The position numbers and the translations under genes were made by a program. The notes beneath the pieces were generated by a model that was not told the origin of the DNA, searched no databases, and saw only the letters and a program-made list of their open reading frames with translations. From Clostridium ljungdahlii DSM 13528 (GTDB lineage: Bacteria > Bacillota > Clostridia > Clostridiales > Clostridiaceae): a stretch of 64,000 nucleotides of DNA. Every line of letters starts with the position of its first letter. The first letter of the stretch is position 1. The stretch is from the NCBI RefSeq assembly GCF_000143685.1, contig NC_014328.1:3472001-3536000 (forward strand), in the 5' to 3' direction. Below are positions 1-64,000 of the stretch, one piece after another.

Positions 1-855
1 AGATTTATCTTTACTGTTCTGATCCTGATTTTCACGTACCTCAACATCTATTTTCTTTTTATTAGCGTTGTCTTTTATTTCTTCTTTAACCTCGTATTCA
101 ACATTGCCTACCATATCTTTTTCATCATAGGCTTTATCCGTGTTATTAAAAGCTTCAATTAAAAGGTCGCTATCATCTGAAGTGTTTGCATACATCTTAC
201 AAGCCCTGTTTATTACTGTTTTCTTCGCCATTTCATCAGTAAAATTATTATGAGCTTTTGATTTTCCTGTCTTATAAGCAATACCTTGTCCCCATGCCTT
301 TTGTATCTGATTAATGTTCATTACCTCAGTATGAATAGGACCGTTCTCTCCAATTACTACTGCAAACGCACCTTTGATTTTATTAATATCTATATTTTCA
401 AACTTAGGATTAAATTTGCTAATGTTTAGCGTTGCTGTATCCAAATCATATGTTTCTTCAAATTCATCACCTTCATATATACAGTAAGCTTTTATATCCT
501 TGACTCCTTCTAATCTTTTAGTTACTGCTACAGTCCCCATATAGCTTCTCATAAGCTGTAGCTGTTTTCCGTATACTACAAAATAACATTGCTTCTTAGC
601 AGGTGTTAATCCCTGTAGACACATATCATATAATGAACCTATAATTGAGTTCTTAGTACATACTTCAAGTGCAGGTTTATCATTCTTATCTTTGACCTCT
701 TGGAGCTGCAGCCATGCACTATTAAGTGCATTAGCTACAGAATAATTTTTGGGGAAAACTATCTCATTATTTTTTCTTAATTCATTAATCTTCGTTGTTA
801 CTTGGTTTAAAGCATCTTCCTTAGCCAAAGTTAAAGCTGTATTTTCACTTGTCAT
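1..855 (-). CDS. recT: RecT family single-strand annealing protein, 3' end outside window
   Basis: Translating leftward from the ATG at 855 gives an open frame to the window edge (about 285 residues, no stop reached). The segment reading LMRSYMGTVAVTKR and the early part (TPAKKQCYFVVYGKQLQ) are typical of phage RecT/RecT-like annealases, which pair complementary single strands in phage recombination. The C-terminal part seen here is acidic and lysine-rich (EVKEEIKDNANKKK), which is common in the tail of these proteins. The start is supported by AAGGGTGA about 7 bases upstream. It lies 26 bp downstream of the SbcC-like ATPase gene in the same orientation, a usual pairing in Firmicute prophages. 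The family call is firm; the C-terminus is unseen. Confidence 0.88.
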   Translation of the reverse strand, partial: MTSENTALTLAKEDALNQVTTKINELRKNNEIVFPKNYSVANALNSAWLQLQEVKDKNDKPALEVCTKNSIIGSLYDMCLQGLTPAKKQCYFVVYGKQLQLMRSYMGTVAVTKRLEGVKDIKAYCIYEGDEFEETYDLDTATLNISKFNPKFENIDINKIKGAFAVVIGENGPIHTEVMNINQIQKAWGQGIAYKTGKSKAHNNFTDEMAKKTVINRACKMYANTSDDSDLLIEAFNNTDKAYDEKDMVGNVEYEVKEEIKDNANKKKIDVEVRENQDQNSKDKS

Positions 856-881
856 TTCGTATCACCCTTTCTTTGAATTTA

Positions 882-2867
882 TCAACCTGCTAATTCTGTT
901 TCTTCTACTTCCGAACTATTCTCAACTCTTAATTTCTTATCCATACCACTTACAACCAAATTAATTATTTGACTTTCTGTATCTATAAGCCTTGTGGTGC
1001 TTTCCCTGTTATCTATAAATATAGGAGCTTTAATTTCATAATGATTTGATAGTGTATTTATAATATCTATTCCAGCATTAATTCTGGCACCTGAGTTCAA
1101 GTTTGTTGAGAACGGAACCCCATCTATAAGAGGCTCACAATCCTCTTCAATCCCTCCGTTAACTTGGGCTTTAAAGAACCTAAACTTAACATATTTAAAC
1201 TTAGAATTTATACTTGATTCCATAAGTTTAACTTTAGTTTTTATAAATTCATCACACATAAAATCTTGCTTTTCAAGGTCCGCAATTTGCTGTGCTAGAG
1301 CCTTTTCCTTATCCTGAAGTTCTTTAATCCTTGCATTTGTTCTATCATTAATTTCTTCATATTTTAAATCTTGATTGATATGTTCAAGTTCCATCTGTAA
1401 ATTCTGCTTTTTCTCCTTCAATATATCAACTTGTGAATCTTTTTCTATTGGCCTAGATAACTCAGTTTCAAGTGCTTCTATCTGCTTTAATGTATTCTGA
1501 TATTCTTTATTACTATTAAGATCAACAACTGCCTTAAAATTATCAAATTTACTTTGTAATTCATCCTTTTTATTATTAAAATCATCTAATTTTTTAAGTA
1601 ATCCTTCTAATTCAGATTCATTTTCAGATATCTTTTTCTTATGCTTCTCAATTTCATCTGCCTTATTACTGCCCTTTCTAGTTATCTCTTTAAGAACTTT
1701 TGATTTATTTTGTTTAAAATTTTCTTCTAATTCCTGTTTGTGTTTTTCAACATCTTCATCATCAAAAGGCCTTTTACACAAAGGACATATGCGAGCATCT
1801 TCCGGAAGTTCAAATGATTTATTGTTTTCCTCATACCACTCTTTCCTTAAATTTTTAACATCAGTTTCAAGCGTTTTTATTAAATTAAGGTTATTATTTT
1901 TTTCAGATTCAATTGATTTGACATGAAATTTAATATCAGCTATTTCACCAGTAATACTGTATAATTCCTCTGCTATTTTGTCTTTACCACTTCCGGATTT
2001 CCGAAGTTCATCTCTTTCAATATCCTTAAGTTTGGATTTAAAACCATATAACTTATCTTTTTTCTTAAACACTTCATCATTTATTTTAGATTTATCTATA
2101 AGCTGCTCTTCTATATTATTTATCTTTGAAACTATTTCTTGTTTCTTAACCTCTAATTGTTGAAAATTAATATCATCCTTTACAGCCATGTTTAATTCAT
2201 CAATTCTAGGCTGGATCGATTCTCTATCTTTAATCAATTTTTTTCTTGACGCGTTTATACTTTTTTTAAGTTCTTCTATACTCTTGTTTCCTAATAGATC
2301 TTTCAGAGGTTTCAAATCCTTTTTAGAATCAATAACATTTTCATCCGTAAGTTCACCTATAATATCCATAAGTATTTTCTTTCTGTCCTGCCATTTCATG
2401 TTGGTTGAAAAATATAAAGGATTAGTTACTAATTTGAATATATCTTCTGGAATAATACTGTTTATTTTTTCCTTATATTCACCCTGTTTTTTAGGTACAT
2501 CATCAATGTAATAAGTAGTAGTTACACCTTTAAGCTCTGACTCAGGTTTCCCTTTAGGCTTAACCCATTTTTCTTTTAAAATCTTTCTCAAAACTGTTTT
2601 AACTCCATCTATTTCAAGTGACCCAGTAACTTCTGTATCAATCCTGTGGATTATATTATTACTCTTATCTAGTGGCTGCACATCAAATTTACTTATATTC
2701 TGACTATCCTTATCAAACAGCAGCCATGCAAATGCATCAAACACAGTAGTTTTACCCGTACCGTTATCTCCGTATATATTTGTTGTATTCTCAAAATCTA
2801 TATCTAACTCTTTAATTCCTTTAAAATTCTTAAGATACAATCCTTTTAAAACAATTCTATTTGACAT
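882..2867 (-). CDS. Phage SbcC/RecN-like AAA ATPase with zinc-hook motif
   Basis: 661 residues. The N-terminus carries a Walker A motif (GDNGTGKTT, residues 33-41) in an SMC/Rad50-type context (LKNFKGIKELDIDF). The middle is long, charged coiled coil, interrupted near residue 360 by CPLC, a zinc-hook-like CxxC. The C-terminal lobe near residue 620 carries FIDNRE, in the position of the Walker B/D-loop region. Such proteins occur beside recT in Clostridium and Bacillus prophages and probably act in end processing for recombination; no nuclease domain is visible. Start at ATG 2867 follows GGAGG. It is likely co-transcribed with the upstream small genes and recT downstream. Confidence 0.85.
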   Translation of the reverse strand: MSNRIVLKGLYLKNFKGIKELDIDFENTTNIYGDNGTGKTTVFDAFAWLLFDKDSQNISKFDVQPLDKSNNIIHRIDTEVTGSLEIDGVKTVLRKILKEKWVKPKGKPESELKGVTTTYYIDDVPKKQGEYKEKINSIIPEDIFKLVTNPLYFSTNMKWQDRKKILMDIIGELTDENVIDSKKDLKPLKDLLGNKSIEELKKSINASRKKLIKDRESIQPRIDELNMAVKDDINFQQLEVKKQEIVSKINNIEEQLIDKSKINDEVFKKKDKLYGFKSKLKDIERDELRKSGSGKDKIAEELYSITGEIADIKFHVKSIESEKNNNLNLIKTLETDVKNLRKEWYEENNKSFELPEDARICPLCKRPFDDEDVEKHKQELEENFKQNKSKVLKEITRKGSNKADEIEKHKKKISENESELEGLLKKLDDFNNKKDELQSKFDNFKAVVDLNSNKEYQNTLKQIEALETELSRPIEKDSQVDILKEKKQNLQMELEHINQDLKYEEINDRTNARIKELQDKEKALAQQIADLEKQDFMCDEFIKTKVKLMESSINSKFKYVKFRFFKAQVNGGIEEDCEPLIDGVPFSTNLNSGARINAGIDIINTLSNHYEIKAPIFIDNRESTTRLIDTESQIINLVVSGMDKKLRVENSSEVEETELAG

Positions 2868-2921
2868 CTGTAAACCTCCAATTTGATTTTTTCCCCATTC
2901 TCATATAGAATAGGAATAGAT

Positions 2922-3155
2922 TTATAAATTTCTTTTGGTCCTTTGGCAGAGGGCCTTTTTTATTTGTAATAAATCTCTTACCTGTTCATCTGTAGCAGTA
3001 GTAATATCTTGACATATGGTTTGCCCTGTTCTCATGTCATAGAGTTCATCACCATCAATATCATATTTGACCTTGTCTACAGCCTCCTTATATCCATAGT
3101 TTTCATCTTGTACTAGATGCTGCACTTCAGATATTTTTCTTTCAAGTACATTCAT
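2922..3155 (-). CDS. Small prophage protein of unknown function
   Basis: 77 residues, no recognised family. Its first half is helical and acidic (MNVLERKISEVQHLVQDEN), followed by a short segment with DGDELYDMRTGQTICQD and a lysine/arginine-rich tail. The ATG at 3155 follows AAGGAAGGTG, a good ribosome binding site. It sits between two other small leftward genes with short gaps, so it is most likely part of the early prophage operon. Function unknown. Confidence 0.6.
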   Translation of the reverse strand: MNVLERKISEVQHLVQDENYGYKEAVDKVKYDIDGDELYDMRTGQTICQDITTATDEQVRDLLQIKKALCQRTKRNL

Positions 3156-3170
3156 TGATTCACCTTCCTT

Positions 3171-3353
3171 TCAAACACTTGTCAGAACTTTAAAACTTAT
3201 TCTTGCAATAGCAACCATCTGATTTAAACTTGTCCTTTTACCAAACTTGACACGATTTTCTCTTATATCATCCGTAGTTATTTTTAAAACTTCCTTAAAC
3301 TCTTGGTCTGTTACTTCAATGCCTCCATTCTCAAATAATTGTTTTATCATCAT
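3171..3353 (-). CDS. Small prophage protein of unknown function
   Basis: 60 residues, unrecognised. It begins MMIKQLFENGGIEVTDQEF and has a mixed charged sequence without membrane segments. The two adjacent ATGs at 3353 and 3350 follow GGAAGGAGG, so translation is credible despite the size. It is spaced 15 bp from the next gene in the same operon. Confidence 0.55.
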   Translation of the reverse strand: MMIKQLFENGGIEVTDQEFKEVLKITTDDIRENRVKFGKRTSLNQMVAIARISFKVLTSV

Positions 3354-3368
3354 TTTTTCCTCCTTCCT

Positions 3369-3581
3369 TTAATACCAGCTTCCATCTTTTAAAATATGCA
3401 GCCAGTCACCATCACTTAAAATAACTTTAAGATACTTACTGCCCATTCTTTTTACGAAAGTTGGTGCATGATCCTCTGGATGCTCCCAAGACTTATAAAA
3501 TTTCTTACAAAACCTTTTAAAAAGTTCTTCGTCTTTATCATCCAATTTGCTGTACCCTTTTGCCGCCTCTATATTAAACAC
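3369..3581 (-). CDS. Small prophage protein of unknown function, GTG start
   Basis: 70 residues starting at GTG 3581, preceded by GAGGAAGTGAAAA. The start overlaps the stop of the upstream gene by 8 bases, indicating translational coupling. The sequence is basic and aromatic (RFCKKFYKSWEHPEDHAPTF), soluble, and of no family I recognise. Confidence 0.55.
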   Translation of the reverse strand: MFNIEAAKGYSKLDDKDEELFKRFCKKFYKSWEHPEDHAPTFVKRMGSKYLKVILSDGDWLHILKDGSWY

Positions 3582-3972
3582 TTTTCACTTCCTCTATAAA
3601 CCACTTACCATGTAAAATTTCTTCTGCTGAAATTGCATTGTAATCATCGTCCATTAACTTGGAACTAGAACTAACGCCTGGATTATATGAGTATCTTTTA
3701 CTTTCATATAGGCAATAAATTACTTTTCCATTCTCAAACGCTTTAAGAGCATCCATTACATCCACATGTTCATCTACAAGCCTGAATCTACTTCTAATAC
3801 TGAAGTTTGATAATATAGGCTCACCTTCTTGATTTACAATTCTGCCATCCCCATCTAATGCAATTACTTGTCCTTCATCCGTCCTATAAGATTCCTCACT
3901 AACAAATTGAAATTTTAAATTTGGATTTCTTTCGAGCTTGTCTATTGTCTGTTTTAACGTGTACTCTTGCAT
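3574..3972 (-). CDS. Prophage protein of unknown function
   Basis: 132 residues starting at ATG 3972 after AAGGAGG. The N-terminus (MQEYTLKQTIDKLERNPNLK) is helical; the rest looks like a beta-rich small domain ending in GKWFIEEV. Small phage proteins with this overall look occur in Clostridium prophages, but I cannot name a function. Its 3' end overlaps the next gene. Confidence 0.6.
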   Translation of the reverse strand: MQEYTLKQTIDKLERNPNLKFQFVSEESYRTDEGQVIALDGDGRIVNQEGEPILSNFSIRSRFRLVDEHVDVMDALKAFENGKVIYCLYESKRYSYNPGVSSSSKLMDDDYNAISAEEILHGKWFIEEVKSV

Positions 3973-4021
3973 ACGTTTTTTCCTCCTTTAATATCTAATT
4001 GGTTTTAATATATACAACCTT

Positions 4022-4303
4022 CTATAAAACTCTTTTTTCTTTTGAAATCTTATCAAGCCATTCATCAAACATTGTTCTATTAATAAGAAACTTCGAACCA
4101 ACCTTAAATCTAGGAAAATCTGAATTAGGATTATGAGCTAGTTCCAAAATCTTGTCACGACCAATCCCACTATATTTAACACAACTATCTATAGTTAAAG
4201 TTGCTTTTTCATCAGTTCCTTTTTCATTTGAAACCTCTTCCAGAGCTTCCTTTATAGCATCTTTAATTGTTTCTTTAAAATTAATGTTTTGCGACATTTC
4301 CAT
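4022..4303 (-). CDS. Excisionase-like HTH protein
   Basis: 93 residues from ATG 4303 (MEMSQNINF). The longer reading that starts at 4327 would overlap the upstream gene and lacks a ribosome binding site, whereas AAGGAGAG lies about 9 bases before 4303. The C-terminal half (TIDSCVKYSGIGRDKILEL then PRFKVGSKFLINRTMFDEWLD) matches the winged-helix/MerR-like fold of Tn916-type excisionases, with the typical W-L ending. Such proteins bind attachment-site arms and steer the integrase toward excision. The integrase of this element lies at 6244-7425. Confidence 0.75.
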   Translation of the reverse strand: MEMSQNINFKETIKDAIKEALEEVSNEKGTDEKATLTIDSCVKYSGIGRDKILELAHNPNSDFPRFKVGSKFLINRTMFDEWLDKISKEKRVL

Positions 4304-4799
4304 AATTAAACTCTCCTTTCTCTCCAAAACTTTTCTGAACCCAAAGTTTTAATTCACGAGATTCTTTTTCAATTTTGTCTAATGTTTTAACAACATGATC
4401 TAGCTTTGGTTTTTCATCTTCTGTAATAATTCCATCCTCTGTAATATCTAATAACTCCTTTTTAACCTCATCAATGTTTTCTAGTGAAGATACAATTTGA
4501 ATTGTAATTCTGTCCATTTCTAAAACTTCAATGTGTGGAACACTATGTTTTCCTATAGGACACTGCTCACAACAAAAATAATTTTCTAATTCAGGAGCAT
4601 TATAAATATCAGCCATCATTAAAATTTCTTCTGGATATGCACAGATACTATCAAGCTCTATTCGTGCAAGCCTTGTCCTATCAATTCCAATTACTTCTGC
4701 AGCTCCTTCCCTACTGTTTAATTTGTCATTATTATTAGCAGCTTTAATTCGTGCCTTATAATATACGTTATCTGCTGCCTTCGTAGCTTTTCTTGGCAT
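4281..4799 (-). CDS. HTH-domain phage regulator
   Basis: 172 residues. Residues 20-70 form an XRE-like HTH (SREGAAEVIGIDRTRLARIE, then a helix ending near ILMMADIYN). A CEQCPIG motif near residue 78 could bind metal. The C-terminal half is a long acidic helix (EKPKLDHVVKTLDKIEKESR). Proteins of this build are common in the early region of clostridial prophages. The ATG at 4799 follows AAGGAAGTGAG. Its 3' end overlaps the excisionase-like gene only if that gene's longer start is used. Confidence 0.7.
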   Translation of the reverse strand: MPRKATKAADNVYYKARIKAANNNDKLNSREGAAEVIGIDRTRLARIELDSICAYPEEILMMADIYNAPELENYFCCEQCPIGKHSVPHIEVLEMDRITIQIVSSLENIDEVKKELLDITEDGIITEDEKPKLDHVVKTLDKIEKESRELKLWVQKSFGEKGEFNYGNVAKH

Positions 4800-4853
4800 T
4801 TATCTCACTTCCTTTTACTGTTAAAATCAATGCATAAGTTAAGCATTGCATTT

Positions 4854-4870
4854 GTTGTCTATTTGGCAAC
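4854..4870. promoter_or_regulatory. Operator-like palindrome upstream of the HTH gene
   Basis: GTTGTC-TATTT-GGCAAC is nearly identical in design to the palindrome at 5111-5127 in the lysogeny control region. It covers the stop codon of the Cro-like gene and lies 55 bp before the start of the next gene, so the CI/Cro-type regulators could also control the downstream early operon. Inferred from sequence similarity only. Confidence 0.45.
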
Positions 4871-5089
4871 TTTATTATCAAAAAAAATATCGTAAAAAAA
4901 TATGAATGCCGGATCTCGTTTAAATATTTGGCTAATTTTTCGTATTTCAGTTTCTGAGAAATCGGTAATACCATTTTCTTTCCTGTTGTAAGTAGATTCT
5001 GATATACCAATTTTCTTTGCCAAATCAGCTTGTTTTAAATTATATTCCATCCTCAGTCCTTTTAATTTAAAATTAACCTTTCGTGCCAT
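4859..5089 (-). CDS. Cro-like XRE family regulator
   Basis: 76 residues, essentially one helix-turn-helix domain: LRMEYNLKQADLAKKIGISESTYNRKENG is a classic XRE HTH (residues 11-40). The C-terminus has an aromatic stretch (FIFFYDIFF). It is transcribed away from the CI-like repressor gene at 5248, with 158 bp of repeat-rich control DNA between them, the standard lysogeny switch layout. It probably acts as Cro or as an early-gene activator. Confidence 0.82.
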   Translation of the reverse strand: MARKVNFKLKGLRMEYNLKQADLAKKIGISESTYNRKENGITDFSETEIRKISQIFKRDPAFIFFYDIFFDNKVAK

Positions 5090-5110
5090 TTATTTCACCT
5101 CATTTCATTT

Positions 5111-5215
5111 GTTACCTATTTGGTAACTTTATTATATTATACGTTTGGCAACTTGTCAATTAATTTTAATAAAAATATTTTATTTTTGGCAACTAAGTTG
5201 TCATTATTGGCAACT
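5111..5215. promoter_or_regulatory. Lysogeny switch operators between divergent regulators
   Basis: A perfect-arm palindrome GTTACC-TATTT-GGTAAC lies at 5111-5127. Further copies of the half-site TTGGCAAC occur at 5145-5152 and 5207-5213, and an inverted pair GGCAAC-TAA-GTTGTC lies at 5188-5202. The half-site GG(C/T)AAC therefore recurs at four positions between the divergent cro-like and cI-like genes, plus once more at 4854. These are the probable binding sites of the two XRE proteins. Confidence 0.6.
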
Positions 5216-5247
5216 AAATGATATTATTGTTTTAAAGAGGTGTTATT

Positions 5248-5634
5248 ATGGCAACTTTCACTCAAAGAATGAAAGAATTAAGACGTGAAAAAAATATAAC
5301 ATTAGAAAACCTAGCAAAAGCTTTGAATACAACAAAATCAACTTTATCAAGATATGAAAATAATTTAAGAACCCCTAATGTGGATTTTATTAACCAATTA
5401 GCCAAGTACTTCAATGTGTCAGTAGATTACTTACTTGGGAATTCAGATGATAAAACCTTTCCTGATTCTAAAGAAGATACGCCAGAAGAAAAGATATCAA
5501 AATTAGTGAAAGAAAATAAAATAAGAACATTGGCAGCACATTTTGATGGTGAAGATATAACAGATGATGATGTTGAAGATATAAAAAATTTTATAGAATT
5601 TGTTGTTCAAAAAAGGAAGAATAAAGACAAATAA
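5248..5634 (+). CDS. CI-like XRE family repressor
   Basis: 128 residues. Residues 5-60 are an XRE HTH (MKELRREKNITLENLAKAL, then TKSTLSRYENNLRTPN), followed by a short acidic C-terminal region rather than a LexA-like peptidase domain. Loss of repression would therefore not be by autocleavage. The ImmA-like protease encoded immediately downstream is the likely inactivator, as in ICEBs1 and related phages. The ATG follows AAAGAGGTG. Confidence 0.85.
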   Translation: MATFTQRMKELRREKNITLENLAKALNTTKSTLSRYENNLRTPNVDFINQLAKYFNVSVDYLLGNSDDKTFPDSKEDTPEEKISKLVKENKIRTLAAHFDGEDITDDDVEDIKNFIEFVVQKRKNKDK

Positions 5635-5659
5635 CTTATTTTCGATACGGAGGGATTCT

Positions 5660-6118
5660 ATGACATATGACGAACTTCTTGAGGAAGTAGAATCACAAGG
5701 TATAGATGTCTTTGAGATGAACATAGGAAAACATAAGGGATTGTATGCAGATAATACTATAGCTGTATCTAAAGACATAAAAACAACCAAAGAAAAGGTA
5801 TGTGTTCTTGCCGAAGAATTAGGCCATCACCATAAAACTTCTGGAGAGATCCTCGGCAAGAAAAATATAAACAAAATAAAACAAGAAAAAATGGCTAGAA
5901 ATTGGGGATACGAAAAACTAGTAGGAATTGTACAATTAATAAATGCTTTTGAAAAAGGTATTAGAAGCAAACATGATTTAGCTGAATATTTAAATGTCAC
6001 AGAAAAATTTTTGGAACAAGCTATCCAACATTATAAAGAAAAATATGGTGTACATTATAAAATAGATAATTACATTATTTATTTTGAACCAACGCTATTT
6101 ATTGCGAAAATGTTCTAA
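5660..6118 (+). CDS. immA: ImmA/IrrE-like metallopeptidase
   Basis: 152 residues from the ATG at 5660 (MTYDELLEEVE), which follows CGGAGGG. The longer frame from 5600 overlaps the repressor gene and has no ribosome binding site. Around residue 55 the motif LAEELGHHHK replaces the canonical HEXXH by EELGH, a variant I recall in many phage ImmA proteins; a zinc site could still form with the adjacent His residues. ImmA proteins cleave the phage or ICE repressor after DNA damage, consistent with the neighbouring CI-like gene. Confidence 0.8.
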   Translation: MTYDELLEEVESQGIDVFEMNIGKHKGLYADNTIAVSKDIKTTKEKVCVLAEELGHHHKTSGEILGKKNINKIKQEKMARNWGYEKLVGIVQLINAFEKGIRSKHDLAEYLNVTEKFLEQAIQHYKEKYGVHYKIDNYIIYFEPTLFIAKMF

Positions 6119-6175
6119 AAGAATTGATTTTAATATTAACTCAAAGGAAAAAAATGCATAAGTAAAGATTTTATC

Positions 6176-6202
6176 AGGAGCAGTGTCTCCTATATATTTT
6201 TT
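6176..6202 (+). terminator. Weak terminator-like hairpin after immA
   Basis: AGGAG-CAGTGT-CTCCT followed by TATATATTTTTT. The stem is only 5 bp, so termination between immA and the integrase is possible but not certain. Confidence 0.35.
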
Positions 6203-6243
6203 AATTTTATATCGAACAAAAGTTCTGTCAAGGAGGTACTTAA

Positions 6244-7425
6244 ATGGCAACAAAAACAAACTTTACTTCTAATGGAAAAAAATATTATAGAATAAACTAT
6301 GATATTGGTATGGATGCTGATGGGAAAAGAATTAGGAAACAATTTGTTGGTAAAAGCAGAAAAGAAGCTGAAAAAAAGAAACTAGACTACATAAATAAAA
6401 TGAATGCTGGTTTAAAAGATGCAAAAAATATGTGGCTTGCACAAACATTAAAAAGTTGGCTATTTGAAGTTGTAAAAATGTCTGGTAATATAAAACCAAC
6501 TACATTTGCAAGATATGAAGGATTATATAGAAATTACATAGAAAATTCTCCTATAGGATGTATGAGTTTAGATAAATTGGAATCAATACAAATACAGAGA
6601 TATTATAATAAGCTATTTAGACAAGGTAAAAGCAGCAATCAAATTAACTATGTAAATAAATTTTTAAAACAATTTTTAAATTATGCGGTTGACTGTGGGT
6701 ATATTCTCAAGAACCCATGTAGTGGCAAAAAGGTTGCTATTCCAAAAGAAAACTCAGATAAAGTATCTGAAAGGCATATACCTGTATTTAATAATGAAGA
6801 TCTAACAAAAATCATTAAAGCTGAAAACTCTAAAATTAAATACATTGCTCTATTTTCTTTATCAACAGGAATGAGGCGTGGAGAAATAATTGGCTTAAAA
6901 GAAAATGACATTGACTATAAGTTAAAAGAAATCCATATTAGAAGAACTGTGGCAACTACTACAATTTTTGATGATAACAATAAAAGAAGTAAACAAACTA
7001 TAGTTCAAGAACCCAAAAGCAAAAACTCTAAAAGAACAATTCCACTCCCAGCATCATTAGTAGAAATAATCAAAGCTTCAATTAAAATTAAAAAATCAGA
7101 AAAACTAAAAGCTGGTAGTAGCTACTGCAAAGACAACTTGGACTACATATTTCTAAGTGAACAAGGTAATTTAATTAATGCTGGAAATTTGGACAAGACA
7201 TGGTCAAAATTCTTAAGGTCCTTAAACATTCCTCACAAAAAATTTCATGCTTTAAGGCATACGTATGCTACTAAGCAATTTGAAAATAATATACCTTTAA
7301 AAACTATTTCTATGCTATTAGGTCACAGCAGTATTGAAATAACTGCCAATATTTATACTCATGTTTTAAAAAAAGAAAAAGAGAAATCAGCAGACATTTT
7401 AGCTGATATTAAAACTATGGTGTAA
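6244..7425 (+). CDS. int: Tyrosine recombinase integrase
   Basis: 393 residues, Tn916/ICEBs1-like layout: an N-terminal arm-binding domain (residues 1-60), a SAM-like core-binding domain (about 65-170) and a catalytic domain. Catalytic residues are visible: R211 (TGMRRGE), H335 and R338 (HALRH), H361 (LGHSS) and Y371 (ANIYTHV). It would integrate and, with the excisionase-like protein, excise the element. The ATG follows AAGGAGG. The gene ends 86 bp from the 3' end of tRNA-Glu, the usual place for an integrase next to its attachment site. Confidence 0.95.
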   Translation: MATKTNFTSNGKKYYRINYDIGMDADGKRIRKQFVGKSRKEAEKKKLDYINKMNAGLKDAKNMWLAQTLKSWLFEVVKMSGNIKPTTFARYEGLYRNYIENSPIGCMSLDKLESIQIQRYYNKLFRQGKSSNQINYVNKFLKQFLNYAVDCGYILKNPCSGKKVAIPKENSDKVSERHIPVFNNEDLTKIIKAENSKIKYIALFSLSTGMRRGEIIGLKENDIDYKLKEIHIRRTVATTTIFDDNNKRSKQTIVQEPKSKNSKRTIPLPASLVEIIKASIKIKKSEKLKAGSSYCKDNLDYIFLSEQGNLINAGNLDKTWSKFLRSLNIPHKKFHALRHTYATKQFENNIPLKTISMLLGHSSIEITANIYTHVLKKEKEKSADILADIKTMV

Positions 7426-7470
7426 AAATGGTGTAAAATTTTAAAAAAGCACACCTTAAATCAAAAAACA

Positions 7471-7503
7471 AGAATGGCTTAACCATTGTAGTTAAGCCAT
7501 TCT
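7471..7503 (-). terminator. Rho-independent terminator for tRNA-Glu
   Basis: A perfect 13-bp inverted repeat (AGAATGGCTTAAC / GTTAAGCCATTCT) with a 7-nt loop. On the minus strand it is followed by TGTTTTTTGA, a good U-tract, so it ends the tRNA transcript; it may also stop integrase transcripts. Confidence 0.8.
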
Positions 7504-7511
7504 TTCATCTT

Positions 7512-7586
7512 TGGTAGTCCCTAGGAGAATCGAACTCCTGATTTCACCGTGAGAGGGTGACGTCTTAACCGCTTGACCAAGGGACC
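7512..7586 (-). tRNA. tRNA-Glu (anticodon CTC)
   Basis: The minus strand folds into a complete cloverleaf: acceptor GGTCCCT/AGGGACT, anticodon stem CACC/GGTG with loop CTCTCAC (anticodon CTC), T arm with GTTCGATTC, and encoded CCA at 7514-7512. Codon read is GAG. The prophage integrase faces its 3' end, so the 3' half of this gene is the likely attachment core. Confidence 0.95.
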
Positions 7587-7615
7587 ATATTTAATTTTCG
7601 CAATCAACATTTAAT

Positions 7616-7644
7616 ATTATATATCCTGCTTAACAATTAGTCAA
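7616..7644 (-). promoter_or_regulatory. Promoter of tRNA-Glu
   Basis: Minus strand reads TTGACT, 17 bp, TATAAT, about 30 bp before the tRNA 5' end at 7586. A near-consensus sigma-A promoter. Confidence 0.75.
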
Positions 7645-7696
7645 CACTTTTTTCACTTTTTATTTAATATTATATGATTGAATTGTGATAATGTCT

Positions 7697-9232
7697 TAGT
7701 ATACCGCATTTGATTATGTCCCAAATAAATAAGTTTATAGTATAATAAAACCTCATGACTAAGAAGTGAGGTGGACAAAATCAGAAAGGTAGTTTTAACA
7801 ATGAATGAGAATGCAAAGTATAACATAATCAAGAAATTAGTAGAGAGCAATGGTAAGAAGCAAAGAGCTGCTGTACAGATTAATTGTACTGTTAGGCACA
7901 TTAACAGAATGATTAAAGGGTACAAAAAGCATGGAAAAGCCTTTTTTATACATGGAAATCGTGGTAGAAAGCCTGTCCATGCTTTAGATGATTCTACAAA
8001 ACATACTATTGTTGACCTATATCGAACAAAATATAAAGACACCAATTTAACTCATTTTTCAGAGCTCTTAGAAGAATTTGAAGGAATCAAAGTTTCATCA
8101 AACACTATACGTTCCATTCTTTTACAGGAATTTATCCTGTCTCCTAAAGCAAAACGTACTTCTAAGGAAGCTCTACACACTAAACTAAAGATATGCAAAA
8201 ATCTACAAAGTCAAAAAAGCAAGCTAGAGTTATTCAAAGTTCTATTCTTGCTATCGAAGATGCCCATCCTAGGCGTCCGAGATGTGCCTACTTTGGAGAA
8301 ATGCTTCAGATGGATGCTTCTCTTCACCCTTGGTTTGGTAGAGAAAAAAGTCAGCTCCATATAGCTGTAGATGATGCCACAGGTGATATTGTAGGTGCCT
8401 ATTTCGATGCTCAAGAAACACTGAATGGCTATTACCATGTACTTGAGCAAATACTGAAAACCTATGGTATTCCTTATATGTTTTACACCGATAGGCGTAC
8501 AGTTTTTGAGTATAACAAGAAAAATCCCCTTCTATTGAAGAGGATACTTTTACTCAATTCGGTTATGCCCACAAACAGCTAGGAATCGAGATTAAAACAA
8601 GCAGTGTCCCCCAAGCCAAGGGACGCGTGGAACGAATGTTCCAAACACTGCAATCAAGACTTCCAATCGAATTGCGTTTGGCTGGTATAAGCACAATTGA
8701 GCAGGCAAATGAATTTTTAAACTCCTACATAAAAAAATTCAATGCTCAATTTGCTTTACCTATTGATAATATCAAATCTGTATTCGAAGTGCAACCTGAT
8801 ATTGAAAAAATTAACTTAATTCTTGGTGTACTTGCTAGTAGGAAAGTAGACAATGGGAGTTGTGTAAAATACAATAAAGGATATTATCTTCCAGTAGATG
8901 CTAATGGTCACCCAGTATATTACCATAAAGGCACCTGCGGTATAGTAATAAAGGCATTTAACAATGATCTATATTTTTGTGTAAACGAAAAGGTTTATGC
9001 ACTTGAATTGCTTCCAGAACATGTTCCTTCATCAAAAAATTTTGATCTTGCAAAGACTTCAAAAACTCCAAAGAAACACTACATACCACCGATGAGCCAT
9101 CCATGGAAGCAGGCTTCATTTGAACATTATTGCAATAAGCAAGCCCATAGACAAAAAGAAAACATAGCTTAAAAAACTAAAAAACTCTTTAACTTAAAAC
9201 TTTTTGGGACATTTTCAAAATTAGTTTACACA
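7697..9232 (+). mobile_element. ISNCY/IS1202-like insertion sequence, inactive
   Basis: The frameshifted transposase (7801-9172) is bracketed by imperfect inverted repeats of about 30 bp. The left one runs from about 7699 (GTATACC...ATGTCCCAAA) and the right one, read inward from about 9232, is GTAAACT...ATGTCCCAAA. About two thirds of positions match, with an identical ATGTCCCAAA core. Boundaries are approximate, and I could not find a convincing target duplication. Confidence 0.7.
7801..9172 (+). pseudogene. Transposase of ISNCY/IS1202-like family, two frameshifts
   Basis: Three frames together encode one transposase of about 457 residues: an N-terminal HTH (TVRHINRMIKGYKKHGK), then a DDE core. 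Triad residues are visible as the D of QMDAS, the D of YTDRR and the E of GRVERMF. The frame changes near 8186-8195 and again near 8526. Each is restored by adding one base, the second in a CCCC run, so two single-base deletions are the simplest reading. The protein would be non-functional. The downstream metal transporter promoter is not disrupted. Confidence 0.88.
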
Positions 9233-9343
9233 CCTTTTTTATTCAATATTTTTTTCTAAAAGCTATACTCTAGATAGCCTTCATTTGAAATGCACAACTA
9301 AAACCATTAAAGATTAAATTAGAAATTAATTAATATTTTTAGT

Positions 9344-9372
9344 TGCAACTAGTTCGCAACTAGTTATATAAT
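9344..9372 (+). promoter_or_regulatory. Promoter with two AdcR-like zinc boxes
   Basis: TTGCAA (9344-9349), 17 bp, TATAAT (9367-9372). Two copies of AACTAGTT, at 9347-9354 and 9358-9365, overlap the -35 and spacer, 11 bp apart (one helical turn). AACTAGTT matches the core of the AdcR consensus (TTAACYRGTTAA), the MarR-type zinc repressor site of streptococci. Placement predicts repression of the transporter operon by zinc. Confidence 0.65.
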
Positions 9373-9439
9373 AGTATATGTCGGTCTTATATGTACTGCA
9401 CCTATCGTGTACATTTAATATAAATGGAGGAACTCATTA

Positions 9440-10102
9440 ATGATAGAAATTAAAGATCTGACATTTTCCTACACAGGTAAATGTCCTTATTTAATAAATA
9501 AAGTAAACTTGAATATTCAAGACGGAGACTATGTTTCAATTTTAGGTGAAAACGGAAGCGCTAAAACCACCCTTGTAAAATTGATTTTGGGACTGTTAAA
9601 TCCTTTAAGTGGCAGTATACACGTAGCAGCTGAAAAAATTGGATATGTACCTCAAATAGTAGATAATTTTAATTCTGAATTTCCAATTACAGTTTCAGAA
9701 CTAATGAGATGTCATAGTAAAATTTTAAAAATAAAAAATAAAAAATCTGCAAATATATGTCTTGGTTCTGTTGGAATGAGTGATTTTAAAAATAAACTGA
9801 TAGGGAATCTTTCTGGTGGCCAGCGTCAAAAAATATTCATAGCAAGAGCTCTCATTGGCTACCCTAAACTCCTAATATTTGATGAACCTTCTACTGGAAT
9901 AGACGTTCCAAGTCAAAAAGAAATATACAGTATAATAAAACATTTAAATAGACACCAATCCATAACGGTTCTAGCTGTAGAACACAACTTAAAAGCTGCT
10001 CTGGAAAACTCTACCCATATCTGTACCATGAAGGATGGCAATTTAAAAATGTATACTGTTGAAGAATACAAACAAGTACATAATCTATCTGATTTTAATT
10101 AA
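9440..10102 (+). CDS. Zinc/manganese-type ABC transporter ATP-binding protein
   Basis: 220 residues, similar to ZnuC/AdcC. Walker A is GENGSAKTT (residues 36-44): the last glycine before the lysine is alanine, a variant I recall in Firmicute members. A Q-loop (YVPQ), signature LSGGQ near residue 126 and Walker B LLIFDEP near 148 follow. It would power the permease encoded 16 bp downstream. The ATG follows GGAGG. No substrate-binding protein gene is present in the window, so a ZnuA-like partner must be elsewhere. The AdcR-like boxes in the promoter favour zinc over manganese. Confidence 0.85.
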   Translation: MIEIKDLTFSYTGKCPYLINKVNLNIQDGDYVSILGENGSAKTTLVKLILGLLNPLSGSIHVAAEKIGYVPQIVDNFNSEFPITVSELMRCHSKILKIKNKKSANICLGSVGMSDFKNKLIGNLSGGQRQKIFIARALIGYPKLLIFDEPSTGIDVPSQKEIYSIIKHLNRHQSITVLAVEHNLKAALENSTHICTMKDGNLKMYTVEEYKQVHNLSDFN

Positions 10103-10121
10103 ATTTTACTGGAGGAAAATG

Positions 10122-10916
10122 ATGTTACAATACGGTTTTATGCAAAATGCAATTATTGCAGGTATATTTATATCTATACTTTGTCCTGCTGTAGGCATAT
10201 TTTTAGTCTTAAAAAGATATTCTATGATTGGAGATACCCTATCTCATTCATCCCTCGCTGGAGTTGCAATAGGTCTAGTTTTTGGATTCAATCCAATACT
10301 AACTGCTTTTATATTTACTTCCATTGCAGGACTCGTAATAGAGTTTTTACGAGATTATTATAAGAAATATGCTGAATTAATACTTGTTATAGTCCTTACA
10401 TTATCTGTTGGTATTGCCATTGTACTTATAAGTACTGGAAAAGCCAATGCAGATGTAAACTCCTTTCTTTTTGGAAGTATACTTACTGTATCTGAAAATG
10501 ACATTTACACAGTAGTTATATTAAGCATAATTTCTGTTATAACTTTAACTCTTTTACATAATGAACTATTGTATATAACCTTTGATGAAAATGGAGCAAA
10601 AGTGTGCAAAATAAAAGTAAAGCTTATAAATTACATATTTGCCCTTTTGGTAGGTGCTACAATTTCTGTTTCTATACGAATTCTTGGGATTCTTGTAATT
10701 TCATCCATGATAGCTATGCCCGTGGCTGCAGCCCTTCAACTTCACAAAGGATTTAAAATTACATTTTTATTCTCAATAATATTTGGATTTCTAGACATAA
10801 TGATTGGATTATTTTTATCCTATTATATAAACAGTGCCCCTGGTGGTACTATAGCAATTACTTCAGTTGTGTTGCTTTTAGTTGTTATTATAGGTAAAAG
10901 GTTATTCAATAAATAG
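10122..10916 (+). CDS. Zinc/manganese-type ABC transporter permease (ZnuB-like)
   Basis: About 264 residues with 7-8 predicted membrane segments of the ABC-3 family (GDTLSHSSLAGVAIG is the conserved early loop). Two ATGs in tandem (10119 and 10122) follow GGAGG at 10111. The second has better spacing and is chosen. The longer frame from 10059 overlaps the ATPase gene and is rejected. Co-transcribed with the ATPase gene, 16-19 bp apart. Confidence 0.85.
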   Translation: MLQYGFMQNAIIAGIFISILCPAVGIFLVLKRYSMIGDTLSHSSLAGVAIGLVFGFNPILTAFIFTSIAGLVIEFLRDYYKKYAELILVIVLTLSVGIAIVLISTGKANADVNSFLFGSILTVSENDIYTVVILSIISVITLTLLHNELLYITFDENGAKVCKIKVKLINYIFALLVGATISVSIRILGILVISSMIAMPVAAALQLHKGFKITFLFSIIFGFLDIMIGLFLSYYINSAPGGTIAITSVVLLLVVIIGKRLFNK

Positions 10917-10930
10917 CTTTCTCTGTTCTC

Positions 10931-10974
10931 AGATATGTTTAGGTATTTATAAATTTAAATACTTATACATATCT
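10931..10974. terminator. Palindrome between convergent genes
   Basis: An imperfect inverted repeat with arms beginning AGATATGT and ending ACATATCT, about 17 paired bases and a 7-nt AT loop. It lies between the permease stop (10916) and the DUF2325 stop (10980), so a bidirectional terminator is plausible. No strong U-tract. Confidence 0.4.
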
Positions 10975-10979
10975 TAAGC

Positions 10980-11276
10980 TCATTGGTTTACTATTCTTGT
11001 AGTATACTTTTCTATATTCTTTCTTATACTTGGCCAGGAACGTTTGCAAAACATTACTTCTACATTATTTCTTCTGGATCTTTCCTTTATTATATTAGCC
11101 ATATTATGTCCTATATAATCTATAAGCACCAATACCAAATCTGTATTTTCGTGAATTTTTATTTTTCTATCACCTTTTTTTCTTCCTGTAACATGGCCAA
11201 TTTCATTAAATCCCTTTTCTCTCAATTTATCTTCTATATTCCCAAGTCGGTCTCCCCCTACTACTAAAATACTCAT
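10980..11276 (-). CDS. DUF2325 domain protein
   Basis: 98 residues, a complete DUF2325 domain: MSILVVGGDRLGNI at the N-terminus resembles a Rossmann-like strand-loop, followed by GHVTGRK and DLVLVLIDYIGHNMA. The biochemical role of the family is unknown. The ATG at 11276 follows GGAGAA. Upstream, a promoter overlaps a 10-bp-arm palindrome, so it has a dedicated regulator. Confidence 0.85.
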   Translation of the reverse strand: MSILVVGGDRLGNIEDKLREKGFNEIGHVTGRKKGDRKIKIHENTDLVLVLIDYIGHNMANIIKERSRRNNVEVMFCKRSWPSIRKNIEKYTTRIVNQ

Positions 11277-11292
11277 AAATTAATTTCTCCTC

Positions 11293-11353
11293 AGTTTATA
11301 ATCGATATTAATTCTCATAATCAATTATAAACTGATATCACTATTTTGTAAAC
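11293..11353 (-). promoter_or_regulatory. Promoter and operator of the DUF2325 gene
   Basis: On the minus strand TTTACA (11353-11348), 18 bp, TATAAT (11329-11324). The TATAAT lies inside one arm of an inverted repeat, AGTTTATAAT (11293-11302) / ATTATAAACT (11324-11333). Between the arms GAGAAT-T-AATATC resembles a Fur 7-1-7 box with about three mismatches. This predicts repression by a dimeric regulator; Fur is only a candidate. Confidence 0.5.
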
Positions 11354-11405
11354 CTTATATTGCGACTAAGCTAAAAACTTTACAAGTTAAAAGCTGTAAA
11401 AAATT

Positions 11406-11433
11406 GCTCATCAAATAGTTTTAATTGATGAGC
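11406..11433. repeat. Short perfect hairpin in intergenic DNA
   Basis: GCTCATCAA (11406-11414) / TTGATGAGC (11425-11433) with a 10-nt loop, inside the 447-bp gap between the DUF2325 gene and cobO. Flanked by two similar words, TTTTGTAAACCTTATAT near 11345 and TTTGTAAACTTTATAT near 11451. Could be a terminator-like or repeat-derived structure; nothing else coding is seen in this gap besides the palindromic element at 11463-11721. Confidence 0.4.
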
Positions 11434-11462
11434 TTAAAAATGCTATTGCTTTGTAAACTTTA

Positions 11463-11721
11463 TATAGAGCTTCTAACTAAAATTTAAACTTATACATAAA
11501 ATGTAATTACAAAATTGAAAGCACCTTTAAAAACTTTTCCATAAGTCTTAGCGAGGTATTTTAGAAAATCTTAGGAGTTTAGATATATTTGAGGTACGAG
11601 TTTAGCTAAGGTTCTTAGATTTTCAAAATACCGAGCTCTAGACTTATCAAAAGTTTTTATGGTACTAAAATTTGTCATTACATGACCTGTATAAGTTGAT
11701 TTTTCATTTAGAAACTCTATA
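11463..11721 (+). repeat. Long palindromic element, copy R1 (type B)
   Basis: 259 bp that can fold end to end. Outer arms are TATAGAGCTTCTAA and TTAGAAACTCTATA; inner paired blocks include ATGTAATTAC/GTCATTACAT and the AAGTCTTAGC region against GCTCTAGACTT. The apical loop contains TTTGAGGTACGAGTT (around 11597). The right end lies 2 bp from the stop codon of cobO (minus strand). It shares most of its sequence with 45787-46040 and 51795-52044. Confidence 0.85.
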
Positions 11722-11723
11722 AG

Positions 11724-12239
11724 TTAATTCTCTATTCCAACTCTTGCTGGGACACCTTCAGTATAATAATGCTTTATTTCCTTCATTTCTGTAACTAAAT
11801 CTGCTCTTTCTATTATTCTCTTATCTGCATATCTTCCAGTTAGTATTACTTCAGTCTTTTCCTGTTTTTTATCTAAAATTTTCAAAACCTCATCTACTGT
11901 AAATAGTTCATAAAATATAGCTATATTTATTTCATCCAATACTACTACATCATAGTCTCCCTTTGTAACTATCTCTTCAATTTTTTTAAGTCCAGTTTTG
12001 GCTGCTTCTATATCAGCTTTGCTTGGTTTACCGCATATAAAACAATTTCTTCCAAACTGTTCTAATGTAAAATTAGGTAAATACTCTTTTGCTTTCAGTT
12101 CGCTGTATTCCATTCCTTTAACAAACTGACCAAAAAATACTTTTTTACCAGCACATACAGCTCTGAGAGATAACCCTAGTGAAGCCGTAGTCTTACCTTT
12201 ACCGTTTCCAGTATAAACTTGAATGTATCCTTTATCCAT
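11724..12239 (-). CDS. cobO: Cob(I)yrinic acid a,c-diamide adenosyltransferase
   Basis: 171 residues, BtuR/CobO/CobA type. Residues 1-20 carry the P-loop TGNGKGKTTAS; YDVVVLDEIN near 105 and VILTGR near 140 are family signatures. It transfers adenosyl from ATP to the cobalt of corrinoids. The ATG at 12239 has GAGGG 9 bases upstream and is preferred to a TTG at 12248. Unlike the rest of the cluster it is separated from pduX by 135 bp containing its own promoter, so it may be expressed independently. Confidence 0.92.
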   Translation of the reverse strand: MDKGYIQVYTGNGKGKTTASLGLSLRAVCAGKKVFFGQFVKGMEYSELKAKEYLPNFTLEQFGRNCFICGKPSKADIEAAKTGLKKIEEIVTKGDYDVVVLDEINIAIFYELFTVDEVLKILDKKQEKTEVILTGRYADKRIIERADLVTEMKEIKHYYTEGVPARVGIEN

Positions 12240-12257
12240 AACAAACAACCCTCTTCC

Positions 12258-12272
12258 TTATAATAATTATCA
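12258..12272 (-). promoter_or_regulatory. Fur-box-like site upstream of cobO
   Basis: The minus strand reads TGATAATTATTATAA, 14 of 15 matches to the B. subtilis-type Fur box (TGATAATTATTATCA). It lies between the cobO promoter and its ribosome binding site. The genome is AT-rich, so chance is possible. Confidence 0.35.
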
Positions 12273-12305
12273 TATTTGAAATGCCTGAATTCTTCTCTTA
12301 CTTTA

Positions 12306-12334
12306 AGTTTATTAGTATGCATTTATTATGTCAA
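12306..12334 (-). promoter_or_regulatory. Candidate promoter of cobO
   Basis: Minus strand TTGACA (12334-12329), 17 bp, TAAACT (12311-12306), about 67 bp before the start codon. Confidence 0.5.
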
Positions 12335-12374
12335 TATTTATTGTAAATAGAATTTTTCCCATCACGTAATCAAA

Positions 12375-13232
12375 CTAAATACATTCAACTGGCAGTGAAA
12401 TTTCATTTAAAGCTTTTACTTTATATATCTTTATATTTTTGAAATTTAATCCTCTTAAGAACTTTTCTTCAAATTTAAACTTTTCTGCATCATCATATAT
12501 TATTCCTAAAACATTTCCACTATGTGCACCTATTATTCCAAGACCTGAAGTTTTTTCTTTTATGTCCATCACTAAGTTTAAAAAATCATAATAAAGTCTT
12601 TTCTGATTTTTCACTATACTTTCAGTTGAGACATAAGCAAGCTTATGTAAATCTTTTTCTTTCACTGCTTCTTTAAGTATTGGAATTAATTCTTTAACAT
12701 CACATAAATTAGGTAATTTTTTGTGATTAAATTCAACTGTATCTACTGTTTTATCTCCTTCGAAAGCAAGTATATTATAAGATAAGTAATCTCCTATTGT
12801 AAATTTATAATTACCACTTTTATAATCAAATAAAGTCATCTTATTGAACACTATACTATCCGTAGGTTCGATATCTATACAGTTTTTCACAAGTTCTGCC
12901 TCATTGAATTTTTTATTAAACATATTAATAAGACAATAATAAACTCCACAAAGATCTGCCGTACTGCTGGCAAGTCCCTTTCCATATGGAATCTCGGAGT
13001 TTATTTCTATATCTATGCTATCAAAATACTTTTCATATCCCCAGGATTTAAGAATATTATATAAAAAACTAGAAGACTTTTTTAGGTACCTTTTCCTTAT
13101 GGGATTATTACATTCTATAAGTTTAACTTTAGTATAAATATTTACTGGACAAGACAATAAAAGATCTCTATTTTCTATTTTTCCCTGAAGTATTTCTCCA
13201 AAACTTCCAGGATAAATTGTTGAAGTCTCCAT
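12375..13232 (-). CDS. L-threonine kinase (PduX-like GHMP kinase)
   Basis: 285 residues. The N-terminus (TIYPGSFGEILQG) and the GHMP ATP-binding motif GKGLASSTAD near residue 88 fit PduX-type L-threonine kinases, which make L-threonine O-3-phosphate for CobD. A C-terminal GLGIIGAHSGNVLG motif is the third GHMP motif. The context, a cobalamin operon that also encodes cobD, supports this substrate. The ATG at 13232 is preceded by AAAGGG; the longer GTG frame is not needed. Confidence 0.82.
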   Translation of the reverse strand: METSTIYPGSFGEILQGKIENRDLLLSCPVNIYTKVKLIECNNPIRKRYLKKSSSFLYNILKSWGYEKYFDSIDIEINSEIPYGKGLASSTADLCGVYYCLINMFNKKFNEAELVKNCIDIEPTDSIVFNKMTLFDYKSGNYKFTIGDYLSYNILAFEGDKTVDTVEFNHKKLPNLCDVKELIPILKEAVKEKDLHKLAYVSTESIVKNQKRLYYDFLNLVMDIKEKTSGLGIIGAHSGNVLGIIYDDAEKFKFEEKFLRGLNFKNIKIYKVKALNEISLPVECI

Positions 13233-13244
13233 AAAATACACCCT

Positions 13245-14021
13245 TTACAAATTTTTTATTGTCTTTATATATTTCACAAGTTCATTTACATTGTAAAAAA
13301 CATTAATATTATTATAATCCATTTTCTTTCTTCCAATTATAAACGCATATATTCCACAATCCAGACAGGCTCTTATTTTTTCATAAGTTCCACCTTCCCT
13401 ACCGCTGTCTTTAAGCAGCATGGCTTCAGCTTCATAATCTTTTATAAAGGCACAATTTAGTTCATAACTTATAGGCCCTTTTAAAGCAATTATATCTGCT
13501 AAATCTATATTTTTATCATAACATTCATTTATAACTTTAACAGAAGGCAAAACTCTATAAATTATTCTATTATTAAGACCCATTCCCAGTACTTTATCCA
13601 AACTCCTACTTCCTGTAGTATTTAGTATAGTTCCATTTATATCCTTAAGTTTCAATTTAAGCTCATCATAATCCTTTACTTCTACAACTTTATCCTCACT
13701 TTTAAATTCTTCTATACAGGAGGGTCTCTCATATCTTATATACTCTATGTTTAACTCATTGCATGCCTTAATTACATTTTTTGTAACTTCAACTGCATAA
13801 GGATGTGAGGCATCCACTAATACTTTTACACCTTTTTCCCTTAATTCACTTATAAGATCATTAAGATCAAGGGGTTTGTTGTTCATATAAGCATATTTAT
13901 ATTCTTTAAGAAGCTCTCCACCATATTCCGTGGCTGTAGATACAAATATATCAGAAGTAAATTCATTTAGCAAAGAGAGTATTTTTCTACCTTCAGAAGT
14001 TCCAAGAATTAATCCTATCAT
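13245..14021 (-). CDS. cbiJ: Cobalt-precorrin-6A reductase
   Basis: 258 residues, CobK/CbiJ family: N-terminal LILGTSEGRKIL nucleotide-binding turn, central VDASHPYAVEVTKN and a late LLKDSGREGGTYEKI segment, all typical. It reduces cobalt-precorrin-6A to 6B with a nicotinamide cofactor. It follows cbiK with a 12-bp gap. Confidence 0.92.
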   Translation of the reverse strand: MIGLILGTSEGRKILSLLNEFTSDIFVSTATEYGGELLKEYKYAYMNNKPLDLNDLISELREKGVKVLVDASHPYAVEVTKNVIKACNELNIEYIRYERPSCIEEFKSEDKVVEVKDYDELKLKLKDINGTILNTTGSRSLDKVLGMGLNNRIIYRVLPSVKVINECYDKNIDLADIIALKGPISYELNCAFIKDYEAEAMLLKDSGREGGTYEKIRACLDCGIYAFIIGRKKMDYNNINVFYNVNELVKYIKTIKNL

Positions 14022-14033
14022 ATGAAAATCTCC

Positions 14034-14855
14034 TTACATTTTAACTTTCATCTTTTCATCCATAAGAGGATTGCCTTCTATACAATCCCTAATGTGCTGC
14101 ACATATATCTCCTGAAAAGCCTTGTTTTCCCCAAGTCCATGAAGATATGTGTTTATTTCAAATCCTTTAGATTTAAGTATTTGTTTCCATGAATCATTGT
14201 CTTCACCTGCCATGTCATTTGTAGCATGATCTCCTGCTACTAACATAAAAGGCATTAATGTTACTTTCTCAATATTATTTTCTTTCAGCTTAGGTATTAT
14301 ATTATCAATTGCAGGATACCCCTCTACAGTAGCTACAAAAGTATTTCTTATTTTCAAATCATCTAATACATATTGAAAAAGAGCATAACTAGAATTACTT
14401 GGATGGGAAGAGCCATGTCCCATTAACACTACAGCTTCATTTTGGCTAAGAGGTGGAAGCTGCTTTTCTAATGCCCTGGCAGCTATTACATAATCACTTT
14501 GTCTATAAAGTACAGGGCGGCCTAGAACCAGTTTACTAAAGGACCCTTGATATTCATCTATACAGCGAACTACCTTGTCATATTCATCTCCTGGCATTAT
14601 ATGTAGAGGCTGAACATAAACTTCTCTAAAGCCTTCATCTCTCATTTTATCCAGGGCTTCAGGCACCGTATCTATATAAATTTTCTTTTGATTTTTTAAT
14701 TTCTTGATTATTATTCCGGAGGTAAAAGCTCTTCTAACTGCATATTCCTTAAATTCATTTTTAATTTCATCTTCCGTATCTTCAATACAGTTTTTAAGTG
14801 TTCCCAATATGCTTGTACCAAAACTTACCACAAGTATTCCTCTTTTTGCTTCCAT
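14034..14855 (-). CDS. cbiK: Sirohydrochlorin cobaltochelatase
   Basis: 273 residues, the long two-domain CbiK form rather than the short CbiX. Catalytic histidines are seen in VVLMGHGSSHP near residue 145 and in VAGDHATNDMAGED near 205. It inserts Co(II) into sirohydrochlorin, the entry to the anaerobic pathway. No signal peptide, so cytoplasmic. ATG 14855 is chosen over TTG 14858; GAGGTG is upstream of both. Confidence 0.93.
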   Translation of the reverse strand: MEAKRGILVVSFGTSILGTLKNCIEDTEDEIKNEFKEYAVRRAFTSGIIIKKLKNQKKIYIDTVPEALDKMRDEGFREVYVQPLHIMPGDEYDKVVRCIDEYQGSFSKLVLGRPVLYRQSDYVIAARALEKQLPPLSQNEAVVLMGHGSSHPSNSSYALFQYVLDDLKIRNTFVATVEGYPAIDNIIPKLKENNIEKVTLMPFMLVAGDHATNDMAGEDNDSWKQILKSKGFEINTYLHGLGENKAFQEIYVQHIRDCIEGNPLMDEKMKVKM

Positions 14856-14892
14856 CAAATCTTATCACCTCTTTTAAGAATAGTTTTTTATT

Positions 14893-15615
14893 CTATTCTG
14901 GAATTTTGTAACCACGTGGAGTTATAAATATCCCATCTTTTATATAACTGTTACTGTTTCCTATTATAACTACGGACATCATGTCAACTACGCTGTCATC
15001 AAAAGAATCAAGTGTAAAAAGCTTATGCTCCTGACCTTCTCTAAGTGCATTTTTAACTACAGCTACAGGTGTATTGCCTTTCCTGTATTTTTTCACAATA
15101 TCAATACATTCTTTTAAATAGTGTGGTCTACCCTTACTTTTAGGATTATAAAGTGATATTACAAAATCTCCAGAAGCTGCAAGTTCAATTCTCTTTTTTA
15201 TAAGCTCATAAGGAGTCATAAGGTCACTTAAACTTATGTTACAGTTATCGTGCATAAGAGGTGCTCCAACTATAGAAGCTGCTGCAGAGGAAGCTGTAAG
15301 TCCTGGAATCACTTCTACGTCTTCATCTTTTCTCATTTCCAAGATGAGCCCTGCCATACCATATATTCCTGGGTCACCTGTACTCACTATGGAAACTACG
15401 TGGTCTTTTGAAAGTTCAAGTGCTTTTTTGCATCTTTCCACTTCAGCTCTCATGCCTGTTGAGATTACCTCTTTATTTTTAATTAGGTCTTTTATCATCT
15501 CTATATAATTAGTATATCCTACAATTATTTCACTATTTTCTATTACCTTTACAGCACGTAAAGTCATATTTTCATATCCACCTGGTCCAATTCCTACTAC
15601 ATAAAGTTTACCCAT
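14893..15615 (-). CDS. cbiH: Cobalt-precorrin-3 C17-methyltransferase
   Basis: 240 residues, a SAM-dependent tetrapyrrole methylase: GKLYVVGIGPGGYENMTLRA at the N-terminus, VSIVSTGDPGIYGMAG near 80 and PGLTASSAAASIVGAPL near 105. It methylates C17 and drives ring contraction. ATG 15615 chosen; an in-frame GTG at 15624 is less likely. Confidence 0.92.
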   Translation of the reverse strand: MGKLYVVGIGPGGYENMTLRAVKVIENSEIIVGYTNYIEMIKDLIKNKEVISTGMRAEVERCKKALELSKDHVVSIVSTGDPGIYGMAGLILEMRKDEDVEVIPGLTASSAAASIVGAPLMHDNCNISLSDLMTPYELIKKRIELAASGDFVISLYNPKSKGRPHYLKECIDIVKKYRKGNTPVAVVKNALREGQEHKLFTLDSFDDSVVDMMSVVIIGNSNSYIKDGIFITPRGYKIPE

Positions 15616-15637
15616 TTTACACACATCCTTTATTTAA

Positions 15638-15664
15638 TGCACAATTCACAGTGCACAATTCACA
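15638..15664. repeat. Tandem 13-mer between cbiH and cbiG
   Basis: TGCACAATTCACA occurs at 15638-15650 and 15652-15664, in the 58-bp gap between cbiH and cbiG. I recall similar words in intergenic regions of Clostridium genomes; function unknown. Confidence 0.5.
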
Positions 15665-15673
15665 ATTTTTAAA

Positions 15674-16678
15674 TCAACATTTGTTTTTATGTACTTCACC
15701 TATACACAAGGTCATTCCATTTGCCTTTATTTTATCTGTAATTAAAGATGCTCCCGTAAGTTCTGTGCAAGGCTCACACACTGCCCTTACGCCTATTGTT
15801 TTTTCAACAAAGTCACTGCCTTTATAGTTGTGATGTACTCTTCTTATATCTTCTATAGAATAGATTTTTAAATCACATTTGAAATATTCTGCAAGTTTTA
15901 ATATGGCTTCTTCCTTTGCCTTTATTTCTACAGTAGAAATATACCTTACAGCTCTCTCATCTATATTGTAATCTAAAAGCAGCTTTTTAACTGTTTCTAT
16001 CATCTGCTTCGAATCAAAATTTTTCCTGCAGCCAACTCCCAGCACAACATTCTTTCTTATGAGTTTTAGTGTTTTTATATTTTTAAAATTCTCATCACCA
16101 AAGGCTTTACACTTATTTGTAACACACAAAAGTCCTTGTATATTATCTAAATTGATGCTGTAACCTTTAGGAACATCCAGCAATTTATCTTCATCTATAA
16201 ATCCTACTTTTTTGCCTTCCACCAAAAGGGCAGCTATGTATTTAGCATCTTTTAAATCATTTATAATGAATCCATTTTCTTTTGCAAAGACATCCGGTGC
16301 CTTTACCCCAATATTATCTGTAGCTGTAGTTATTACAGGAACAGCTTTGAGGATACTTGCCAATTGGCATGTAAGCTCATTTGCTCCACCTAAATGGCCG
16401 CTTAAAAGGCTAATTACAAATTTACAGGAACTATCTATGACAACTACTGCAGGATCCTTATCTTTTGATTTTATAAAGCTTGCTATGGCTCTTACAGCTA
16501 TACCTGTAGAACTTATAAATACAACTGCCTTGTAATTTGACATGGCAGTTTCCGCTGCATCCTTAAGTTTAAAACCTTCCATATTATTTTTAGAATAAAG
16601 ATCTACAGGAAAATGCTTTTTTATCTTATCACTTATTTTATCTCCTGCAGTTGTAACGCTAATTACCGCTATTTTCAT
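15674..16678 (-). CDS. cbiG: Cobalt-precorrin-5A hydrolase
   Basis: 334 residues. The N-terminal CbiG domain has VFISSTGIAVRAIA and LLSGHLGGANELT; the C-terminal CbiG_C domain has LGVGCRKNFDSKQM and ends with TLCIGEVHK. It opens the delta-lactone and releases acetaldehyde. The ATG at 16678 follows AAAGG and overlaps the stop of cbiF by 20 bp; the longer frame to 16735 would overlap cbiF extensively. Confidence 0.92.
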   Translation of the reverse strand: MKIAVISVTTAGDKISDKIKKHFPVDLYSKNNMEGFKLKDAAETAMSNYKAVVFISSTGIAVRAIASFIKSKDKDPAVVVIDSSCKFVISLLSGHLGGANELTCQLASILKAVPVITTATDNIGVKAPDVFAKENGFIINDLKDAKYIAALLVEGKKVGFIDEDKLLDVPKGYSINLDNIQGLLCVTNKCKAFGDENFKNIKTLKLIRKNVVLGVGCRKNFDSKQMIETVKKLLLDYNIDERAVRYISTVEIKAKEEAILKLAEYFKCDLKIYSIEDIRRVHHNYKGSDFVEKTIGVRAVCEPCTELTGASLITDKIKANGMTLCIGEVHKNKC

Positions 16679-17435
16679 TTTTTGCCTTTCTGAACATATG
16701 TGTAAAATTTTCATCGTACAAAAGGCTCTTATCATATTTGCAATTGATAAAATCTCCTACAAGTATCTGCGCTGTTTTTGTTATATTTTCCTTCTTTACT
16801 TTTTCTACGATATCATCTAAAGTTCCTATAACACACTTTTCATCTTCCCAGGTAGCTTTTTGAATAACTGCTATAGGCACATTTCTTCCATAGCCTTTCT
16901 TTAATTTTTCCACTACCTTGTCTATCATACTTACAGACAAAAACAGTGCCATAGAAGCTCCTACAGAAGCTAATCTTTCCAAATTTTCTTTCTCTGGTAC
17001 GGGAGTTCTTCCCTCTACTCTTGTGAGAATTATAGTTTGGCTTATACTTGGAAGGGTAAATTCTCTGTTTATAGCAGCTGCTGCAGCCGTAAAAGAACTT
17101 ACTCCTGGAACAACTTCATAATCTATTCCAAGCTTGTCTAGTTCATCCATCTGTTCTCTTATAGCCCCATATATGGTTGGATCTCCTGTATGCAGTCTAA
17201 CTATTTTCTTTCCTTCTCCATGATACTTTTTTATAACATCGATAACTTCATTTAAGGTCATGGAAGCAGAATTGTATACTTTTACTCCAACCCTACAGTA
17301 TTCTAAATGATCTTTGCTTACGAGTGAACCTGCATATATAACCACATCTGCAGTTTTTAGTATATCTCTTCCCTTAACTGTTATTAAATCAGCATTTCCT
17401 GGTCCTGCTCCTATAAAGTAAACTTTATTTGTCAT
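16659..17435 (-). CDS. cbiF: Cobalt-precorrin-4 C11-methyltransferase
   Basis: 258 residues: VYFIGAGPGNADLITVKG at the N-terminus, VRLHTGDPTIYGAIREQ near 80 and VPGVSSFTAAAAAI near 110 identify the CbiF/CobM branch of tetrapyrrole methylases. It methylates C11. ATG 17435 follows GGAGG, 12 bp after cbiL. Confidence 0.93.
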   Translation of the reverse strand: MTNKVYFIGAGPGNADLITVKGRDILKTADVVIYAGSLVSKDHLEYCRVGVKVYNSASMTLNEVIDVIKKYHGEGKKIVRLHTGDPTIYGAIREQMDELDKLGIDYEVVPGVSSFTAAAAAINREFTLPSISQTIILTRVEGRTPVPEKENLERLASVGASMALFLSVSMIDKVVEKLKKGYGRNVPIAVIQKATWEDEKCVIGTLDDIVEKVKKENITKTAQILVGDFINCKYDKSLLYDENFTHMFRKAKNENSGN

Positions 17436-17447
17436 GTTCTTCCTCCT

Positions 17448-18134
17448 TTAATCTCTTTGGGCTATTATAAGAGACATATAATCTCTGCTTTTTAGTATAT
17501 CTTCTCTATTTTTAAGTACTTCCTGTCCTTCTCTATAAGCTCTCTTTACACATATGTACTTGAATCCTTTTTCTTCTAATACATTTAATACATTTTCTTC
17601 TTTTCTATATACTTTCATTATTACTACAAACTTCTCATCTGTTATCTTATCTACCTGAGATGCAGGAAGAATCAAAACCCTTTCATCTCCTATAACAATA
17701 CTCTGTCCTGCTAAACTTGCAGCAGCACAAAACGATGTTATTCCAGGTACAGTTTCTGTTTTATACCCCTTGTTTTTAATGTGATCTAAAAGATATATAT
17801 AGGTACTGTATACAAAAGGGTCACCTATAGTCAAAAATGCCACATTTTTACCCTCATTTAATCTTTCCTCTATAGTCTTAAAAGCTTCAAATATCTTTCC
17901 TTCCTGCTCTTTTCCACCCATTGGAAAGTGTTTTATTATAACTTCTTTATTTTCATCTACAAAATTTTTAGCTGTATCAAAAGCTATGCTTCTATCTCCA
18001 TCTTTTGCTGAAGGTGCAACTATTACCTCACATTTCTTTATTACATTTACAGCTTTTAGCGTCAGTAATTCTTCATCTCCAGGCCCAACTCCTATACCAT
18101 AGAGAGTACCCATCTTTAAGGTATCTTTTTCCAT
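17448..18134 (-). CDS. cbiL: Cobalt-precorrin-2 C20-methyltransferase
   Basis: 228 residues, CbiL/CobI family: GTLYGIGVGPGDEELLTLKA at the N-terminus, VAFLTIGDPFVYSTY near 100 and VPGITSFCAAASLAG near 135. It adds the C20 methyl group that is later lost on ring contraction. Preceded by a 158-bp gap that breaks the otherwise tight operon. Confidence 0.93.
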   Translation of the reverse strand: MEKDTLKMGTLYGIGVGPGDEELLTLKAVNVIKKCEVIVAPSAKDGDRSIAFDTAKNFVDENKEVIIKHFPMGGKEQEGKIFEAFKTIEERLNEGKNVAFLTIGDPFVYSTYIYLLDHIKNKGYKTETVPGITSFCAAASLAGQSIVIGDERVLILPASQVDKITDEKFVVIMKVYRKEENVLNVLEEKGFKYICVKRAYREGQEVLKNREDILKSRDYMSLIIAQRD

Positions 18135-18292
18135 AAGTTTTCACATCCTCACTGCTTAATATAAAGTTTAAAGTCCAAATATCAAAGTTCAAATAATTAT
18201 GACTTCCTTCGTACCTCATCAAATCTATAATTTCAATGTTTTCTGACGTTAGGAGGAAAATCATCATTATCTGTTATTTGTTCTTTAACAAA
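18135..18292. other. Non-coding insertion-like gap in the cob operon
   Basis: 158 bp between cbiT and cbiL. It contains low-complexity words (AAAGTTTAAAGTCCAAA, then ATATCAAAGTTC) and the 10-mer TCGTACCTCA near 18211, which also occurs in the loop of the long palindromic elements. I see no palindromic arms here, no promoter I trust and no gene. It looks like decayed dispersed-repeat DNA. Confidence 0.4.
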
Positions 18293-18859
18293 TTATAAAT
18301 TACGAATTGCACTTACTATAAATATACTGTTATTAGAAGTCATCATATAACTGTTCGCCCTGGTCTTATTTATTGATACTTGTATACATTCTACTTCACA
18401 TTTCATACTTTTTAGAGTATCAAGGGCTTTATACAAATTATTTAAAGTTATAAAATTAAGCACCATTTTCCCATGTCCTTTTAGCTTTGCACCATATCTT
18501 TTTACTATTTCCTCTATATTTCCTCCGCTGCCGCCTATAAATACAGCATCAAAATAAGGTTCTATGCTTTCCTCTACCTCAAGTGCTTCTCCTTTTACAA
18601 CTGTTAAATTGTTTACATTGAATTTATCTATATTTTTTTCAATTACAGAAAGTGCTTCTTCATTTTTTTCAACCGCAACTACCTGTCCCTTAGAGCATAT
18701 CTTAGCCATCTGTACACTTACAGAACCTGTTCCAGCACCTACATCCAGCACTCTAAAATCTGGCTCAATTCCAAGTTTTGCAATGCTAAGTATTCTAATT
18801 TCCTCTTTTGTCATGGGACAGTTTCCTCTTATAAATTCATCATCTTTTATATATCTCAT
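18293..18859 (-). CDS. cbiT: Cobalt-precorrin-6B C15-methyltransferase (decarboxylating)
   Basis: 188 residues, class I SAM methyltransferase fold: FRVLDVGAGTGSVSVQMA near residue 38 is motif I, and FDAVFIGGSGG near 100 is motif IV. It methylates C15 and removes the C12 acetate carboxyl together with CbiE. ATG 18859 follows GGGAGA; the longer GTG frame from 18874 is less likely. Confidence 0.92.
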   Translation of the reverse strand: MRYIKDDEFIRGNCPMTKEEIRILSIAKLGIEPDFRVLDVGAGTGSVSVQMAKICSKGQVVAVEKNEEALSVIEKNIDKFNVNNLTVVKGEALEVEESIEPYFDAVFIGGSGGNIEEIVKRYGAKLKGHGKMVLNFITLNNLYKALDTLKSMKCEVECIQVSINKTRANSYMMTSNNSIFIVSAIRNL

Positions 18860-18876
18860 AAAAATTTCTCCCACTT

Positions 18877-19494
18877 TTATAGAGTTTTATTTTGAATTAC
18901 AACTACACAAAGACCTCCAAAGTCTTTATCTTTTAGCTCTGCAGCACTTCCTGAAGTGATTTTCTCATCCTCGTAAGAAAGATTTTCTCCTACATGCACT
19001 ACTGCATCTACAGCATTTTCTTCTAGAATGCTGCACAGATAATCTGGTGAATGTTTTTTATCCGTAAACCATATAGAAATACGATTTTCCTTTACTATGC
19101 CTAAAAAATCTTCCTCTCTGCCGTGGAGACTTCCTAAAAAAGATCCCTGCCAGCTAAGTTTTACTTTTGCCATCATATATTGAAAAGAGCTTATACCTGG
19201 AATAACTTCTATGTCACCATCATAATTCTTTTTTAAATACTCCGTTATACCATAGTAAAGTGGATCTCCAGAAGCTGTAACAGATACGCTTTCATATTTT
19301 CCAGATTGCAAAATATCAAGTATATCCGTTAACTTTCTTACCTTTATCTTATTGCCTTCTATAAAGTCCAAACTATCTACTGCTCTTTCAAAACCCAATA
19401 TAGCCTGCGAACGTTTCATTACAACTGCAGCCTTTGGAAGTATGTAATCTTTATTTCCAGGTCCTATGCCTACTATAAAAACCTTTGTATTCAT
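18877..19494 (-). CDS. cbiE: Cobalt-precorrin-7 C5-methyltransferase
   Basis: 205 residues, class III tetrapyrrole methylase: VFIVGIGPGNKDYILPKA, then SVTASGDPLYYGITEYL near 75 and VIPGISSFQYM near 100. In many bacteria it is fused to CbiT (CobL); here the two are separate neighbours. ATG 19494 with AGGTG just upstream. Confidence 0.92.
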   Translation of the reverse strand: MNTKVFIVGIGPGNKDYILPKAAVVMKRSQAILGFERAVDSLDFIEGNKIKVRKLTDILDILQSGKYESVSVTASGDPLYYGITEYLKKNYDGDIEVIPGISSFQYMMAKVKLSWQGSFLGSLHGREEDFLGIVKENRISIWFTDKKHSPDYLCSILEENAVDAVVHVGENLSYEDEKITSGSAAELKDKDFGGLCVVVIQNKTL

Positions 19495-19516
19495 AACCAC
19501 ACCTACTATTAAAATT

Positions 19517-20599
19517 TTACTTAGAAAGACTGCTGTAGAGCACTCCTCTTTTCATTGAATACATTATAACATCTGCTTCGATTGAATTATAGGTGTACTG
19601 TTCTATTCTATTTTTTACCTTAATACCTATATTTTCATAAAGCTTGTCATATCCATCTCCTAGAAGTTCTACAGCTCCTTCTGTAGTTTTTTCATTATAC
19701 ACTTTTTTTACAAGTTGCAAGTCTTCTCCCATTAAAGCAAGTTCCAGTGCCATTGTCTCAAGTCTTACATCTGATACCCTGCTGTGGGTGTTAAAACATC
19801 CTGAAGCAATTTTACTCATCTTACCTATATGTCCAATTACAAGTACTTTCTTTATATTTTTGTTCATGCAGCATCCCAGTGCAAAGCCAACATAGTTAGA
19901 CATTATAACCATCTTGTTTTTATCCAGCCTCAAACTAGCTGCCATATTTTCTCCCATGTTTCCAAAGAGAAGTATAAGATCTTTGCACCCTTTAGCTATC
20001 TTTTGATTTATCTCAAGTTCCACAGACTGCTTAAGTGCTTCCTCAGACATTGGCATTACAATTCCACTTGTTCCAAGTATAGAAATTCCTCCTACTATAT
20101 TGAGCCTTGGGTTAAATGTCTTTTTTGCTATTTTTTCACCTTCAGGTACAAATATAGTTATTTCTACACCTGAGTTTTCAGGAAGTACTTCTTTTACTTC
20201 TTTTTCAATCATCTTTCTAGGCACAGGGTTTATAGCAGCTTCACCTTTTTTCACATATAGTCCTTCACCTTTAACTATTCCAACACCTATGCCGCCTTTT
20301 AATCTATATTCTTTAGATATTTTCTTTGCTCTTGCCCATATCTCTATGCCATTTGTTATGTCTATGTCGTCTCCACCATCTTTTAAAACACAGCATTCTA
20401 CAAAATCTTTTCCATGCCTTACTTTTTCAATAGGTATCACAAGTTCAATACCCTTTGGAGTGTCTATTTTTACTTCTTTTAAGTCAGTTTTAAAATACAG
20501 CATATTGCAAGCTGCCTTTGCAGCTGCTGTTGCACAAGAACCTGTAGTATATCCACATCTAAGTCTTTTTCCATCACAATTTACATACATGTCAAGCAC
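19517..20599 (-). CDS. cbiD: Cobalt-precorrin-5B C1-methyltransferase
   Basis: About 360 residues: [17 protein letters not shown] near the N-terminus and [14 protein letters not shown] near 180 are CbiD signatures, as is [14 protein letters not shown] near 250. The start is taken as GTG 20599 after GGTGGTGAT; an ATG at 20590 is the alternative. Confidence 0.9.
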
Positions 20600-20624
20600 A
20601 ATATCACCACCCAAAAGTGCTAAA

Positions 20625-21245
20625 TTATCTAGTTATCATATACATAAGTGCATTTACTATAGCAGCTGCTATGTTGCTGCCGCCTTTTCTTCCCCTTATA
20701 GTTATCATAGGTACATCAAGTTTTTCTATTTCCTCTTTAGAATCTGCAGCTCCTACAAATCCTACTGGTGCTCCTACTATAAATTTAGGCTTTGCCTTTC
20801 CGGCTAAAGTAAGCTCCTTTAATTTATAAAGTGCTGTAGGGGCATTTCCAAATACAAAAAACTCCACTCCTTCTTCTACAGCTTTTTCTACAGCTGCCAT
20901 AGAACGAGTTATTTCTTTTTCTTTAGCTATATCTGCTATTTCACTTCTACTTACAAAACATTCTACTTTACAGTTGAGCTTTGCAAGAGCCTTTTTATTT
21001 ATTCCTGCTGCAGCCATATTTGTATCTGTATATATGGTCACCCCTTTTTTTAAAAGTTCCAGGGCACTGTCTACAGCTCCTTCTCTTATATATAGTATAT
21101 CTTTATATTGAAAATCTCCTGTAGTATGTATTACCCTCTTTACTATAGAAAGTTCTCTTTCAGGAAAATTACATTCTCCCATTTCTTCTCCTATTATTTC
21201 AAAACTTCTTTTCTCTATTCCCATAGGTGATTTTATATAATCCAT
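20625..21245 (-). CDS. cbiC: Cobalt-precorrin-8 methylmutase
   Basis: 206 residues, CobH/CbiC: the catalytic histidine region [10 protein letters not shown] near 42, [11 protein letters not shown] near 75 and [16 protein letters not shown] near 155. It shifts the C11 methyl to C12, forming cobyrinic acid. Ordinary length and a clear GGAGAA ribosome binding site. Confidence 0.94.
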
Positions 21246-21283
21246 AATAATCTATTCTCCATTTCCTTATATGAAGTTAAAAA

Positions 21284-22360
21284 CTACTTTTCCCTTATAT
21301 CTATAAATTTATCTGAATTTTTTACATCTGCTTCTTCAAAAGTTGCCATATTGTCCATAGTATAAAGTGCAGCCTCTATTACTGAAAATTCTAAAGGACA
21401 TCCTGAACCTTCTCCAAGTCTCATATCTAAATTTAACATAGGCTTTAATCCCAGTTCCCTCATTACATAGCTTATAGCTGGTTCTGCAGAAAGATGAGAA
21501 GGAAATAAATAATCTCCTACCTTTTTATTTAATTTAAAAGCACATAAGGCAGCTGCTGAAGATATAAATCCATCAATTACAATAGGTACCCTATTTTTAG
21601 CTGCTCCTAAAAAACACCCACACATTCCTGCTATATCAAATCCACCTACTTTTGACAATACATCAATAATATCTTTTGGATCTGGTTTATTTACATCAAT
21701 AGCAGCTTGTACAGCTTTCTTTTTACTTTTAAGTTGTTCATCTGTAATTCCAGAACCTTTTCCAACTGTAAGGTCTACTGGTAAACCTGTAATTGCACTT
21801 AAAATTGCAGAACTAGTGGCAGTATTACCTACACCCATTTCGCCTGTTCCAAAAAGGTCATATCCTTTTTTTACAAGATCATCTACTGACTCTATACCCG
21901 CTTCAATGGCCTTTATGCATTCTTCTCTAGTCATAGCAGGTCCTTTAGCCATATTTTTAGTGCCGTAAGCCACTTTTTTATTTATTATTCCAGGCTCTTT
22001 AAAGTCATAATCCACTCCTACATCTACTACAGTTATATCCGACTTAGCAAAATCTGAAAGCACACAAACTCCTGTTATGCCTCTTGCAAAATTTTTAGTA
22101 ACTGTTACTGTAAGATCTTTAGGACAGTTACTTACACCTTCTTCTACTACTCCATTATCAGAACACATAATAACTATATTTTTTTTATGTATTTTATTAT
22201 GTATTTTTCCTGTAATTCCTGCCATTTTGGCAGCTATTTCTTCAAGTTTTCCAAGGCTTCCTATAGGTTTTGTCAAGCTGTCCAATCTTTCCCATGCCTC
22301 TTTTACAGCCTCTTCATCTTTTCCCTCTATACACTTTAAAGTTTCTTCAAGTAAACTCAT
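21284..22360 (-). CDS. cobT: Nicotinate-nucleotide-dimethylbenzimidazole phosphoribosyltransferase
   Basis: 358 residues: LTKPIGSLGKLEEIA near 30, MCSDNGVVEEGVS near 65 and the catalytic glutamate in RLGEGSGCPLEF near 315. It activates the lower-ligand base as its alpha-riboside phosphate. Its presence without cobU/cobS nearby means the final assembly genes are elsewhere. Confidence 0.94.
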   Translation of the reverse strand: MSLLEETLKCIEGKDEEAVKEAWERLDSLTKPIGSLGKLEEIAAKMAGITGKIHNKIHKKNIVIMCSDNGVVEEGVSNCPKDLTVTVTKNFARGITGVCVLSDFAKSDITVVDVGVDYDFKEPGIINKKVAYGTKNMAKGPAMTREECIKAIEAGIESVDDLVKKGYDLFGTGEMGVGNTATSSAILSAITGLPVDLTVGKGSGITDEQLKSKKKAVQAAIDVNKPDPKDIIDVLSKVGGFDIAGMCGCFLGAAKNRVPIVIDGFISSAAALCAFKLNKKVGDYLFPSHLSAEPAISYVMRELGLKPMLNLDMRLGEGSGCPLEFSVIEAALYTMDNMATFEEADVKNSDKFIDIREK

Positions 22361-22450
22361 AATACATACCCCTCAATTTACTTTTAAAATTATTAAATTG
22401 ACCCTTTACTATATAAGACACTAAAAGCACAAAAATAGTAACGCATTTTT

Positions 22451-23785
22451 TTATTTTTTTGATGCCCCTGAAATTTTTTGTAACATATCTAAGTTTCCAA
22501 AGAAATGAATGTGAGCATAAGCTCCTAAAGTATTGTTCTTAACGTACCCGCAGTTCCACTTTTTTATTTTTCCATCGTAAGTATCTTTAGTCACGTTATA
22601 AATTTTTTCTTCTTCTGAATCTATATAGGATTTATGAAATTCATGACAATTCACTTTAAGTCCTAAAGGTAAAATGTTATTTTCCTTAGCTACTTCTATC
22701 TTGGCATATCCAAAGTTTTGTAATCTCGAAGTCATGTGAGCCTTTCCTTTAAAAAATCCAACTGTGTCAAAGACAGCACTTTTATCTACATTTTCCATGC
22801 CTTCTGTCAGATACATAAGTCCTCCGCATTCAGCATAGCATCTAAGTCCTGATTTTAATTCTGTTTTTATACTTTCCATCATAGATATATTGCTGCTAAG
22901 CTCCTCTATAAAAACTTCAGGATATCCGCCTCCTATGTACAAAAAGTCTATATTAGAAGGTAATTTTTTATCTTCAAGGGGACTAAAAAATATAGTTTCA
23001 CCTAGTTCCTCTAAAAATTCTATATTTTCCTTATAGTAAAAGCTGAAGGCTTTATCGTAAGCTACCGCTGTCCTTATCTTCCTATTTTCAATATGGTAGT
23101 CATCCTTAAAGTTCTTGTTTTCCTTAAAGCATCTAAGCAGCATTTCAACATCCACATTTTTTAAAATAAGTTCACTGCATAGGTCTATTTTTTCGTTTAA
23201 GTCACCTACTTCACTGCTTTGGACAAGTCCTAAATGTCTGCTTTTAAGTGAAAGCCTTTCATCCTTTGGAATGTATCCAAATACTTTTATATTGCAATTT
23301 TTTTCTACAGCAGCTTTCAAAAGTTTGTAGTAGCTATCTCCTATATTATTAAATATCACTCCTGCTATATTTAAATTTTCAAAGTTCACTATTCCATTTA
23401 TTTCAGCACATAAAGTAGTACTTTGAGACTTAGGACTCATAACAAGTACCACAGGCAGGTCCAGTACCTCAGCTATATTAGCTGTAGAATACTTGCTGTC
23501 TATTCCCTTGCCGTCATATAATCCCATAACACCTTCAATTATTCCTAGTTCTCCTTTTCCTCTACTGAAAGAGGCCTTTACTCCCTCTTCTCCCATAAGG
23601 TATAAATCCAAATTTCTAGAACTAGTTCCAGTTATGCTTCTGTGAAATGCGGGATCTATATAATCCGGTCCCACTTTATAACCTTGAACTTTATAGCCTT
23701 TTTTCATAAGTGCTTTCATAAGTCCAATAGTTACTGTAGTCTTTCCACCTCCACTGCTGTTTGATGATACAATAATACTTTTCAA
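22451..23785 (-). CDS. cbiA: Cobyrinate a,c-diamide synthase
   Basis: 444 residues: an N-terminal dethiobiotin-synthetase-like ATPase (SSNSSGGGKTTVT, residues 7-19; VGPDYIDPAFH near 40) and a C-terminal class I glutaminase-like domain with Cys near 316 (YAECGGLMYL) and a late His (CHEFHKS). It amidates the a and c acetates. The start is TTG 23785 after GGGTGAT. Confidence 0.93.
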   Translation of the reverse strand: MKSIIVSSNSSGGGKTTVTIGLMKALMKKGYKVQGYKVGPDYIDPAFHRSITGTSSRNLDLYLMGEEGVKASFSRGKGELGIIEGVMGLYDGKGIDSKYSTANIAEVLDLPVVLVMSPKSQSTTLCAEINGIVNFENLNIAGVIFNNIGDSYYKLLKAAVEKNCNIKVFGYIPKDERLSLKSRHLGLVQSSEVGDLNEKIDLCSELILKNVDVEMLLRCFKENKNFKDDYHIENRKIRTAVAYDKAFSFYYKENIEFLEELGETIFFSPLEDKKLPSNIDFLYIGGGYPEVFIEELSSNISMMESIKTELKSGLRCYAECGGLMYLTEGMENVDKSAVFDTVGFFKGKAHMTSRLQNFGYAKIEVAKENNILPLGLKVNCHEFHKSYIDSEEEKIYNVTKDTYDGKIKKWNCGYVKNNTLGAYAHIHFFGNLDMLQKISGASKK

Positions 23786-23808
23786 TACCCATCACCCTAT
23801 TTCATTTT

Positions 23809-24783
23809 TTACTTAAAATCTTCTTTAATCCATCTGCATATGTCAAGAGCATAATAAGTAATTATCATTCCTGCTCCTGCCCTCTTTATACAAGTTAACA
23901 TTTCCTTTACTATAGCTTTTTCATCTATAAGACCAGCTTTAGCTGCTGCCTTAACCATGGCAAATTCTCCACTTACATTATAAGCAGCTACCGGCAAGTC
24001 AAATTTATCTCTGGCAAGTCTCACTACATCTAGATAAGGAAGAGCTGGTTTTACCATTATTATGTCTGCCCCTTCTTTTATATCATCTTCTATTTCCAGC
24101 ATAGCTTCTCTTACATTGGCTGGATCCATCTGATAACCCTTTCTGTCACCAAATTTAGGTGCTGAATCCGCTGCATCTCTAAAAGGTCCATAAAATGCAG
24201 AACAGTATTTGGCACTGTAAGCCATTATGGCTACGTTTTTAAATCCATTTTCATCTAATATATTTCTAATAGCCTCAACTCTTCCATCCATCATATCCGA
24301 TGGTGCTACCATATCTGCTCCAGCTTGTGCATGAGAAAGTGCTATTTTAGCTATATATTTAAGTGTTTCATCATTGTCTACTTCATGTCCATTGAGTATT
24401 CCACAGTGGCCGTGGCTTGTATACTCACACATGCATACGTCTGTAATTATATAAAGTTCTGGGTCTAATTCTTTTAGTTTTCTAACTGCCTTTTGAATTA
24501 TTCCATTTTCCTCAAAAGCTGAAGTTGCCACCTCATCTTTATGATCTGGAATTCCAAATAAAATTACACTTTTTACTCCTGCATCCTTAATTTCTTTTAC
24601 AACTTCAGGAAGACTGTCAATAGAATAGTGGTAATTATTGTCCAGTGAAGATATTTCTTCTTTAATATTTTCTCCTTCTACCACAAATAATGGGTAAATA
24701 AAATCGCTTGGATTGAGTACAGTTTCCCTAACCATATCTCTTATAATTGGATTCTTTCTAAGTCTTCTGTGTCTTCTAAACAT
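23809..24783 (-). CDS. hemB: Porphobilinogen synthase
   Basis: 324 residues. A zinc-type cysteine cluster is visible as [14 protein letters not shown] near 118; the two active-site lysines are in [16 protein letters not shown] near 195 and [12 protein letters not shown] near 248. It condenses two ALA molecules. hemA and hemL, which would supply ALA, are not in the window. Confidence 0.95.
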
Positions 24784-24788
24784 ATTTT

Positions 24789-26249
24789 TTACTTCCCTTC
24801 TAATAGTTGTTTTATAACTCCGTCTGTAGTATATTCTTCAGACATTTCATAATCTATATCATGCTTTTTCAGCTCTTTACCTGTTATAGGTCCTATAGAA
24901 ATTACCTGTTTTTCCTTTATAGCAGAAAGCCCTACAAGTTCTATCATGTTTCTAACTGTAGTTGGACTTGTAAAAATAACTGTATCTACGTCATTGAAAC
25001 AATTTTTATCAGTTAAGCTTCCAGCTACTGTCTCATAAGTATAACATTCATCTACTATGCAGCCTTCTTCTCTCAAGGCTTCTGCCAAATAAGGTCTTGC
25101 ATTTTTAGATCTTGGAATAAATACCTTGTCTCCTTTTTTTATGAAACCTTTCATTTTATCGTGGAGACTTTCAGCTACAAACTTTTCTGCTACTATTTCA
25201 GGTATAATTCCCTTACTTTTTATAGCTCTTTCTGTGGCAGGGCCTATAGCTGCAAATTTTCCTTTTATATTTCTAATATCATAATTTTCGGTTAGAAGTC
25301 GTTCAAAAAAGCTGTTCACCCCATTTACGCTGGTGAAAATAATATAATCATACTCCAGCAATTTATCTAAATATTCTTTGATATTTTCTGAAGTATATTT
25401 TATTTCTATGGAATGTATCTCAGTAACCTGAGCTCCTAAATCAAGAAGTTTTTCTCTCATTTCACGTGACTGAGCCTTTGACCTTGTGATACATACATTT
25501 TTTCCAAAGAGAGGCTTTTTCTCATACCAATCAAGCTGCTCATTGAATTTTATAACATCTCCTATAACTATTATGCAGGGAGAAGTTAGTCCTGCCTCTT
25601 CAGCTTTTTCTTTTATGTCTTTTATTTTTCCTACAACTTTTTTCTGCTTTGAAGTAGTTCCCCTCATAACTACGGCACAAGGAGTATTTTCATCCATGCC
25701 ATTTTCCTTAAGCTTGCTGCATATTACTTCCAAGTTTCTAAATCCCATTAGGAAAATCAGTGTTCCTCCTATTTTAGCTGCAGCTTCCCAATTTATATCC
25801 AGCTTTTCAGCAGTCTTTCCTGTAAAGATATGAAAGCTTCGAGCTACCTTTCTATGAGTTACAGGTATTCCTGCATAATTTAAGGCTGATATTGGAGAAG
25901 TTATTCCCGGTATGACCTCAAACTCTATATTTTCTTTTAAAAGAGCCAGCGCTTCTTCTCCTCCTCTTCCAAATACATAGGGATCTCCGCCTTTAATTCT
26001 TCCTACTACATGTCCCTTTTTAGCAAGTTCAACTAACATGTTATTTATTTCATCTTGATTTTTATAATGGCATCCTGGTTCCTTACCACAGTAATATATT
26101 TCACAGTCCTCATTTACATATTTTAAAATTCCAGGGCCTGCCAACCTGTCATACATAACTGCAGTACATTCACTTAATTTTCTCACTGCCTTTAAAGTTA
26201 TAAGTTCCTCATCTCCAGGTCCTGCACCAATAAGATAAACTTTTCCCAT
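24789..26249 (-). CDS. cobA/hemD: Uroporphyrinogen-III C-methyltransferase / uroporphyrinogen-III synthase fusion
   Basis: 486 residues, two domains. Residues 1-240 are a SAM methyltransferase ([36 protein letters not shown] near 85; [16 protein letters not shown] near 112) making precorrin-2. Residues 250-486 are HemD, with [13 protein letters not shown] and [13 protein letters not shown]. The fusion is common in Clostridia. ATG 26249 after AAGGAGG. Confidence 0.95.
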
Positions 26250-26259
26250 AGTATCCTCC

Positions 26260-27132
26260 TTAAGCTTTCAATATCATTTTTGCAAGTTTTTCACCTAAAA
26301 CCATATAATCTTCCTTGTTCCCTGTTACATCTTTTTTTATAAGTTTATTTCCTACCATGAACATTCCCATGATATTTATAGTATCTTTATCTATTTTTGC
26401 ATAGGCACCTATGGTGGAATGACAATCTCCATTTAATGTCCTCATAAAGCTTCTTTCAGCTTCTACACAAATTCTTGTATTTTCATCGTCTAATTTACTG
26501 AAAAAGCTCTTATTTTTACTGTCTTTTTTTGTTTCTATACCAAGAGCTCCTTGTCCAATTGCAGGTACCATATCTTCCACCTTAAAATACTCAGTAACTA
26601 GTTCCTCTAAGTGAGACCTTTTAATTCCTGCAGCTGCCAAAACTATGCCATCTAAATTTTGGCTTTCTATTTTACTTATTCTAGTCTGTATATTTCCCCT
26701 TATAGGAGCTATTTCTATATCCGGCCTTAATATCTTTAACTGCTCTGCCCTTCTATTGCTGCTTGTCCCAATTTTAGCTCCTTTAGGAAGTTCATCAAAA
26801 GGTACTTTATCTTTAGATACAAAGGCATCCCTTACATCTTCTCTCTGCATAATAGCAGCTATTTCAAAATCTTCCGGCACATCAAAAGGTACATCTTTCA
26901 TACTGTGAACTGCTGCATCTGCTTCATCTTTAAGAAGTGCCAGCTCAATTTCCTTTAAGAAAAGACCTTTTCCACCTATTTTATTTAGGGCTATGTCAAG
27001 TCTCTTGTCTCCCATTGTTTCTATAAGCACTTTTTCACACTTTGCATTATAATCTTTTTGTAGTATATCCATTACTATTTCAGTTTGAGTCTGGGCTAAT
27101 TTGCTCTTTCTAGTTGCAATTTTAAAATTCAA
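26260..27132 (-). CDS. hemC: Hydroxymethylbilane synthase
   Basis: 290 residues: [13 protein letters not shown] near 8, VHSMKDVPF near 80 and the dipyrromethane cofactor cysteine in [12 protein letters not shown] near 238. The start is a TTG that overlaps the sirC stop codon (TTGA), so the two are translationally coupled. Confidence 0.95.
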
Positions 27133-27791
27133 ATGTTATCACCATCCTGTGTTATCCTTAAATTTGCTGTTGTAAAAAACATATTTATTACATCTAGGGC
27201 CTTTCCCTTTTTATAAAAAAAGTAAAAGTCATCTGTACATATAAACTTCATAATTTTTTTCTTATCATCTATACTGCAAATGCTGTTTCTTATATGAGAA
27301 GTAAATTCTACAAATTCATCATAGTCTTTTATATAATCTACCAGCTTATTTGCAATAAATACAGAAGTTACAGGTGATACTCCTTTTGTATTTATCCCAA
27401 TTGAAACATTTTTAGTATTTCTCTGGCAGGGTGTAATGCAATTTCCATTTTCAGGCTTAGTTGCATCTATATATATTTTACATAGCTTTCTGCAATCCTC
27501 TGCTATGCTGTAGTTTACTTTCACATCATCTGTAGCTATTACTACAAGGTGCTTGTCTTCTATATACTTCTTTTCATACTCTGCATTAATTATATTTACA
27601 TTAGGGAGGCTCCCTATATTTTCAAAATCATCCATAAACTTTTTAGACAATATATAAACCTGGCATCCTTTTTTTGAAAAGGTTTTTGATTTAATGTAAG
27701 CTGCATGTCCTCCCCCTAATATAATCACTTTTATTTTAGGAGATAGCAGCGACAAAAGCATATTATTATTTTCTAAGTTGTTTACCTTCAT
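27129..27791 (-). CDS. Precorrin-2 dehydrogenase (SirC/Met8-like)
   Basis: 220 residues. A Rossmann segment [17 protein letters not shown] near 24 and [12 protein letters not shown] near 82 match NAD-dependent precorrin-2 oxidases; [20 protein letters not shown] near 132 is the family's central signature. The C-terminus is shorter and more divergent than in CysG, so ferrochelatase activity is doubtful; CbiK supplies metal insertion. It provides sirohydrochlorin for cobalt chelation. Confidence 0.85.
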
Positions 27792-27812
27792 CTCTTCTTC
27801 TCCCCTTAAAAC

Positions 27813-29051
27813 TTAAGTAGTTACATCTTTACTTATTTTTTTTAACACCTGTAGTATTCTTTCATTTCTCCACCTATCTTTTACCGCTAATCTTATAAAT
27901 TTACTATCAAGTTCCTTAAAATTATTGCATCTTCTTATGAGAACATCTTCTTTTAAACATCTACCATATAGCTTCTGACAATCTTCATATTTCATTTTAC
28001 ATAATACAAAATTGCTGTAGCTATCATACACTTTTTCAAACAAAGGTATCTCTTTTAACTCATCTAACATAAATTTTCTTTCTTTTTCTATCCAACAAAT
28101 GGACTCTTCTATGTATTTCTTATCTTTAAGTACACTCTCAGCTGCTGTTTCTGCAAAAGAGTTTATGTTCCATGGATTTTGTTTGGATTTTATACTTTTT
28201 ATTAAATTTTCATTTTTACAAAGACCATATCCCATTCTTATTCCCGGCAGTGCAAAAAATTTAGTAAGAGCTCTGATTAAAAATACACATTTATATTTCT
28301 GCGATTCCCTTAAAAAAGAACATCCTCTTTTTCCTGTAAACTCCACAAAAGCTTCATCTATAATTATTGTTTTATGATTTTCCTCGCAGTAATCAAGTAT
28401 TTCTTTAAACTTATCTTTATCTATTACACCGCCATTTGGGTTATTTGGATTACCAATAATTAATGCTTCTGACTTTGTTATTTTTTGTCCGATATCTTTA
28501 TAATCATACTCCATATTCTCTTTCAAATGTGAATGTATTATTTGGCAGTTCCATTCTGCTGCATTTTTTTCATATTCTATAAAAGAAGGTACTACAATAC
28601 AGATGCTTTTAAAACAGCTGATTACAAGATCTATTATCTCTGCAGCTCCATTACCTAATACAATGTTCGTATCTTCCATGCTGCTTGATATTTTTTCTTC
28701 TTCAATGTAAACAGAGTTCTTGGCATCAGATGGAGTTTTTGACTTCACCTGATACTTAGAAATCGTTATCCAGGGACGTAGCTGCTCTTTGCTCCCACTT
28801 GAAGAAGTGGGAGTATTAGAGCAGGTAGTCATCGGATAAAAGTAATTTAATGAAAAATTTATATACTCTTTTATTGAATTTTTAAGTTGTCTATACTCCA
28901 CATCAGGATACTTTTCTACATCTTTTAATGCTTTTTCTATATTTTCTTTGAAACTTAAAGGTACTCCTAGTGGATTTATATTCGAACTGAAATCCAAAAG
29001 CTTTCTTCCCTTTAAAAGTCCCTCTGTATATATATCTCCACCATGTTCCAT
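27813..29051 (-). CDS. cobD: Threonine-phosphate decarboxylase with in-frame repeat insertion
   Basis: 412 residues against about 360 usual. N-terminus HGGDIYTEGLL...LLDFSSNINPLG, NPNNPNGG near 203 and the PLP lysine in LTKFFALPGIRMGYG near 264 identify a CobD aminotransferase-fold decarboxylase making aminopropanol phosphate. Residues about 73-115 are foreign: they are encoded by the repeat at 28707-28835, which has a second copy at 54293. The insertion is 129 nt, keeps the frame and falls in the linker before GNGAAEIID, where Salmonella CobD has only a short turn. Activity may be kept; not provable here. Confidence 0.9.
   Translation of the reverse strand: MEHGGDIYTEGLLKGRKLLDFSSNINPLGVPLSFKENIEKALKDVEKYPDVEYRQLKNSIKEYINFSLNYFYPMTTCSNTPTSSSGSKEQLRPWITISKYQVKSKTPSDAKNSVYIEEEKISSSMEDTNIVLGNGAAEIIDLVISCFKSICIVVPSFIEYEKNAAEWNCQIIHSHLKENMEYDYKDIGQKITKSEALIIGNPNNPNGGVIDKDKFKEILDYCEENHKTIIIDEAFVEFTGKRGCSFLRESQKYKCVFLIRALTKFFALPGIRMGYGLCKNENLIKSIKSKQNPWNINSFAETAAESVLKDKKYIEESICWIEKERKFMLDELKEIPLFEKVYDSYSNFVLCKMKYEDCQKLYGRCLKEDVLIRRCNNFKELDSKFIRLAVKDRWRNERILQVLKKISKDVTT
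28707..28835 (-). repeat. Structured mobile repeat M1 inside cobD
   Basis: Read on the minus strand, it starts CCGATGACTACC right after TTTAT and ends CTCTGTTTAC. It holds a nested hairpin, TGCTCT...AGAGCA enclosing CTCCCACTT/AAGTGGGAG. The copy at 54293-54472 starts after the same TTTAT, shares both ends and swaps the outer pair to CGCTCT...AGAGCG, keeping base pairing. A hairpin end, a fixed 5' flanking pentanucleotide and no target duplication are traits of IS200/IS605-type elements. No transposase is encoded. Confidence 0.75.
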
Positions 29052-29083
29052 AATAACACATCCTATATCATTGATTTTCTAAA

Positions 29084-30058
29084 TTACGCTCTGGGTAATC
29101 CAATTATAACTATTCCACATAAAATCATAAAAAGTATTTCGGTAAAATACATAATTATTATGCACTGTCCTATGTGTTTAAAACTTAGTTCCATAAGTCT
29201 ATCCCCTATAGTAGGTTTATAAACTACTTGACCAAAATAAACATTTGTGCCACCAAGCTGTATTCTCATAGCTCCAGCTGCTGCTGCCTCAGGATAAGCA
29301 CAATTAGGACTCTTGTGGTTTTTCCTGTCCCTTATCATTATTTTAAAAGACTTAAAAGGATTTCCTTTTACTACAAAAGCGGATATACACATAAGTACCC
29401 CTGTAATTCTAGAAGGTATAAAATTAAATACGTCATCTACCTTTGCAGGAAAAAATCCTATGTATCTATACTTTTCATTCATATATCCAAGCATGGAATC
29501 CATAGTATTTATTCCCTTATAGAGCATAGCAAGTGGTGCTCCAAAAATAGCTGCATATATAAGTGGTGCTATTACTCCATCGGAAGTATTTTCCGCCACA
29601 GTTTCCACATCTGCCCTTATTATTTCCTGACTGCTTAAAGAGGATGTATCCCTTCCAACTATATAAGAAAGCTTGGTTCTTGCATCTTCAATATCTTCCT
29701 TTTTAAGGGCATAGTATACTTTCTTTGCCTCTACAGCAAGGCATTTAGCAGAAATAGTCGTCCAAATAATAAATGTATTTACTATATTGTATAAAATAAC
29801 ATTTTTTCTTAAAAGCAGCAGTACTGCAAAAGGCACAATAAAACTAACAAATGCAACAAGGAAAACAATTAATCCACCAAATGCTTTTAAGCTCTCCTCT
29901 TTTTTGCAAAGCTTTCTTCCCTTTTTATCTAAATAAGATATAAGCTTTCCTATATATATAACGGGATGGGGAAACCAATAGGGATCTCCTATTATCCAAT
30001 CAATTACAACTGCTATCACAATATCTATTAAATTCATAAATACAAAAGAACTGGACAA
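29084..30058 (-). CDS. cbiB: Adenosylcobinamide-phosphate synthase
   Basis: 324 residues, membrane protein: DWIIGDPYWFPHPVIYIGK near 20 and VETVAENTSDGVIAPL near 150 are CbiB signatures, with several hydrophobic segments. It attaches aminopropanol phosphate to cobyrate. The TTG start at 30058 lies 6 bases after GAGGGG; an in-frame ATG at 30037 is possible. Confidence 0.93.
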   Translation of the reverse strand: MSSSFVFMNLIDIVIAVVIDWIIGDPYWFPHPVIYIGKLISYLDKKGRKLCKKEESLKAFGGLIVFLVAFVSFIVPFAVLLLLRKNVILYNIVNTFIIWTTISAKCLAVEAKKVYYALKKEDIEDARTKLSYIVGRDTSSLSSQEIIRADVETVAENTSDGVIAPLIYAAIFGAPLAMLYKGINTMDSMLGYMNEKYRYIGFFPAKVDDVFNFIPSRITGVLMCISAFVVKGNPFKSFKIMIRDRKNHKSPNCAYPEAAAAGAMRIQLGGTNVYFGQVVYKPTIGDRLMELSFKHIGQCIIIMYFTEILFMILCGIVIIGLPRA

Positions 30059-30087
30059 ATTTAACCCCTCTTTTCTAAATTTAATTA

Positions 30088-31605
30088 CTATCTTTTAATT
30101 CCCATAATATTGTATATCTTATCTATATCTAAATTCTTTCGCACTATGCTTGCTAACTTATCCAATTCTCCTTCTCTAAGATTTTCATATGTCTTAGATT
30201 TTTTATAACCTAATCCTTTATTTTCTCTTATCTTATTTACAATAAATTCTCTAAAATCAATTCCATCGAAAACTCCATGTATATAAGATCCAATTACATT
30301 TCCTGACATATTTATGGCACCATCTTCTGTGTCAACCTTTTCACCATTTTTATCAGTTATATTAAACAATGGTCTTGCATCTTTTCCATATTTGCATATT
30401 CCCATATGTATTTCATATCCGTATACATCCAATTTTCTATTAGTTAAAGATTCGCCATCCTTTTTTATTGGAAAGTCAATTTTACTTTTTGCATTTACTC
30501 TAGTTGTAACCTTTTCTTTTTCAAATATAGTTTCTATGTCTAAAAGTCCTATACCCTCTACTTTTCCTACATCTGTCTCCACTCCATAAGGATCTTCTAT
30601 GACTTTACCAAGCATTTGATATCCACCGCATAGTCCTATGACAAGTCCAGTTTTACTATATTCTTTTATTCGATCCTCAAGGCCGCACTGTCTAATTTTA
30701 AGTAGATCTTCTATAGTATTTTTACTTCCTGGAATAATGACTAAATCTGGATTTCCAAACTCTTCTACAGATGTTATAAATCTTACGGAAACGTCTTCTT
30801 CGCTCTTAAGCGCATCTAAATCTGTAAAATTAGATATATGAGGCAGCTTTATTACGGCTATATCAATAGGTGCTGTAACTCTTTTATTGAATTCTACAGC
30901 TCCATCTTCATCCTCAAGTGCCAATCTAAAATGAGGTATGACACCAAGACAAGGTACCTTTACTATATCCTCAAGCATCTTAAGCCCCGGCTCCAGTATA
31001 TCTTTATCTCCTCTAAATTTATTTATTATAGTACCCTTTACTCTTTTTTTCTCCTCTTCTGTAAAAAGCAGCATTGTTCCTGCAATGGATGCAAATACTC
31101 CTCCTTTGTCTATGTCTCCTGCTAAAAGTACTGGTGCATCTACTGATTCTGCCATACCCATATTTACAATGTCTCTATCTCTTAAATTTATTTCTGCAGG
31201 ACTTCCTGCTCCTTCCATTACTATTATGTCAAATTTCTTCTCCATCTTTTCAAAGTGTTCTTTAAGCATATCCCTAAATTCCAGCTTCATATTATGATAT
31301 TGCATAGCAGTGCTGTTACCATACACTTTTCCGTTAACTATTATTTGGCATTTCTTATCTGAAGTTGGTTTTAACAATATAGGGTTCATATATGCTTCCG
31401 GCTGCAATCCAGCTGCATAAGCCTGAAGTACCTGAGCCCGTCCCATCTCTTTGCCATCTAATGTTATATATGAGTTCAATGACATATTTTGAGATTTAAA
31501 AGGACATACTGAATAACCATCTTGTTTAAATATTCTACAAAGGGCTGAAACAATTATACTTTTTCCTACAGAAGAACCAGTTCCCTGAATCATAATTTTT
31601 GCCAT
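30088..31605 (-). CDS. cbiP: Cobyric acid synthase
   Basis: 505 residues: N-terminal ATPase domain ([31 protein letters not shown]) and C-terminal glutaminase domain with Cys near 323 ([13 protein letters not shown]) and His near 440 (GSYIHGVFD). It amidates positions b, d, e and g. ATG 31605 follows GGGAGGAG. It is the first gene after the cobalamin riboswitch. Confidence 0.95.
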
Positions 31606-31684
31606 AACAATTACTCCTCCCAAAACTTCCTAAATATAATAAAAAGTTTAATTTTAATTAATACACACATATCTATATTAAAGC

Positions 31685-31720
31685 CAAAAGGCAGTAAGCT
31701 TTAGAAAGCTAACTGCCTTT
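31685..31720 (-). terminator. Second intrinsic terminator in the cob leader
   Basis: Minus strand: AAAGGCAGTTAGC paired with GCTTACTGCCTTTT, followed by GGCTTTAAT. It lies between the first leader terminator and cbiP. The U-tract is interrupted. Confidence 0.6.
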
Positions 31721-31725
31721 AACAT

Positions 31726-31750
31726 AAAAACCTCAGCTTAAGCTGAGGTT
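31726..31750 (-). terminator. Riboswitch intrinsic terminator
   Basis: Minus strand: perfect stem AACCTCAGC / GCTGAGGTT with a TTAA loop, ending in TTTTTATG. It lies about 40 nt after the aptamer, the expected place of the riboswitch expression platform. Confidence 0.75.
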
Positions 31751-31790
31751 AACCACACTAAAAGTTTCTCTCCCTCCGAAAGCATATAAT

Positions 31791-31945
31791 AACAATCAGG
31801 CAGGTCTCCTGGCTTATGATTCATATTTACTTTAACCTTCCTCTTTTACGAGTGGTAACTAAAGTTCATCATCACATACAGTAGCGGGGGCTGCTACGGA
31901 GTTTAACCGTATTCCCTTTTCACCTATAAAGGCACCTGAATTTTC
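31791..31945 (-). ncRNA. Cobalamin riboswitch
   Basis: Minus strand contains the conserved blocks in order: GGTGCCTTTATAGGTG, AAAGGGAA, GCAGCCCCCGCTACTG (B12 box-like core) and GCCAGGAGACCTGCC near the 3' end. It precedes cbiP and, through it, the whole leftward cluster, so adenosylcobalamin or a related corrinoid should shut the operon off. Confidence 0.95.
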
Positions 31946-32065
31946 TATTTAATTTATACTCTAAGTTTATTATAATTAGAGTTTTATGTCAACTTGAAAT
32001 ATCCAATATATTACATAAAGTAAATAAAAATTTCATGGAATTCTAAAGTTTTACAGTTAATAACA

Positions 32066-32791
32066 CTATTTGATATTATATTTCACTAAAAACTCAGTAT
32101 CCTCCATTACTTTGTTGTAAGCGTCATCCCTTATTATATGGTGATCTTCAGAAAATACAAGAACTCGTTTAAAAAGTCCATTAACATATTCAAAATCATG
32201 TGTTGAACATATTATAGTTTTTCCTGCTTTATTTAATTTGATAAAAAGATCATTTAAGAATTTCTTTCCCTTAGGGTCTATTCCACTCATAGGCTCATCT
32301 AAAACCAAAACTTCAGGATTTAATGCAAGTACAGCAGCTATAGCCACTCTCTTTTTTTCTCCCCCACTTATGTTATAAGGCTCCCTGTTTTCTAAATCCT
32401 TCACATTTAAAAGTTCTAGACAGTCATTTACCCTTTTATTTACTTCATCTTCATCCATTCCCATTTGCCTTGGTCCAAAAGCAATTTCCTCGTATACACT
32501 AGAGCAAAAAAGTTGTGCATCGGAGTTTTGGAATACAAATCCTACTTTTTTATGGAACTTCTTTGAGAAGTTACCTTTTTCCAATTCATTTTTACATATT
32601 TTCACATCATCAAAATAGTAATTTCCCTTTGTGGGAAATACCACTCCATTTAATAATTTTAAAAAGGTAGATTTACCACTTCCATTTGCACCTATAAGCG
32701 CTATGGATTCTCCTTGTTCTATAGTTACATTTATATCTTTTAATACTTCATTATTTTTATATTTAAAAAAAGCATTCTCAATTTTTATCAT
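32066..32791 (-). CDS. cbiO: ECF transporter ATPase, CbiO-like
   Basis: 241 residues: Walker A ALIGANGSGKSTF near 33, Q-loop VFQNSDAQLFCSSVYEE near 88, signature NISGGEKKRVAIAA near 142 and Walker B VLVLDEPMSGID near 165. The Q-loop and FGPRQMG are typical of ECF-type ATPases. Its start overlaps the T-component gene by 4 bases. Position next to the cobalamin cluster suggests cobalt, but this is inference. Confidence 0.85.
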   Translation of the reverse strand: MIKIENAFFKYKNNEVLKDINVTIEQGESIALIGANGSGKSTFLKLLNGVVFPTKGNYYFDDVKICKNELEKGNFSKKFHKKVGFVFQNSDAQLFCSSVYEEIAFGPRQMGMDEDEVNKRVNDCLELLNVKDLENREPYNISGGEKKRVAIAAVLALNPEVLVLDEPMSGIDPKGKKFLNDLFIKLNKAGKTIICSTHDFEYVNGLFKRVLVFSEDHHIIRDDAYNKVMEDTEFLVKYNIK

Positions 32792-33594
32792 CTTAATCCC
32801 ACCCTAGATATGTAAAAATACATAGTTATGATAAGTACATTAACTATTAAATATATTAGATCAAAAAACTTAAATTTAAATTTTTTGTGAGACACATATT
32901 CTCCTGTAAATCCCCTACATTCCATAGCACAATACATTTCATCTCCCATTTCTTTTGATTTTAAAAATAAACTGCCAATTATCTTTGAAATAGAAGAATA
33001 CTTTTTACTATTTCTTCCTATAGATCTAAGCTTTAGTGCATAAAACATGTCCAAAGAAAATTCACCTAATATATAAATGTATTTTAAAGTTATGTCAAAT
33101 ACCAAAATAAATATGTCTGGTATAAAAAACATCTTTAGCGCCTTAGTTATATCATGCCATTTAGTTGTATAAGATAAAACATTTATTGAAATTATAGTAC
33201 CAGCTACTTTTAGTAAAAGCATTTCACTATTTCTAATGTTCCCCATAAGTATGGAAGGTATGAGCATTATAAATGTAAAAAATGGAATAGAAATGCTTAA
33301 AAGCAGTATTTTTTTTATATCTTGAACATCCAAAAAACTTAAAATTAGTAGAAAATAAACATCTACAAGCATTACATAAGTAAAATTTTTAGACAACGAT
33401 AAAAATAATATATTTAAAATAGTAAAGGAAAGTTTTAACATAGGATTTAAATTATATATAAAGCTATTATTTACTTTATTGTTCCTTTTGATAAGAGATA
33501 ATAGATGTAATATAGAAAATATACTTTTATCTATAAATTTGTCTTTATCTTCTTTGGGAACGTATTCATCCTTTTTTAAAAGCCAATCCTCCAT
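32788..33594 (-). CDS. cbiQ: ECF transporter T component, CbiQ-like
   Basis: 268 residues with about 5-6 hydrophobic segments. The two coupling motifs that contact the ATPase are seen as ALKLRSIG near 185 and MECRGFTG near 228. The N-terminus MEDWLLKKDEYVPKEDKDKF resembles CbiQ. The usual partners cbiM and cbiN are missing next to it, so the substrate component is encoded elsewhere. Confidence 0.78.
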   Translation of the reverse strand: MEDWLLKKDEYVPKEDKDKFIDKSIFSILHLLSLIKRNNKVNNSFIYNLNPMLKLSFTILNILFLSLSKNFTYVMLVDVYFLLILSFLDVQDIKKILLLSISIPFFTFIMLIPSILMGNIRNSEMLLLKVAGTIISINVLSYTTKWHDITKALKMFFIPDIFILVFDITLKYIYILGEFSLDMFYALKLRSIGRNSKKYSSISKIIGSLFLKSKEMGDEMYCAMECRGFTGEYVSHKKFKFKFFDLIYLIVNVLIITMYFYISRVGLR

Positions 33595-33693
33595 AAATTA
33601 CACCCTCAATTCTAATTTTTAATTTTTCTGCTTCCTTGTTAAAAATATATCATACTAACAGTTATTATTCAACTAAATACAAAAACATTATTC

Positions 33694-34242
33694 TTAGCTT
33701 AATCCATAAAAAACATACCATACACCCATTCCTATAGCAGTTCCCCTTGCCTGTTCTTTAATCAAAAAGTCTTTAAGTTCTTCTCTGTGAAGTGCAATTA
33801 CCTGTATATCTTCCTCTGGCTCCAGCTTTTGTATGGGAATTTGATTTTCCATTAAATCTTCATATATATCAACCCTTGCTAACGTAACCTTATCCGTTAA
33901 AAGTGCAGGATTTGAATAAAGCATAGGGCTCATTGACTTTACTTCTCCCTTATATCCAGTTTCCTCCTCCAATTCTCGTAGTGCATTTTCGCCTATATTA
34001 TCCCCTTCCACAAGACCTGCTGGAAATCCAATAACGTATTTATCTATAGCAGCTCTGTATTGTTTGATAAATATATACTTATTAGATGGTACGAGTTTGC
34101 CAACTATTACTACTGTATTTGTAGTATTGGTTCTCTTTATTCTTTCCCACTTTAACTCCTCATTATTTTTTCCTGTATAAGTTATTTCCTGTAATTGAAT
34201 CCACTTTCCTTTATACAGTGTTTTTTCCGATATTCTTTTCAT
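33694..34242 (-). CDS. Nudix hydrolase, ADP-ribose pyrophosphatase type
   Basis: 182 residues. A complete Nudix box spans about 91-113 (GLVEGDNIGENALRELEEET). The upstream FPAGLVE and overall length match ADP-ribose pyrophosphatases (NudF). The ATG at 34242 overlaps the TGA of the upstream regulator gene (TGATG), with AGGAGG about 9 bases before; this fixes the start. Confidence 0.85.
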   Translation of the reverse strand: MKRISEKTLYKGKWIQLQEITYTGKNNEELKWERIKRTNTTNTVVIVGKLVPSNKYIFIKQYRAAIDKYVIGFPAGLVEGDNIGENALRELEEETGYKGEVKSMSPMLYSNPALLTDKVTLARVDIYEDLMENQIPIQKLEPEEDIQVIALHREELKDFLIKEQARGTAIGMGVWYVFYGLS

Positions 34243-35690
34243 CAAGTCCATCCTCCTATTTTTTTAGCCTCCTGGCCTATTATCATAATTCCTTTTTTTA
34301 TATCTTCTTCACTGACTCTTGAAAATCCAAGCCTAAAAGTATCATATCCCTCATCATTTACATAAAATACATCACCAGGAGTAAATATTACTCCTCTCTT
34401 GCAGCATCTTTCTAAAAGCTTTCTGGAACTTATATTCCTTAGCTTTATAAATATATGCATTCCCCCCTCACCAAATATCTCTTCACAAGGTATATTCTCT
34501 CTTGCACACTTTAAGGTGAATTCATATTTTTCCTTATATACTCTTCGAGCTTTCTTTATGTACTTTTCAAAATTGCCTTGATTTAAGTAATCATAAAAAA
34601 TTGCCTGATCCAGAGAAGAAGTGTGAATATTCCTAGCCCTTTTGCAACTCTCTAAATAGTTTATAAGTACTTCATCCGCGAGTATCCATCCTATCCTTAT
34701 TCCAGGAAATAATACCTTTGAAAAGCTTCCTATATATATAATACTATTTCCACTACCGCTAAAAGCAGCTATAGGTGATACATGAGTTCCTGAATACCTA
34801 AGCTCTTCATTAAATCCATCTTCAATTATAGGTACACTATAACTTTTAAGTATGTTATATAACTTCACCCTATTTTCAGGAGGCATGACAATACCTGTAG
34901 GATTTTGATAGGATGGAATAAAATATGATATCTTAAATTTATTTTTTTTCAGCTCTTCACTAAGATCTTTTAAACATACTCCGTCTTTTTCAACTTTTAC
35001 TCCAGTTATATTGAGTCCATGTAGTTTCATAATTTTAATTGCAGTATTATGAGTTGGATTTTCACAAAGTATATTATCTCCTCTTTCCGTAAGACAAGAT
35101 AATATTAAATCAAATCCTTCGGTAAATCCATTTGTTATAAGTATATCCTTTTCCTTTGTACAAACTCCTTTACTTTCCATATATTTAAGTAAATATTGAA
35201 TAAGGGGCCTATAACCTTTAGCATACCCATAATTCAACACTTTTTCTCCTTCTATAGACATACGATTTAAAAAAGCTTTTTTAAATTCATCTACATTAAA
35301 AAGTTTTTCATCAGGAGCTATACTTTTAAAGGATATCATTCCTTTTTCCCATTTTGCTTCATGTTTTATTATATCTAATCTTTCGGAAAGTTTGCCATAT
35401 TGATTTATTTTGTCTTCCCAATCTATACTCCACTTTTCCTGAAAATCTACTTTTACATCCGATACAAAGGTACCCCTTCCTTTTTTCATGTATACAAATC
35501 CTTCATCTTGCAAAAATTCATAAGCATACATTACACTATTTCTGCTTATTTTTAGCATTGAAGCCATCTCTCTTGTGGAAGGAAGTTTTTCTCCACTTCT
35601 AAGCATACCCTTAAGTATCATATCTTTAATATAATCTTTTAGCTGTATATATACAAGCCTATCTTTATTTATCTTAAGTTCCGAAAACAT
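34242..35690 (-). CDS. MocR family GntR-aminotransferase regulator
   Basis: 482 residues. N-terminal GntR winged helix (MILKGMLRSGEKLPSTREMA, then NSVMYAYEFLQDEG) joined to an aminotransferase fold-type I domain: PSYQNPTG near 265 and the PLP lysine in GSFSKVLFPGIRIGW near 325. Such proteins bind PLP and often regulate vitamin B6 or amino-acid genes. ATG 35690 follows GAGGTG. Translationally coupled to the Nudix gene; divergent from the YhgE pair. Confidence 0.88.
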   Translation of the reverse strand: MFSELKINKDRLVYIQLKDYIKDMILKGMLRSGEKLPSTREMASMLKISRNSVMYAYEFLQDEGFVYMKKGRGTFVSDVKVDFQEKWSIDWEDKINQYGKLSERLDIIKHEAKWEKGMISFKSIAPDEKLFNVDEFKKAFLNRMSIEGEKVLNYGYAKGYRPLIQYLLKYMESKGVCTKEKDILITNGFTEGFDLILSCLTERGDNILCENPTHNTAIKIMKLHGLNITGVKVEKDGVCLKDLSEELKKNKFKISYFIPSYQNPTGIVMPPENRVKLYNILKSYSVPIIEDGFNEELRYSGTHVSPIAAFSGSGNSIIYIGSFSKVLFPGIRIGWILADEVLINYLESCKRARNIHTSSLDQAIFYDYLNQGNFEKYIKKARRVYKEKYEFTLKCARENIPCEEIFGEGGMHIFIKLRNISSRKLLERCCKRGVIFTPGDVFYVNDEGYDTFRLGFSRVSEEDIKKGIMIIGQEAKKIGGWT

Positions 35691-35795
35691 AACAAGTTTC
35701 ACCTCAAATATATTCTTGCACAATTTTACTAATAAATAAAGAATAATATTAATAAATAAGTTATTGACATATAGTAAAAAAAATGTTTCAATAAT

Positions 35796-35831
35796 ACTGA
35801 CTAGTCAGTTAATATTTAAATATTATATAAT
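35796..35831 (+). promoter_or_regulatory. Palindromic operator and -10 element before the YhgE pair
   Basis: ACTGACTAGTCAGT (35796-35809) is a perfect 14-bp palindrome of the kind bound by TetR family repressors. It lies about 17 bp before TATAAT (35826-35831), covering the -35 region. No tetR gene is adjacent. Confidence 0.5.
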
Positions 35832-35894
35832 TTCATTATTGAGAATAATTTTCCATATATTTATTTTAGATATTTATTTTAGGAGGATTCATAT

Positions 35895-38057
35895 ATGCTA
35901 AGAAATATTATACAAGTTTTTAAAAGAGATATGAAAAGTATTGTTAAAAATAAAATGACAATGTTGATTGTTGCAGGTGTATGCATACTTCCATCTCTCT
36001 ATGCATGGGTCAATATAAAAGCATGTTGGGATCCTTATGGAAATACAAGCAGCATTCCTGTAGCCATAGTTAATGAGGACAAGGGTACGAACTTTAACGG
36101 AAAAAATTTAAATACAGGAAATGAAATCGTAGAAAAATTAAAAGATAACCATAAAATAGGCTGGAAATTTGTAAACGCTAGAAACGCGGATATGGGTATC
36201 ATAGATGGTACATACTATGCCATGATAAAGATTCCAGAAGATTTCTCAAGGAATATTACAAGCATAACATCAAATACTCCTAAAAAAGCTGAGATCATTT
36301 ATAAAGTGAATACAAAAAATAGTCCTGTAGCTCTTAAAATAACTGATGCAGCAAGAAACACGCTAGCAGAACAAATAAAATCAAATTTTATATATACAGT
36401 AAATCAAACTATATTTTTTTCTTTGAACATTTTTGGTAAAAATGCAGAAAATGATAAACAAAACATTATAAATTTGAAGGATGCAATAATAAAATTAAGT
36501 GACAATATGGATGTTATAACAGATGTTCTTGGAGGCATAAGTGATGATTCAAATGATTTTAATTCAACGCTTTCTCAAATTAAATCAGGTATTCCTATGA
36601 TAAATTCAAGAATAACTACTTTAGAAAATGGTAATGACACAAACAATTCATCTGTGCTATCCCTTCAGTCTTCCATGAACAATACCTTTGATAACATTGC
36701 ATTTAATTTAAATACCTCAAAGACTGATATATATAGGATTCAAAATTCGATCTTAAATTTTAATTCAGTAGTTTCAAATTCCAAGTATTCAAATATAGAT
36801 ACCACTGTAACTAAAATCAATTATGAGATAGATATATTATATAATAAAATCAATTCAACCATTAACATTCTTGAAAAATTTAATAATTTTAAAAACGATG
36901 ACAGTACATCAGAACTTATAAATTCATTAAAAAATACTAGGGATTCATTAAATACAGAGAAAAAGAAAATAAACGATATCCAAAAACAACTTGAAAGTTC
37001 AAATGAAATAAATAGGGATTTGATTAATTCAATAACAAATGACACTGCAAATTTAAATCAGCAATTAATAGATGAAACCAATGCATACAATGGGCAGGTA
37101 AGAAAAAGCTTAAATTCCACGGCGGCTGAACTTGTTGAGTCCACAGATAAAGCTTCTTCTGTTTTAAAATCTATACAAGATCTTACTTCCCATGGAGATA
37201 ATTCCTTAGATGCGTTAATAAACGGAAGTGAGCTGACAGCAAATTCATCCAGCAAACTAAACAACAGATTATTGGAATTTAAGGATATTATTAACAATTT
37301 AGCAGATAAACTTAAACTAGTAACTAATAATGACATAATACAGATAATCACCATATTGCAAAATAACCCTGATTTTATGGGTAGCCTTGCATCAAGCCCA
37401 TTTAATGTGAAGGAACAAAATATATACACTATTTCAAACTTTGGATCTTCCATGGCTCCAGCTTATACTACACTTTCAATCTGGATTGGATCTATTATTC
37501 TTGTATCCATTTTTAAAACAGATGCAGATAGATTTAAAGGTGATGAAAGATTGAGCTTTAAAGAAAGGTATCTTGGTAAAATGAGTACCTTTATAGTTTT
37601 TGCATTAGCACAGGGATTTATAGTTGCTATTGGGGATAAACTTTTGCTAAATGTCCAAATGGTAAATACATTTTTAATGATAATGGTAGCTCTAGTTTCA
37701 TCTTTTACTTTTACTGTAATAACATACACCCTTGTTTCTATGTTTGGTAACTTGGGGAAGGCTATATCCATTGTTTGGCTTATAACTCAAATAGCAGGAA
37801 GTGGAGCAACCTATCCAATACAGCTTGATTCACTTATTTTTAGAATAATGCAGCCTTTATTTCCATTTACCTATTCAGTAAGTGGATTCAGAGAAGCTAT
37901 CGCAGGACCTCTTATAAGTACTGTAGTTATGGATTTTACGTTTATGATTTTAATTTCAATGTGTTTTATACTATTAGGTATATTTTTAAAGAAACCTTTG
38001 CAAAATAAAATCTATAAGTTTAGAGCCAAGCTTTCACAATCTGGTATAGGAGATTAA
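35895..38057 (+). CDS. YhgE/Pip family membrane protein
   Basis: 720 residues. One N-terminal membrane segment (MTMLIVAGVCILPSLYAWVNI) is followed by the conserved NIKACWDPYGNT motif, a large polar, helical extracytoplasmic region rich in Asn/Ser/Lys (about 60-520) and a C-terminal ABC-2-like membrane domain with five segments ending at KKPLQNK. Family members include the lactococcal phage infection protein Pip and ESX/type VII-associated YueB-like proteins; several Clostridium members lie in TetR-controlled operons. Function here unknown. ATG follows TTAGGAGG. Confidence 0.85.
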   Translation: MLRNIIQVFKRDMKSIVKNKMTMLIVAGVCILPSLYAWVNIKACWDPYGNTSSIPVAIVNEDKGTNFNGKNLNTGNEIVEKLKDNHKIGWKFVNARNADMGIIDGTYYAMIKIPEDFSRNITSITSNTPKKAEIIYKVNTKNSPVALKITDAARNTLAEQIKSNFIYTVNQTIFFSLNIFGKNAENDKQNIINLKDAIIKLSDNMDVITDVLGGISDDSNDFNSTLSQIKSGIPMINSRITTLENGNDTNNSSVLSLQSSMNNTFDNIAFNLNTSKTDIYRIQNSILNFNSVVSNSKYSNIDTTVTKINYEIDILYNKINSTINILEKFNNFKNDDSTSELINSLKNTRDSLNTEKKKINDIQKQLESSNEINRDLINSITNDTANLNQQLIDETNAYNGQVRKSLNSTAAELVESTDKASSVLKSIQDLTSHGDNSLDALINGSELTANSSSKLNNRLLEFKDIINNLADKLKLVTNNDIIQIITILQNNPDFMGSLASSPFNVKEQNIYTISNFGSSMAPAYTTLSIWIGSIILVSIFKTDADRFKGDERLSFKERYLGKMSTFIVFALAQGFIVAIGDKLLLNVQMVNTFLMIMVALVSSFTFTVITYTLVSMFGNLGKAISIVWLITQIAGSGATYPIQLDSLIFRIMQPLFPFTYSVSGFREAIAGPLISTVVMDFTFMILISMCFILLGIFLKKPLQNKIYKFRAKLSQSGIGD

Positions 38058-38108
38058 AGCATTTGAAAGAAAATGCCTAAAACAATATTAATTTTAGGAG
38101 GAAATACA

Positions 38109-40268
38109 TTGAAGGTAATATTCAAACTATTAAAAAGAGATTTTAAAAATATAATAAAAACTCCATCAGTGCTTGCTTTAATTTTATTATTGTGCGTCCT
38201 TCCATCTCTTTATGCTTGGATTAGCATTAAAGCCTCATGGAATCCTTATGCCAATACAAATAGAATGCCTATAGGTGTAGTAAACAATGACAGCGGTACA
38301 ACTATTAACGGTAAAAATTTAAATGTTGGAAATGAAATAGTTAAAAATTTAAAGAAAAATAATTCTATAAATTGGATTTTTATAGATGACTGGCAGGGAA
38401 ATTATAATCTTAATTCAGGAAAATATTATTCACTTATAGAGATACCTGCTGACTTTTCCAGCAAACTTTCCACTTTAATTACAGCATCACCTGAAAAGCC
38501 TAGTATAATCTATAAATCTAATGAAAAGCTAAATGGAATAGCCACTAAAATTACAGATTCAGCTAAAGATTCCTTAGCAGATACTATAAAAAGTTCTCTT
38601 ACAAAATCCGTAAACATGGAAGCTCTTAAAATGCTAAACTCTACAGGTAAAAAGCTTGAAACAGACAAGCCTCAAATTTTACAATTAAAGGATGCTTTAC
38701 CTCAAGCAATATCTACCTTAAATGATATAAAAGGTAATATGTCACAGGAAAATTCCAACTCCAAAAGTCTGCAGCAATATCTAAGTGGAGTTCAAACAGA
38801 TTTGCCAAAATTGTCCAAAGAGATAACTAGTCTTCATAATATTGTAGAACAAAGTAGAACACTGACTTTATCTACCAAAGAATCTCTAAATTCTATGCAA
38901 AGTGATTTGAATAAAGATATAAATGAAATTGAATCAAAAGAAAATCAAGTTCAACTTTTGCTTAACAGCCTGCAAAATATAAATAATATGGATGCTGGCA
39001 AAAGTTCAGCTGCAAGTATTATAGAAAATATGAGTAATTTGAATAATTCTTTAATAGATAGTATAGATACTGATATTAAAATTCTAAATGAGATAAATGG
39101 ATTTATAAATACTAATATAACAAGTGATCTTATAAACTCATTGAAGTCCCTAAGAAATTCGTTAAGCACTGAAAACAATTATTTGGCTGAGTTAAAGAAT
39201 TTAATAAATAGCAACTCTTCACAAGATAGTATTAATCAAGTTATATATGAACTTTCATCATTAAGTAGTGAATCATCAGAAGATATAAGCAATATATCAA
39301 ATATCTTTTATTCAGGAACATATGAATCCATGAATTTATTATCAGACACATTGACATCCAATTTAGATAGTATTGATTCAATACTTAATGCAACTGGGCA
39401 ATTGGTACCCGAATTAAATCTTATGGCAAACTCAGGAATATCAAGCAGTAAAAATTTAGTTAATCAAAGAGATAGGTTAAGTAAAAAGCTAATAGATATT
39501 CAAAATAACTTAAACAAATTAAGTGATAAAATGAAGGACTTAAACGATGAAAACTTAACTTCAATAATAAATATAATGGAAAAAGATCCTAATAAAATAT
39601 CAGATTTTATATCATCACCTATTGAATTGAAAAATGTTGAACTATATAATTCAGGTCTTTTTGGATATGGAATAACGCCTTTTTATACTACTCTTGCAAT
39701 ATGGGTGGGAGCTTTGTTGTTATGCTCCATGCTAACACTAAAATGTAAAGATCTCGAAAGTGGAGAAAATGTGAAATTGTTACATAAATACTTTGCCAAA
39801 TTACTTCTATTTTTAATAATATCAATTATACAAACTACCATTATAACTTTAGGAGACATATATATAGTAGGGATAAAGCCAGAAAATTTATGGCTTATGA
39901 TGGGATTTGCATTTACCTGCAGCTTTACTTTCACTATTATTATAGTTACATTAGTATCTATTATGGGTAACATTGGAAAAGCCGCTGCAGTTATAATAAT
40001 GGTCTTTCAAATTGCAGGGGCAGGAGGACTTTATCCTGTAAAAACCTTGCCTCAAATATTTGGAGTACTAGAACCTCTTTGGCCTTTTACATATGCTATA
40101 AATGGATTCAGGGAAGCTATAGCAGGACCTATTTGGAGTAATGTGTATAAGGATTTCCTCACTTTAATGGCTTTTGCAGGTGCATTTTTGATTATTTCTG
40201 TCTTAAAAAAGCCTCTTCACAAATTAACTGATAAAGCAGAAAGTCAATTCAAAGAATCAGGTTTATAG
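38109..40268 (+). CDS. YhgE/Pip family membrane protein, tandem paralogue
   Basis: 719 residues from a TTG at 38109, which lies 7 bases after AGGAGG; the longer frame from 38073 reads through the ribosome binding site. Same architecture as the preceding gene: N-terminal segment LCVLPSLYAWISIKASWNPY, long coiled-coil-like middle and C-terminal ABC-2 membrane domain with FTYAINGFREAIAGP. The two proteins probably arose by duplication and may work as a heteromer. Confidence 0.85.
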   Translation: MKVIFKLLKRDFKNIIKTPSVLALILLLCVLPSLYAWISIKASWNPYANTNRMPIGVVNNDSGTTINGKNLNVGNEIVKNLKKNNSINWIFIDDWQGNYNLNSGKYYSLIEIPADFSSKLSTLITASPEKPSIIYKSNEKLNGIATKITDSAKDSLADTIKSSLTKSVNMEALKMLNSTGKKLETDKPQILQLKDALPQAISTLNDIKGNMSQENSNSKSLQQYLSGVQTDLPKLSKEITSLHNIVEQSRTLTLSTKESLNSMQSDLNKDINEIESKENQVQLLLNSLQNINNMDAGKSSAASIIENMSNLNNSLIDSIDTDIKILNEINGFINTNITSDLINSLKSLRNSLSTENNYLAELKNLINSNSSQDSINQVIYELSSLSSESSEDISNISNIFYSGTYESMNLLSDTLTSNLDSIDSILNATGQLVPELNLMANSGISSSKNLVNQRDRLSKKLIDIQNNLNKLSDKMKDLNDENLTSIINIMEKDPNKISDFISSPIELKNVELYNSGLFGYGITPFYTTLAIWVGALLLCSMLTLKCKDLESGENVKLLHKYFAKLLLFLIISIIQTTIITLGDIYIVGIKPENLWLMMGFAFTCSFTFTIIIVTLVSIMGNIGKAAAVIIMVFQIAGAGGLYPVKTLPQIFGVLEPLWPFTYAINGFREAIAGPIWSNVYKDFLTLMAFAGAFLIISVLKKPLHKLTDKAESQFKESGL

Positions 40269-40379
40269 TAATACCAACAATATATCAAGCAGACTTTTAC
40301 TATAAAAACAAGCTATTTCCAATACTATCTTTATAATAAGACAATTAACACACAATATTCTTATTTTGTCTATCATCAG

Positions 40380-40422
40380 CAGGCAGTCCAATTTCATCTT
40401 AAATTTGGACTGCCTGTTTTTT
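40380..40422 (+). terminator. Rho-independent terminator after the YhgE pair
   Basis: CAGGCAGTCCAA / TTGGACTGCCTG, 12-bp stem, followed by TTTTTT. Ends the rightward operon; the facing gene ends at 40434. Confidence 0.85.
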
Positions 40423-40433
40423 AGAATATACCA

Positions 40434-41465
40434 CTAAGTTCTAATCCATTGTGACCATGTAGTTTTAAAGTTGTCATCATTTTCAACACAATATATATAA
40501 AATCTTTCTATTAATTTAGCTCTTTGTTTGGATCGGTTCATTAGGTATAGTTCATCTCTAAGTAAGTTTTTTCCTCCTAGTAAGACCTGTCTATCCATTA
40601 TATTTTGGAGACTAACATTTTTAGCGTTTTTCATTATATCATACATTACCATAAAAGTACCTGTTCTTCCTACTCCACCTTTACAATGAAAATGTAGCCA
40701 AGTATTTTTTGACAATGACTTAACGAATTTTATAAAATAATCAACCATGTCATTAGTAGGCTTTTCTTTATCTGTTACTGGTATACGCATATATGACATA
40801 CCATAGCTTTGAACTAATTTTTCTTCATCTTCAACTTTTTTCGGTATTAATATTTTATCACCAATATATAGTGGTTTGTTTAATAAGATGCTTTGTAATC
40901 TCGTATTTTCATCAAATAAAACTTCTTCTTTAGTCAAGCCTTTATTAGCTTTGTTTCTGTTACCTGACCAACTTATCACTATACCGTTAATAAATCCATG
41001 TGATTCTTGTCTTAAGTCAACTATAATTATTGGCATAGCATCACCTAGGGATTGTTTAATTAATATAAGACTATTTTCAGAGAATTGGGAACTGCCAGAT
41101 ATATTTAAATTAGCTAATCCATTTAAGTTTATAACTTTATTACCTTTAAAATTAGTTAAATCAGTAGTTTTCCGAAAGTGTTTAGATAACTTTTTTATAT
41201 TATTAGAATTTATAACAAGGTGCATATCATTATTTGGAGGTTCATAATAGCGTTCTTGTATCATTCCATCATTCATATGCAAGCCATATTTATAAAAAAA
41301 TGGATTCCAATAAGCAGGTACTTTATATGGACAACAGTGTAAATAACAACAAAGATACAAATATTTATACAAATAAGCATACCAGCCATAACAGTTATGT
41401 TTAAAACTATCCTCAACTAAATTGTAATTTGTGGAGTCATTTGAAATTATTTTATTTTGTTTCAT
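40434..41465 (-). CDS. PTP-like phosphatase (inositol-phosphatase/phytase type)
   Basis: 343 residues. Active-site loop HFHCKGGVGRTGTF near 262-275 is the HCX5R motif of cysteine phosphatases; VTDKEKPTND near 228 is the general-acid loop and DLRQESHGFINGIVISW near 150 is typical of PTP-like phytases. The N-terminal 60 residues are unusual: rich in Tyr and Cys (a CCYLHCCP stretch), with no clear secretion signal. Start ATG 41465 follows GGAGAA. Substrate may be inositol phosphates or phosphotyrosine. Confidence 0.82.
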   Translation of the reverse strand: MKQNKIISNDSTNYNLVEDSFKHNCYGWYAYLYKYLYLCCYLHCCPYKVPAYWNPFFYKYGLHMNDGMIQERYYEPPNNDMHLVINSNNIKKLSKHFRKTTDLTNFKGNKVINLNGLANLNISGSSQFSENSLILIKQSLGDAMPIIIVDLRQESHGFINGIVISWSGNRNKANKGLTKEEVLFDENTRLQSILLNKPLYIGDKILIPKKVEDEEKLVQSYGMSYMRIPVTDKEKPTNDMVDYFIKFVKSLSKNTWLHFHCKGGVGRTGTFMVMYDIMKNAKNVSLQNIMDRQVLLGGKNLLRDELYLMNRSKQRAKLIERFYIYCVENDDNFKTTWSQWIRT

Positions 41466-41695
41466 ACATAATTCTCCATAAAAGTTCTTCACATTATATT
41501 GTATGATATTAACTCATATTGTTCTTAATTATTTCTACCAGTTTTATAATTTTGTTATAGAATTAATGTTTTTTATTACTGGATATAAAGACACATTTAT
41601 CAATTAAATATTAATTATTATATGAAAATTATTCAACATAAATAATTTACTCTAACAAATCCTAAACTAAAAATCCAAAATATGTATTATTCATA

Positions 41696-41985
41696 ACTAA
41701 AAAATAAACTTACACTTCTGACATTTTTACAACCACAAGCACGATTAAATATTTTGGCAAATCTTAGTAGAAAATATTTAAATGCGCCTATTTATTGTAA
41801 AAATATCTATACGTATAAGCTTATTTCAAGTTAGATTACTATATATAGTATTTTTAAGTAAAATTTGAACTTATACAATGTGAATATGCTGCCAAAATTG
41901 AAGCTACATTTTAAAATTTTTTTATAGTAGTGAAATTTAGCAACATACTCCGCTGTATATGTCAACTTTTTACTTACAACTTTAT
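41696..41985 (+). repeat. Palindromic element pair R4, core-deleted
   Basis: Two half-sized relatives in tandem. The first ends ATTGTAAAAATATCTATACG-TATAAG, like the type A copy at 45527; the second begins GAACTTATAC and ends CTGTATATGTCAAC, like type B. Both lack the central stem and the TGAGGTACGAG loop. The right end is about 4 bp from the stop codon of metQ. This is the main content of the 520-bp gap between metQ and the phosphatase gene; the remainder (41466-41695) shows nothing I recognise. Confidence 0.65.
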
Positions 41986-41988
41986 TTT

Positions 41989-42810
41989 CTAAAATGCTGG
42001 AACTATGCTTCCATTATATTTTTCCTGTATAAACTTCTTAATTGATGGATCGTTAACAGCCTTTGCTAATGCCTTAATATAAGGTTTGTCTTTATTTTCT
42101 TTTTTAACAGCAATTACATTAGCATAAGGTGAATCCTTAGATTCTATGGCAATAGCATCTTTAAGTGGATTTAACTTTGCTTGAAGTGCATAGTTTGTAT
42201 TTATAACTGCCGCATCTACTTCTGTTAAAGTTCTTGGGAGTTGTGGTGCATCGAGTTCCTGGAATTTTAAGTTTTTCTTGTTTTCAGTTATATCTAATTT
42301 TGAAATAAGATCTCCACTCTTTACTTTTATAATTCCTTCATGAGCCAATAACTTTAATGCTCTTGCGCCATTTGTAGGATCATTTGGTATTGCAATTTCA
42401 GCACCATTTTTCAAGTCTTTTAAACTCTTGATTTTATTAGAATAAACCCCCATAGGTTCAAGATGTACTTTTGCTACATAATCTAAATTTGTATTATTCT
42501 TTTTATTGAATTCATTTAAATATGGAATATGTTGAAAAAAGTTTGCATCTATATCTCCTGAATCCAAAGCCTTATTAGGTGTTACATAATCTGTAAACTG
42601 AACTATTTGTAAATCGTATCCTTGTTTCTTTAGTATAGGTTTTACCTTTTCTAGTATTTCGGCATGAGGCTGTGGAGATGCCCCTACTTTTATTACTTTT
42701 TTGTCATCACCTTTACTACTGCTTGAAGAACTTGTACTGCTTTGCGCACCACATCCAGCTAATGCCAAGATCAATGTTAACGATAAAATAACTGTAATTA
42801 ATTTTTTCAT
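41989..42810 (-). CDS. metQ: Methionine ABC transporter substrate-binding lipoprotein
   Basis: 273 residues. Lipoprotein signal peptide ending LALAGCGAQ (lipobox LAGC), then the NlpA/MetQ domain: VGASPQPHAEILEKVKP near 40, FFQHIPYLNEFN near 100 and VDAAVINTNYALQA near 195. It binds methionine at the membrane surface. A SAM riboswitch precedes it, which supports the substrate. The usual metN and metI are absent beside it. ATG 42810 after GGAGGG. Confidence 0.92.
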   Translation of the reverse strand: MKKLITVILSLTLILALAGCGAQSSTSSSSSSKGDDKKVIKVGASPQPHAEILEKVKPILKKQGYDLQIVQFTDYVTPNKALDSGDIDANFFQHIPYLNEFNKKNNTNLDYVAKVHLEPMGVYSNKIKSLKDLKNGAEIAIPNDPTNGARALKLLAHEGIIKVKSGDLISKLDITENKKNLKFQELDAPQLPRTLTEVDAAVINTNYALQAKLNPLKDAIAIESKDSPYANVIAVKKENKDKPYIKALAKAVNDPSIKKFIQEKYNGSIVPAF

Positions 42811-42900
42811 TTTGATTCCCTCCAATTATAAAATAATAGACAATTTCTAAGCATTAAGCTGAGATATAAAATTTTCATATCATATTTTCAATTCAAAATC

Positions 42901-42928
42901 AAATAAAGCTCGAGGAACAACCTCGAGC
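42901..42928 (-). terminator. SAM riboswitch terminator
   Basis: Minus strand GCTCGAGG-TTGTT-CCTCGAGC then TTTATTTGATTTT. Strong 8-bp GC-rich stem just after the aptamer. Confidence 0.85.
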
Positions 42929-42943
42929 TAAAAATCTCAATGA

Positions 42944-43052
42944 TCCTCTCATCTTCCAGCTTATGCTGCAGGAATTAGCACCACTATACTATTAAAAATA
43001 GCATTGGTTGCCGGGCTTCATAGGGCCAGTCCCTCCACCTCTCTTGATAAGT
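42944..43052 (-). ncRNA. SAM-I riboswitch (S-box)
   Basis: The minus strand begins CTTATCAAGAGAGGTGGAGG and continues ACTGGCCCTATGAAGCCC then GGCAACC, the hallmark S-box blocks, ending with GGAAGATGAGAGG. It controls metQ by transcription attenuation: high SAM, terminator formed. Confidence 0.95.
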
Positions 43053-43302
43053 TAATATTAAATTTTGTTAACTTGTGATTTACATTATAACAGCGAAATT
43101 TAAAGATGTCAACAGTAACATTTTCTGTTCTCAAAGATTTTTTACTTTACTTTTAACTTAATATTCTTCCCTATCCATAAAGCCACATTTAGGATAAACT
43201 AGTTATCCTGTGGTTCTTTATTTTATATGGAAAATGTATAAAATAAATATTAGACATAGTAATTGAAAAATATTAAATAACAAGTTCAGTGGAGGAATTA
43301 AC

Positions 43303-44193
43303 ATGAAAATAGGAGTTATAATGGGTGGAATATCTTCTGAAAGAGAGGTTTCACTAAATTCAGGTAAAGAAATAGTAAACTGCTTAGATAAAAATAAATA
43401 TGAAGTTGTACCCATTGTTATAGATAAAAAGAGAGATGTTCTTGAAAAAGTAAAAGATATAGATTTTGCCTTTATTGCACTTCACGGTAAATTTGGTGAA
43501 GATGGTACTATACAATCAGTACTTGAAACCATGGATATACCTTACTCAGGATGCGGACCTTTGACAAGTGCCATTTGCATGGACAAAGACATGAGTAAAA
43601 AAGTGTTAAAATCTGCAGACATAAATACTGCCAAATGGATTTGTGTTAAATCTATAGAAGAAATTGATTATGATAAATTGGATGAAATAGGCTATCCTGT
43701 AGTTGTAAAACCTAACTGTGGTGGTTCAAGTGTTGCTACTAATATAGTTAAGAAAAAAGAAGATATTGAAAATAATGTAAAGTTAGCTCTAGATTATGAC
43801 ACTGAAGTTGTTATTGAAAAATATATACAGGGAGATGAAATAACATGCTGTATGTTAAAAGGTAAAACTCTTCCTGTAATTGCAATAAAGCCTAATGCAG
43901 AATTCTTTGACTATACTGCAAAATATGCAGATGGTGGTTCTGATGAAATAGTTGTAGAACTTGAAAAATCCCTTCAGGAAAAAGTTGAAAAAATATGTGT
44001 TCAATGCTGGGAAGTTCTCAAATGCAAAAGTTATGCAAGGGTAGATATAATAGTTGAAAATGGTATTCCTTATGTACTTGAACTAAACACTTTACCAGGC
44101 CTTACAAAAAATAGCCTATTTCCTAAGAGTGCTCGTGGAATTGATATGTCCTTTACCCAACTATTGGATAAAGTAATTCAATATTCACTCTAA
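43303..44193 (+). CDS. ddl: D-alanine-D-alanine ligase
   Basis: 296 residues, ATP-grasp: [18 protein letters not shown] at the N-terminus, [16 protein letters not shown] near 65, [16 protein letters not shown] near 140 and EVIL-like late part [18 protein letters not shown] near 258. It makes the D-Ala-D-Ala dipeptide of peptidoglycan. ATG after GGAGG. Followed by alr 165 bp downstream, so supply and joining of D-alanine are side by side. Confidence 0.94.
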
Positions 44194-44250
44194 TTTGAAA
44201 TTACATTCATAGACATCAATAAATTTTTACTAATTGAAAATTATATTTAA

Positions 44251-44290
44251 GTTAAGAATTAATAATCATCTATAACTATTAATTCTTAAC
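44251..44290 (+). terminator. Hairpin between ddl and alr
   Basis: GTTAAGAATTAATA / TATTAATTCTTAAC, 14-bp perfect stem, 12-nt loop, followed by TCTTAATTTTTAATT. AT-rich; probably a terminator of ddl or a repeat-derived palindrome. Confidence 0.5.
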
Positions 44291-44358
44291 TCTTAATTTT
44301 TAATTATACATTATTGTTGAGTGGATAATATCTATCAATATCGAAAGGAGAATGTGTT

Positions 44359-45525
44359 TTGTTTAAAGATTACAGACCTGTATGGGAAGAAATTAATTTA
44401 GACAATCTTGTATATAATATACGTCAAATAAAGCTGAAAGTTGGTAATAATAAAGGACTGATAGGTGTTGTTAAAGCTAATGCCTATGGCCATGGAGCTT
44501 TAGAAGTATCACAAGTTTTATTAGAAAATGGAGTAAATAGATTGGCCGTATCTGAGTTAGATGAAGCAATAGAACTTAGAGAAAATGGAATTAAAGCTCC
44601 CATAATGATACTTGGCATAGTCCCAGATACTTTTTTGAATGACATAATAGATTATAATGTAGAGCCAGTGGTGCCTTCTTATGAATATGCAAGTAAATTA
44701 TCAAAAGTAGCTAAAAATAAATGGAAAACTGCAAAAATACACGTTGCAGTAGATACTGGAATGGGAAGAATAGGATTCCAGCCAAATGAAAATAGCATAG
44801 AAGAAATATACAACATAAGCAAACTTCCAAATATAGAAATACAAAGCTTATTTTCTCATTTTTCCACTTCAGATGAAAAAGACAAAACATATTCACAGGA
44901 ACAATTTGAAAAGTACAAAACATTTTACAATGAGCTCATAAATAGAAAGATAAAAATAAGCATGAGAGATATTGCAAATAGTGCAGCTATAATGGAATTA
45001 CAAGACACTTATTGTGATGCAGTTAGACCAGGAATAATAATTTATGGATATTACCCTTCAGATGACGTAGATAGAAATGATCTAAGCATAAAACCTGTAA
45101 TGAGTTTAAAAGCTAAAGTAGCTTATGTAAAGACATTAGAAGCTGGAAAATACGTTGGCTATGGAAGGAAGTTCAAATCTGAAAGAAAAAGTGTAATAGC
45201 TACACTTCCAATAGGATATGCAGATGGCTATACTAGAATGCTTTCAGGAAAGGCAAAAGTAATAGTCAATGGTAAATTTGCACCAGTAGTTGGTAACATC
45301 TGTATGGATCAGTGCATGATAGATGTTACAGATGCAGGTGAAGTAAATGTAGGCGATGAAGTAATACTCATGGGTGAAAAAAACGGATTGAAATTTGATG
45401 CGGAAGATATAGCTAAAACAATTGGAACTATAAGTTATGAAATACTCTGCTCCATAAGTAGAAGAGTTCCAAGGGTATATATAAAAGACGGAAAAATAAT
45501 CAAAATTAGAAATTACCTGAAATAA
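44359..45525 (+). CDS. alr: Alanine racemase
   Basis: 388 residues. PLP lysine in VVKANAYGHGA near 38, RIGF near 140 and the catalytic tyrosine region YVGYGRKFKSE near 264; TLPIGYADGYTR near 281 is conserved. It interconverts L- and D-alanine. The start is TTG 44359, 8 bases after AAAGGAG; an ATG at 44352 is out of frame. Confidence 0.94.
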   Translation: MFKDYRPVWEEINLDNLVYNIRQIKLKVGNNKGLIGVVKANAYGHGALEVSQVLLENGVNRLAVSELDEAIELRENGIKAPIMILGIVPDTFLNDIIDYNVEPVVPSYEYASKLSKVAKNKWKTAKIHVAVDTGMGRIGFQPNENSIEEIYNISKLPNIEIQSLFSHFSTSDEKDKTYSQEQFEKYKTFYNELINRKIKISMRDIANSAAIMELQDTYCDAVRPGIIIYGYYPSDDVDRNDLSIKPVMSLKAKVAYVKTLEAGKYVGYGRKFKSERKSVIATLPIGYADGYTRMLSGKAKVIVNGKFAPVVGNICMDQCMIDVTDAGEVNVGDEVILMGEKNGLKFDAEDIAKTIGTISYEILCSISRRVPRVYIKDGKIIKIRNYLK

Positions 45526-45526
45526 A

Positions 45527-45786
45527 TATAGAGTTTCTAAACGAAAAATCAACTTATGCTACGGGATATTTTTTACAACCTTCAGCTCATTAAATATTTT
45601 GATAAGGCTAAGTAAAAAATTTTGAAAAATACTGAGAACTTTTGAAAACTCGTACCTCAAACAATTCAAAAGTTCTAGATTTTTCAAGAAATTTTTTTCT
45701 AAGTCTTATATGCAAAATATTTAAAAGAGCTTCATTATTGTAAAAATATGCCTACGTATAAGTTGATTTTTTAGTTAGAACGCCTG
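45527..45786 (-). repeat. Long palindromic element, copy R2a (type A)
   Basis: It starts TATAGAGTTTCTAA one base after the alr stop. The plus strand reads AAAACTCGTACCTCAAAC in the loop, flanked by AGAACTTTTGAA / TTCAAAAGTTCT. The far side ends near CGTATAAGTTGATTTTTTAG. Inverted relative to its neighbour R2b. About 80% like R3a over the compared arm. Confidence 0.8.
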
Positions 45787-46040
45787 TAAGTTTTCAATTG
45801 AAATTTAAACTTATACATAAAATGTAATGACAAAATTGAAAGCACCTTTAAAAACTTTTCCATAAGTCTTAGCGAGGCATTTTAGAAAATCTTAGGAGCT
45901 TAGATATGTTTGAGGTACGAGTTTAGCTAAGGTTCTTAGATTTTCTAAATGCTGAGCTTTAGACTTGTCAAAAGTTTTTATGGTGTTGAAATTTGTCATT
46001 ACATGGCCTGTATAAGTTAACTTTCAATCTAGAAACTCTA
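45787..46040 (+). repeat. Long palindromic element, copy R2b (type B)
   Basis: Nearly identical to R1 at 11463-11721 across most of its length (for example ACTTATACATAAAATGTAAT and the loop TGTTTGAGGTACGAGTTTAG). It ends TAGAAACTCTA, 4 bp before the stop codon of the DMT gene on the minus strand. Together with R2a it fills the gap between convergent alr and DMT genes. Confidence 0.85.
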
Positions 46041-46044
46041 TTTT

Positions 46045-47106
46045 TTAGTGAGCATGTCTATGATGCAAGTCTGGAGTATGTGGATGACAATGTTCCATTC
46101 TCTCATGAACGTGATAGTGCGTATGATACACGCTATCAGGTATACCAGGATGATGATGATTGTGATGTCCATCTGTATGACAATGCCTGTGTTCATGGGC
46201 CATATACAAATGAACGTGCATATGGCTGTGATTTTCCCTTATAATAAGAACCGTTCCTGCAATCATAAGAGGAAGTGCAAGTGCAAAAGTAACACCTGGA
46301 ACTTCTCCTAGTAAAATAAAAGACAATATAGTACTTATAAAAGGTGCTGCACTGAAAAAAGCACTAGTTCTAGCACTGCCTAAATTTCTCATTGCAAACA
46401 CAAACAAAACTGTACTAAATCCATAGCTTAAAAATCCAAGCAGCAATGCCATAAAAATTATTTTAAAGTCCGGCAAATGATTTCCTAAAATAATTGACAA
46501 AATTAGTGAAAATGTTCCTGCTCCCAATCCTTTAACCATAACTATAGTATAAGGATTTTTAGCAGATATGTTTCTTGTAAAATTATTATCTATCCCCCAA
46601 CATACGCAGGCCAATATTATTCCCAAAGCCCCTAAAGATATTCCCCACTGGCCAGTAAAATTCCAGGATAAAATTACACTAGCAGAGAGTATACATATTA
46701 TAGCCGCACCAATTCTCTTGCCGATGTTCTCTTTAAAAAATAGTGCTGCAATAATTGTGGTAGCTACACCTTCAAAATTCAAAAGAAGTGATGCAGTAGA
46801 TGCTGGCGTTACTTTTAAGCTTATCATTTGAATTATAGGCCCTAAAATCCCCCCAAAAATAACAGCCCCTAAAAGCCATGGAAAGTCTCTTTTAGTTAAT
46901 CCTGCTTCCTCTATATCTTTTTTGTATAAAATTTTTTCTAATATCTGAAATATTAAAAGTCCTACACCACTTCCAATATACAAGAGAGCAGCCAAAAGAA
47001 CTGGATCTATTCGTCCAAGAAGGATCTTTGAAATAGGTGCACTGGCTCCAAAAAGTAGTGCAGAAAAAAAAGCTTGAAATATTGGATATAATTTGGTATT
47101 CCTCAT
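46045..47106 (-). CDS. DMT (EamA) transporter with histidine-rich tail
   Basis: 353 residues. Ten membrane segments in two EamA halves (residues 1-295), then a hydrophilic tail of about 60 residues with roughly twenty histidines (HSHMHVHLYMAHEHRHCH and onward to the HAH end). The tail suggests binding of Ni, Co, Cu or Zn. A CsoR/RcnR-like repressor gene lies 23 bp upstream with its own G/C-tract operator, so this looks like a metal-induced exporter. EamA proteins with this tail are not a classic metal efflux family; function is inference. Confidence 0.8.
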   Translation of the reverse strand: MRNTKLYPIFQAFFSALLFGASAPISKILLGRIDPVLLAALLYIGSGVGLLIFQILEKILYKKDIEEAGLTKRDFPWLLGAVIFGGILGPIIQMISLKVTPASTASLLLNFEGVATTIIAALFFKENIGKRIGAAIICILSASVILSWNFTGQWGISLGALGIILACVCWGIDNNFTRNISAKNPYTIVMVKGLGAGTFSLILSIILGNHLPDFKIIFMALLLGFLSYGFSTVLFVFAMRNLGSARTSAFFSAAPFISTILSFILLGEVPGVTFALALPLMIAGTVLIIRENHSHMHVHLYMAHEHRHCHTDGHHNHHHPGIPDSVYHTHYHVHERMEHCHPHTPDLHHRHAH

Positions 47107-47129
47107 TTATAACACTCCCAATTTAAAAA

Positions 47130-47402
47130 TTATTCCCAAAATTTATCAATGGCATTATTCAAATTATCTAAGACCTCTGTATCATTTTTTTCAACTGCAT
47201 CCTTCACACAATGATTGATATGATCTTTCAATATTACTTTTCCTGTATTATTAAGTGCAGATCTTACTGCAGATATTTGAATAATAACTTCACTACAGTC
47301 TCTTCCTTCTTCTACCATACGCTTTACAGCCTCCAGATGTCCAATTATCCTGGATAATCTATTTACAACTGCTTTATTATTTGGATGATTGTGTTTTTCC
47401 AT
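47130..47402 (-). CDS. CsoR/FrmR family metal-sensing repressor
   Basis: 90 residues, full DUF156 four-helix fold: LSRIIGHLEAVKRMVEEGRDCSEV, C36, and DHINHC giving H61 and C65, the Cu(I) ligand set of CsoR. An N-terminal HNHP also recalls the extra histidine of RcnR (Ni/Co), so the metal is uncertain. Upstream palindrome CCCCTATAGGGG is the likely operator. First gene of a two-gene operon with the DMT transporter. Confidence 0.85.
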   Translation of the reverse strand: MEKHNHPNNKAVVNRLSRIIGHLEAVKRMVEEGRDCSEVIIQISAVRSALNNTGKVILKDHINHCVKDAVEKNDTEVLDNLNNAIDKFWE

Positions 47403-47419
47403 ATAAACATCTCCTTATC

Positions 47420-47431
47420 CCCCTATAGGGG
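47420..47431 (-). promoter_or_regulatory. CsoR/RcnR-type operator
   Basis: CCCCTATAGGGG, perfect palindrome of G/C tracts around TATA, 18 bp before the start of the regulator gene. G/C-tract palindromes are the known sites of this regulator family. Confidence 0.65.
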
Positions 47432-47472
47432 TTATTTAAATTATAATACATCATACTTTTATTGTAAATAGT

Positions 47473-47500
47473 GTTAAAAAAACAAGCCCCTTGTGGGGTC
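47473..47500 (-). terminator. Terminator of the beta-CASP nuclease gene
   Basis: Minus strand ACCCC-ACAA-GGGGC followed by TTGTTTTTTTAAC; short GC-rich stem with good U-tract, 7 bp after the stop codon. Confidence 0.7.
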
Positions 47501-47506
47501 TGATCT

Positions 47507-49984
47507 CTACCATTTTAACATGCATCCAGTTTTATACTCAAATTCTTTCTTTACATCCTCCATATTTTCTACATTATCATCTTCTAATTTTAACTCCACA
47601 CTTAAATTACTGCTATTAAAAGACGGATTTTTTTTCAAATCTATACCTTTACTTTTACAAAGTATAGATGCAATTTGCAATATTTCATTCTGATTTGCAC
47701 TATTTGATACTTTCATATTCCACCCTGTAAGATGAACTAATTCCTCTATGTTTTTTTCATATTTCTTACCAATTATAGGACTTATAAATGTAAGTTCTAT
47801 GTATCTTCCTTTAGAATTTGACTTTATACTTTTTTTGTAAGGCCTAAACTGTTCTCTTTCAAAAGTTTCATCTATTATATTTAAAGCTTTATTTTGTTCC
47901 ATCATTTCGCACTCATCTTCAGCTTTAATAAGCATACTATCTTTTAGATCTATTCCTGGAGATTGTATTAATACTTGAAGTCCTGTAATGTTCTCAATTT
48001 CAGCTAATTTTTCTTTTTCCACATTACATTTAGAATTCAACATAACTACAACCTGGTTTTCTCCTAATCTATAAGATATTTTTTTAATAGATATATTCTG
48101 TAAATTTATCCTTACGACTTCGGAAACTGCATTTATATTTACAGAATTATTTATTTCTACCTTCCACTTAACCTCTTCCTCAAATTTTTTTATTTTCCCG
48201 TATATACTCTTATCCACTACACCTGGAAAATCAAAATTTAAAATCACCTTTTTCTGATCACATATAAAACTAATTTTCTTTGTATTAAATTTATTAAAAT
48301 ATTTGTCTGCAGCTTCTTTTAATTCATTTAATTTAATCTCATTATTTTTTAAACTCTGAGAGACCTTATCCTCAGAATTGATTTTAAATAAAAACAATCT
48401 CCTTGTGTCACTTTCGAAATAAGGACATTCTACTATAATTCTTTGAAAATCTTCTAAAGCATTTTTGCCCTTGTTATTTCCCTTCCATATAAATATAAGT
48501 TCTTCTAATGTAAAAAGTCTTTCACCGTAATTATAACGCACAAACTCCCATAACCTTTTCACATTATTTTCATCCATTTCTTCACAAGAGTTCATAACTT
48601 TATCAATATTTTTTTTCCACTGTTTTCTTGGGTTTTTTATATTTATTTCATAAACTTCACTACACCTAGGTGCATATACTCTTCCTCTTACATCTTTGGA
48701 AAGCTCTTTTGATAAATTTTCCACTACCTCTTCATTTCCATGAACTAGAAATATATTTTTAGGTGTTAAAAAATCTATAAGAGATTTTATTTCATATTTG
48801 TCACTGTGGGCAGAAAGTCCTACTTTTTCTACCTTGCAATTTACAGGAACAGTTTTTTCATTTATATAAAGTTTTTTGTCCTTTTCCTCATCCAAAAGAT
48901 TTAATAGCTTTCTTCCAGGGGATTCCTCATCCTGATATCCCGTTATAACTATGTACCCATTTTCCATAGGGGCTATTTTTTCTGCATAATATTGACTGTA
49001 TCCTCCTGTAAGCATTCCTGAACTTGACACTATTACACAAGGCTCGTCATCTTTTAGTACCTCTTCTCTAAGTTTATTATTATCTACTGCAATTATATTG
49101 TCATCATAAAAAGGTTCAATTCCTCTGAGTATCTTTTTTCCTAAAGAATTTTTAAGGTACAGTGGATTTAATTTGTAGGTCCTGTTTATATCCTTTATCA
49201 TACCATCCACATAAACTTTAGTATCTTTTAATATATTTTTATTTACTGCTTTTTTTATAATAAGAAGCACTTCCTGAGCCCTTCCAAGAGCAAAAGCAGG
49301 AATAAGCATTTTTCCTTTTTTCTCTATGCAGTCATTTATTGTATCAATAAGTTTTTCCTCTTCCACTTCTCTATTTGAATGAAGTCTATCTCCATAAGTG
49401 GATTCAAAGATTGCTGCATCTGGTCTTAGTTTTGGAACTTTCAACCCTTCCACAGTTTTTTGTGAAAATATTGAGAAATCCCCAGAATAAAATAATGATC
49501 CCTCTGGAGTCGTAATATAAATACAAGCGGCTCCTGCTATATGACCTGCTGTATAAAAAGTGAGTTTTATATTTTCAAATATAGAAAATTCCACCATGTA
49601 ATTTATAGGAAACACCCGGTTTAACATGCTTATAACGTCTCCTTCAGCATAAAGTGGAATTTCTCCTTCTCTATTCTTCATTATTTTCAAACTATCATAC
49701 AAAAGTACTTTCATTAAATCCTTTGTCATTCTAGTTGTATATATTCTAGCCCCTGGATATTCCTTACTTATTATAGGCAGAGAACCTATGTGATCCATAT
49801 GGGCATGACTTACAATTATAACATCTACTCCTCCCTGATCTTGAATTGATTTAAAATCAGGCAGGGTATCTTTAGAGGAACTCTGTCTTATGCCGCAATC
49901 AAGAAGTATATTTTTATTATATATGTTCAAAAGGATACAACTTCCACCTACTTCTCTAGCTCCTCCTAAAAATGAAATGTTCAT
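47507..49984 (-). CDS. Metallo-beta-lactamase/beta-CASP ribonuclease with long C-terminal extension
   Basis: 825 residues. Residues 1-200 hold the MBL fold (SHAHMDHIG near 60; TAGHIAGA near 145; YSGDFS near 168), residues 200-380 the beta-CASP domain (PAFALGRAQEVL; SSSGMLTGG) and the RMMBL part ends with GLSAHSDKYE and FLVHGNEE near 430. This resembles the archaeal CPSF-like and bacterial RNase J-like RNA-processing enzymes. The last 370 residues are alpha/beta, not recognised, and may bind RNA. ATG follows AAGGAGAGGTGAT. Confidence 0.85.
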   Translation of the reverse strand: MNISFLGGAREVGGSCILLNIYNKNILLDCGIRQSSSKDTLPDFKSIQDQGGVDVIIVSHAHMDHIGSLPIISKEYPGARIYTTRMTKDLMKVLLYDSLKIMKNREGEIPLYAEGDVISMLNRVFPINYMVEFSIFENIKLTFYTAGHIAGAACIYITTPEGSLFYSGDFSIFSQKTVEGLKVPKLRPDAAIFESTYGDRLHSNREVEEEKLIDTINDCIEKKGKMLIPAFALGRAQEVLLIIKKAVNKNILKDTKVYVDGMIKDINRTYKLNPLYLKNSLGKKILRGIEPFYDDNIIAVDNNKLREEVLKDDEPCVIVSSSGMLTGGYSQYYAEKIAPMENGYIVITGYQDEESPGRKLLNLLDEEKDKKLYINEKTVPVNCKVEKVGLSAHSDKYEIKSLIDFLTPKNIFLVHGNEEVVENLSKELSKDVRGRVYAPRCSEVYEINIKNPRKQWKKNIDKVMNSCEEMDENNVKRLWEFVRYNYGERLFTLEELIFIWKGNNKGKNALEDFQRIIVECPYFESDTRRLFLFKINSEDKVSQSLKNNEIKLNELKEAADKYFNKFNTKKISFICDQKKVILNFDFPGVVDKSIYGKIKKFEEEVKWKVEINNSVNINAVSEVVRINLQNISIKKISYRLGENQVVVMLNSKCNVEKEKLAEIENITGLQVLIQSPGIDLKDSMLIKAEDECEMMEQNKALNIIDETFEREQFRPYKKSIKSNSKGRYIELTFISPIIGKKYEKNIEELVHLTGWNMKVSNSANQNEILQIASILCKSKGIDLKKNPSFNSSNLSVELKLEDDNVENMEDVKKEFEYKTGCMLKW

Positions 49985-50134
49985 GTTGGCCTATCACCTC
50001 TCCTTTTTATCCTTTACAACTCTATAATTATTATATCCTATAGAATTGTAAAGTAAAAATTAGATTTGTTATTTTACGCACTTGCATAAGATTTATACAT
50101 AAAATATATTGTAATTAATTTTATAGGAGAAATC

Positions 50135-50641
50135 ATGAGTTATAGAGATATTTCATCCTACTCTAGAATTTCAGCTGTAAATTATGCAGTAAAGTACGCT
50201 CTCACCCCCAATCCAAACTATAAATACTTTTCCATATACCAAACTATCGGCGGTGACTGCACAAATTTCACTTCACAGTGCTTGCATTCAGGAGGAGCGC
50301 CTATGGTCTTTTCAGGTAAAAACACCTGGTGGTATAACATTAGAACTAATAAATGGTCAGTTTCCTGGACTGTAGCAGGTTCTCTTTACTGGTATTTAAA
50401 AATTAACGCTGAAAAAAATTCCTACGGCATAAAAGGAAGAGAAGTGCCTTCTATTTCTTCTCTTGAGATAGGCGACCTGATATTTTATCGAAATAGTAAA
50501 GGTACAATAGCCCATTCTGCCATCATTACTTCTTTCCGTAACGGCCACCCACTCATATCTCAGCATACTTTTAATGCATTAAACATAACTTACGTAAAAG
50601 ATTGGGCATCTAAAATGCACTTTATGAAAATATGGTTATAA
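50135..50641 (+). CDS. Amidase_6 domain protein
   Basis: 168 residues, a single putative amidase (PF12671-like) domain: ISAVNYAVKYA near 13, GGDCTNFTSQCLHSGG near 40 with the probable catalytic Cys, and GTIAHSAIIT near 125 with the probable His. Secreted relatives act on cell wall peptides or spore structures. No signal peptide is seen here, so this version may be cytoplasmic or exported otherwise. Confidence 0.82.
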   Translation: MSYRDISSYSRISAVNYAVKYALTPNPNYKYFSIYQTIGGDCTNFTSQCLHSGGAPMVFSGKNTWWYNIRTNKWSVSWTVAGSLYWYLKINAEKNSYGIKGREVPSISSLEIGDLIFYRNSKGTIAHSAIITSFRNGHPLISQHTFNALNITYVKDWASKMHFMKIWL

Positions 50642-50717
50642 GATTTTGTTTACAATGCCTATTATAAAAGTATATAATATCCCTATGTAGATAAGAAAAA
50701 TAGGTGGTTTGATAAAC

Positions 50718-51437
50718 ATGATAGCAGTTATAGTAAACTTTATTTCCATAATAATAGGAAGTATAATCGGAATATTTTTAAAAAATGGTATACCAAAAAA
50801 AGTTAAAGAAAGTGTTTTTAGTGGACTTGCTTTATGTGTTCTATACATTGGAATTTCAGGTTCTTTAAAGACAAATAACGTACTTACTCTAATAATATCC
50901 ATAGTAATAGGTACAATTTTAGGAGAACTAATAGATATAGACAAACATATAACAAGTCTAGGAAACTTAATAGAAAGTAAATTTAAAACTAAAGGTGGAA
51001 AGATATCAGAAGGGTTCGTAACATCAAGCCTTTTATTTTGTGTTGGAGCCATGGCAATAGTCGGATCTCTAGAAGCAGGTCTTGACGGAAATTACAAAAC
51101 ACTTTTTGCAAAATCAGTAATAGATGGAGTTTCCGCAATTATTTTTTCTTCTTCTTTAGGTATTGGTGTAATGATTTCATCCGTAAGTGTACTTGTATAT
51201 CAGGGTGCTATAACCCTTGGAGCAGTGTTTTTAAAAAGTGTTCTGACGAGCTCAGTTATTGCTGATATGACTGGAATAGGAAGTCTTCTCATTATTGGAC
51301 TTGCCCTAAATATGCTCAACATAACTAAAATAAAAATAGCAAATTTGCTACCTTCAGTTTTTATGCCAATTTTTGCATACATAATTTATACTAACTTTCA
51401 TCGTTTTTTATCCTATATTCCATTTTTAACATTGTAA
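50718..51437 (+). CDS. DUF554 family membrane protein
   Basis: 239 residues, about seven membrane segments: IIIGSIIGIFLKNGIP at the N-terminus and FCVGAMAIVGSLEAGLDG near 115 are family signatures. Function of DUF554 (YdfK-like) is unknown; a transporter is likely. ATG 50718 is chosen because AGGTGG lies 10 bases upstream; a TTG at 50709 overlaps that site. Confidence 0.85.
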   Translation: MIAVIVNFISIIIGSIIGIFLKNGIPKKVKESVFSGLALCVLYIGISGSLKTNNVLTLIISIVIGTILGELIDIDKHITSLGNLIESKFKTKGGKISEGFVTSSLLFCVGAMAIVGSLEAGLDGNYKTLFAKSVIDGVSAIIFSSSLGIGVMISSVSVLVYQGAITLGAVFLKSVLTSSVIADMTGIGSLLIIGLALNMLNITKIKIANLLPSVFMPIFAYIIYTNFHRFLSYIPFLTL

Positions 51438-51529
51438 ATAAAAATTTCACGTATACTAGCAAATTTGAACTAAAAAGTTTCGTACGATGTTACTTTTAAA
51501 AATAAATATATATGAAGATATATACTTTA

Positions 51530-51775
51530 CTGCATATTTTCTAACTTAAAACTCAACTTATATGCAGGAATATATTTACAATAATGAAATTTTTTTAAAT
51601 ATTTTGTATATAAGTCTTAGAAAAAAATTCGTAAAAACTTAGAACTTTTGAATTGTCTGAGGTACGAGTTTTCAAAAGTTCTTAGCTTTTTTAGAATTTT
51701 TTACTTAGACTTATCAAAATATTTAATGAACTGAAGGTTGTAAAAGATATCCGGAGTATAAATTGAGTTTTAAGA
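51530..51775 (+). repeat. Long palindromic element, copy R3a (type A)
   Basis: Loop TTGTCTGAGGTACGAGTT sits on a 15-bp stem (CTTAGAACTTTTGAA / TTCAAAAGTTCTTAG, one mismatch). Outer arms begin CTTAAAACTCAACTTATA. About 90 bp after the DUF554 stop, so not adjacent to that stop. Same direction as R3b. Confidence 0.8.
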
Positions 51776-51794
51776 GCAACACTGTACGTGGTAT

Positions 51795-52044
51795 TCTAGC
51801 TTGAAATTTGAACTTATACATGAAATATAATGACAAAATTGAAATCACATTTAAAAACTTTTTTAAATAAGTCTTAGCTTGGTATTTTAGAAAACCTTAG
51901 GAACTTAGATATGTTTGAGGTACGAGTTGATCTAAGTTCCTTTAGGTTTTCAAAATACCAAGCTTTAGACTTATTAAAAGTTTTTATAGTGATGAAATTT
52001 GTCATTATATGATATTGTATAAGTGAACTTTCAACCTAGAAATA
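51795..52044 (+). repeat. Long palindromic element, copy R3b (type B)
   Basis: Best-paired copy: AGGAACTTAGAT / ATCTAAGTTCCT encloses ATGTTTGAGGTACGAGTTG. The right end (CCTAGAAATAT) touches the stop codon of the nitroreductase gene at 52046. About 75-80% like R1 and R2b. Confidence 0.85.
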
Positions 52045-52045
52045 T

Positions 52046-52618
52046 CTAAATGTCTAAAATTATATCTTCTAAACTTCTTTTTGGTACATGATGGACTTTA
52101 TTCTCGTCTCTCCAGTACTTCACATCATTATTTGAATCCATAGCTTCTATAACCACTTGTTCCTTTGGCTTTCCAAGAGCTACTACCAATATAATTTCAT
52201 ATTTTTCATCCAAATTAAGATTTGATTTTAATTCTTTTTTATTCACATTTCCCAGCATACATCCGCCAAATCCTTTTTCTACAGCTCCTAGTAAAATAGT
52301 TTGAGCTGCTATTCCAGGATCAAATGATGGGCTTTTACTAATAGATGTGTCATTAAGTATAACAACATAACCACTTGGTTTTTCACCTTCTTCAGGTCCA
52401 TCCCAGTCCTTTAAATATCCTGCCCAACCCAAAGTCTTAAATATTTTTTCATTATTATCTTCTGTATTTGATATAACATATTTTAGTGGCTGCAAATTTG
52501 AACCTGATGCTGATAATCTGGCAAGGTTCACCAAATATTTTAAAGTTTCCACAGTTATTTTTTCATTCTGATAGAATCTTCTACAGGATCTATTTTTTAA
52601 AACTAGTTCTTTTATCAT
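52046..52618 (-). CDS. Nitroreductase family protein
   Basis: 190 residues, FMN-binding nitroreductase fold: NRSCRRFYQNEKI near 10, LARLSASGSNLQPLKYV near 34 and EKGFGGCMLGNVNKKEL near 110. Substrate unknown. ATG 52618 is preferred because GGAGGG abuts the earlier ATG at 52624. Confidence 0.88.
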   Translation of the reverse strand: MIKELVLKNRSCRRFYQNEKITVETLKYLVNLARLSASGSNLQPLKYVISNTEDNNEKIFKTLGWAGYLKDWDGPEEGEKPSGYVVILNDTSISKSPSFDPGIAAQTILLGAVEKGFGGCMLGNVNKKELKSNLNLDEKYEIILVVALGKPKEQVVIEAMDSNNDVKYWRDENKVHHVPKRSLEDIILDI

Positions 52619-52788
52619 ATTCATCCCTCCAAGCTAATAACTTAATATCATTACAATTATCATATCTCTAAACAAATTGAATATCAATCAAATATAGTAA
52701 ATATAAAGGTAATATTGAATTATATATAATGTTACTATAAAATTATATATAGTAAATATTATTCATAAAAAGGGGGAGCTAGAATACA

Positions 52789-53769
52789 ATGAAAGTTTTG
52801 GCATATAGTCATAGACAAGATGAAACTGAATATTTCAAAAAATTCAGTAAAAAATACGACGTGGAGGTTGTATTGTGTGATGATCCACCAACTATGGAAA
52901 ATGCAGACTTGGCCAAGGGATTTGACTGCATCAGCATTATCACAACTAAAATTTCAGATAAATTAGTAGAAAAATTTCATGAAATTGGAGTAAAATTTAT
53001 ATCTACAAGAACAATAGGATATGACCATATAGACATAAAAAAGGCAAAAGAGCTAGGTGTCCATATAGGCAATGTAAACTATTCACCAAATAGTGTAGCC
53101 GATTATACAATTATGATGATTCTTATGGCTATAAGAAAAACGAAAGCTATTATAGAACGAAGTAATGTACAGGATTATTCTTTAAAAGGTGTTCAAGGTA
53201 AAGAGCTTCACAATTTAACTGTAGGTGTTATTGGTACAGGAAGAATTGGCCGTGCAGTTATAAGTCGCTTAAGTGGATTTGGCTGCAAAATATTAGCTTA
53301 TGATTTATATGAGAATGAAGAAATAAAGAAGTATGTTACATATGTTACACTAGAAGATCTCTTTAAAAACAGTGACATTATTACAATGCATGCACCTGCA
53401 ACAGATGACAATTATCACATGATAAATAAGGATTCCATAGCACTTATGAAAGATGGTACATTTATTATCAATATAGCCCGAGGCTCACTTATCAATACTG
53501 AAGATCTTATAGATGCCATTGAAAATAAAAAAATTGGTGGTGCAGCTATAGACGTTATTGAAAATGAATTCGGACTTTGCTATAACGATTTAAAATGTGA
53601 GATACTAGATAAAAGGGAAATGGCAATTTTAAAATCTTTTCCAAATGTAATTGTAACACCTCACACAGCTTTTTATACAGATCAAGCTGTAAGTGATATG
53701 GTAGAACATTCTATTTTAAGTTGTGTTTTATTCATGGAAGGCAAAGAAAATCCATGGCAAATTGAATAA
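52789..53769 (+). CDS. D-2-hydroxyacid dehydrogenase (D-lactate dehydrogenase-like)
   Basis: 326 residues. NAD-binding GVIGTGRIGRAV near 147, catalytic Arg in INIARGSLI near 235, Glu near 264 (VIENEFG) and His near 295 (TPHTAFYTD). The sequence recalls D-lactate dehydrogenases and VanH. No vanA/vanX neighbours, so a resistance role is not indicated. ATG after AGGGGGAG. Confidence 0.88.
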   Translation: MKVLAYSHRQDETEYFKKFSKKYDVEVVLCDDPPTMENADLAKGFDCISIITTKISDKLVEKFHEIGVKFISTRTIGYDHIDIKKAKELGVHIGNVNYSPNSVADYTIMMILMAIRKTKAIIERSNVQDYSLKGVQGKELHNLTVGVIGTGRIGRAVISRLSGFGCKILAYDLYENEEIKKYVTYVTLEDLFKNSDIITMHAPATDDNYHMINKDSIALMKDGTFIINIARGSLINTEDLIDAIENKKIGGAAIDVIENEFGLCYNDLKCEILDKREMAILKSFPNVIVTPHTAFYTDQAVSDMVEHSILSCVLFMEGKENPWQIE

Positions 53770-53781
53770 ACAAAAGTTCTT

Positions 53782-53834
53782 ATGCACTCTTCTTTTTTTG
53801 ATAAAAGAAGAGTGCATTGATTTTAATGTTTTTT
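53782..53834 (+). terminator. Rho-independent terminator
   Basis: ATGCACTCTTCTTTT / AAAAGAAGAGTGCAT, 15-bp stem, 6-nt loop, then TGATTTTAATGTTTTTTT. Strong terminator for the dehydrogenase gene. Confidence 0.85.
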
Positions 53835-53889
53835 TATCTTATTTATAGAATATAGAAATCTTAGCAACTAGACTTAAACCATAATCAAG

Positions 53890-54117
53890 TTAAAATCTTG
53901 GTAAATCCTTTAAATTTTCAACATCCATAACATCAGGGTCAGCTACTAAATATTCTCCTCCATCTTTACCTTTAAATACGCCAACTCCTTCAATTATGTG
54001 CTCCCTTGCCATCATTATAGCATGATTTAAAGGAAGCACCTCACCATTTTCAAGTAATACATCTGTAATCTTACCCTCATGATCTTTCCTTACTTTAATT
54101 ATTTTTGAATTTTTCAT
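53890..54117 (-). CDS. DUF3892 domain protein
   Basis: 75 residues, a complete DUF3892 domain: IIKVRKDHEGKITDVLLENG, then LNHAIMMAREHIIEGV and YLVADPD. Function unknown. ATG 54117 follows AGGAGG at 6 bases; the longer frame is a translation of the leader. Confidence 0.85.
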   Translation of the reverse strand: MKNSKIIKVRKDHEGKITDVLLENGEVLPLNHAIMMAREHIIEGVGVFKGKDGGEYLVADPDVMDVENLKDLPRF

Positions 54118-54292
54118 TATATACCTCCTGATTAGATATATCATTAATATATATTTTGAGAGAAAACTCAACTACTTATACAAAATATTTTTACATTATA
54201 TTTACACAATTATAACTTTTGTGGTTGCAATTAAAGTTATAATTGAACCAAATCTTGTTATTGACAGTACAAAATGCAAGTCATATATTTAT

Positions 54293-54472
54293 CCGATGAC
54301 TACCCGCTCTAATACTTTCCCTCTTTTCCAAGTGGGAGTAAAGAGCGGATACGTCCCTGGATAACGATTTTTCCTAAAGGATAACGCCTTCTAAGTGCTG
54401 AAGCACTAAGAATCCTGTTAATAAGCATCAGGTGGAGTTAAACCTCCATCTGATACTAAGAACTCTGTTTAT
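54293..54472 (+). repeat. Structured mobile repeat M2
   Basis: Starts CCGATGACTACC after TTTAT and ends CTCTGTTTAT, like the copy in cobD at 28707-28835, but carries about 51 extra bases with a small hairpin (AAGTGCT/AGCACT) before the CATCAGGTGG block. Outer stem CGCTCT/AGAGCG differs from the other copy by a compensated base pair. It fills the leader region before the secreted peptidase gene. Confidence 0.75.
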
Positions 54473-54509
54473 AACATGATTTGCAAATATATCACTTTGG
54501 AGGAATTTT

Positions 54510-55265
54510 ATGAAAAAAAATATTATTAAAAGTTCCATAGTATTTATGGTGATTTTTGCTTTATTTTTTATAGCATCAGATAAATCAACTGTTCATGCAT
54601 TAAATTGCTATACAGTAAGCTTGTCAAATTTTAAAGAGGTATCCCAAAACATTTATGTACAGCCAAATACTTCTGATAAAGATATAAATAATATATTGAG
54701 TACCATTTCCAAATCTAAAAACATTGTGGCCAATTTATATGGAAGTTTCAATGCTAAACCTGTCTTTATAATTAGCAAAGATTCAACAGCCTTAAAAAAA
54801 TTTGGTGTTGAAAATAAAACAGGAGCTACACAAAAAACTATACTAGGTAGCTACATAGTTCTGGGACCAGAGGGATTAAATACTAATGTAATTTCTCACG
54901 AACTCACTCACAGCGAGTTAGCCTACAGGATTCATAAAAGTAAAAGTACAAAAATACCTGTGTGGTTTGATGAGGGAATGGCAATGCAAGTAGATAATAG
55001 ACCTAAATACTCTGAGGGACAATGGATAAAGGAAACTCAAAATGGTACAAAAATACCTGATATGAAAACTTTAAATTCATATACCCAATTTTATGCAGCT
55101 GATTTAGATACAAGAGTGTTAAATTACACTTTGGCAAAGCATGAAGTACATAGATGGTTATCTATTGTAGGCCAAAAAGGTCTATCACAGTTAATTGATG
55201 ATGTTAATAATGGTAATGATTTTTATAAGTCTTATAACACCATTGAAAAAGAAAATAGTAAATAA
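54510..55265 (+). CDS. Secreted gluzincin-type metallopeptidase (peptidase MA-like)
   Basis: 251 residues. Signal peptide of about 30 residues (IIKSSIVFMVIFALFFIAS...VHA). Zinc motif SHELTHSEL near 131 (HEXXH) and VWFDEGMAM near 152 providing the third ligand Glu. Similar to the peptidase MA superfamily; substrate unknown. ATG after TTGGAGGA. Confidence 0.8.
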   Translation: MKKNIIKSSIVFMVIFALFFIASDKSTVHALNCYTVSLSNFKEVSQNIYVQPNTSDKDINNILSTISKSKNIVANLYGSFNAKPVFIISKDSTALKKFGVENKTGATQKTILGSYIVLGPEGLNTNVISHELTHSELAYRIHKSKSTKIPVWFDEGMAMQVDNRPKYSEGQWIKETQNGTKIPDMKTLNSYTQFYAADLDTRVLNYTLAKHEVHRWLSIVGQKGLSQLIDDVNNGNDFYKSYNTIEKENSK

Positions 55266-55269
55266 TAGC

Positions 55270-55303
55270 TGATCAGGACTAGCATAAGTACTAGTCCTGG
55301 TCA
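55270..55303. terminator. Bidirectional terminator-like hairpin
   Basis: TGATCAGGACTAG / CTAGTCCTGGTCA, 12-13 paired bases around CATAAGTA, between convergent genes ending at 55265 and 55321. No strong U-tract. Confidence 0.6.
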
Positions 55304-55320
55304 ATAAATTAAATAATTTA

Positions 55321-55932
55321 CTATTCTTGGTTATTCAATATTGGTACAAGCTTTACATCCTGATAGAAGTTTGCAGTAGCCGCTTGCATATAAGGACATA
55401 CAAAAATAAACCCTATGCCAAAAGTAACAACTGAAAGTATTATCCATCCTAAAAAGCTGATCAATAAGCAAAATAACTCCCATTTGTGTCCATACATCAT
55501 TTTCTTGCTTTCATCAAGTGCCTCAAGTACAGGAATATCTGGGTTTTCACTAAGAACATACATAGCCATAGAGTACCTCAATGATGCTATTAATCCCGGT
55601 ATAATAAGCAGCAGTGACCATAAAAAAATAAATATGCTCATAATAATATATAGTATTATTGCAGAACCTAGATTTTTAAACCCATCGAACAAATCCTCCA
55701 CTTGAAACTTCTCGGATTTTACAAGTTTTATAAAGCATCCTACAACACCAAGTGTAAGTGGTCCAACAATCAAAAAAGAAATAATGATACCTGCATGTGG
55801 TATAAAATTTATACCAATAATAATTAGTGAATACACAAGGCACACCAAAACACACTTACCCCAGTTACCCTTTAACTGATCTCTAGATACTTTCCTCAGC
55901 TGATAGCTAGTACGAACAGAAGCATTACTCAT
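55321..55932 (-). CDS. DUF975 family membrane protein
   Basis: 203 residues: N-terminal RDQLKGNWGKCVLVCLVYSL, then about five membrane segments with LFDGFKNLGSAI and LEALDESKKMMYGHKWELF, the family signature. Function unknown. ATG after AGGGGAT. Confidence 0.88.
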   Translation of the reverse strand: MSNASVRTSYQLRKVSRDQLKGNWGKCVLVCLVYSLIIIGINFIPHAGIIISFLIVGPLTLGVVGCFIKLVKSEKFQVEDLFDGFKNLGSAIILYIIMSIFIFLWSLLLIIPGLIASLRYSMAMYVLSENPDIPVLEALDESKKMMYGHKWELFCLLISFLGWIILSVVTFGIGFIFVCPYMQAATANFYQDVKLVPILNNQE

Positions 55933-56125
55933 TTTTAATCCCCTTTCAAATACATATATTTTGCTCTACATATTACTGCAAAAAGTTACAGCTATATTAA
56001 CTTATGATCTATCAAATAAAACTGTTAATTTATTTAAATGTAATTCAAATTTATTCTTTCAAAATTGAGCAGTATGATATATCATATAACTAACGTTGGT
56101 AATTTTGAAAGAAGGCTTGACATCA

Positions 56126-57346
56126 TTGAAAATTTGGAAAAGAAACCTAATTGTATGTTGGTTAGGAGCATTTGTAACTGCCTTGGGACTAAGCCAAATA
56201 GCCCCAATAATGCCCCTTTACATCAAACAACTTGGTATTCATGACATCTCTACTATTGAACAAATATCTGGAGTTGCCTTTGGAGTTACTTTTGTAGTTT
56301 TAGCAATATTTTCACCAATTTGGGGATATGCAGCTGATAAAATTGGTAGAAAACCAATGCTCTTACGTGCAAGTATTGGAATGTCTATTGTAATTTCAAC
56401 TATGGGACTTGCACAAAATATATATCAACTTATTGGTTTAAGAATGCTCCAAGGAGTTGTAGCAGGTTACAGTACAGCTTGTATGACATTAATTGCAACT
56501 CAAACCGAAAAAGAACATTCTGGTTGGGCATTAGGTGTGCTGTCCACAGCTTCTATTTCTGGTTCACTACTTGGGCCACTTATTGGAGGATATCTTGATG
56601 AAATTTTGGGACTGCAATTTACTTTTTTCTTTACTGGCATCCTTATGCTAATTGTTTTTATTCTAACTTTAATATTTGTAAAAGAAAACTTTATAAAATC
56701 CAATAAAAAAGTACTCAGTACAAAAGAAGTTTGGAAACAACTTCCTGATTGTCACTTAACTATTGTTTTATTTGCTACTTCTTTTATTTTACAGCTTGCC
56801 TTTTATTCTATAGAACCCATAATAACAGTATATATATCTCAATTATCTCGCAGCTCAGCCCATATTGCCTTAATTTCTGGAATGGCATTTTCTGCTTCTG
56901 GCCTTGCTAGCATTATTGCAGCTCCAAGGCTTGGAAAACTGTCAGATAAAATTGGACCTCAAAAGGTTATGCTTGCGTCTCTTATTATAGCTGGTTTAAT
57001 ATTTATACCTCAAGCTTTTGTAAAAAATTCTTGGCAGCTTATCATATTAAGATTTTCATTGGGTTTTGTAACAGCAGGACTAGCACCATCAATTAATACA
57101 CTGGTAAAGAAAATAACACCAGAAGCCCTTACTGGAAGAATGTTTGGTTTTAACATGAGCGCATTTTATTTAGGTACCTTTTCCGGTTCTTTACTTGGTG
57201 GACAAATAGCCTCATATTTTGGTATGAAATATGTATTTTTCATTACTAGCGCACTACTTCTTTTAAATGGTTTATTGGTTTATGAAAAAATCTGTAAAAA
57301 ACTAGATTCAAATGCTGCTGCTCCATTAAAAGAGCATATGGTTTAA
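56126..57346 (+). CDS. MFS transporter, drug efflux type
   Basis: About 406 residues, twelve membrane segments. Motif A is GYAADKIGRKPML near 72; motif C-like GVLSTASISGSLLGPLIGG near 140 indicates an antiporter of the DHA1 type. The start is uncertain: TTG 56126 is about 10 bases after AAGAAGG, whereas the frame is open from 56096. Substrate unknown. Confidence 0.85.
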   Translation: MKIWKRNLIVCWLGAFVTALGLSQIAPIMPLYIKQLGIHDISTIEQISGVAFGVTFVVLAIFSPIWGYAADKIGRKPMLLRASIGMSIVISTMGLAQNIYQLIGLRMLQGVVAGYSTACMTLIATQTEKEHSGWALGVLSTASISGSLLGPLIGGYLDEILGLQFTFFFTGILMLIVFILTLIFVKENFIKSNKKVLSTKEVWKQLPDCHLTIVLFATSFILQLAFYSIEPIITVYISQLSRSSAHIALISGMAFSASGLASIIAAPRLGKLSDKIGPQKVMLASLIIAGLIFIPQAFVKNSWQLIILRFSLGFVTAGLAPSINTLVKKITPEALTGRMFGFNMSAFYLGTFSGSLLGGQIASYFGMKYVFFITSALLLLNGLLVYEKICKKLDSNAAAPLKEHMV

Positions 57347-57375
57347 AAATCAGTTTTGAGTTTATTAAAAACTAT

Positions 57376-57416
57376 AAAAAAAAGCTCAAGCCTATATGCT
57401 AGACTTAAGCTTTTTT
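57376..57416. terminator. Convergent terminator
   Basis: AAAAAAAGCT ... AGCTTTTTT with AAG/CTT pairs inside; serves both the MFS gene and the PAP2 gene, overlapping the last codons of the latter. Confidence 0.6.
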
Positions 57417-57952
57417 AATAAATATGATTTAATTCTTTTAAATAAATATATTGTTATTTTGCTAGATACAAGTCCTAATACTATTCCAGCAAGCACATCT
57501 GTAGGATAATGCACATATAAATATATTCTTGAAAAAGCTATTAAAATTGCTACAGTAAAAATTACTGGTGCATATTTTTTGAAATACCTGGATAATATGC
57601 TTGCTGCTGCAAAAGATGCCGTAGTATGTCCTGATGGAAATGAATAGGAAGCTGGCTTTGCAACTAAAAGCTTTATAGTTGGGTCAAAATAAAAAGGCCT
57701 TGTACGTTTAACTATATGTTTTATCAATCCTTCACCAAGTATTGATCCTATTATAATAGCTGTTAAAACCATAATTCCAACTTTTCTATATTTCTTACTT
57801 GCTATAAGTACTATGGAAATTGCAATCCATATAAGCCCCTTATTACCAAGTGAAGTAAATGCAATCATAACCTTGTCTAAAATCTGATTATGCATATTAT
57901 TTGCTATATACGAAAGAATGTATTCATCAAATTTGTATATTAATGTAACCAT
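57392..57952 (-). CDS. PAP2 family phosphatase
   Basis: 186 residues, 5-6 membrane segments. The three phosphatase motifs are present: KRTRPF near 87, YSFPSGHTTA near 108 and SRIYLYVHYPTDV near 153. Likely an undecaprenyl- or lipid-phosphate phosphatase at the membrane. ATG 57952 follows GGGAGAT; the longer frame is rejected. Confidence 0.88.
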   Translation of the reverse strand: MVTLIYKFDEYILSYIANNMHNQILDKVMIAFTSLGNKGLIWIAISIVLIASKKYRKVGIMVLTAIIIGSILGEGLIKHIVKRTRPFYFDPTIKLLVAKPASYSFPSGHTTASFAAASILSRYFKKYAPVIFTVAILIAFSRIYLYVHYPTDVLAGIVLGLVSSKITIYLFKRIKSYLLKKLKSSI

Positions 57953-58175
57953 CTCTATCTCCCTGCTGTTTCTATTTAATATGTACAACTTACTAATAAT
58001 ACTACATTTCAAATTTAAAATCCACTAGCGTATGGAACTAAATATCAAATATATAGGGTTTTATTTTTAAAGTTTGTGTCTCCCACATATTTATAGATAT
58101 AATATAAATATATACAGCAAGTAAATACGAATCTATTCCATATCTGAAAAGTGGCTTACAAGGAGGTTAAAAGAA

Positions 58176-58271
58176 ATGGCAAGATGAATTATTATTTTTG
58201 GTTCATCTGGCTCTGGAAAAACAACATTGGAAAAATTAGTTGTAAAAAAACTTTATTTTCCCATATTTTGA
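58176..58271 (+). pseudogene. Remnant of a P-loop nucleoside-kinase-like gene
   Basis: After AAGGAGG, ATG 58176 reads MAR, stop, then IIIFGSSGSGKTTLEKLVVKK and a second stop at 58269. The Walker A motif and spacing fit small P-loop kinase-like proteins (FlaR/adenylate-kinase-like), but only the first 31 codons remain. Confidence 0.65.
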
Positions 58272-58274
58272 TAT

Positions 58275-58320
58275 AAAAATTTCAATTTAAGATTAAATAC
58301 TATAAACAGTAATTTGCAGT
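58275..58320 (+). repeat. Short dispersed repeat S1
   Basis: AATTTCAATTTAAG ... ACTATAAACAGTAATTTGCA, sharing its layout with 59199-59240 and 63517-63560. It lies 15 bp before the HxlR start. Confidence 0.55.
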
Positions 58321-58334
58321 TAGGATGGATGATA

Positions 58335-58691
58335 ATGAAATTAAGAAATGAATATACTTGTCCTTTAGAATTAACCCATGATATTATTCGTGGAAAATGG
58401 AAACCGATTATATTATGGCAACTCGGAAAAGGAGCTTCTTCTTTAGCATATTTACAAGAAGATATAAAAGGAATTGGACAAAAAATGTTACTTCAACATT
58501 TGAGTGAATTACAGGATTTTGGTATGGTTCAGAAGAAGCAATTTAGTGGCTATCCATTGAAAGTAGAGTATTCGTTGACTGAAAAGGGAAAACGAATGTT
58601 AGATGTTGTAGTTACTATGCAAAAAATCGGAATTGAGCTTATGAAAGAAGATGGCAAAGAAGCTTTTTTGAAAGAAAAGGGATTAATTTGA
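58335..58691 (+). CDS. HxlR family transcriptional regulator
   Basis: 118 residues: CPLELTHDIIRGKWKPIILWQL is the HxlR signature with Cys near 7 as a possible redox or electrophile sensor; winged-helix core LLQHLSELQDFGMVQKKQF. It probably controls the flavin-type gene downstream. ATG 58335 chosen with AGGA upstream. Confidence 0.88.
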   Translation: MKLRNEYTCPLELTHDIIRGKWKPIILWQLGKGASSLAYLQEDIKGIGQKMLLQHLSELQDFGMVQKKQFSGYPLKVEYSLTEKGKRMLDVVVTMQKIGIELMKEDGKEAFLKEKGLI

Positions 58692-58779
58692 ATCTATGCA
58701 TACAAAAAAGTGTGTAATGTACAACCGAATATGTTCCTGTTAAAATAAAAGAAAATATAAGCAGGAGGTATTTTTAACA

Positions 58780-59196
58780 ATGAAAAATCCAGAGAAAACA
58801 ATCGGTAATTTGATTGATAAAAGTAATGTGACAATTATTAGTTATATAGATAATGGGGGATTCCCTATTAGTAAGGCAATGTTATCCCCGCGAGAGCGTG
58901 AAGGAATTAAAACATTTTGGTTTTCAACAAACACATCATCAAATAAAGTCAGATATTTTCGGAAAAATCCTAAAGCAAGTGTATACTTTGTTAATAAGCG
59001 ATTTTTTCGAGGAGTAAGCCTTGTTGGAATAGTAGAAGTCCTTGAAACACTAGAAGCAAAGGAAAGATTATGGCAGGATGGTGATACAATTTACTATAAA
59101 CAAGGTGCAACTGACCCTGATTATTGTGTGTTAAAATTTACGGCAAAGAAAGGACGCTATTATAGTAATTTCAAATCTGAAGATTTTGATATCTGA
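58780..59196 (+). CDS. Pyridoxamine 5'-phosphate oxidase family protein
   Basis: 138 residues, split-barrel FMN-binding fold: MLSPREREGIKTFWFSTNTSSNKVRYF near 30 and KASVYFVNKRFFRGVSLVG near 62. Substrate unknown; may be a flavin reductase. ATG follows AGGAGG. Paired with the HxlR gene. Confidence 0.82.
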   Translation: MKNPEKTIGNLIDKSNVTIISYIDNGGFPISKAMLSPREREGIKTFWFSTNTSSNKVRYFRKNPKASVYFVNKRFFRGVSLVGIVEVLETLEAKERLWQDGDTIYYKQGATDPDYCVLKFTAKKGRYYSNFKSEDFDI

Positions 59197-59198
59197 AC

Positions 59199-59240
59199 AA
59201 ATTCCAATTTCAAGTTAAGCATTATAAGTTAGTAATTTGA
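59199..59240 (+). repeat. Short dispersed repeat S2
   Basis: AAATTCCAATTTCAAG ... ATTATAAGTTAGTAATTTGA, directly after the stop of the preceding gene and 15 bp before the next start. Confidence 0.55.
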
Positions 59241-59255
59241 CGGGAAAATGAATGT

Positions 59256-59919
59256 ATGAATAAAATAGGATTAAAAATAACCACAGCATTTTTATGGGTG
59301 GCCATATACTTCATAGTTATGCTTATATATACTTTTTTTGATATTGCTATATGGCGAAAAATTACAATAAAGTATTCAAATTGTTTAAATATTGTTTTTA
59401 TTATAGCATGTGTTATTACATTTATAATTCTACTTTGTAATAGAACAGGATATAAAGTTAGAATTTTTAAGAATGTAACAATTATAAATATTTTCTTAGC
59501 AGTTGGTTGTTCTGTGTTATTTTATTTTCTTTTAGATAAGTGCTTTGACCAAATATTTGAAAGCCTTTATCCTGCCAGTGAGCAGGCATATCAAAATACA
59601 ATACAATCGTTATTAAAAACGCCAATTACGAGTTTGCTGCAAGTGTGTATTATTGCACCTGTTATTGAAGAAATACTTATGAGAGGATTTGTATTAGGTG
59701 GATTAAAAGATTCTTATGGAAATAGCATTATTAATATCAGCAGTTTTATTTGCAGTTCTTCATTTTAACATGGTTCAGACAATTTCCGCTTTTATTTGCG
59801 GAATTATACTCGGGATTCTTTTTATTAAAACAGATTCAATTTTGAGCTGTATACTTGCACACAGTGGCTATAATCTAATTTTATTTGCCATGATGATTAT
59901 GCCTTATATAAAAAGATAA
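59256..59919 (+). pseudogene. CPBP family intramembrane protease, frameshifted
   Basis: Frame one (59256-59768) gives four membrane segments and EEILMRGFVLGGLKDSYG, the EExxxR motif. The continuation lies in another frame from about 59716 (LLISAVLFAVLHFNMVQ, then LAHSGYN), with the HxxxN and HxxxN/D motifs. One shift near 59716-59735 splits the gene. Corrected length would be about 220 residues, normal for the family. Not in a homopolymer run. Confidence 0.8.
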
Positions 59920-60052
59920 TTTTCATTGGTAGCTGTGAACCAAATTATGAATCGTTGAAAATTGAATAGTACAGTGTATAATATAATTAATATAATTTAA
60001 TACAAAATAGTAATTTTTTATGATATATTAATAAATTTGCAGGAGGATAATT

Positions 60053-60349
60053 ATGGTGGAAATGACTAATTCTAAAAAGTGGGGAATAGGAAGTTTATCA
60101 CTAATAATTGCTATATTCTCTATCATGTTCTCATTCACTTTTATTAATGGAAAATATATAGGAGAGCATATTTTAAATGGACTTGGAGTATCTTTTCCAA
60201 TAGGAATAATTTCTTTGGCTCTATTTTGTGCATCAATACTTATTGGACATAAATACAAGAATGATTACTTAGCCAAATCAGGGAAAATAGTATCTATAAT
60301 ATTTATTCTTTTAATAATTATATTGTCAATAATAAGTTCATTGTTTTAA
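60053..60349 (+). CDS. Small membrane protein of unknown function
   Basis: 98 residues with three hydrophobic segments (about 12-30, 42-62, 78-97); begins MVEMTNSKKWGIGSLSLIIA. Looks like a DUF4190-type small membrane protein. ATG after GGAGGAT. No operon partner. Confidence 0.6.
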   Translation: MVEMTNSKKWGIGSLSLIIAIFSIMFSFTFINGKYIGEHILNGLGVSFPIGIISLALFCASILIGHKYKNDYLAKSGKIVSIIFILLIIILSIISSLF

Positions 60350-60404
60350 AATTTAACGTAACAATTAAAAAGTGAATAATTTACTGACCTTTACCCACTT
60401 TGAT

Positions 60405-60421
60405 AGACACGAGGAACTCGT
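60405..60421. repeat. Small palindrome at the edge of the IS3 remnant
   Basis: ACACGAG-GAA-CTCGTGT, perfect 7-bp arms. Located just before the transposase remnant; may belong to the end of that element. Confidence 0.35.
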
Positions 60422-60452
60422 GTTATATTAAAAGTTAAAAGAATGGTAGGTT

Positions 60453-60730
60453 TATGAAAAAAACAATATAGTGCAGAATTTAAAATTGAAGTAATAAAAA
60501 GATTAGAGAAATCTGAAGAATCATTAAATAAGATAGCAACAGAATTAAGAGTAAGACCAAAAACAATGCATGTATGTGTAAATAAGTATAGAGAATCACC
60601 TGATACACCTTTTCCTGGCAGTGGACATCTTAAACCTGAAGATGAGAAATTAAGAAGATTAACAAAAGAATTAGTAATCAACGCATTAAATGACGCATAT
60701 CAACGTGGAGGAAGACCAAAATTCCATATT
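60453..60730 (+). pseudogene. IS3 family transposase remnant
   Basis: From 60474 the frame encodes SAEFKIEVIKRLEKSEESLN, KIATELRVRPKTMHVCVNKY and LKPEDEKLRRLTKEL, typical of an IS3 orfA HTH and leucine-zipper region, joined to a short orfB-like piece (NALNDAYQRGGRPK). Start region and the rest of orfB are missing. Confidence 0.7.
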
Positions 60731-60963
60731 TATTAACAGAAATATTATTAAAGAAATTATTGTTATTTTCCAAAATACATCCCTGTCTAAAATATACTGC
60801 AAATAGGTACTTCAACTATATGATTAATTTATGGTAATTCCCATAGCAACAACCTTTTATATAATAGTTTAATGTTTAAGCTATTGATTTCCCTATGATT
60901 AAATCATTCTGTGTAAGTACTGTTAATAAATTTCAATTTACTTTTTATCACATTATATTTTAA

Positions 60964-61284
60964 GGTGAAAATGCTAGTGCAGTTATTTATAGTATAATTG
61001 AATCTTCAAAAGCTAATGGACTTATAATAGAAAAATATCTTGTCTATTTATTTAATAGAATTGCTAATTCAGAAATTATAGATGCGGAGTTATTAGGATA
61101 GATTATGCCTTGGTCAAGCAACCTTTCGGCTTTTGTGAGGATTGAAAAGAATAAATAGAATGATTTTCCTATAAATTAAGTATTAAATTTTTAAACCCTG
61201 TTAATAGTAAGATTTTCTCTACTACAGGTTTTATTTTAGCATTAAATAATTTTTATTGCTATGCGTCAATTCTTTGACGCTTAC
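60964..61284 (+). mobile_element. IS66 remnant: transposase C-terminus and right end
   Basis: 60964-61101 encodes GENASAVIYSIIESSKANGL and YLVYLFNRIANSEIIDAELLG, then a stop, then MPWSSNLS: the conserved C-terminus of IS66 TnpC (family sequence I recall: ENA...IYSI-E-AK-NGL...LLPWS). TTGACGCTTAC at 61274-61284, read inward GTAAGCGTCAA, is the typical IS66 terminal repeat. The left part of the element is gone. 60731-60963 holds nothing I recognise. Confidence 0.72.
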
Positions 61285-61340
61285 GTTAAGACCTCCTATT
61301 GCATCTCCTAATACTGCCTTCATATGTTATCTACTACAAA

Positions 61341-61378
61341 AAATGAACCAGTCTACTTAAATTTCAGCTGATTCATTT
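61341..61378. terminator. Hairpin in non-coding DNA
   Basis: AAATGAACCAG / CTGATTCATTT, 10 of 11 paired, 16-nt loop, flanked by A and T runs. Possibly an old terminator. The rest of 61285-61500 shows no gene. Confidence 0.35.
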
Positions 61379-61501
61379 CATTTTCTCGCTATATTGCTAA
61401 TATTACGTAGTTATATTAATATAAAAAATGCTTACGCTTTATTTAACATAAATTTATATAATTCCTATTCCATATTTCTTAATATTAATTTTATTTTCAA
61501 T

Positions 61502-61634
61502 CTACATTGCTTCCCATAGTCCTTCTTTTAAAAACTCACCTTCATATTTCTCAATTTCTTTCAAATCATCTTTATATATATCAAGTGCCTTTTTTAACTC
61601 TTTATTTACTATCTGAATTAGTAGTTGAAGCAAG
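61502..61634 (-). pseudogene. Possible displaced C-terminus of the zinc-ribbon gene
   Basis: Read leftward, the frame gives NKELKKALDIYKDDLKEIEK and ends EGLWEAM. It has no own ribosome binding site and overlaps the end of the zinc-ribbon gene in another frame. It may be a coding tail detached by frameshift. Low certainty. Confidence 0.3.
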
Positions 61635-61898
61635 TTTATCTGACCCTCTAAATTTCTTGAGTCTTGACTTATCAAGACTATGACCAATGATTGCTATAAT
61701 AAATATAGCCACCGCAGTTGCCTGTCCTGCTACATAAGCATTTGTAACAAAACCAATGATTGCTATAATTAATACTGCTAGCCCTGTCAATATCTTATGC
61801 CTTGCGAAAAAAATTCTATGATCTTTGCCACAATTAGAGCATACACTTCCCTTTTCTATTTCTTTACCACATGCTTTACAATTTGTTAATTTACTCAT
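61602..61898 (-). CDS. Zinc-ribbon membrane protein
   Basis: 98 residues. N-terminal zinc ribbon (CKACGKEIEKGSVCSNCGK, four Cys), two hydrophobic segments at about 35-53 and 58-74, and a short basic tail. ATG 61898 after AGGAGG. Function unknown. Possibly truncated by a frameshift, as a plausible coding tail continues in another frame to 61502. Confidence 0.65.
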   Translation of the reverse strand: MSKLTNCKACGKEIEKGSVCSNCGKDHRIFFARHKILTGLAVLIIAIIGFVTNAYVAGQATAVAIFIIAIIGHSLDKSRLKKFRGSDKLASTTNSDSK

Positions 61899-62156
61899 TT
61901 ACGTCCTCCTGTATTTTGCTTTTTTACATCTTCATTTGTTTTTCATCATAATTATAACAAAAAATTCATGTTTTTACAATAATGTATATAAACTGTAAAT
62001 GTTTACAATTAATTTCAATTATAAAAATATAATATAATAATTAAAAAAATTTCTATAATTTTAAGAAAACGCTGGAAGATAGAGAATAAATAATTTAAAC
62101 GTCAGAAGAACTAGCAAGGGGATATCCTCCATGCATGTAGTTGAAACGAACAGGCT

Positions 62157-62288
62157 ATGAATAACAATTATCTTATGACACAAATATCAGATATGATAAA
62201 ACAACTGTATGAGTGGTATTACCTGAAAGCAAATGATATAAAAAAGAGACAAAAAAATATATCTTCTGACCTACTAAAAAAGCTTTAA
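62157..62288 (+). other. Small open frame of doubtful status
   Basis: 43 codons (MNNNYLMTQISDMIKQLYEW ... SSDLLKKL). A further open stretch follows in another frame (KHPIETEDILSMDMHS), suggesting a decayed gene. No ribosome binding site. In the gap 61899-62711 the only other structure is a nested GC-rich hairpin at 62621-62658. Confidence 0.25.
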
Positions 62289-62620
62289 ACATCCAATAGA
62301 AACAGAAGATATACTTAGCATGGATATGCATAGTATAAAAATGAATTTAAATTTGATCCTCCTTCACCTGCTAACTTGAGAGCTGACTCACCTTAGCCTG
62401 CACACGCAAAGGTACATCTAAAATCATTATTACCGTGACTATTATATCTTACATCATATTTTCCTGTTTCATATATATCTTTTCGATTCCTTATACAATG
62501 CTGACCAAACTTTAATCGGGGCGTGTCTGAAAAACAAATATTGCATAATGTGTAATTAAAGAGTATTTTTAAAAAGATTTAATCTGTTTTATTTCTTATG
62601 TTAGCAAATATCTAAAAAGA

Positions 62621-62658
62621 GCCCCTTACAAGCCCCTTGGGAGGGGCTTACAAGGAGC
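62621..62658. repeat. Nested GC-rich hairpin
   Basis: AAGCCCC-TTGGGA-GGGGCTT inside an outer GCCCCTTAC/ACAAGGAGC pairing, in otherwise AT-rich DNA. Followed by an AGTAAGRAGTAA-like simple repeat to 62730. Could be an IS end or a terminator. Confidence 0.45.
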
Positions 62659-62711
62659 CTATAAGTAAGGAAGTAATAAGCAAAAAATAATAAATAATAA
62701 ATAATAAGTAA

Positions 62712-63071
62712 GAAGTAAGGAGTAATAAGAGTGCAGATGAACCTGTACCTTTTGACACCTACAGTACTGTGCTGGCATTTTTTGAGGAAAATATATACCC
62801 TGTAGGAGAAGCTGTTAGGGAGAAAATCCGCATGTGGAGCGGTGTTATAGATTGTGATGTGATTATTCTGGCAGTAGAGGAAGCTTTAAAGTACAATGTC
62901 AGGAATATAAACTACGTTGATAGAATACTGCAGAGCTGGAGTAAGAAGGGCTTAAAGACTGCCAATGATGTTAAGAGGTATAAGAGCATATGGGAGTCCA
63001 GAAATACTGAACATAGGGAAAAGTATAGGCAGTATGATTTTAAGGAGCTTGAGAGGAAGCTTTTTGGATAG
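62712..63071 (+). pseudogene. DnaD-domain protein fragment
   Basis: The frame is open from 62712; residues TVLAFFEENIYPVGEAVREK, VIDCDVIILAVEEALKYN and INYVDRILQSWSKKGLKTAN form the DnaB_2/DnaD C-terminal domain found in phage replication initiators. The N-terminal winged helix is missing, replaced upstream by simple repeats, and no start with a ribosome binding site is present (a GTG at 62769 is internal). Confidence 0.7.
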
Positions 63072-63193
63072 GATGATGGATAGATTTATACTTTTGATGC
63101 ATTTTTGTATTAAATGGTGCTATTATGGTGTTAAACGCTGATTTAGTATATAAGAATCTTAATAGAAATAGTAATTTGGAGAGAGGATAGAAT

Positions 63194-63478
63194 ATGGCTT
63201 CTAGTCGAGAATATTTAGATTTTATTATTGGGAAATTAGATACACTAGACAATGTTTCTTCTAGAAAAATGATGGGAGAATATATTTTATATTTTCGAGG
63301 AAAGATTTTTCGGGGAATATATGATAACCGCCTTTTGGTTAAGATAACCAAGGCGAGTAGACAGTTGATGTTAGAGGCAATTGAGGAGTTGCCTTATGAT
63401 GGTGGAAAACCAATGCTTTTGGTTGATGATGTTGATAATAAAGAGTTCCTATATCAAATGATTAACGAAGATGTATGA
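63194..63478 (+). CDS. TfoX/Sxy family N-terminal domain protein
   Basis: 94 residues, one TfoX_N domain: YLDFIIGKLDTLDNVSSRKMMGEYILYF and KPMLLVDDVDNKEFL. Stand-alone domains of this type are widespread; no competence role is implied. ATG follows GGAGAGGA. Confidence 0.85.
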   Translation: MASSREYLDFIIGKLDTLDNVSSRKMMGEYILYFRGKIFRGIYDNRLLVKITKASRQLMLEAIEELPYDGGKPMLLVDDVDNKEFLYQMINEDV

Positions 63479-63516
63479 AGAACTTCCTACTCCAAAAGTA
63501 AAAAAGAGAAAGAGAT

Positions 63517-63560
63517 AAATTCCAATTTAAGGATGAGTCCTATAAATAGTAATTTGCAAA
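63517..63560 (+). repeat. Short dispersed repeat S3
   Basis: AAATTCCAATTTAAGG ... CCTATAAATAGTAATTTGCA, with internal AGGA/TCCT pairing. It separates the TfoX gene from the next gene. The tail ATAGTAATTTGGA recurs at 63165-63178, just before the TfoX gene. Confidence 0.55.
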
Positions 63561-63589
63561 TTTGAATATTTGTCTAAGAAGGTGAAATT

Positions 63590-64000
63590 GTGGAGAGTGT
63601 CTCAGAATTGATTGAAAGATTATACTCTAAAGATAATAAAGCTGCATACCAAGCATTACAGATATTAGAAAGTGAAAGTGAAAAATCTAATGCTGTTTAT
63701 AAGTTTTTTGATAGGTTTGCTGAAATGATTGAAAATAGCAATTCATATATACGAACCAGAGGCATTGTCTTAATATCTGTTAATGCTAAATGGGATACGG
63801 AAAACAAAGTTGACGAAATTATAGATGATTATTTAAAACATATTTTAGATGAAAAGCCAATTACAGCAAGACAATGTATTAAGTCATTGCCAAGTATTGC
63901 AAAATACAAATCAGATTTAGTTGAATGTATACGAGAAGCTTTATTGAAAGTAGATGTGACTATATATGGTGATAGTATGCAAACATTGATATATAAAGAT
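63590..64000 (+). CDS. SufBD-like/HEAT-repeat protein, 3' end outside window
   Basis: 137 codons to the window edge from GTG 63590 (after AGAAGGTG). The sequence VSELIERLYSKDNKAAYQAL, YIRTRGIVLISVNAKWD and ARQCIKSLPSIAKYKSDL is an alpha-helical repeat protein of the sort annotated as SufBD-like in Clostridium. The name reflects annotation habit; no Fe-S role is shown. Confidence 0.72.
   Translation, partial: MESVSELIERLYSKDNKAAYQALQILESESEKSNAVYKFFDRFAEMIENSNSYIRTRGIVLISVNAKWDTENKVDEIIDDYLKHILDEKPITARQCIKSLPSIAKYKSDLVECIREALLKVDVTIYGDSMQTLIYKD

Follow-up and report, generated by a model that had tools for sequence, protein, structure and literature searches.

In Clostridium ljungdahlii, an acetogen used for gas fermentation, the gap between alr and a convergent gene for an EamA (DMT) transporter is taken up by two long hairpins standing tail to tail. 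The window, meaning the whole 64,000-nt stretch of DNA that was analyzed, had been described from its letters alone as holding five intact hairpins of this kind, and all five ∼250-nt foldback copies (∼246 to 260 nt) are present exactly where that sequence-only reading placed them. Two copies were folded and have minimum free energies of −85.6 and −84.8 kcal/mol (z-scores of −11.7 and −10.2), with none of 200 shuffles being as stable. The loop core TGAGGTACGAG, allowing one mismatch, occurs seven times in the window (five of them exact), compared with 0.17 expected. Behind alr (stop codon at 45525), a type A hairpin on the + strand (45527 to 45786) is sense to alr and carries CTCGTACCTCA at 45649 to 45659; it meets a type B hairpin on the − strand (45787 to 46040), which is sense to the EamA gene (ORF 46045 to 47106, − strand). 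A second type B hairpin (11463 to 11721, − strand) is sense to cobO (ORF 11724 to 12248, − strand), where a terminator-like hairpin persists beyond the element, and a third (51795 to 52044, − strand) is sense to a nitroreductase gene (ORF 52046 to 52624, − strand). The identities proposed for these neighbors hold, and the element feet lie 2, 1, 4, and 1 nt from the stop codons of cobO, alr, the EamA gene, and the nitroreductase gene, respectively. The fifth copy, a type A hairpin (51530 to 51775, − strand), stands behind the type B copy at 51795 to 52044 in the same orientation and has no stop codon within 60 nt, so that the stop rule describes four of the five copies in the window. Three remnants were also noted: a type A with its apex deleted (41700 to 41835, + strand), a type B with its apex deleted (41861 to 41979, − strand) that faces the stop codon of an ORF (41989 to 42825, − strand), and one resembling type C (18170 to 18286, + strand) with a one-mismatch loop at 18208 to 18218.

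The same arrangement extends across the chromosome (genome G000; 4,630,065 bases), in which TGAGGTACGAG occurs exactly 74 times and its reversed pattern not at all. When up to two core mismatches are allowed and self-complementary arms are required, the family comprises 83 copies across 59 stretches, and a simple rule sorts these into 43 type A, 33 type B, and 7 type C (one 'B', at 4499643, has a C-like core). Full-length BLAST matches share 80 to 93% identity, and as in MITEs there are many similar, short, noncoding foldback copies. Taking as sense the strand that reads CTCGTACCTCA, and stop positions from genes called by our own ORF scoring, 66 of the 83 copies have a stop codon 80 to 175 nt upstream of the loop center (median stop-to-loop-center distance, 128.5 nt), whereas a stop codon lies on the opposite side in 8 of the 83, and in 3 it is a start codon that stands at this distance. 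The adjacency to stop codons and the orientation first noticed in the window, with the upstream mRNA showing one face of the loop, hold genome-wide. At several genes the stop codon is the element's own TAG (of TATAGAG). By a cruder test, an ORF stop within 60 to 200 nt was found on the sense side for 23 of 34 copies in C. thailandense and 3 of 6 in C. magnum, and on the antisense side for 9 of 34 and 1 of 6; in other genera copies often lie behind ORFs at similar distances, with a sense stop found for some but not each. The genes upstream of the elements are unrelated to one another. One part of the initial description did not survive this survey, namely that there is one unit for each convergent gene, since copies also stand behind tandem genes. 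Convergent genes each appear to own a copy because the common unit of the family is a tail-to-tail pair in which a sense A is followed by an antisense B, in some cases separated by a third hairpin, D.

In the annotated stretches the typical order behind a stop codon is a sense hairpin, an optional hairpin D, and an antisense hairpin of the opposite type; these A+ (D) B− units are inverted, spaced, and extragenic, as are REP/BIME pairs. Hairpin D is ∼145 to 170 nt long with a loop near CTTGGTTG, occupies the space separating A from B where the two are far apart (for example, at 609530 to 609699 of G000; L109, 4231 to 4400), and is represented by 23 pieces in the stretches. The two halves of a pair survive unequally. 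In sequence that was not chosen by its copies (800 kb of C. ragsdalei plus the window), stop-facing halves are intact in 18 cases and decayed in 5, compared with 6 and 10 for other halves (p = 0.012); the corresponding numbers are 14 and 4 versus 5 and 9 in C. ragsdalei alone, and 58 and 11 versus 11 and 23 in the G000 stretches, which were chosen by their copies. Among 21 one-sided tail-to-tail pairs from all sources, both halves are intact in 10, the stop-side half only in 8, the far half only in none, and neither in 3. Decay is often by apical deletion, and several kinds of hairpin (A to F) are nested and recombined at the same places. Such nesting, decay through internal deletion, a patchy distribution, and base-pair statistics in which G-U is not favored (see below) would all be expected of a foldback element that is wholly selfish and of no use to its host; its transposase would prefer hairpin DNA at terminators or stop codons, and stop-side survival would reflect mutational bias alone. 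We consider this unlikely, however, given the survival bias itself, the loops unchanged in seven orthologous copies, and the loss of recognizable native terminators at most genes with elements.

The loop had been described as nearly fixed. This is so in G000, where the 11-nt loop is nearly invariant, but it varies across the wider family returned by covariance-model searches, after which an invariant 11-nt loop was rejected as the defining feature. What is conserved is an apex in which AACTC and TCARACA frame a variable, covarying mini-hairpin, and all 18 loci checked from genomes with none or one exact 11-mer have the form AACT(C/G)-variable-TCARACA. The closing pair of the mini-hairpin is Watson-Crick in 31 of 34 distinct variable segments (mean of 24.7 and maximum of 31 in 2,000 shuffles), most often as G-C and elsewhere as A-T, and the second pair is Watson-Crick in 20 of 24 (shuffle mean, 16.8; maximum, 20). 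Because the variable segments pair in this way, the fixed loop seen in the window is the form that one subfamily gives to an internal loop with a mini-hairpin as its cap. Type C has the same 11-mer between TTCC and GGAA and lacks the AACTC/TCARACA frame (G000 positions 171903, 1066217, 1481785, 2487123, 4499643, 4548532, and others). Comparison of G000 with C. ragsdalei at seven same-copy sites shows no change at any of 77 core positions, compared with changes at 114 of 1,655 others, although these seven (in L100, L101, L062, and four in L105) were judged among 14 places to be the same copy after the alignments had been seen; the other seven were set aside as places where the type or the orientation is not the same, and two of them also have an unchanged core. 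When all 13 rows with at least 80% coverage are used, 12 of 134 aligned core positions and 361 of 2,972 other positions differ. We regard this comparison as supportive of loop constraint, but not decisive.

Within the genus, 3 of 13 genomes have 74 to 82 exact cores and the rest have none or one. Of 206 genomes of the bacterial family, 36 contain the exact 11-mer, ten of them in at least five copies; outside the bacterial family, among 391 genomes of the class, it is found at the level of the reversed pattern. One of the ten, G031, has its five exact 11-mers without the flanking frame, in a different repeat that places CTCGTACCTCA in a compact stem-loop (L173 and L174), and G031, G102, and G001 were excluded as members because their 11-mers lack AACTC/TCARACA. 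Covariance models recover members in genomes without the loop by which the elements were first recognized. A first model, built from 33 sequences and with at most 20 candidates scored per genome, gave matches at E ≤ 1e-4 in 25 of the 200 bacterial-family genomes, belonging to 9 of 46 genera; among these 25 are genomes with none or one exact 11-mer (G106, G107, G109, G110, G160 to G162, G175, and others). A second matched 9 of the 391 class genomes, 4 of them outside the bacterial family (G220, G236, G459, and G507); nine loci from these four show the same apex, and 22 of 24 second-model loci checked fit the motif. The earlier remark that no named family has this layout is consistent with what we found: Rfam gives the elements no match at gathering score over the window, and at E ≤ 1 only microRNA models overlap the copies (L142, L409, L417, and L418), far below their gathering scores, which we take as generic long hairpins. 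A search of the viral contigs with AACTCGTACCTCARACA gave no matches, and no description of the element was found in the portions covered of the open-licence PMC literature, including PMC2864571.

Stem differences had been said to preserve pairing, and they do so beyond shuffles. In a MAFFT alignment, 28 of 36 pairs are changed on both sides and covariation is 0.291, compared with 0.145 for shuffled alignments and at most 0.182 for slid partners, with further pair types not above shuffles (54 versus 51.8); an alignment fitted to the model, which leans towards structure, gives 34 of 36 pairs and 0.632 versus 0.174 shuffled. Inner-stem pairing exceeds that of any of 500 shuffles within type A, within type B, and within the C. 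thailandense/C. magnum set. The arms thus covary, as structured RNAs in general do, and the suggestion that selection acts on a hairpin as RNA or as single-stranded DNA is borne out in its pairing, but not in the step to RNA, there being no excess of G-U over A-C. On the sense strand, G-U is found 35 times and A-C 56 times among diverse members (p = 0.035), and about 192 and 261 times inside types A and B (p = 0.001), both counts being confined to this family. Because G-U is not favored over A-C, pairing seems to be kept in DNA, perhaps through movement as a DNA hairpin or copying between the arms, rather than by selection on an RNA helix. By eye, CTAAG is present on both arms at two heights and leaves A-A mismatches, which copying between arms alone should erase.

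These data bear directly on the idea that the elements are a structured 3'-UTR RNA module, in which the apex (AACUC/UCARACA and the mini-hairpin) and the mismatched stem would bind a factor controlling the stability or expression of the upstream mRNA, and which would have spread through use by the host. Sense orientation at a fixed distance from the stop codon, covariation of the stem and mini-hairpin, the unchanged loops in the seven orthologous copies (rows of our own choosing), and the better survival of stop-side halves are all in keeping with such a module. We nonetheless think it rather improbable: G-U pairs are not in excess in counts confined to this family, the upstream genes are unrelated, Rfam has no match, and in genome G006 the only hairpin at alr is antisense to it.

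This last case comes from comparisons at single sites, which show exchange of types in place. A sigma-like gene has B in G000 and G006 and A in G008, and an ABC-F gene has A in G000 and B in G006 and G008. At alr, G000 has A and then B, G008 has an apex-deleted B and then A, and G006 has a single A, sense to the EamA gene; the proposal that each gene in the alr/EamA gap has its own inverted copy is therefore true of G000 but not a rule. Much of this swapping would be accounted for if tail-to-tail pairs flip. Thirteen G000 sites have both flanks in unselected C. ragsdalei contigs; nine have at least one loop in both species, four have none in C. ragsdalei, and loop numbers are equal at seven. 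Three of the four loop-less sites (1481785, 1017479, and 531454) are occupied by a further hairpin, E, distinct in stem and loop, which stands behind the stop codon where G000 has type C or A. At the polymorphic sites we saw deletions within the element, inversions, or a different hairpin in its place, and because neither a clean empty site nor a target duplication or recent insertion came to light among those compared, mobility is something that we infer. In C. ragsdalei an ORF (L240, 1232 to 2371) lies where G000 has a B copy; by eye, its N terminus is like an IS607-type resolvase and its later part like TnpB.

Genes that carry an element seldom have a recognizable terminator besides. A terminator scan, extending 330 nt for element genes and 150 nt for comparison genes, was positive for 2 of 64 element genes and for 38 of 163 convergent or wide-gap genes (convergent, 6 of 30 and 9 of 19; wide-gap tandem, 23 of 114); it was also positive for 1 of 107 close tandem genes and 2 of 41 genes near other copies. 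With an earlier version of the scan the positives were 3 of 62, including cobO in the window. That the element merely stands in front of an intact native terminator is thus not the rule (2 of 64), although terminator-like hairpins do lie behind the element at 563986 and at cobO (3483590). The ABC-F protein ends at the same residue in all 13 species, and in non-carriers a compact inverted repeat is seen by eye just past the stop codon in 7 of 10 and is absent from three; at alr, an obvious inverted repeat follows the stop codon in about three of nine non-carriers, also by eye. A T-run is present at the 3' foot in types A and C, and in type B T-runs are seen only inside (by eye).

Our preferred reading, for which we would put the chances at close to even, is of a MITE- or BIME-like foldback family whose members take up positions at stop codons and go on to form the 3' ends of the genes concerned. 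Nonautonomous, palindromic, mobile clostridial repeats with ∼250-nt hairpins would come to lie immediately after a stop codon, frequently as a tail-to-tail pair, and replace a compact intrinsic terminator; the gene-adjacent half would then become the 3' end, a giant hairpin that stops transcription, shields the mRNA end, or both, and would be retained while the far half decays. The apex, with its covarying mini-hairpin, and the paired CTAAG sites may be what the mobilizing machinery recognizes when it moves the element as a DNA hairpin. The patchy spread, typical of mobile repeats, argues for this. Against it stand the want of a clean empty site or linked transposase, the antisense-only hairpin at alr in G006, the few inverted repeats (about three of nine) in alr non-carriers, the terminator-like hairpins left at cobO and 563986, the type B foot lacking a T-run, and the decay of 5 of 23 stop-side halves, as well as a conserved apex that exceeds the needs of a terminator.

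The systems closest in kind are BIMEs and MITEs. MITEs, ERIC, RUP, and YPAL are nonautonomous, intergenic foldback repeats of this size class, but the elements described here differ from them in their strict one-orientation adjacency to stop codons and in an apex motif common to subfamilies with differing outer ends, and no target duplication or partner transposase was found for them. They share with intrinsic terminators a hairpin directly behind the stop codon and, in types A and C, a T-run at its 3' foot, but are ∼250 nt long with a conserved apex, and their terminator role is putative. Integron attC sites are also long hairpins with conserved mismatches and a fixed orientation behind stop codons; the clostridial elements, in contrast, are at scattered single genes and have the apex as their conserved part, and no cassette arrays or integrase were noticed in the stretches read. 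REP/BIME repeats are likewise dispersed imperfect palindromes behind genes, in inverted pairs with spacers and patchy between species, but REP hairpins are of 20 to 40 nt according to PMC3733652, whereas the present elements are of ∼250 nt, with a conserved apex, and G000 lacks a Y1 transposase. That they are large REP/BIMEs moved by a REP-associated Y1 transposase (RAYT) acting on a single-stranded hairpin would account for the spaced tail-to-tail pairs at extragenic 3' positions and for imperfect palindromes with mismatches at fixed places. However, mobilization by Y1/RAYT is unsupported: PF01797 has no matches in 4 of the 16 carriers tested (G000, G107, G131, and G161) and none in 2 of 15 non-carriers, and several non-carriers have many. 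With this distribution, and with hairpins far longer than REPs, we consider movement of the REP type very improbable.

A broader form of the preferred reading, which we put forward tentatively and with some doubt, is that these are an unnamed clostridial class of mobile gene ends, in which selfish foldback DNA targets stop or terminator sites regardless of the gene, takes the place of the native terminator, and is then retained as the 3' end, with the covarying apex read by a dedicated, putative factor on the hairpin DNA or RNA. If the settlement at stop codons is as we propose, dozens of genes in one clostridium would have had their 3' ends remade by a mobile repeat, which would show that selfish palindromes can be tolerated, and even domesticated, through takeover of gene ends; the position rule and the apex motif make this directly testable.

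Further repeats and structures were noted in the window. A repeat of ∼130 to 145 nt, F, which we take to resemble an IS605-type remnant, is found at 28701 to 28845 and 54288 to 54471, at 641416 to 641602 and 1233750 to 1233883 of G000, and in L252, and at several places it is inserted within the stem of a B hairpin. A 192-nt direct repeat (35982 to 36173 and 38193 to 38384; 71% alike) lies within two adjacent long ORFs, which are probably paralogues, and cobalamin and SAM riboswitches, at 31782 to 31954 and 42946 to 43053, score above their Rfam gathering thresholds.
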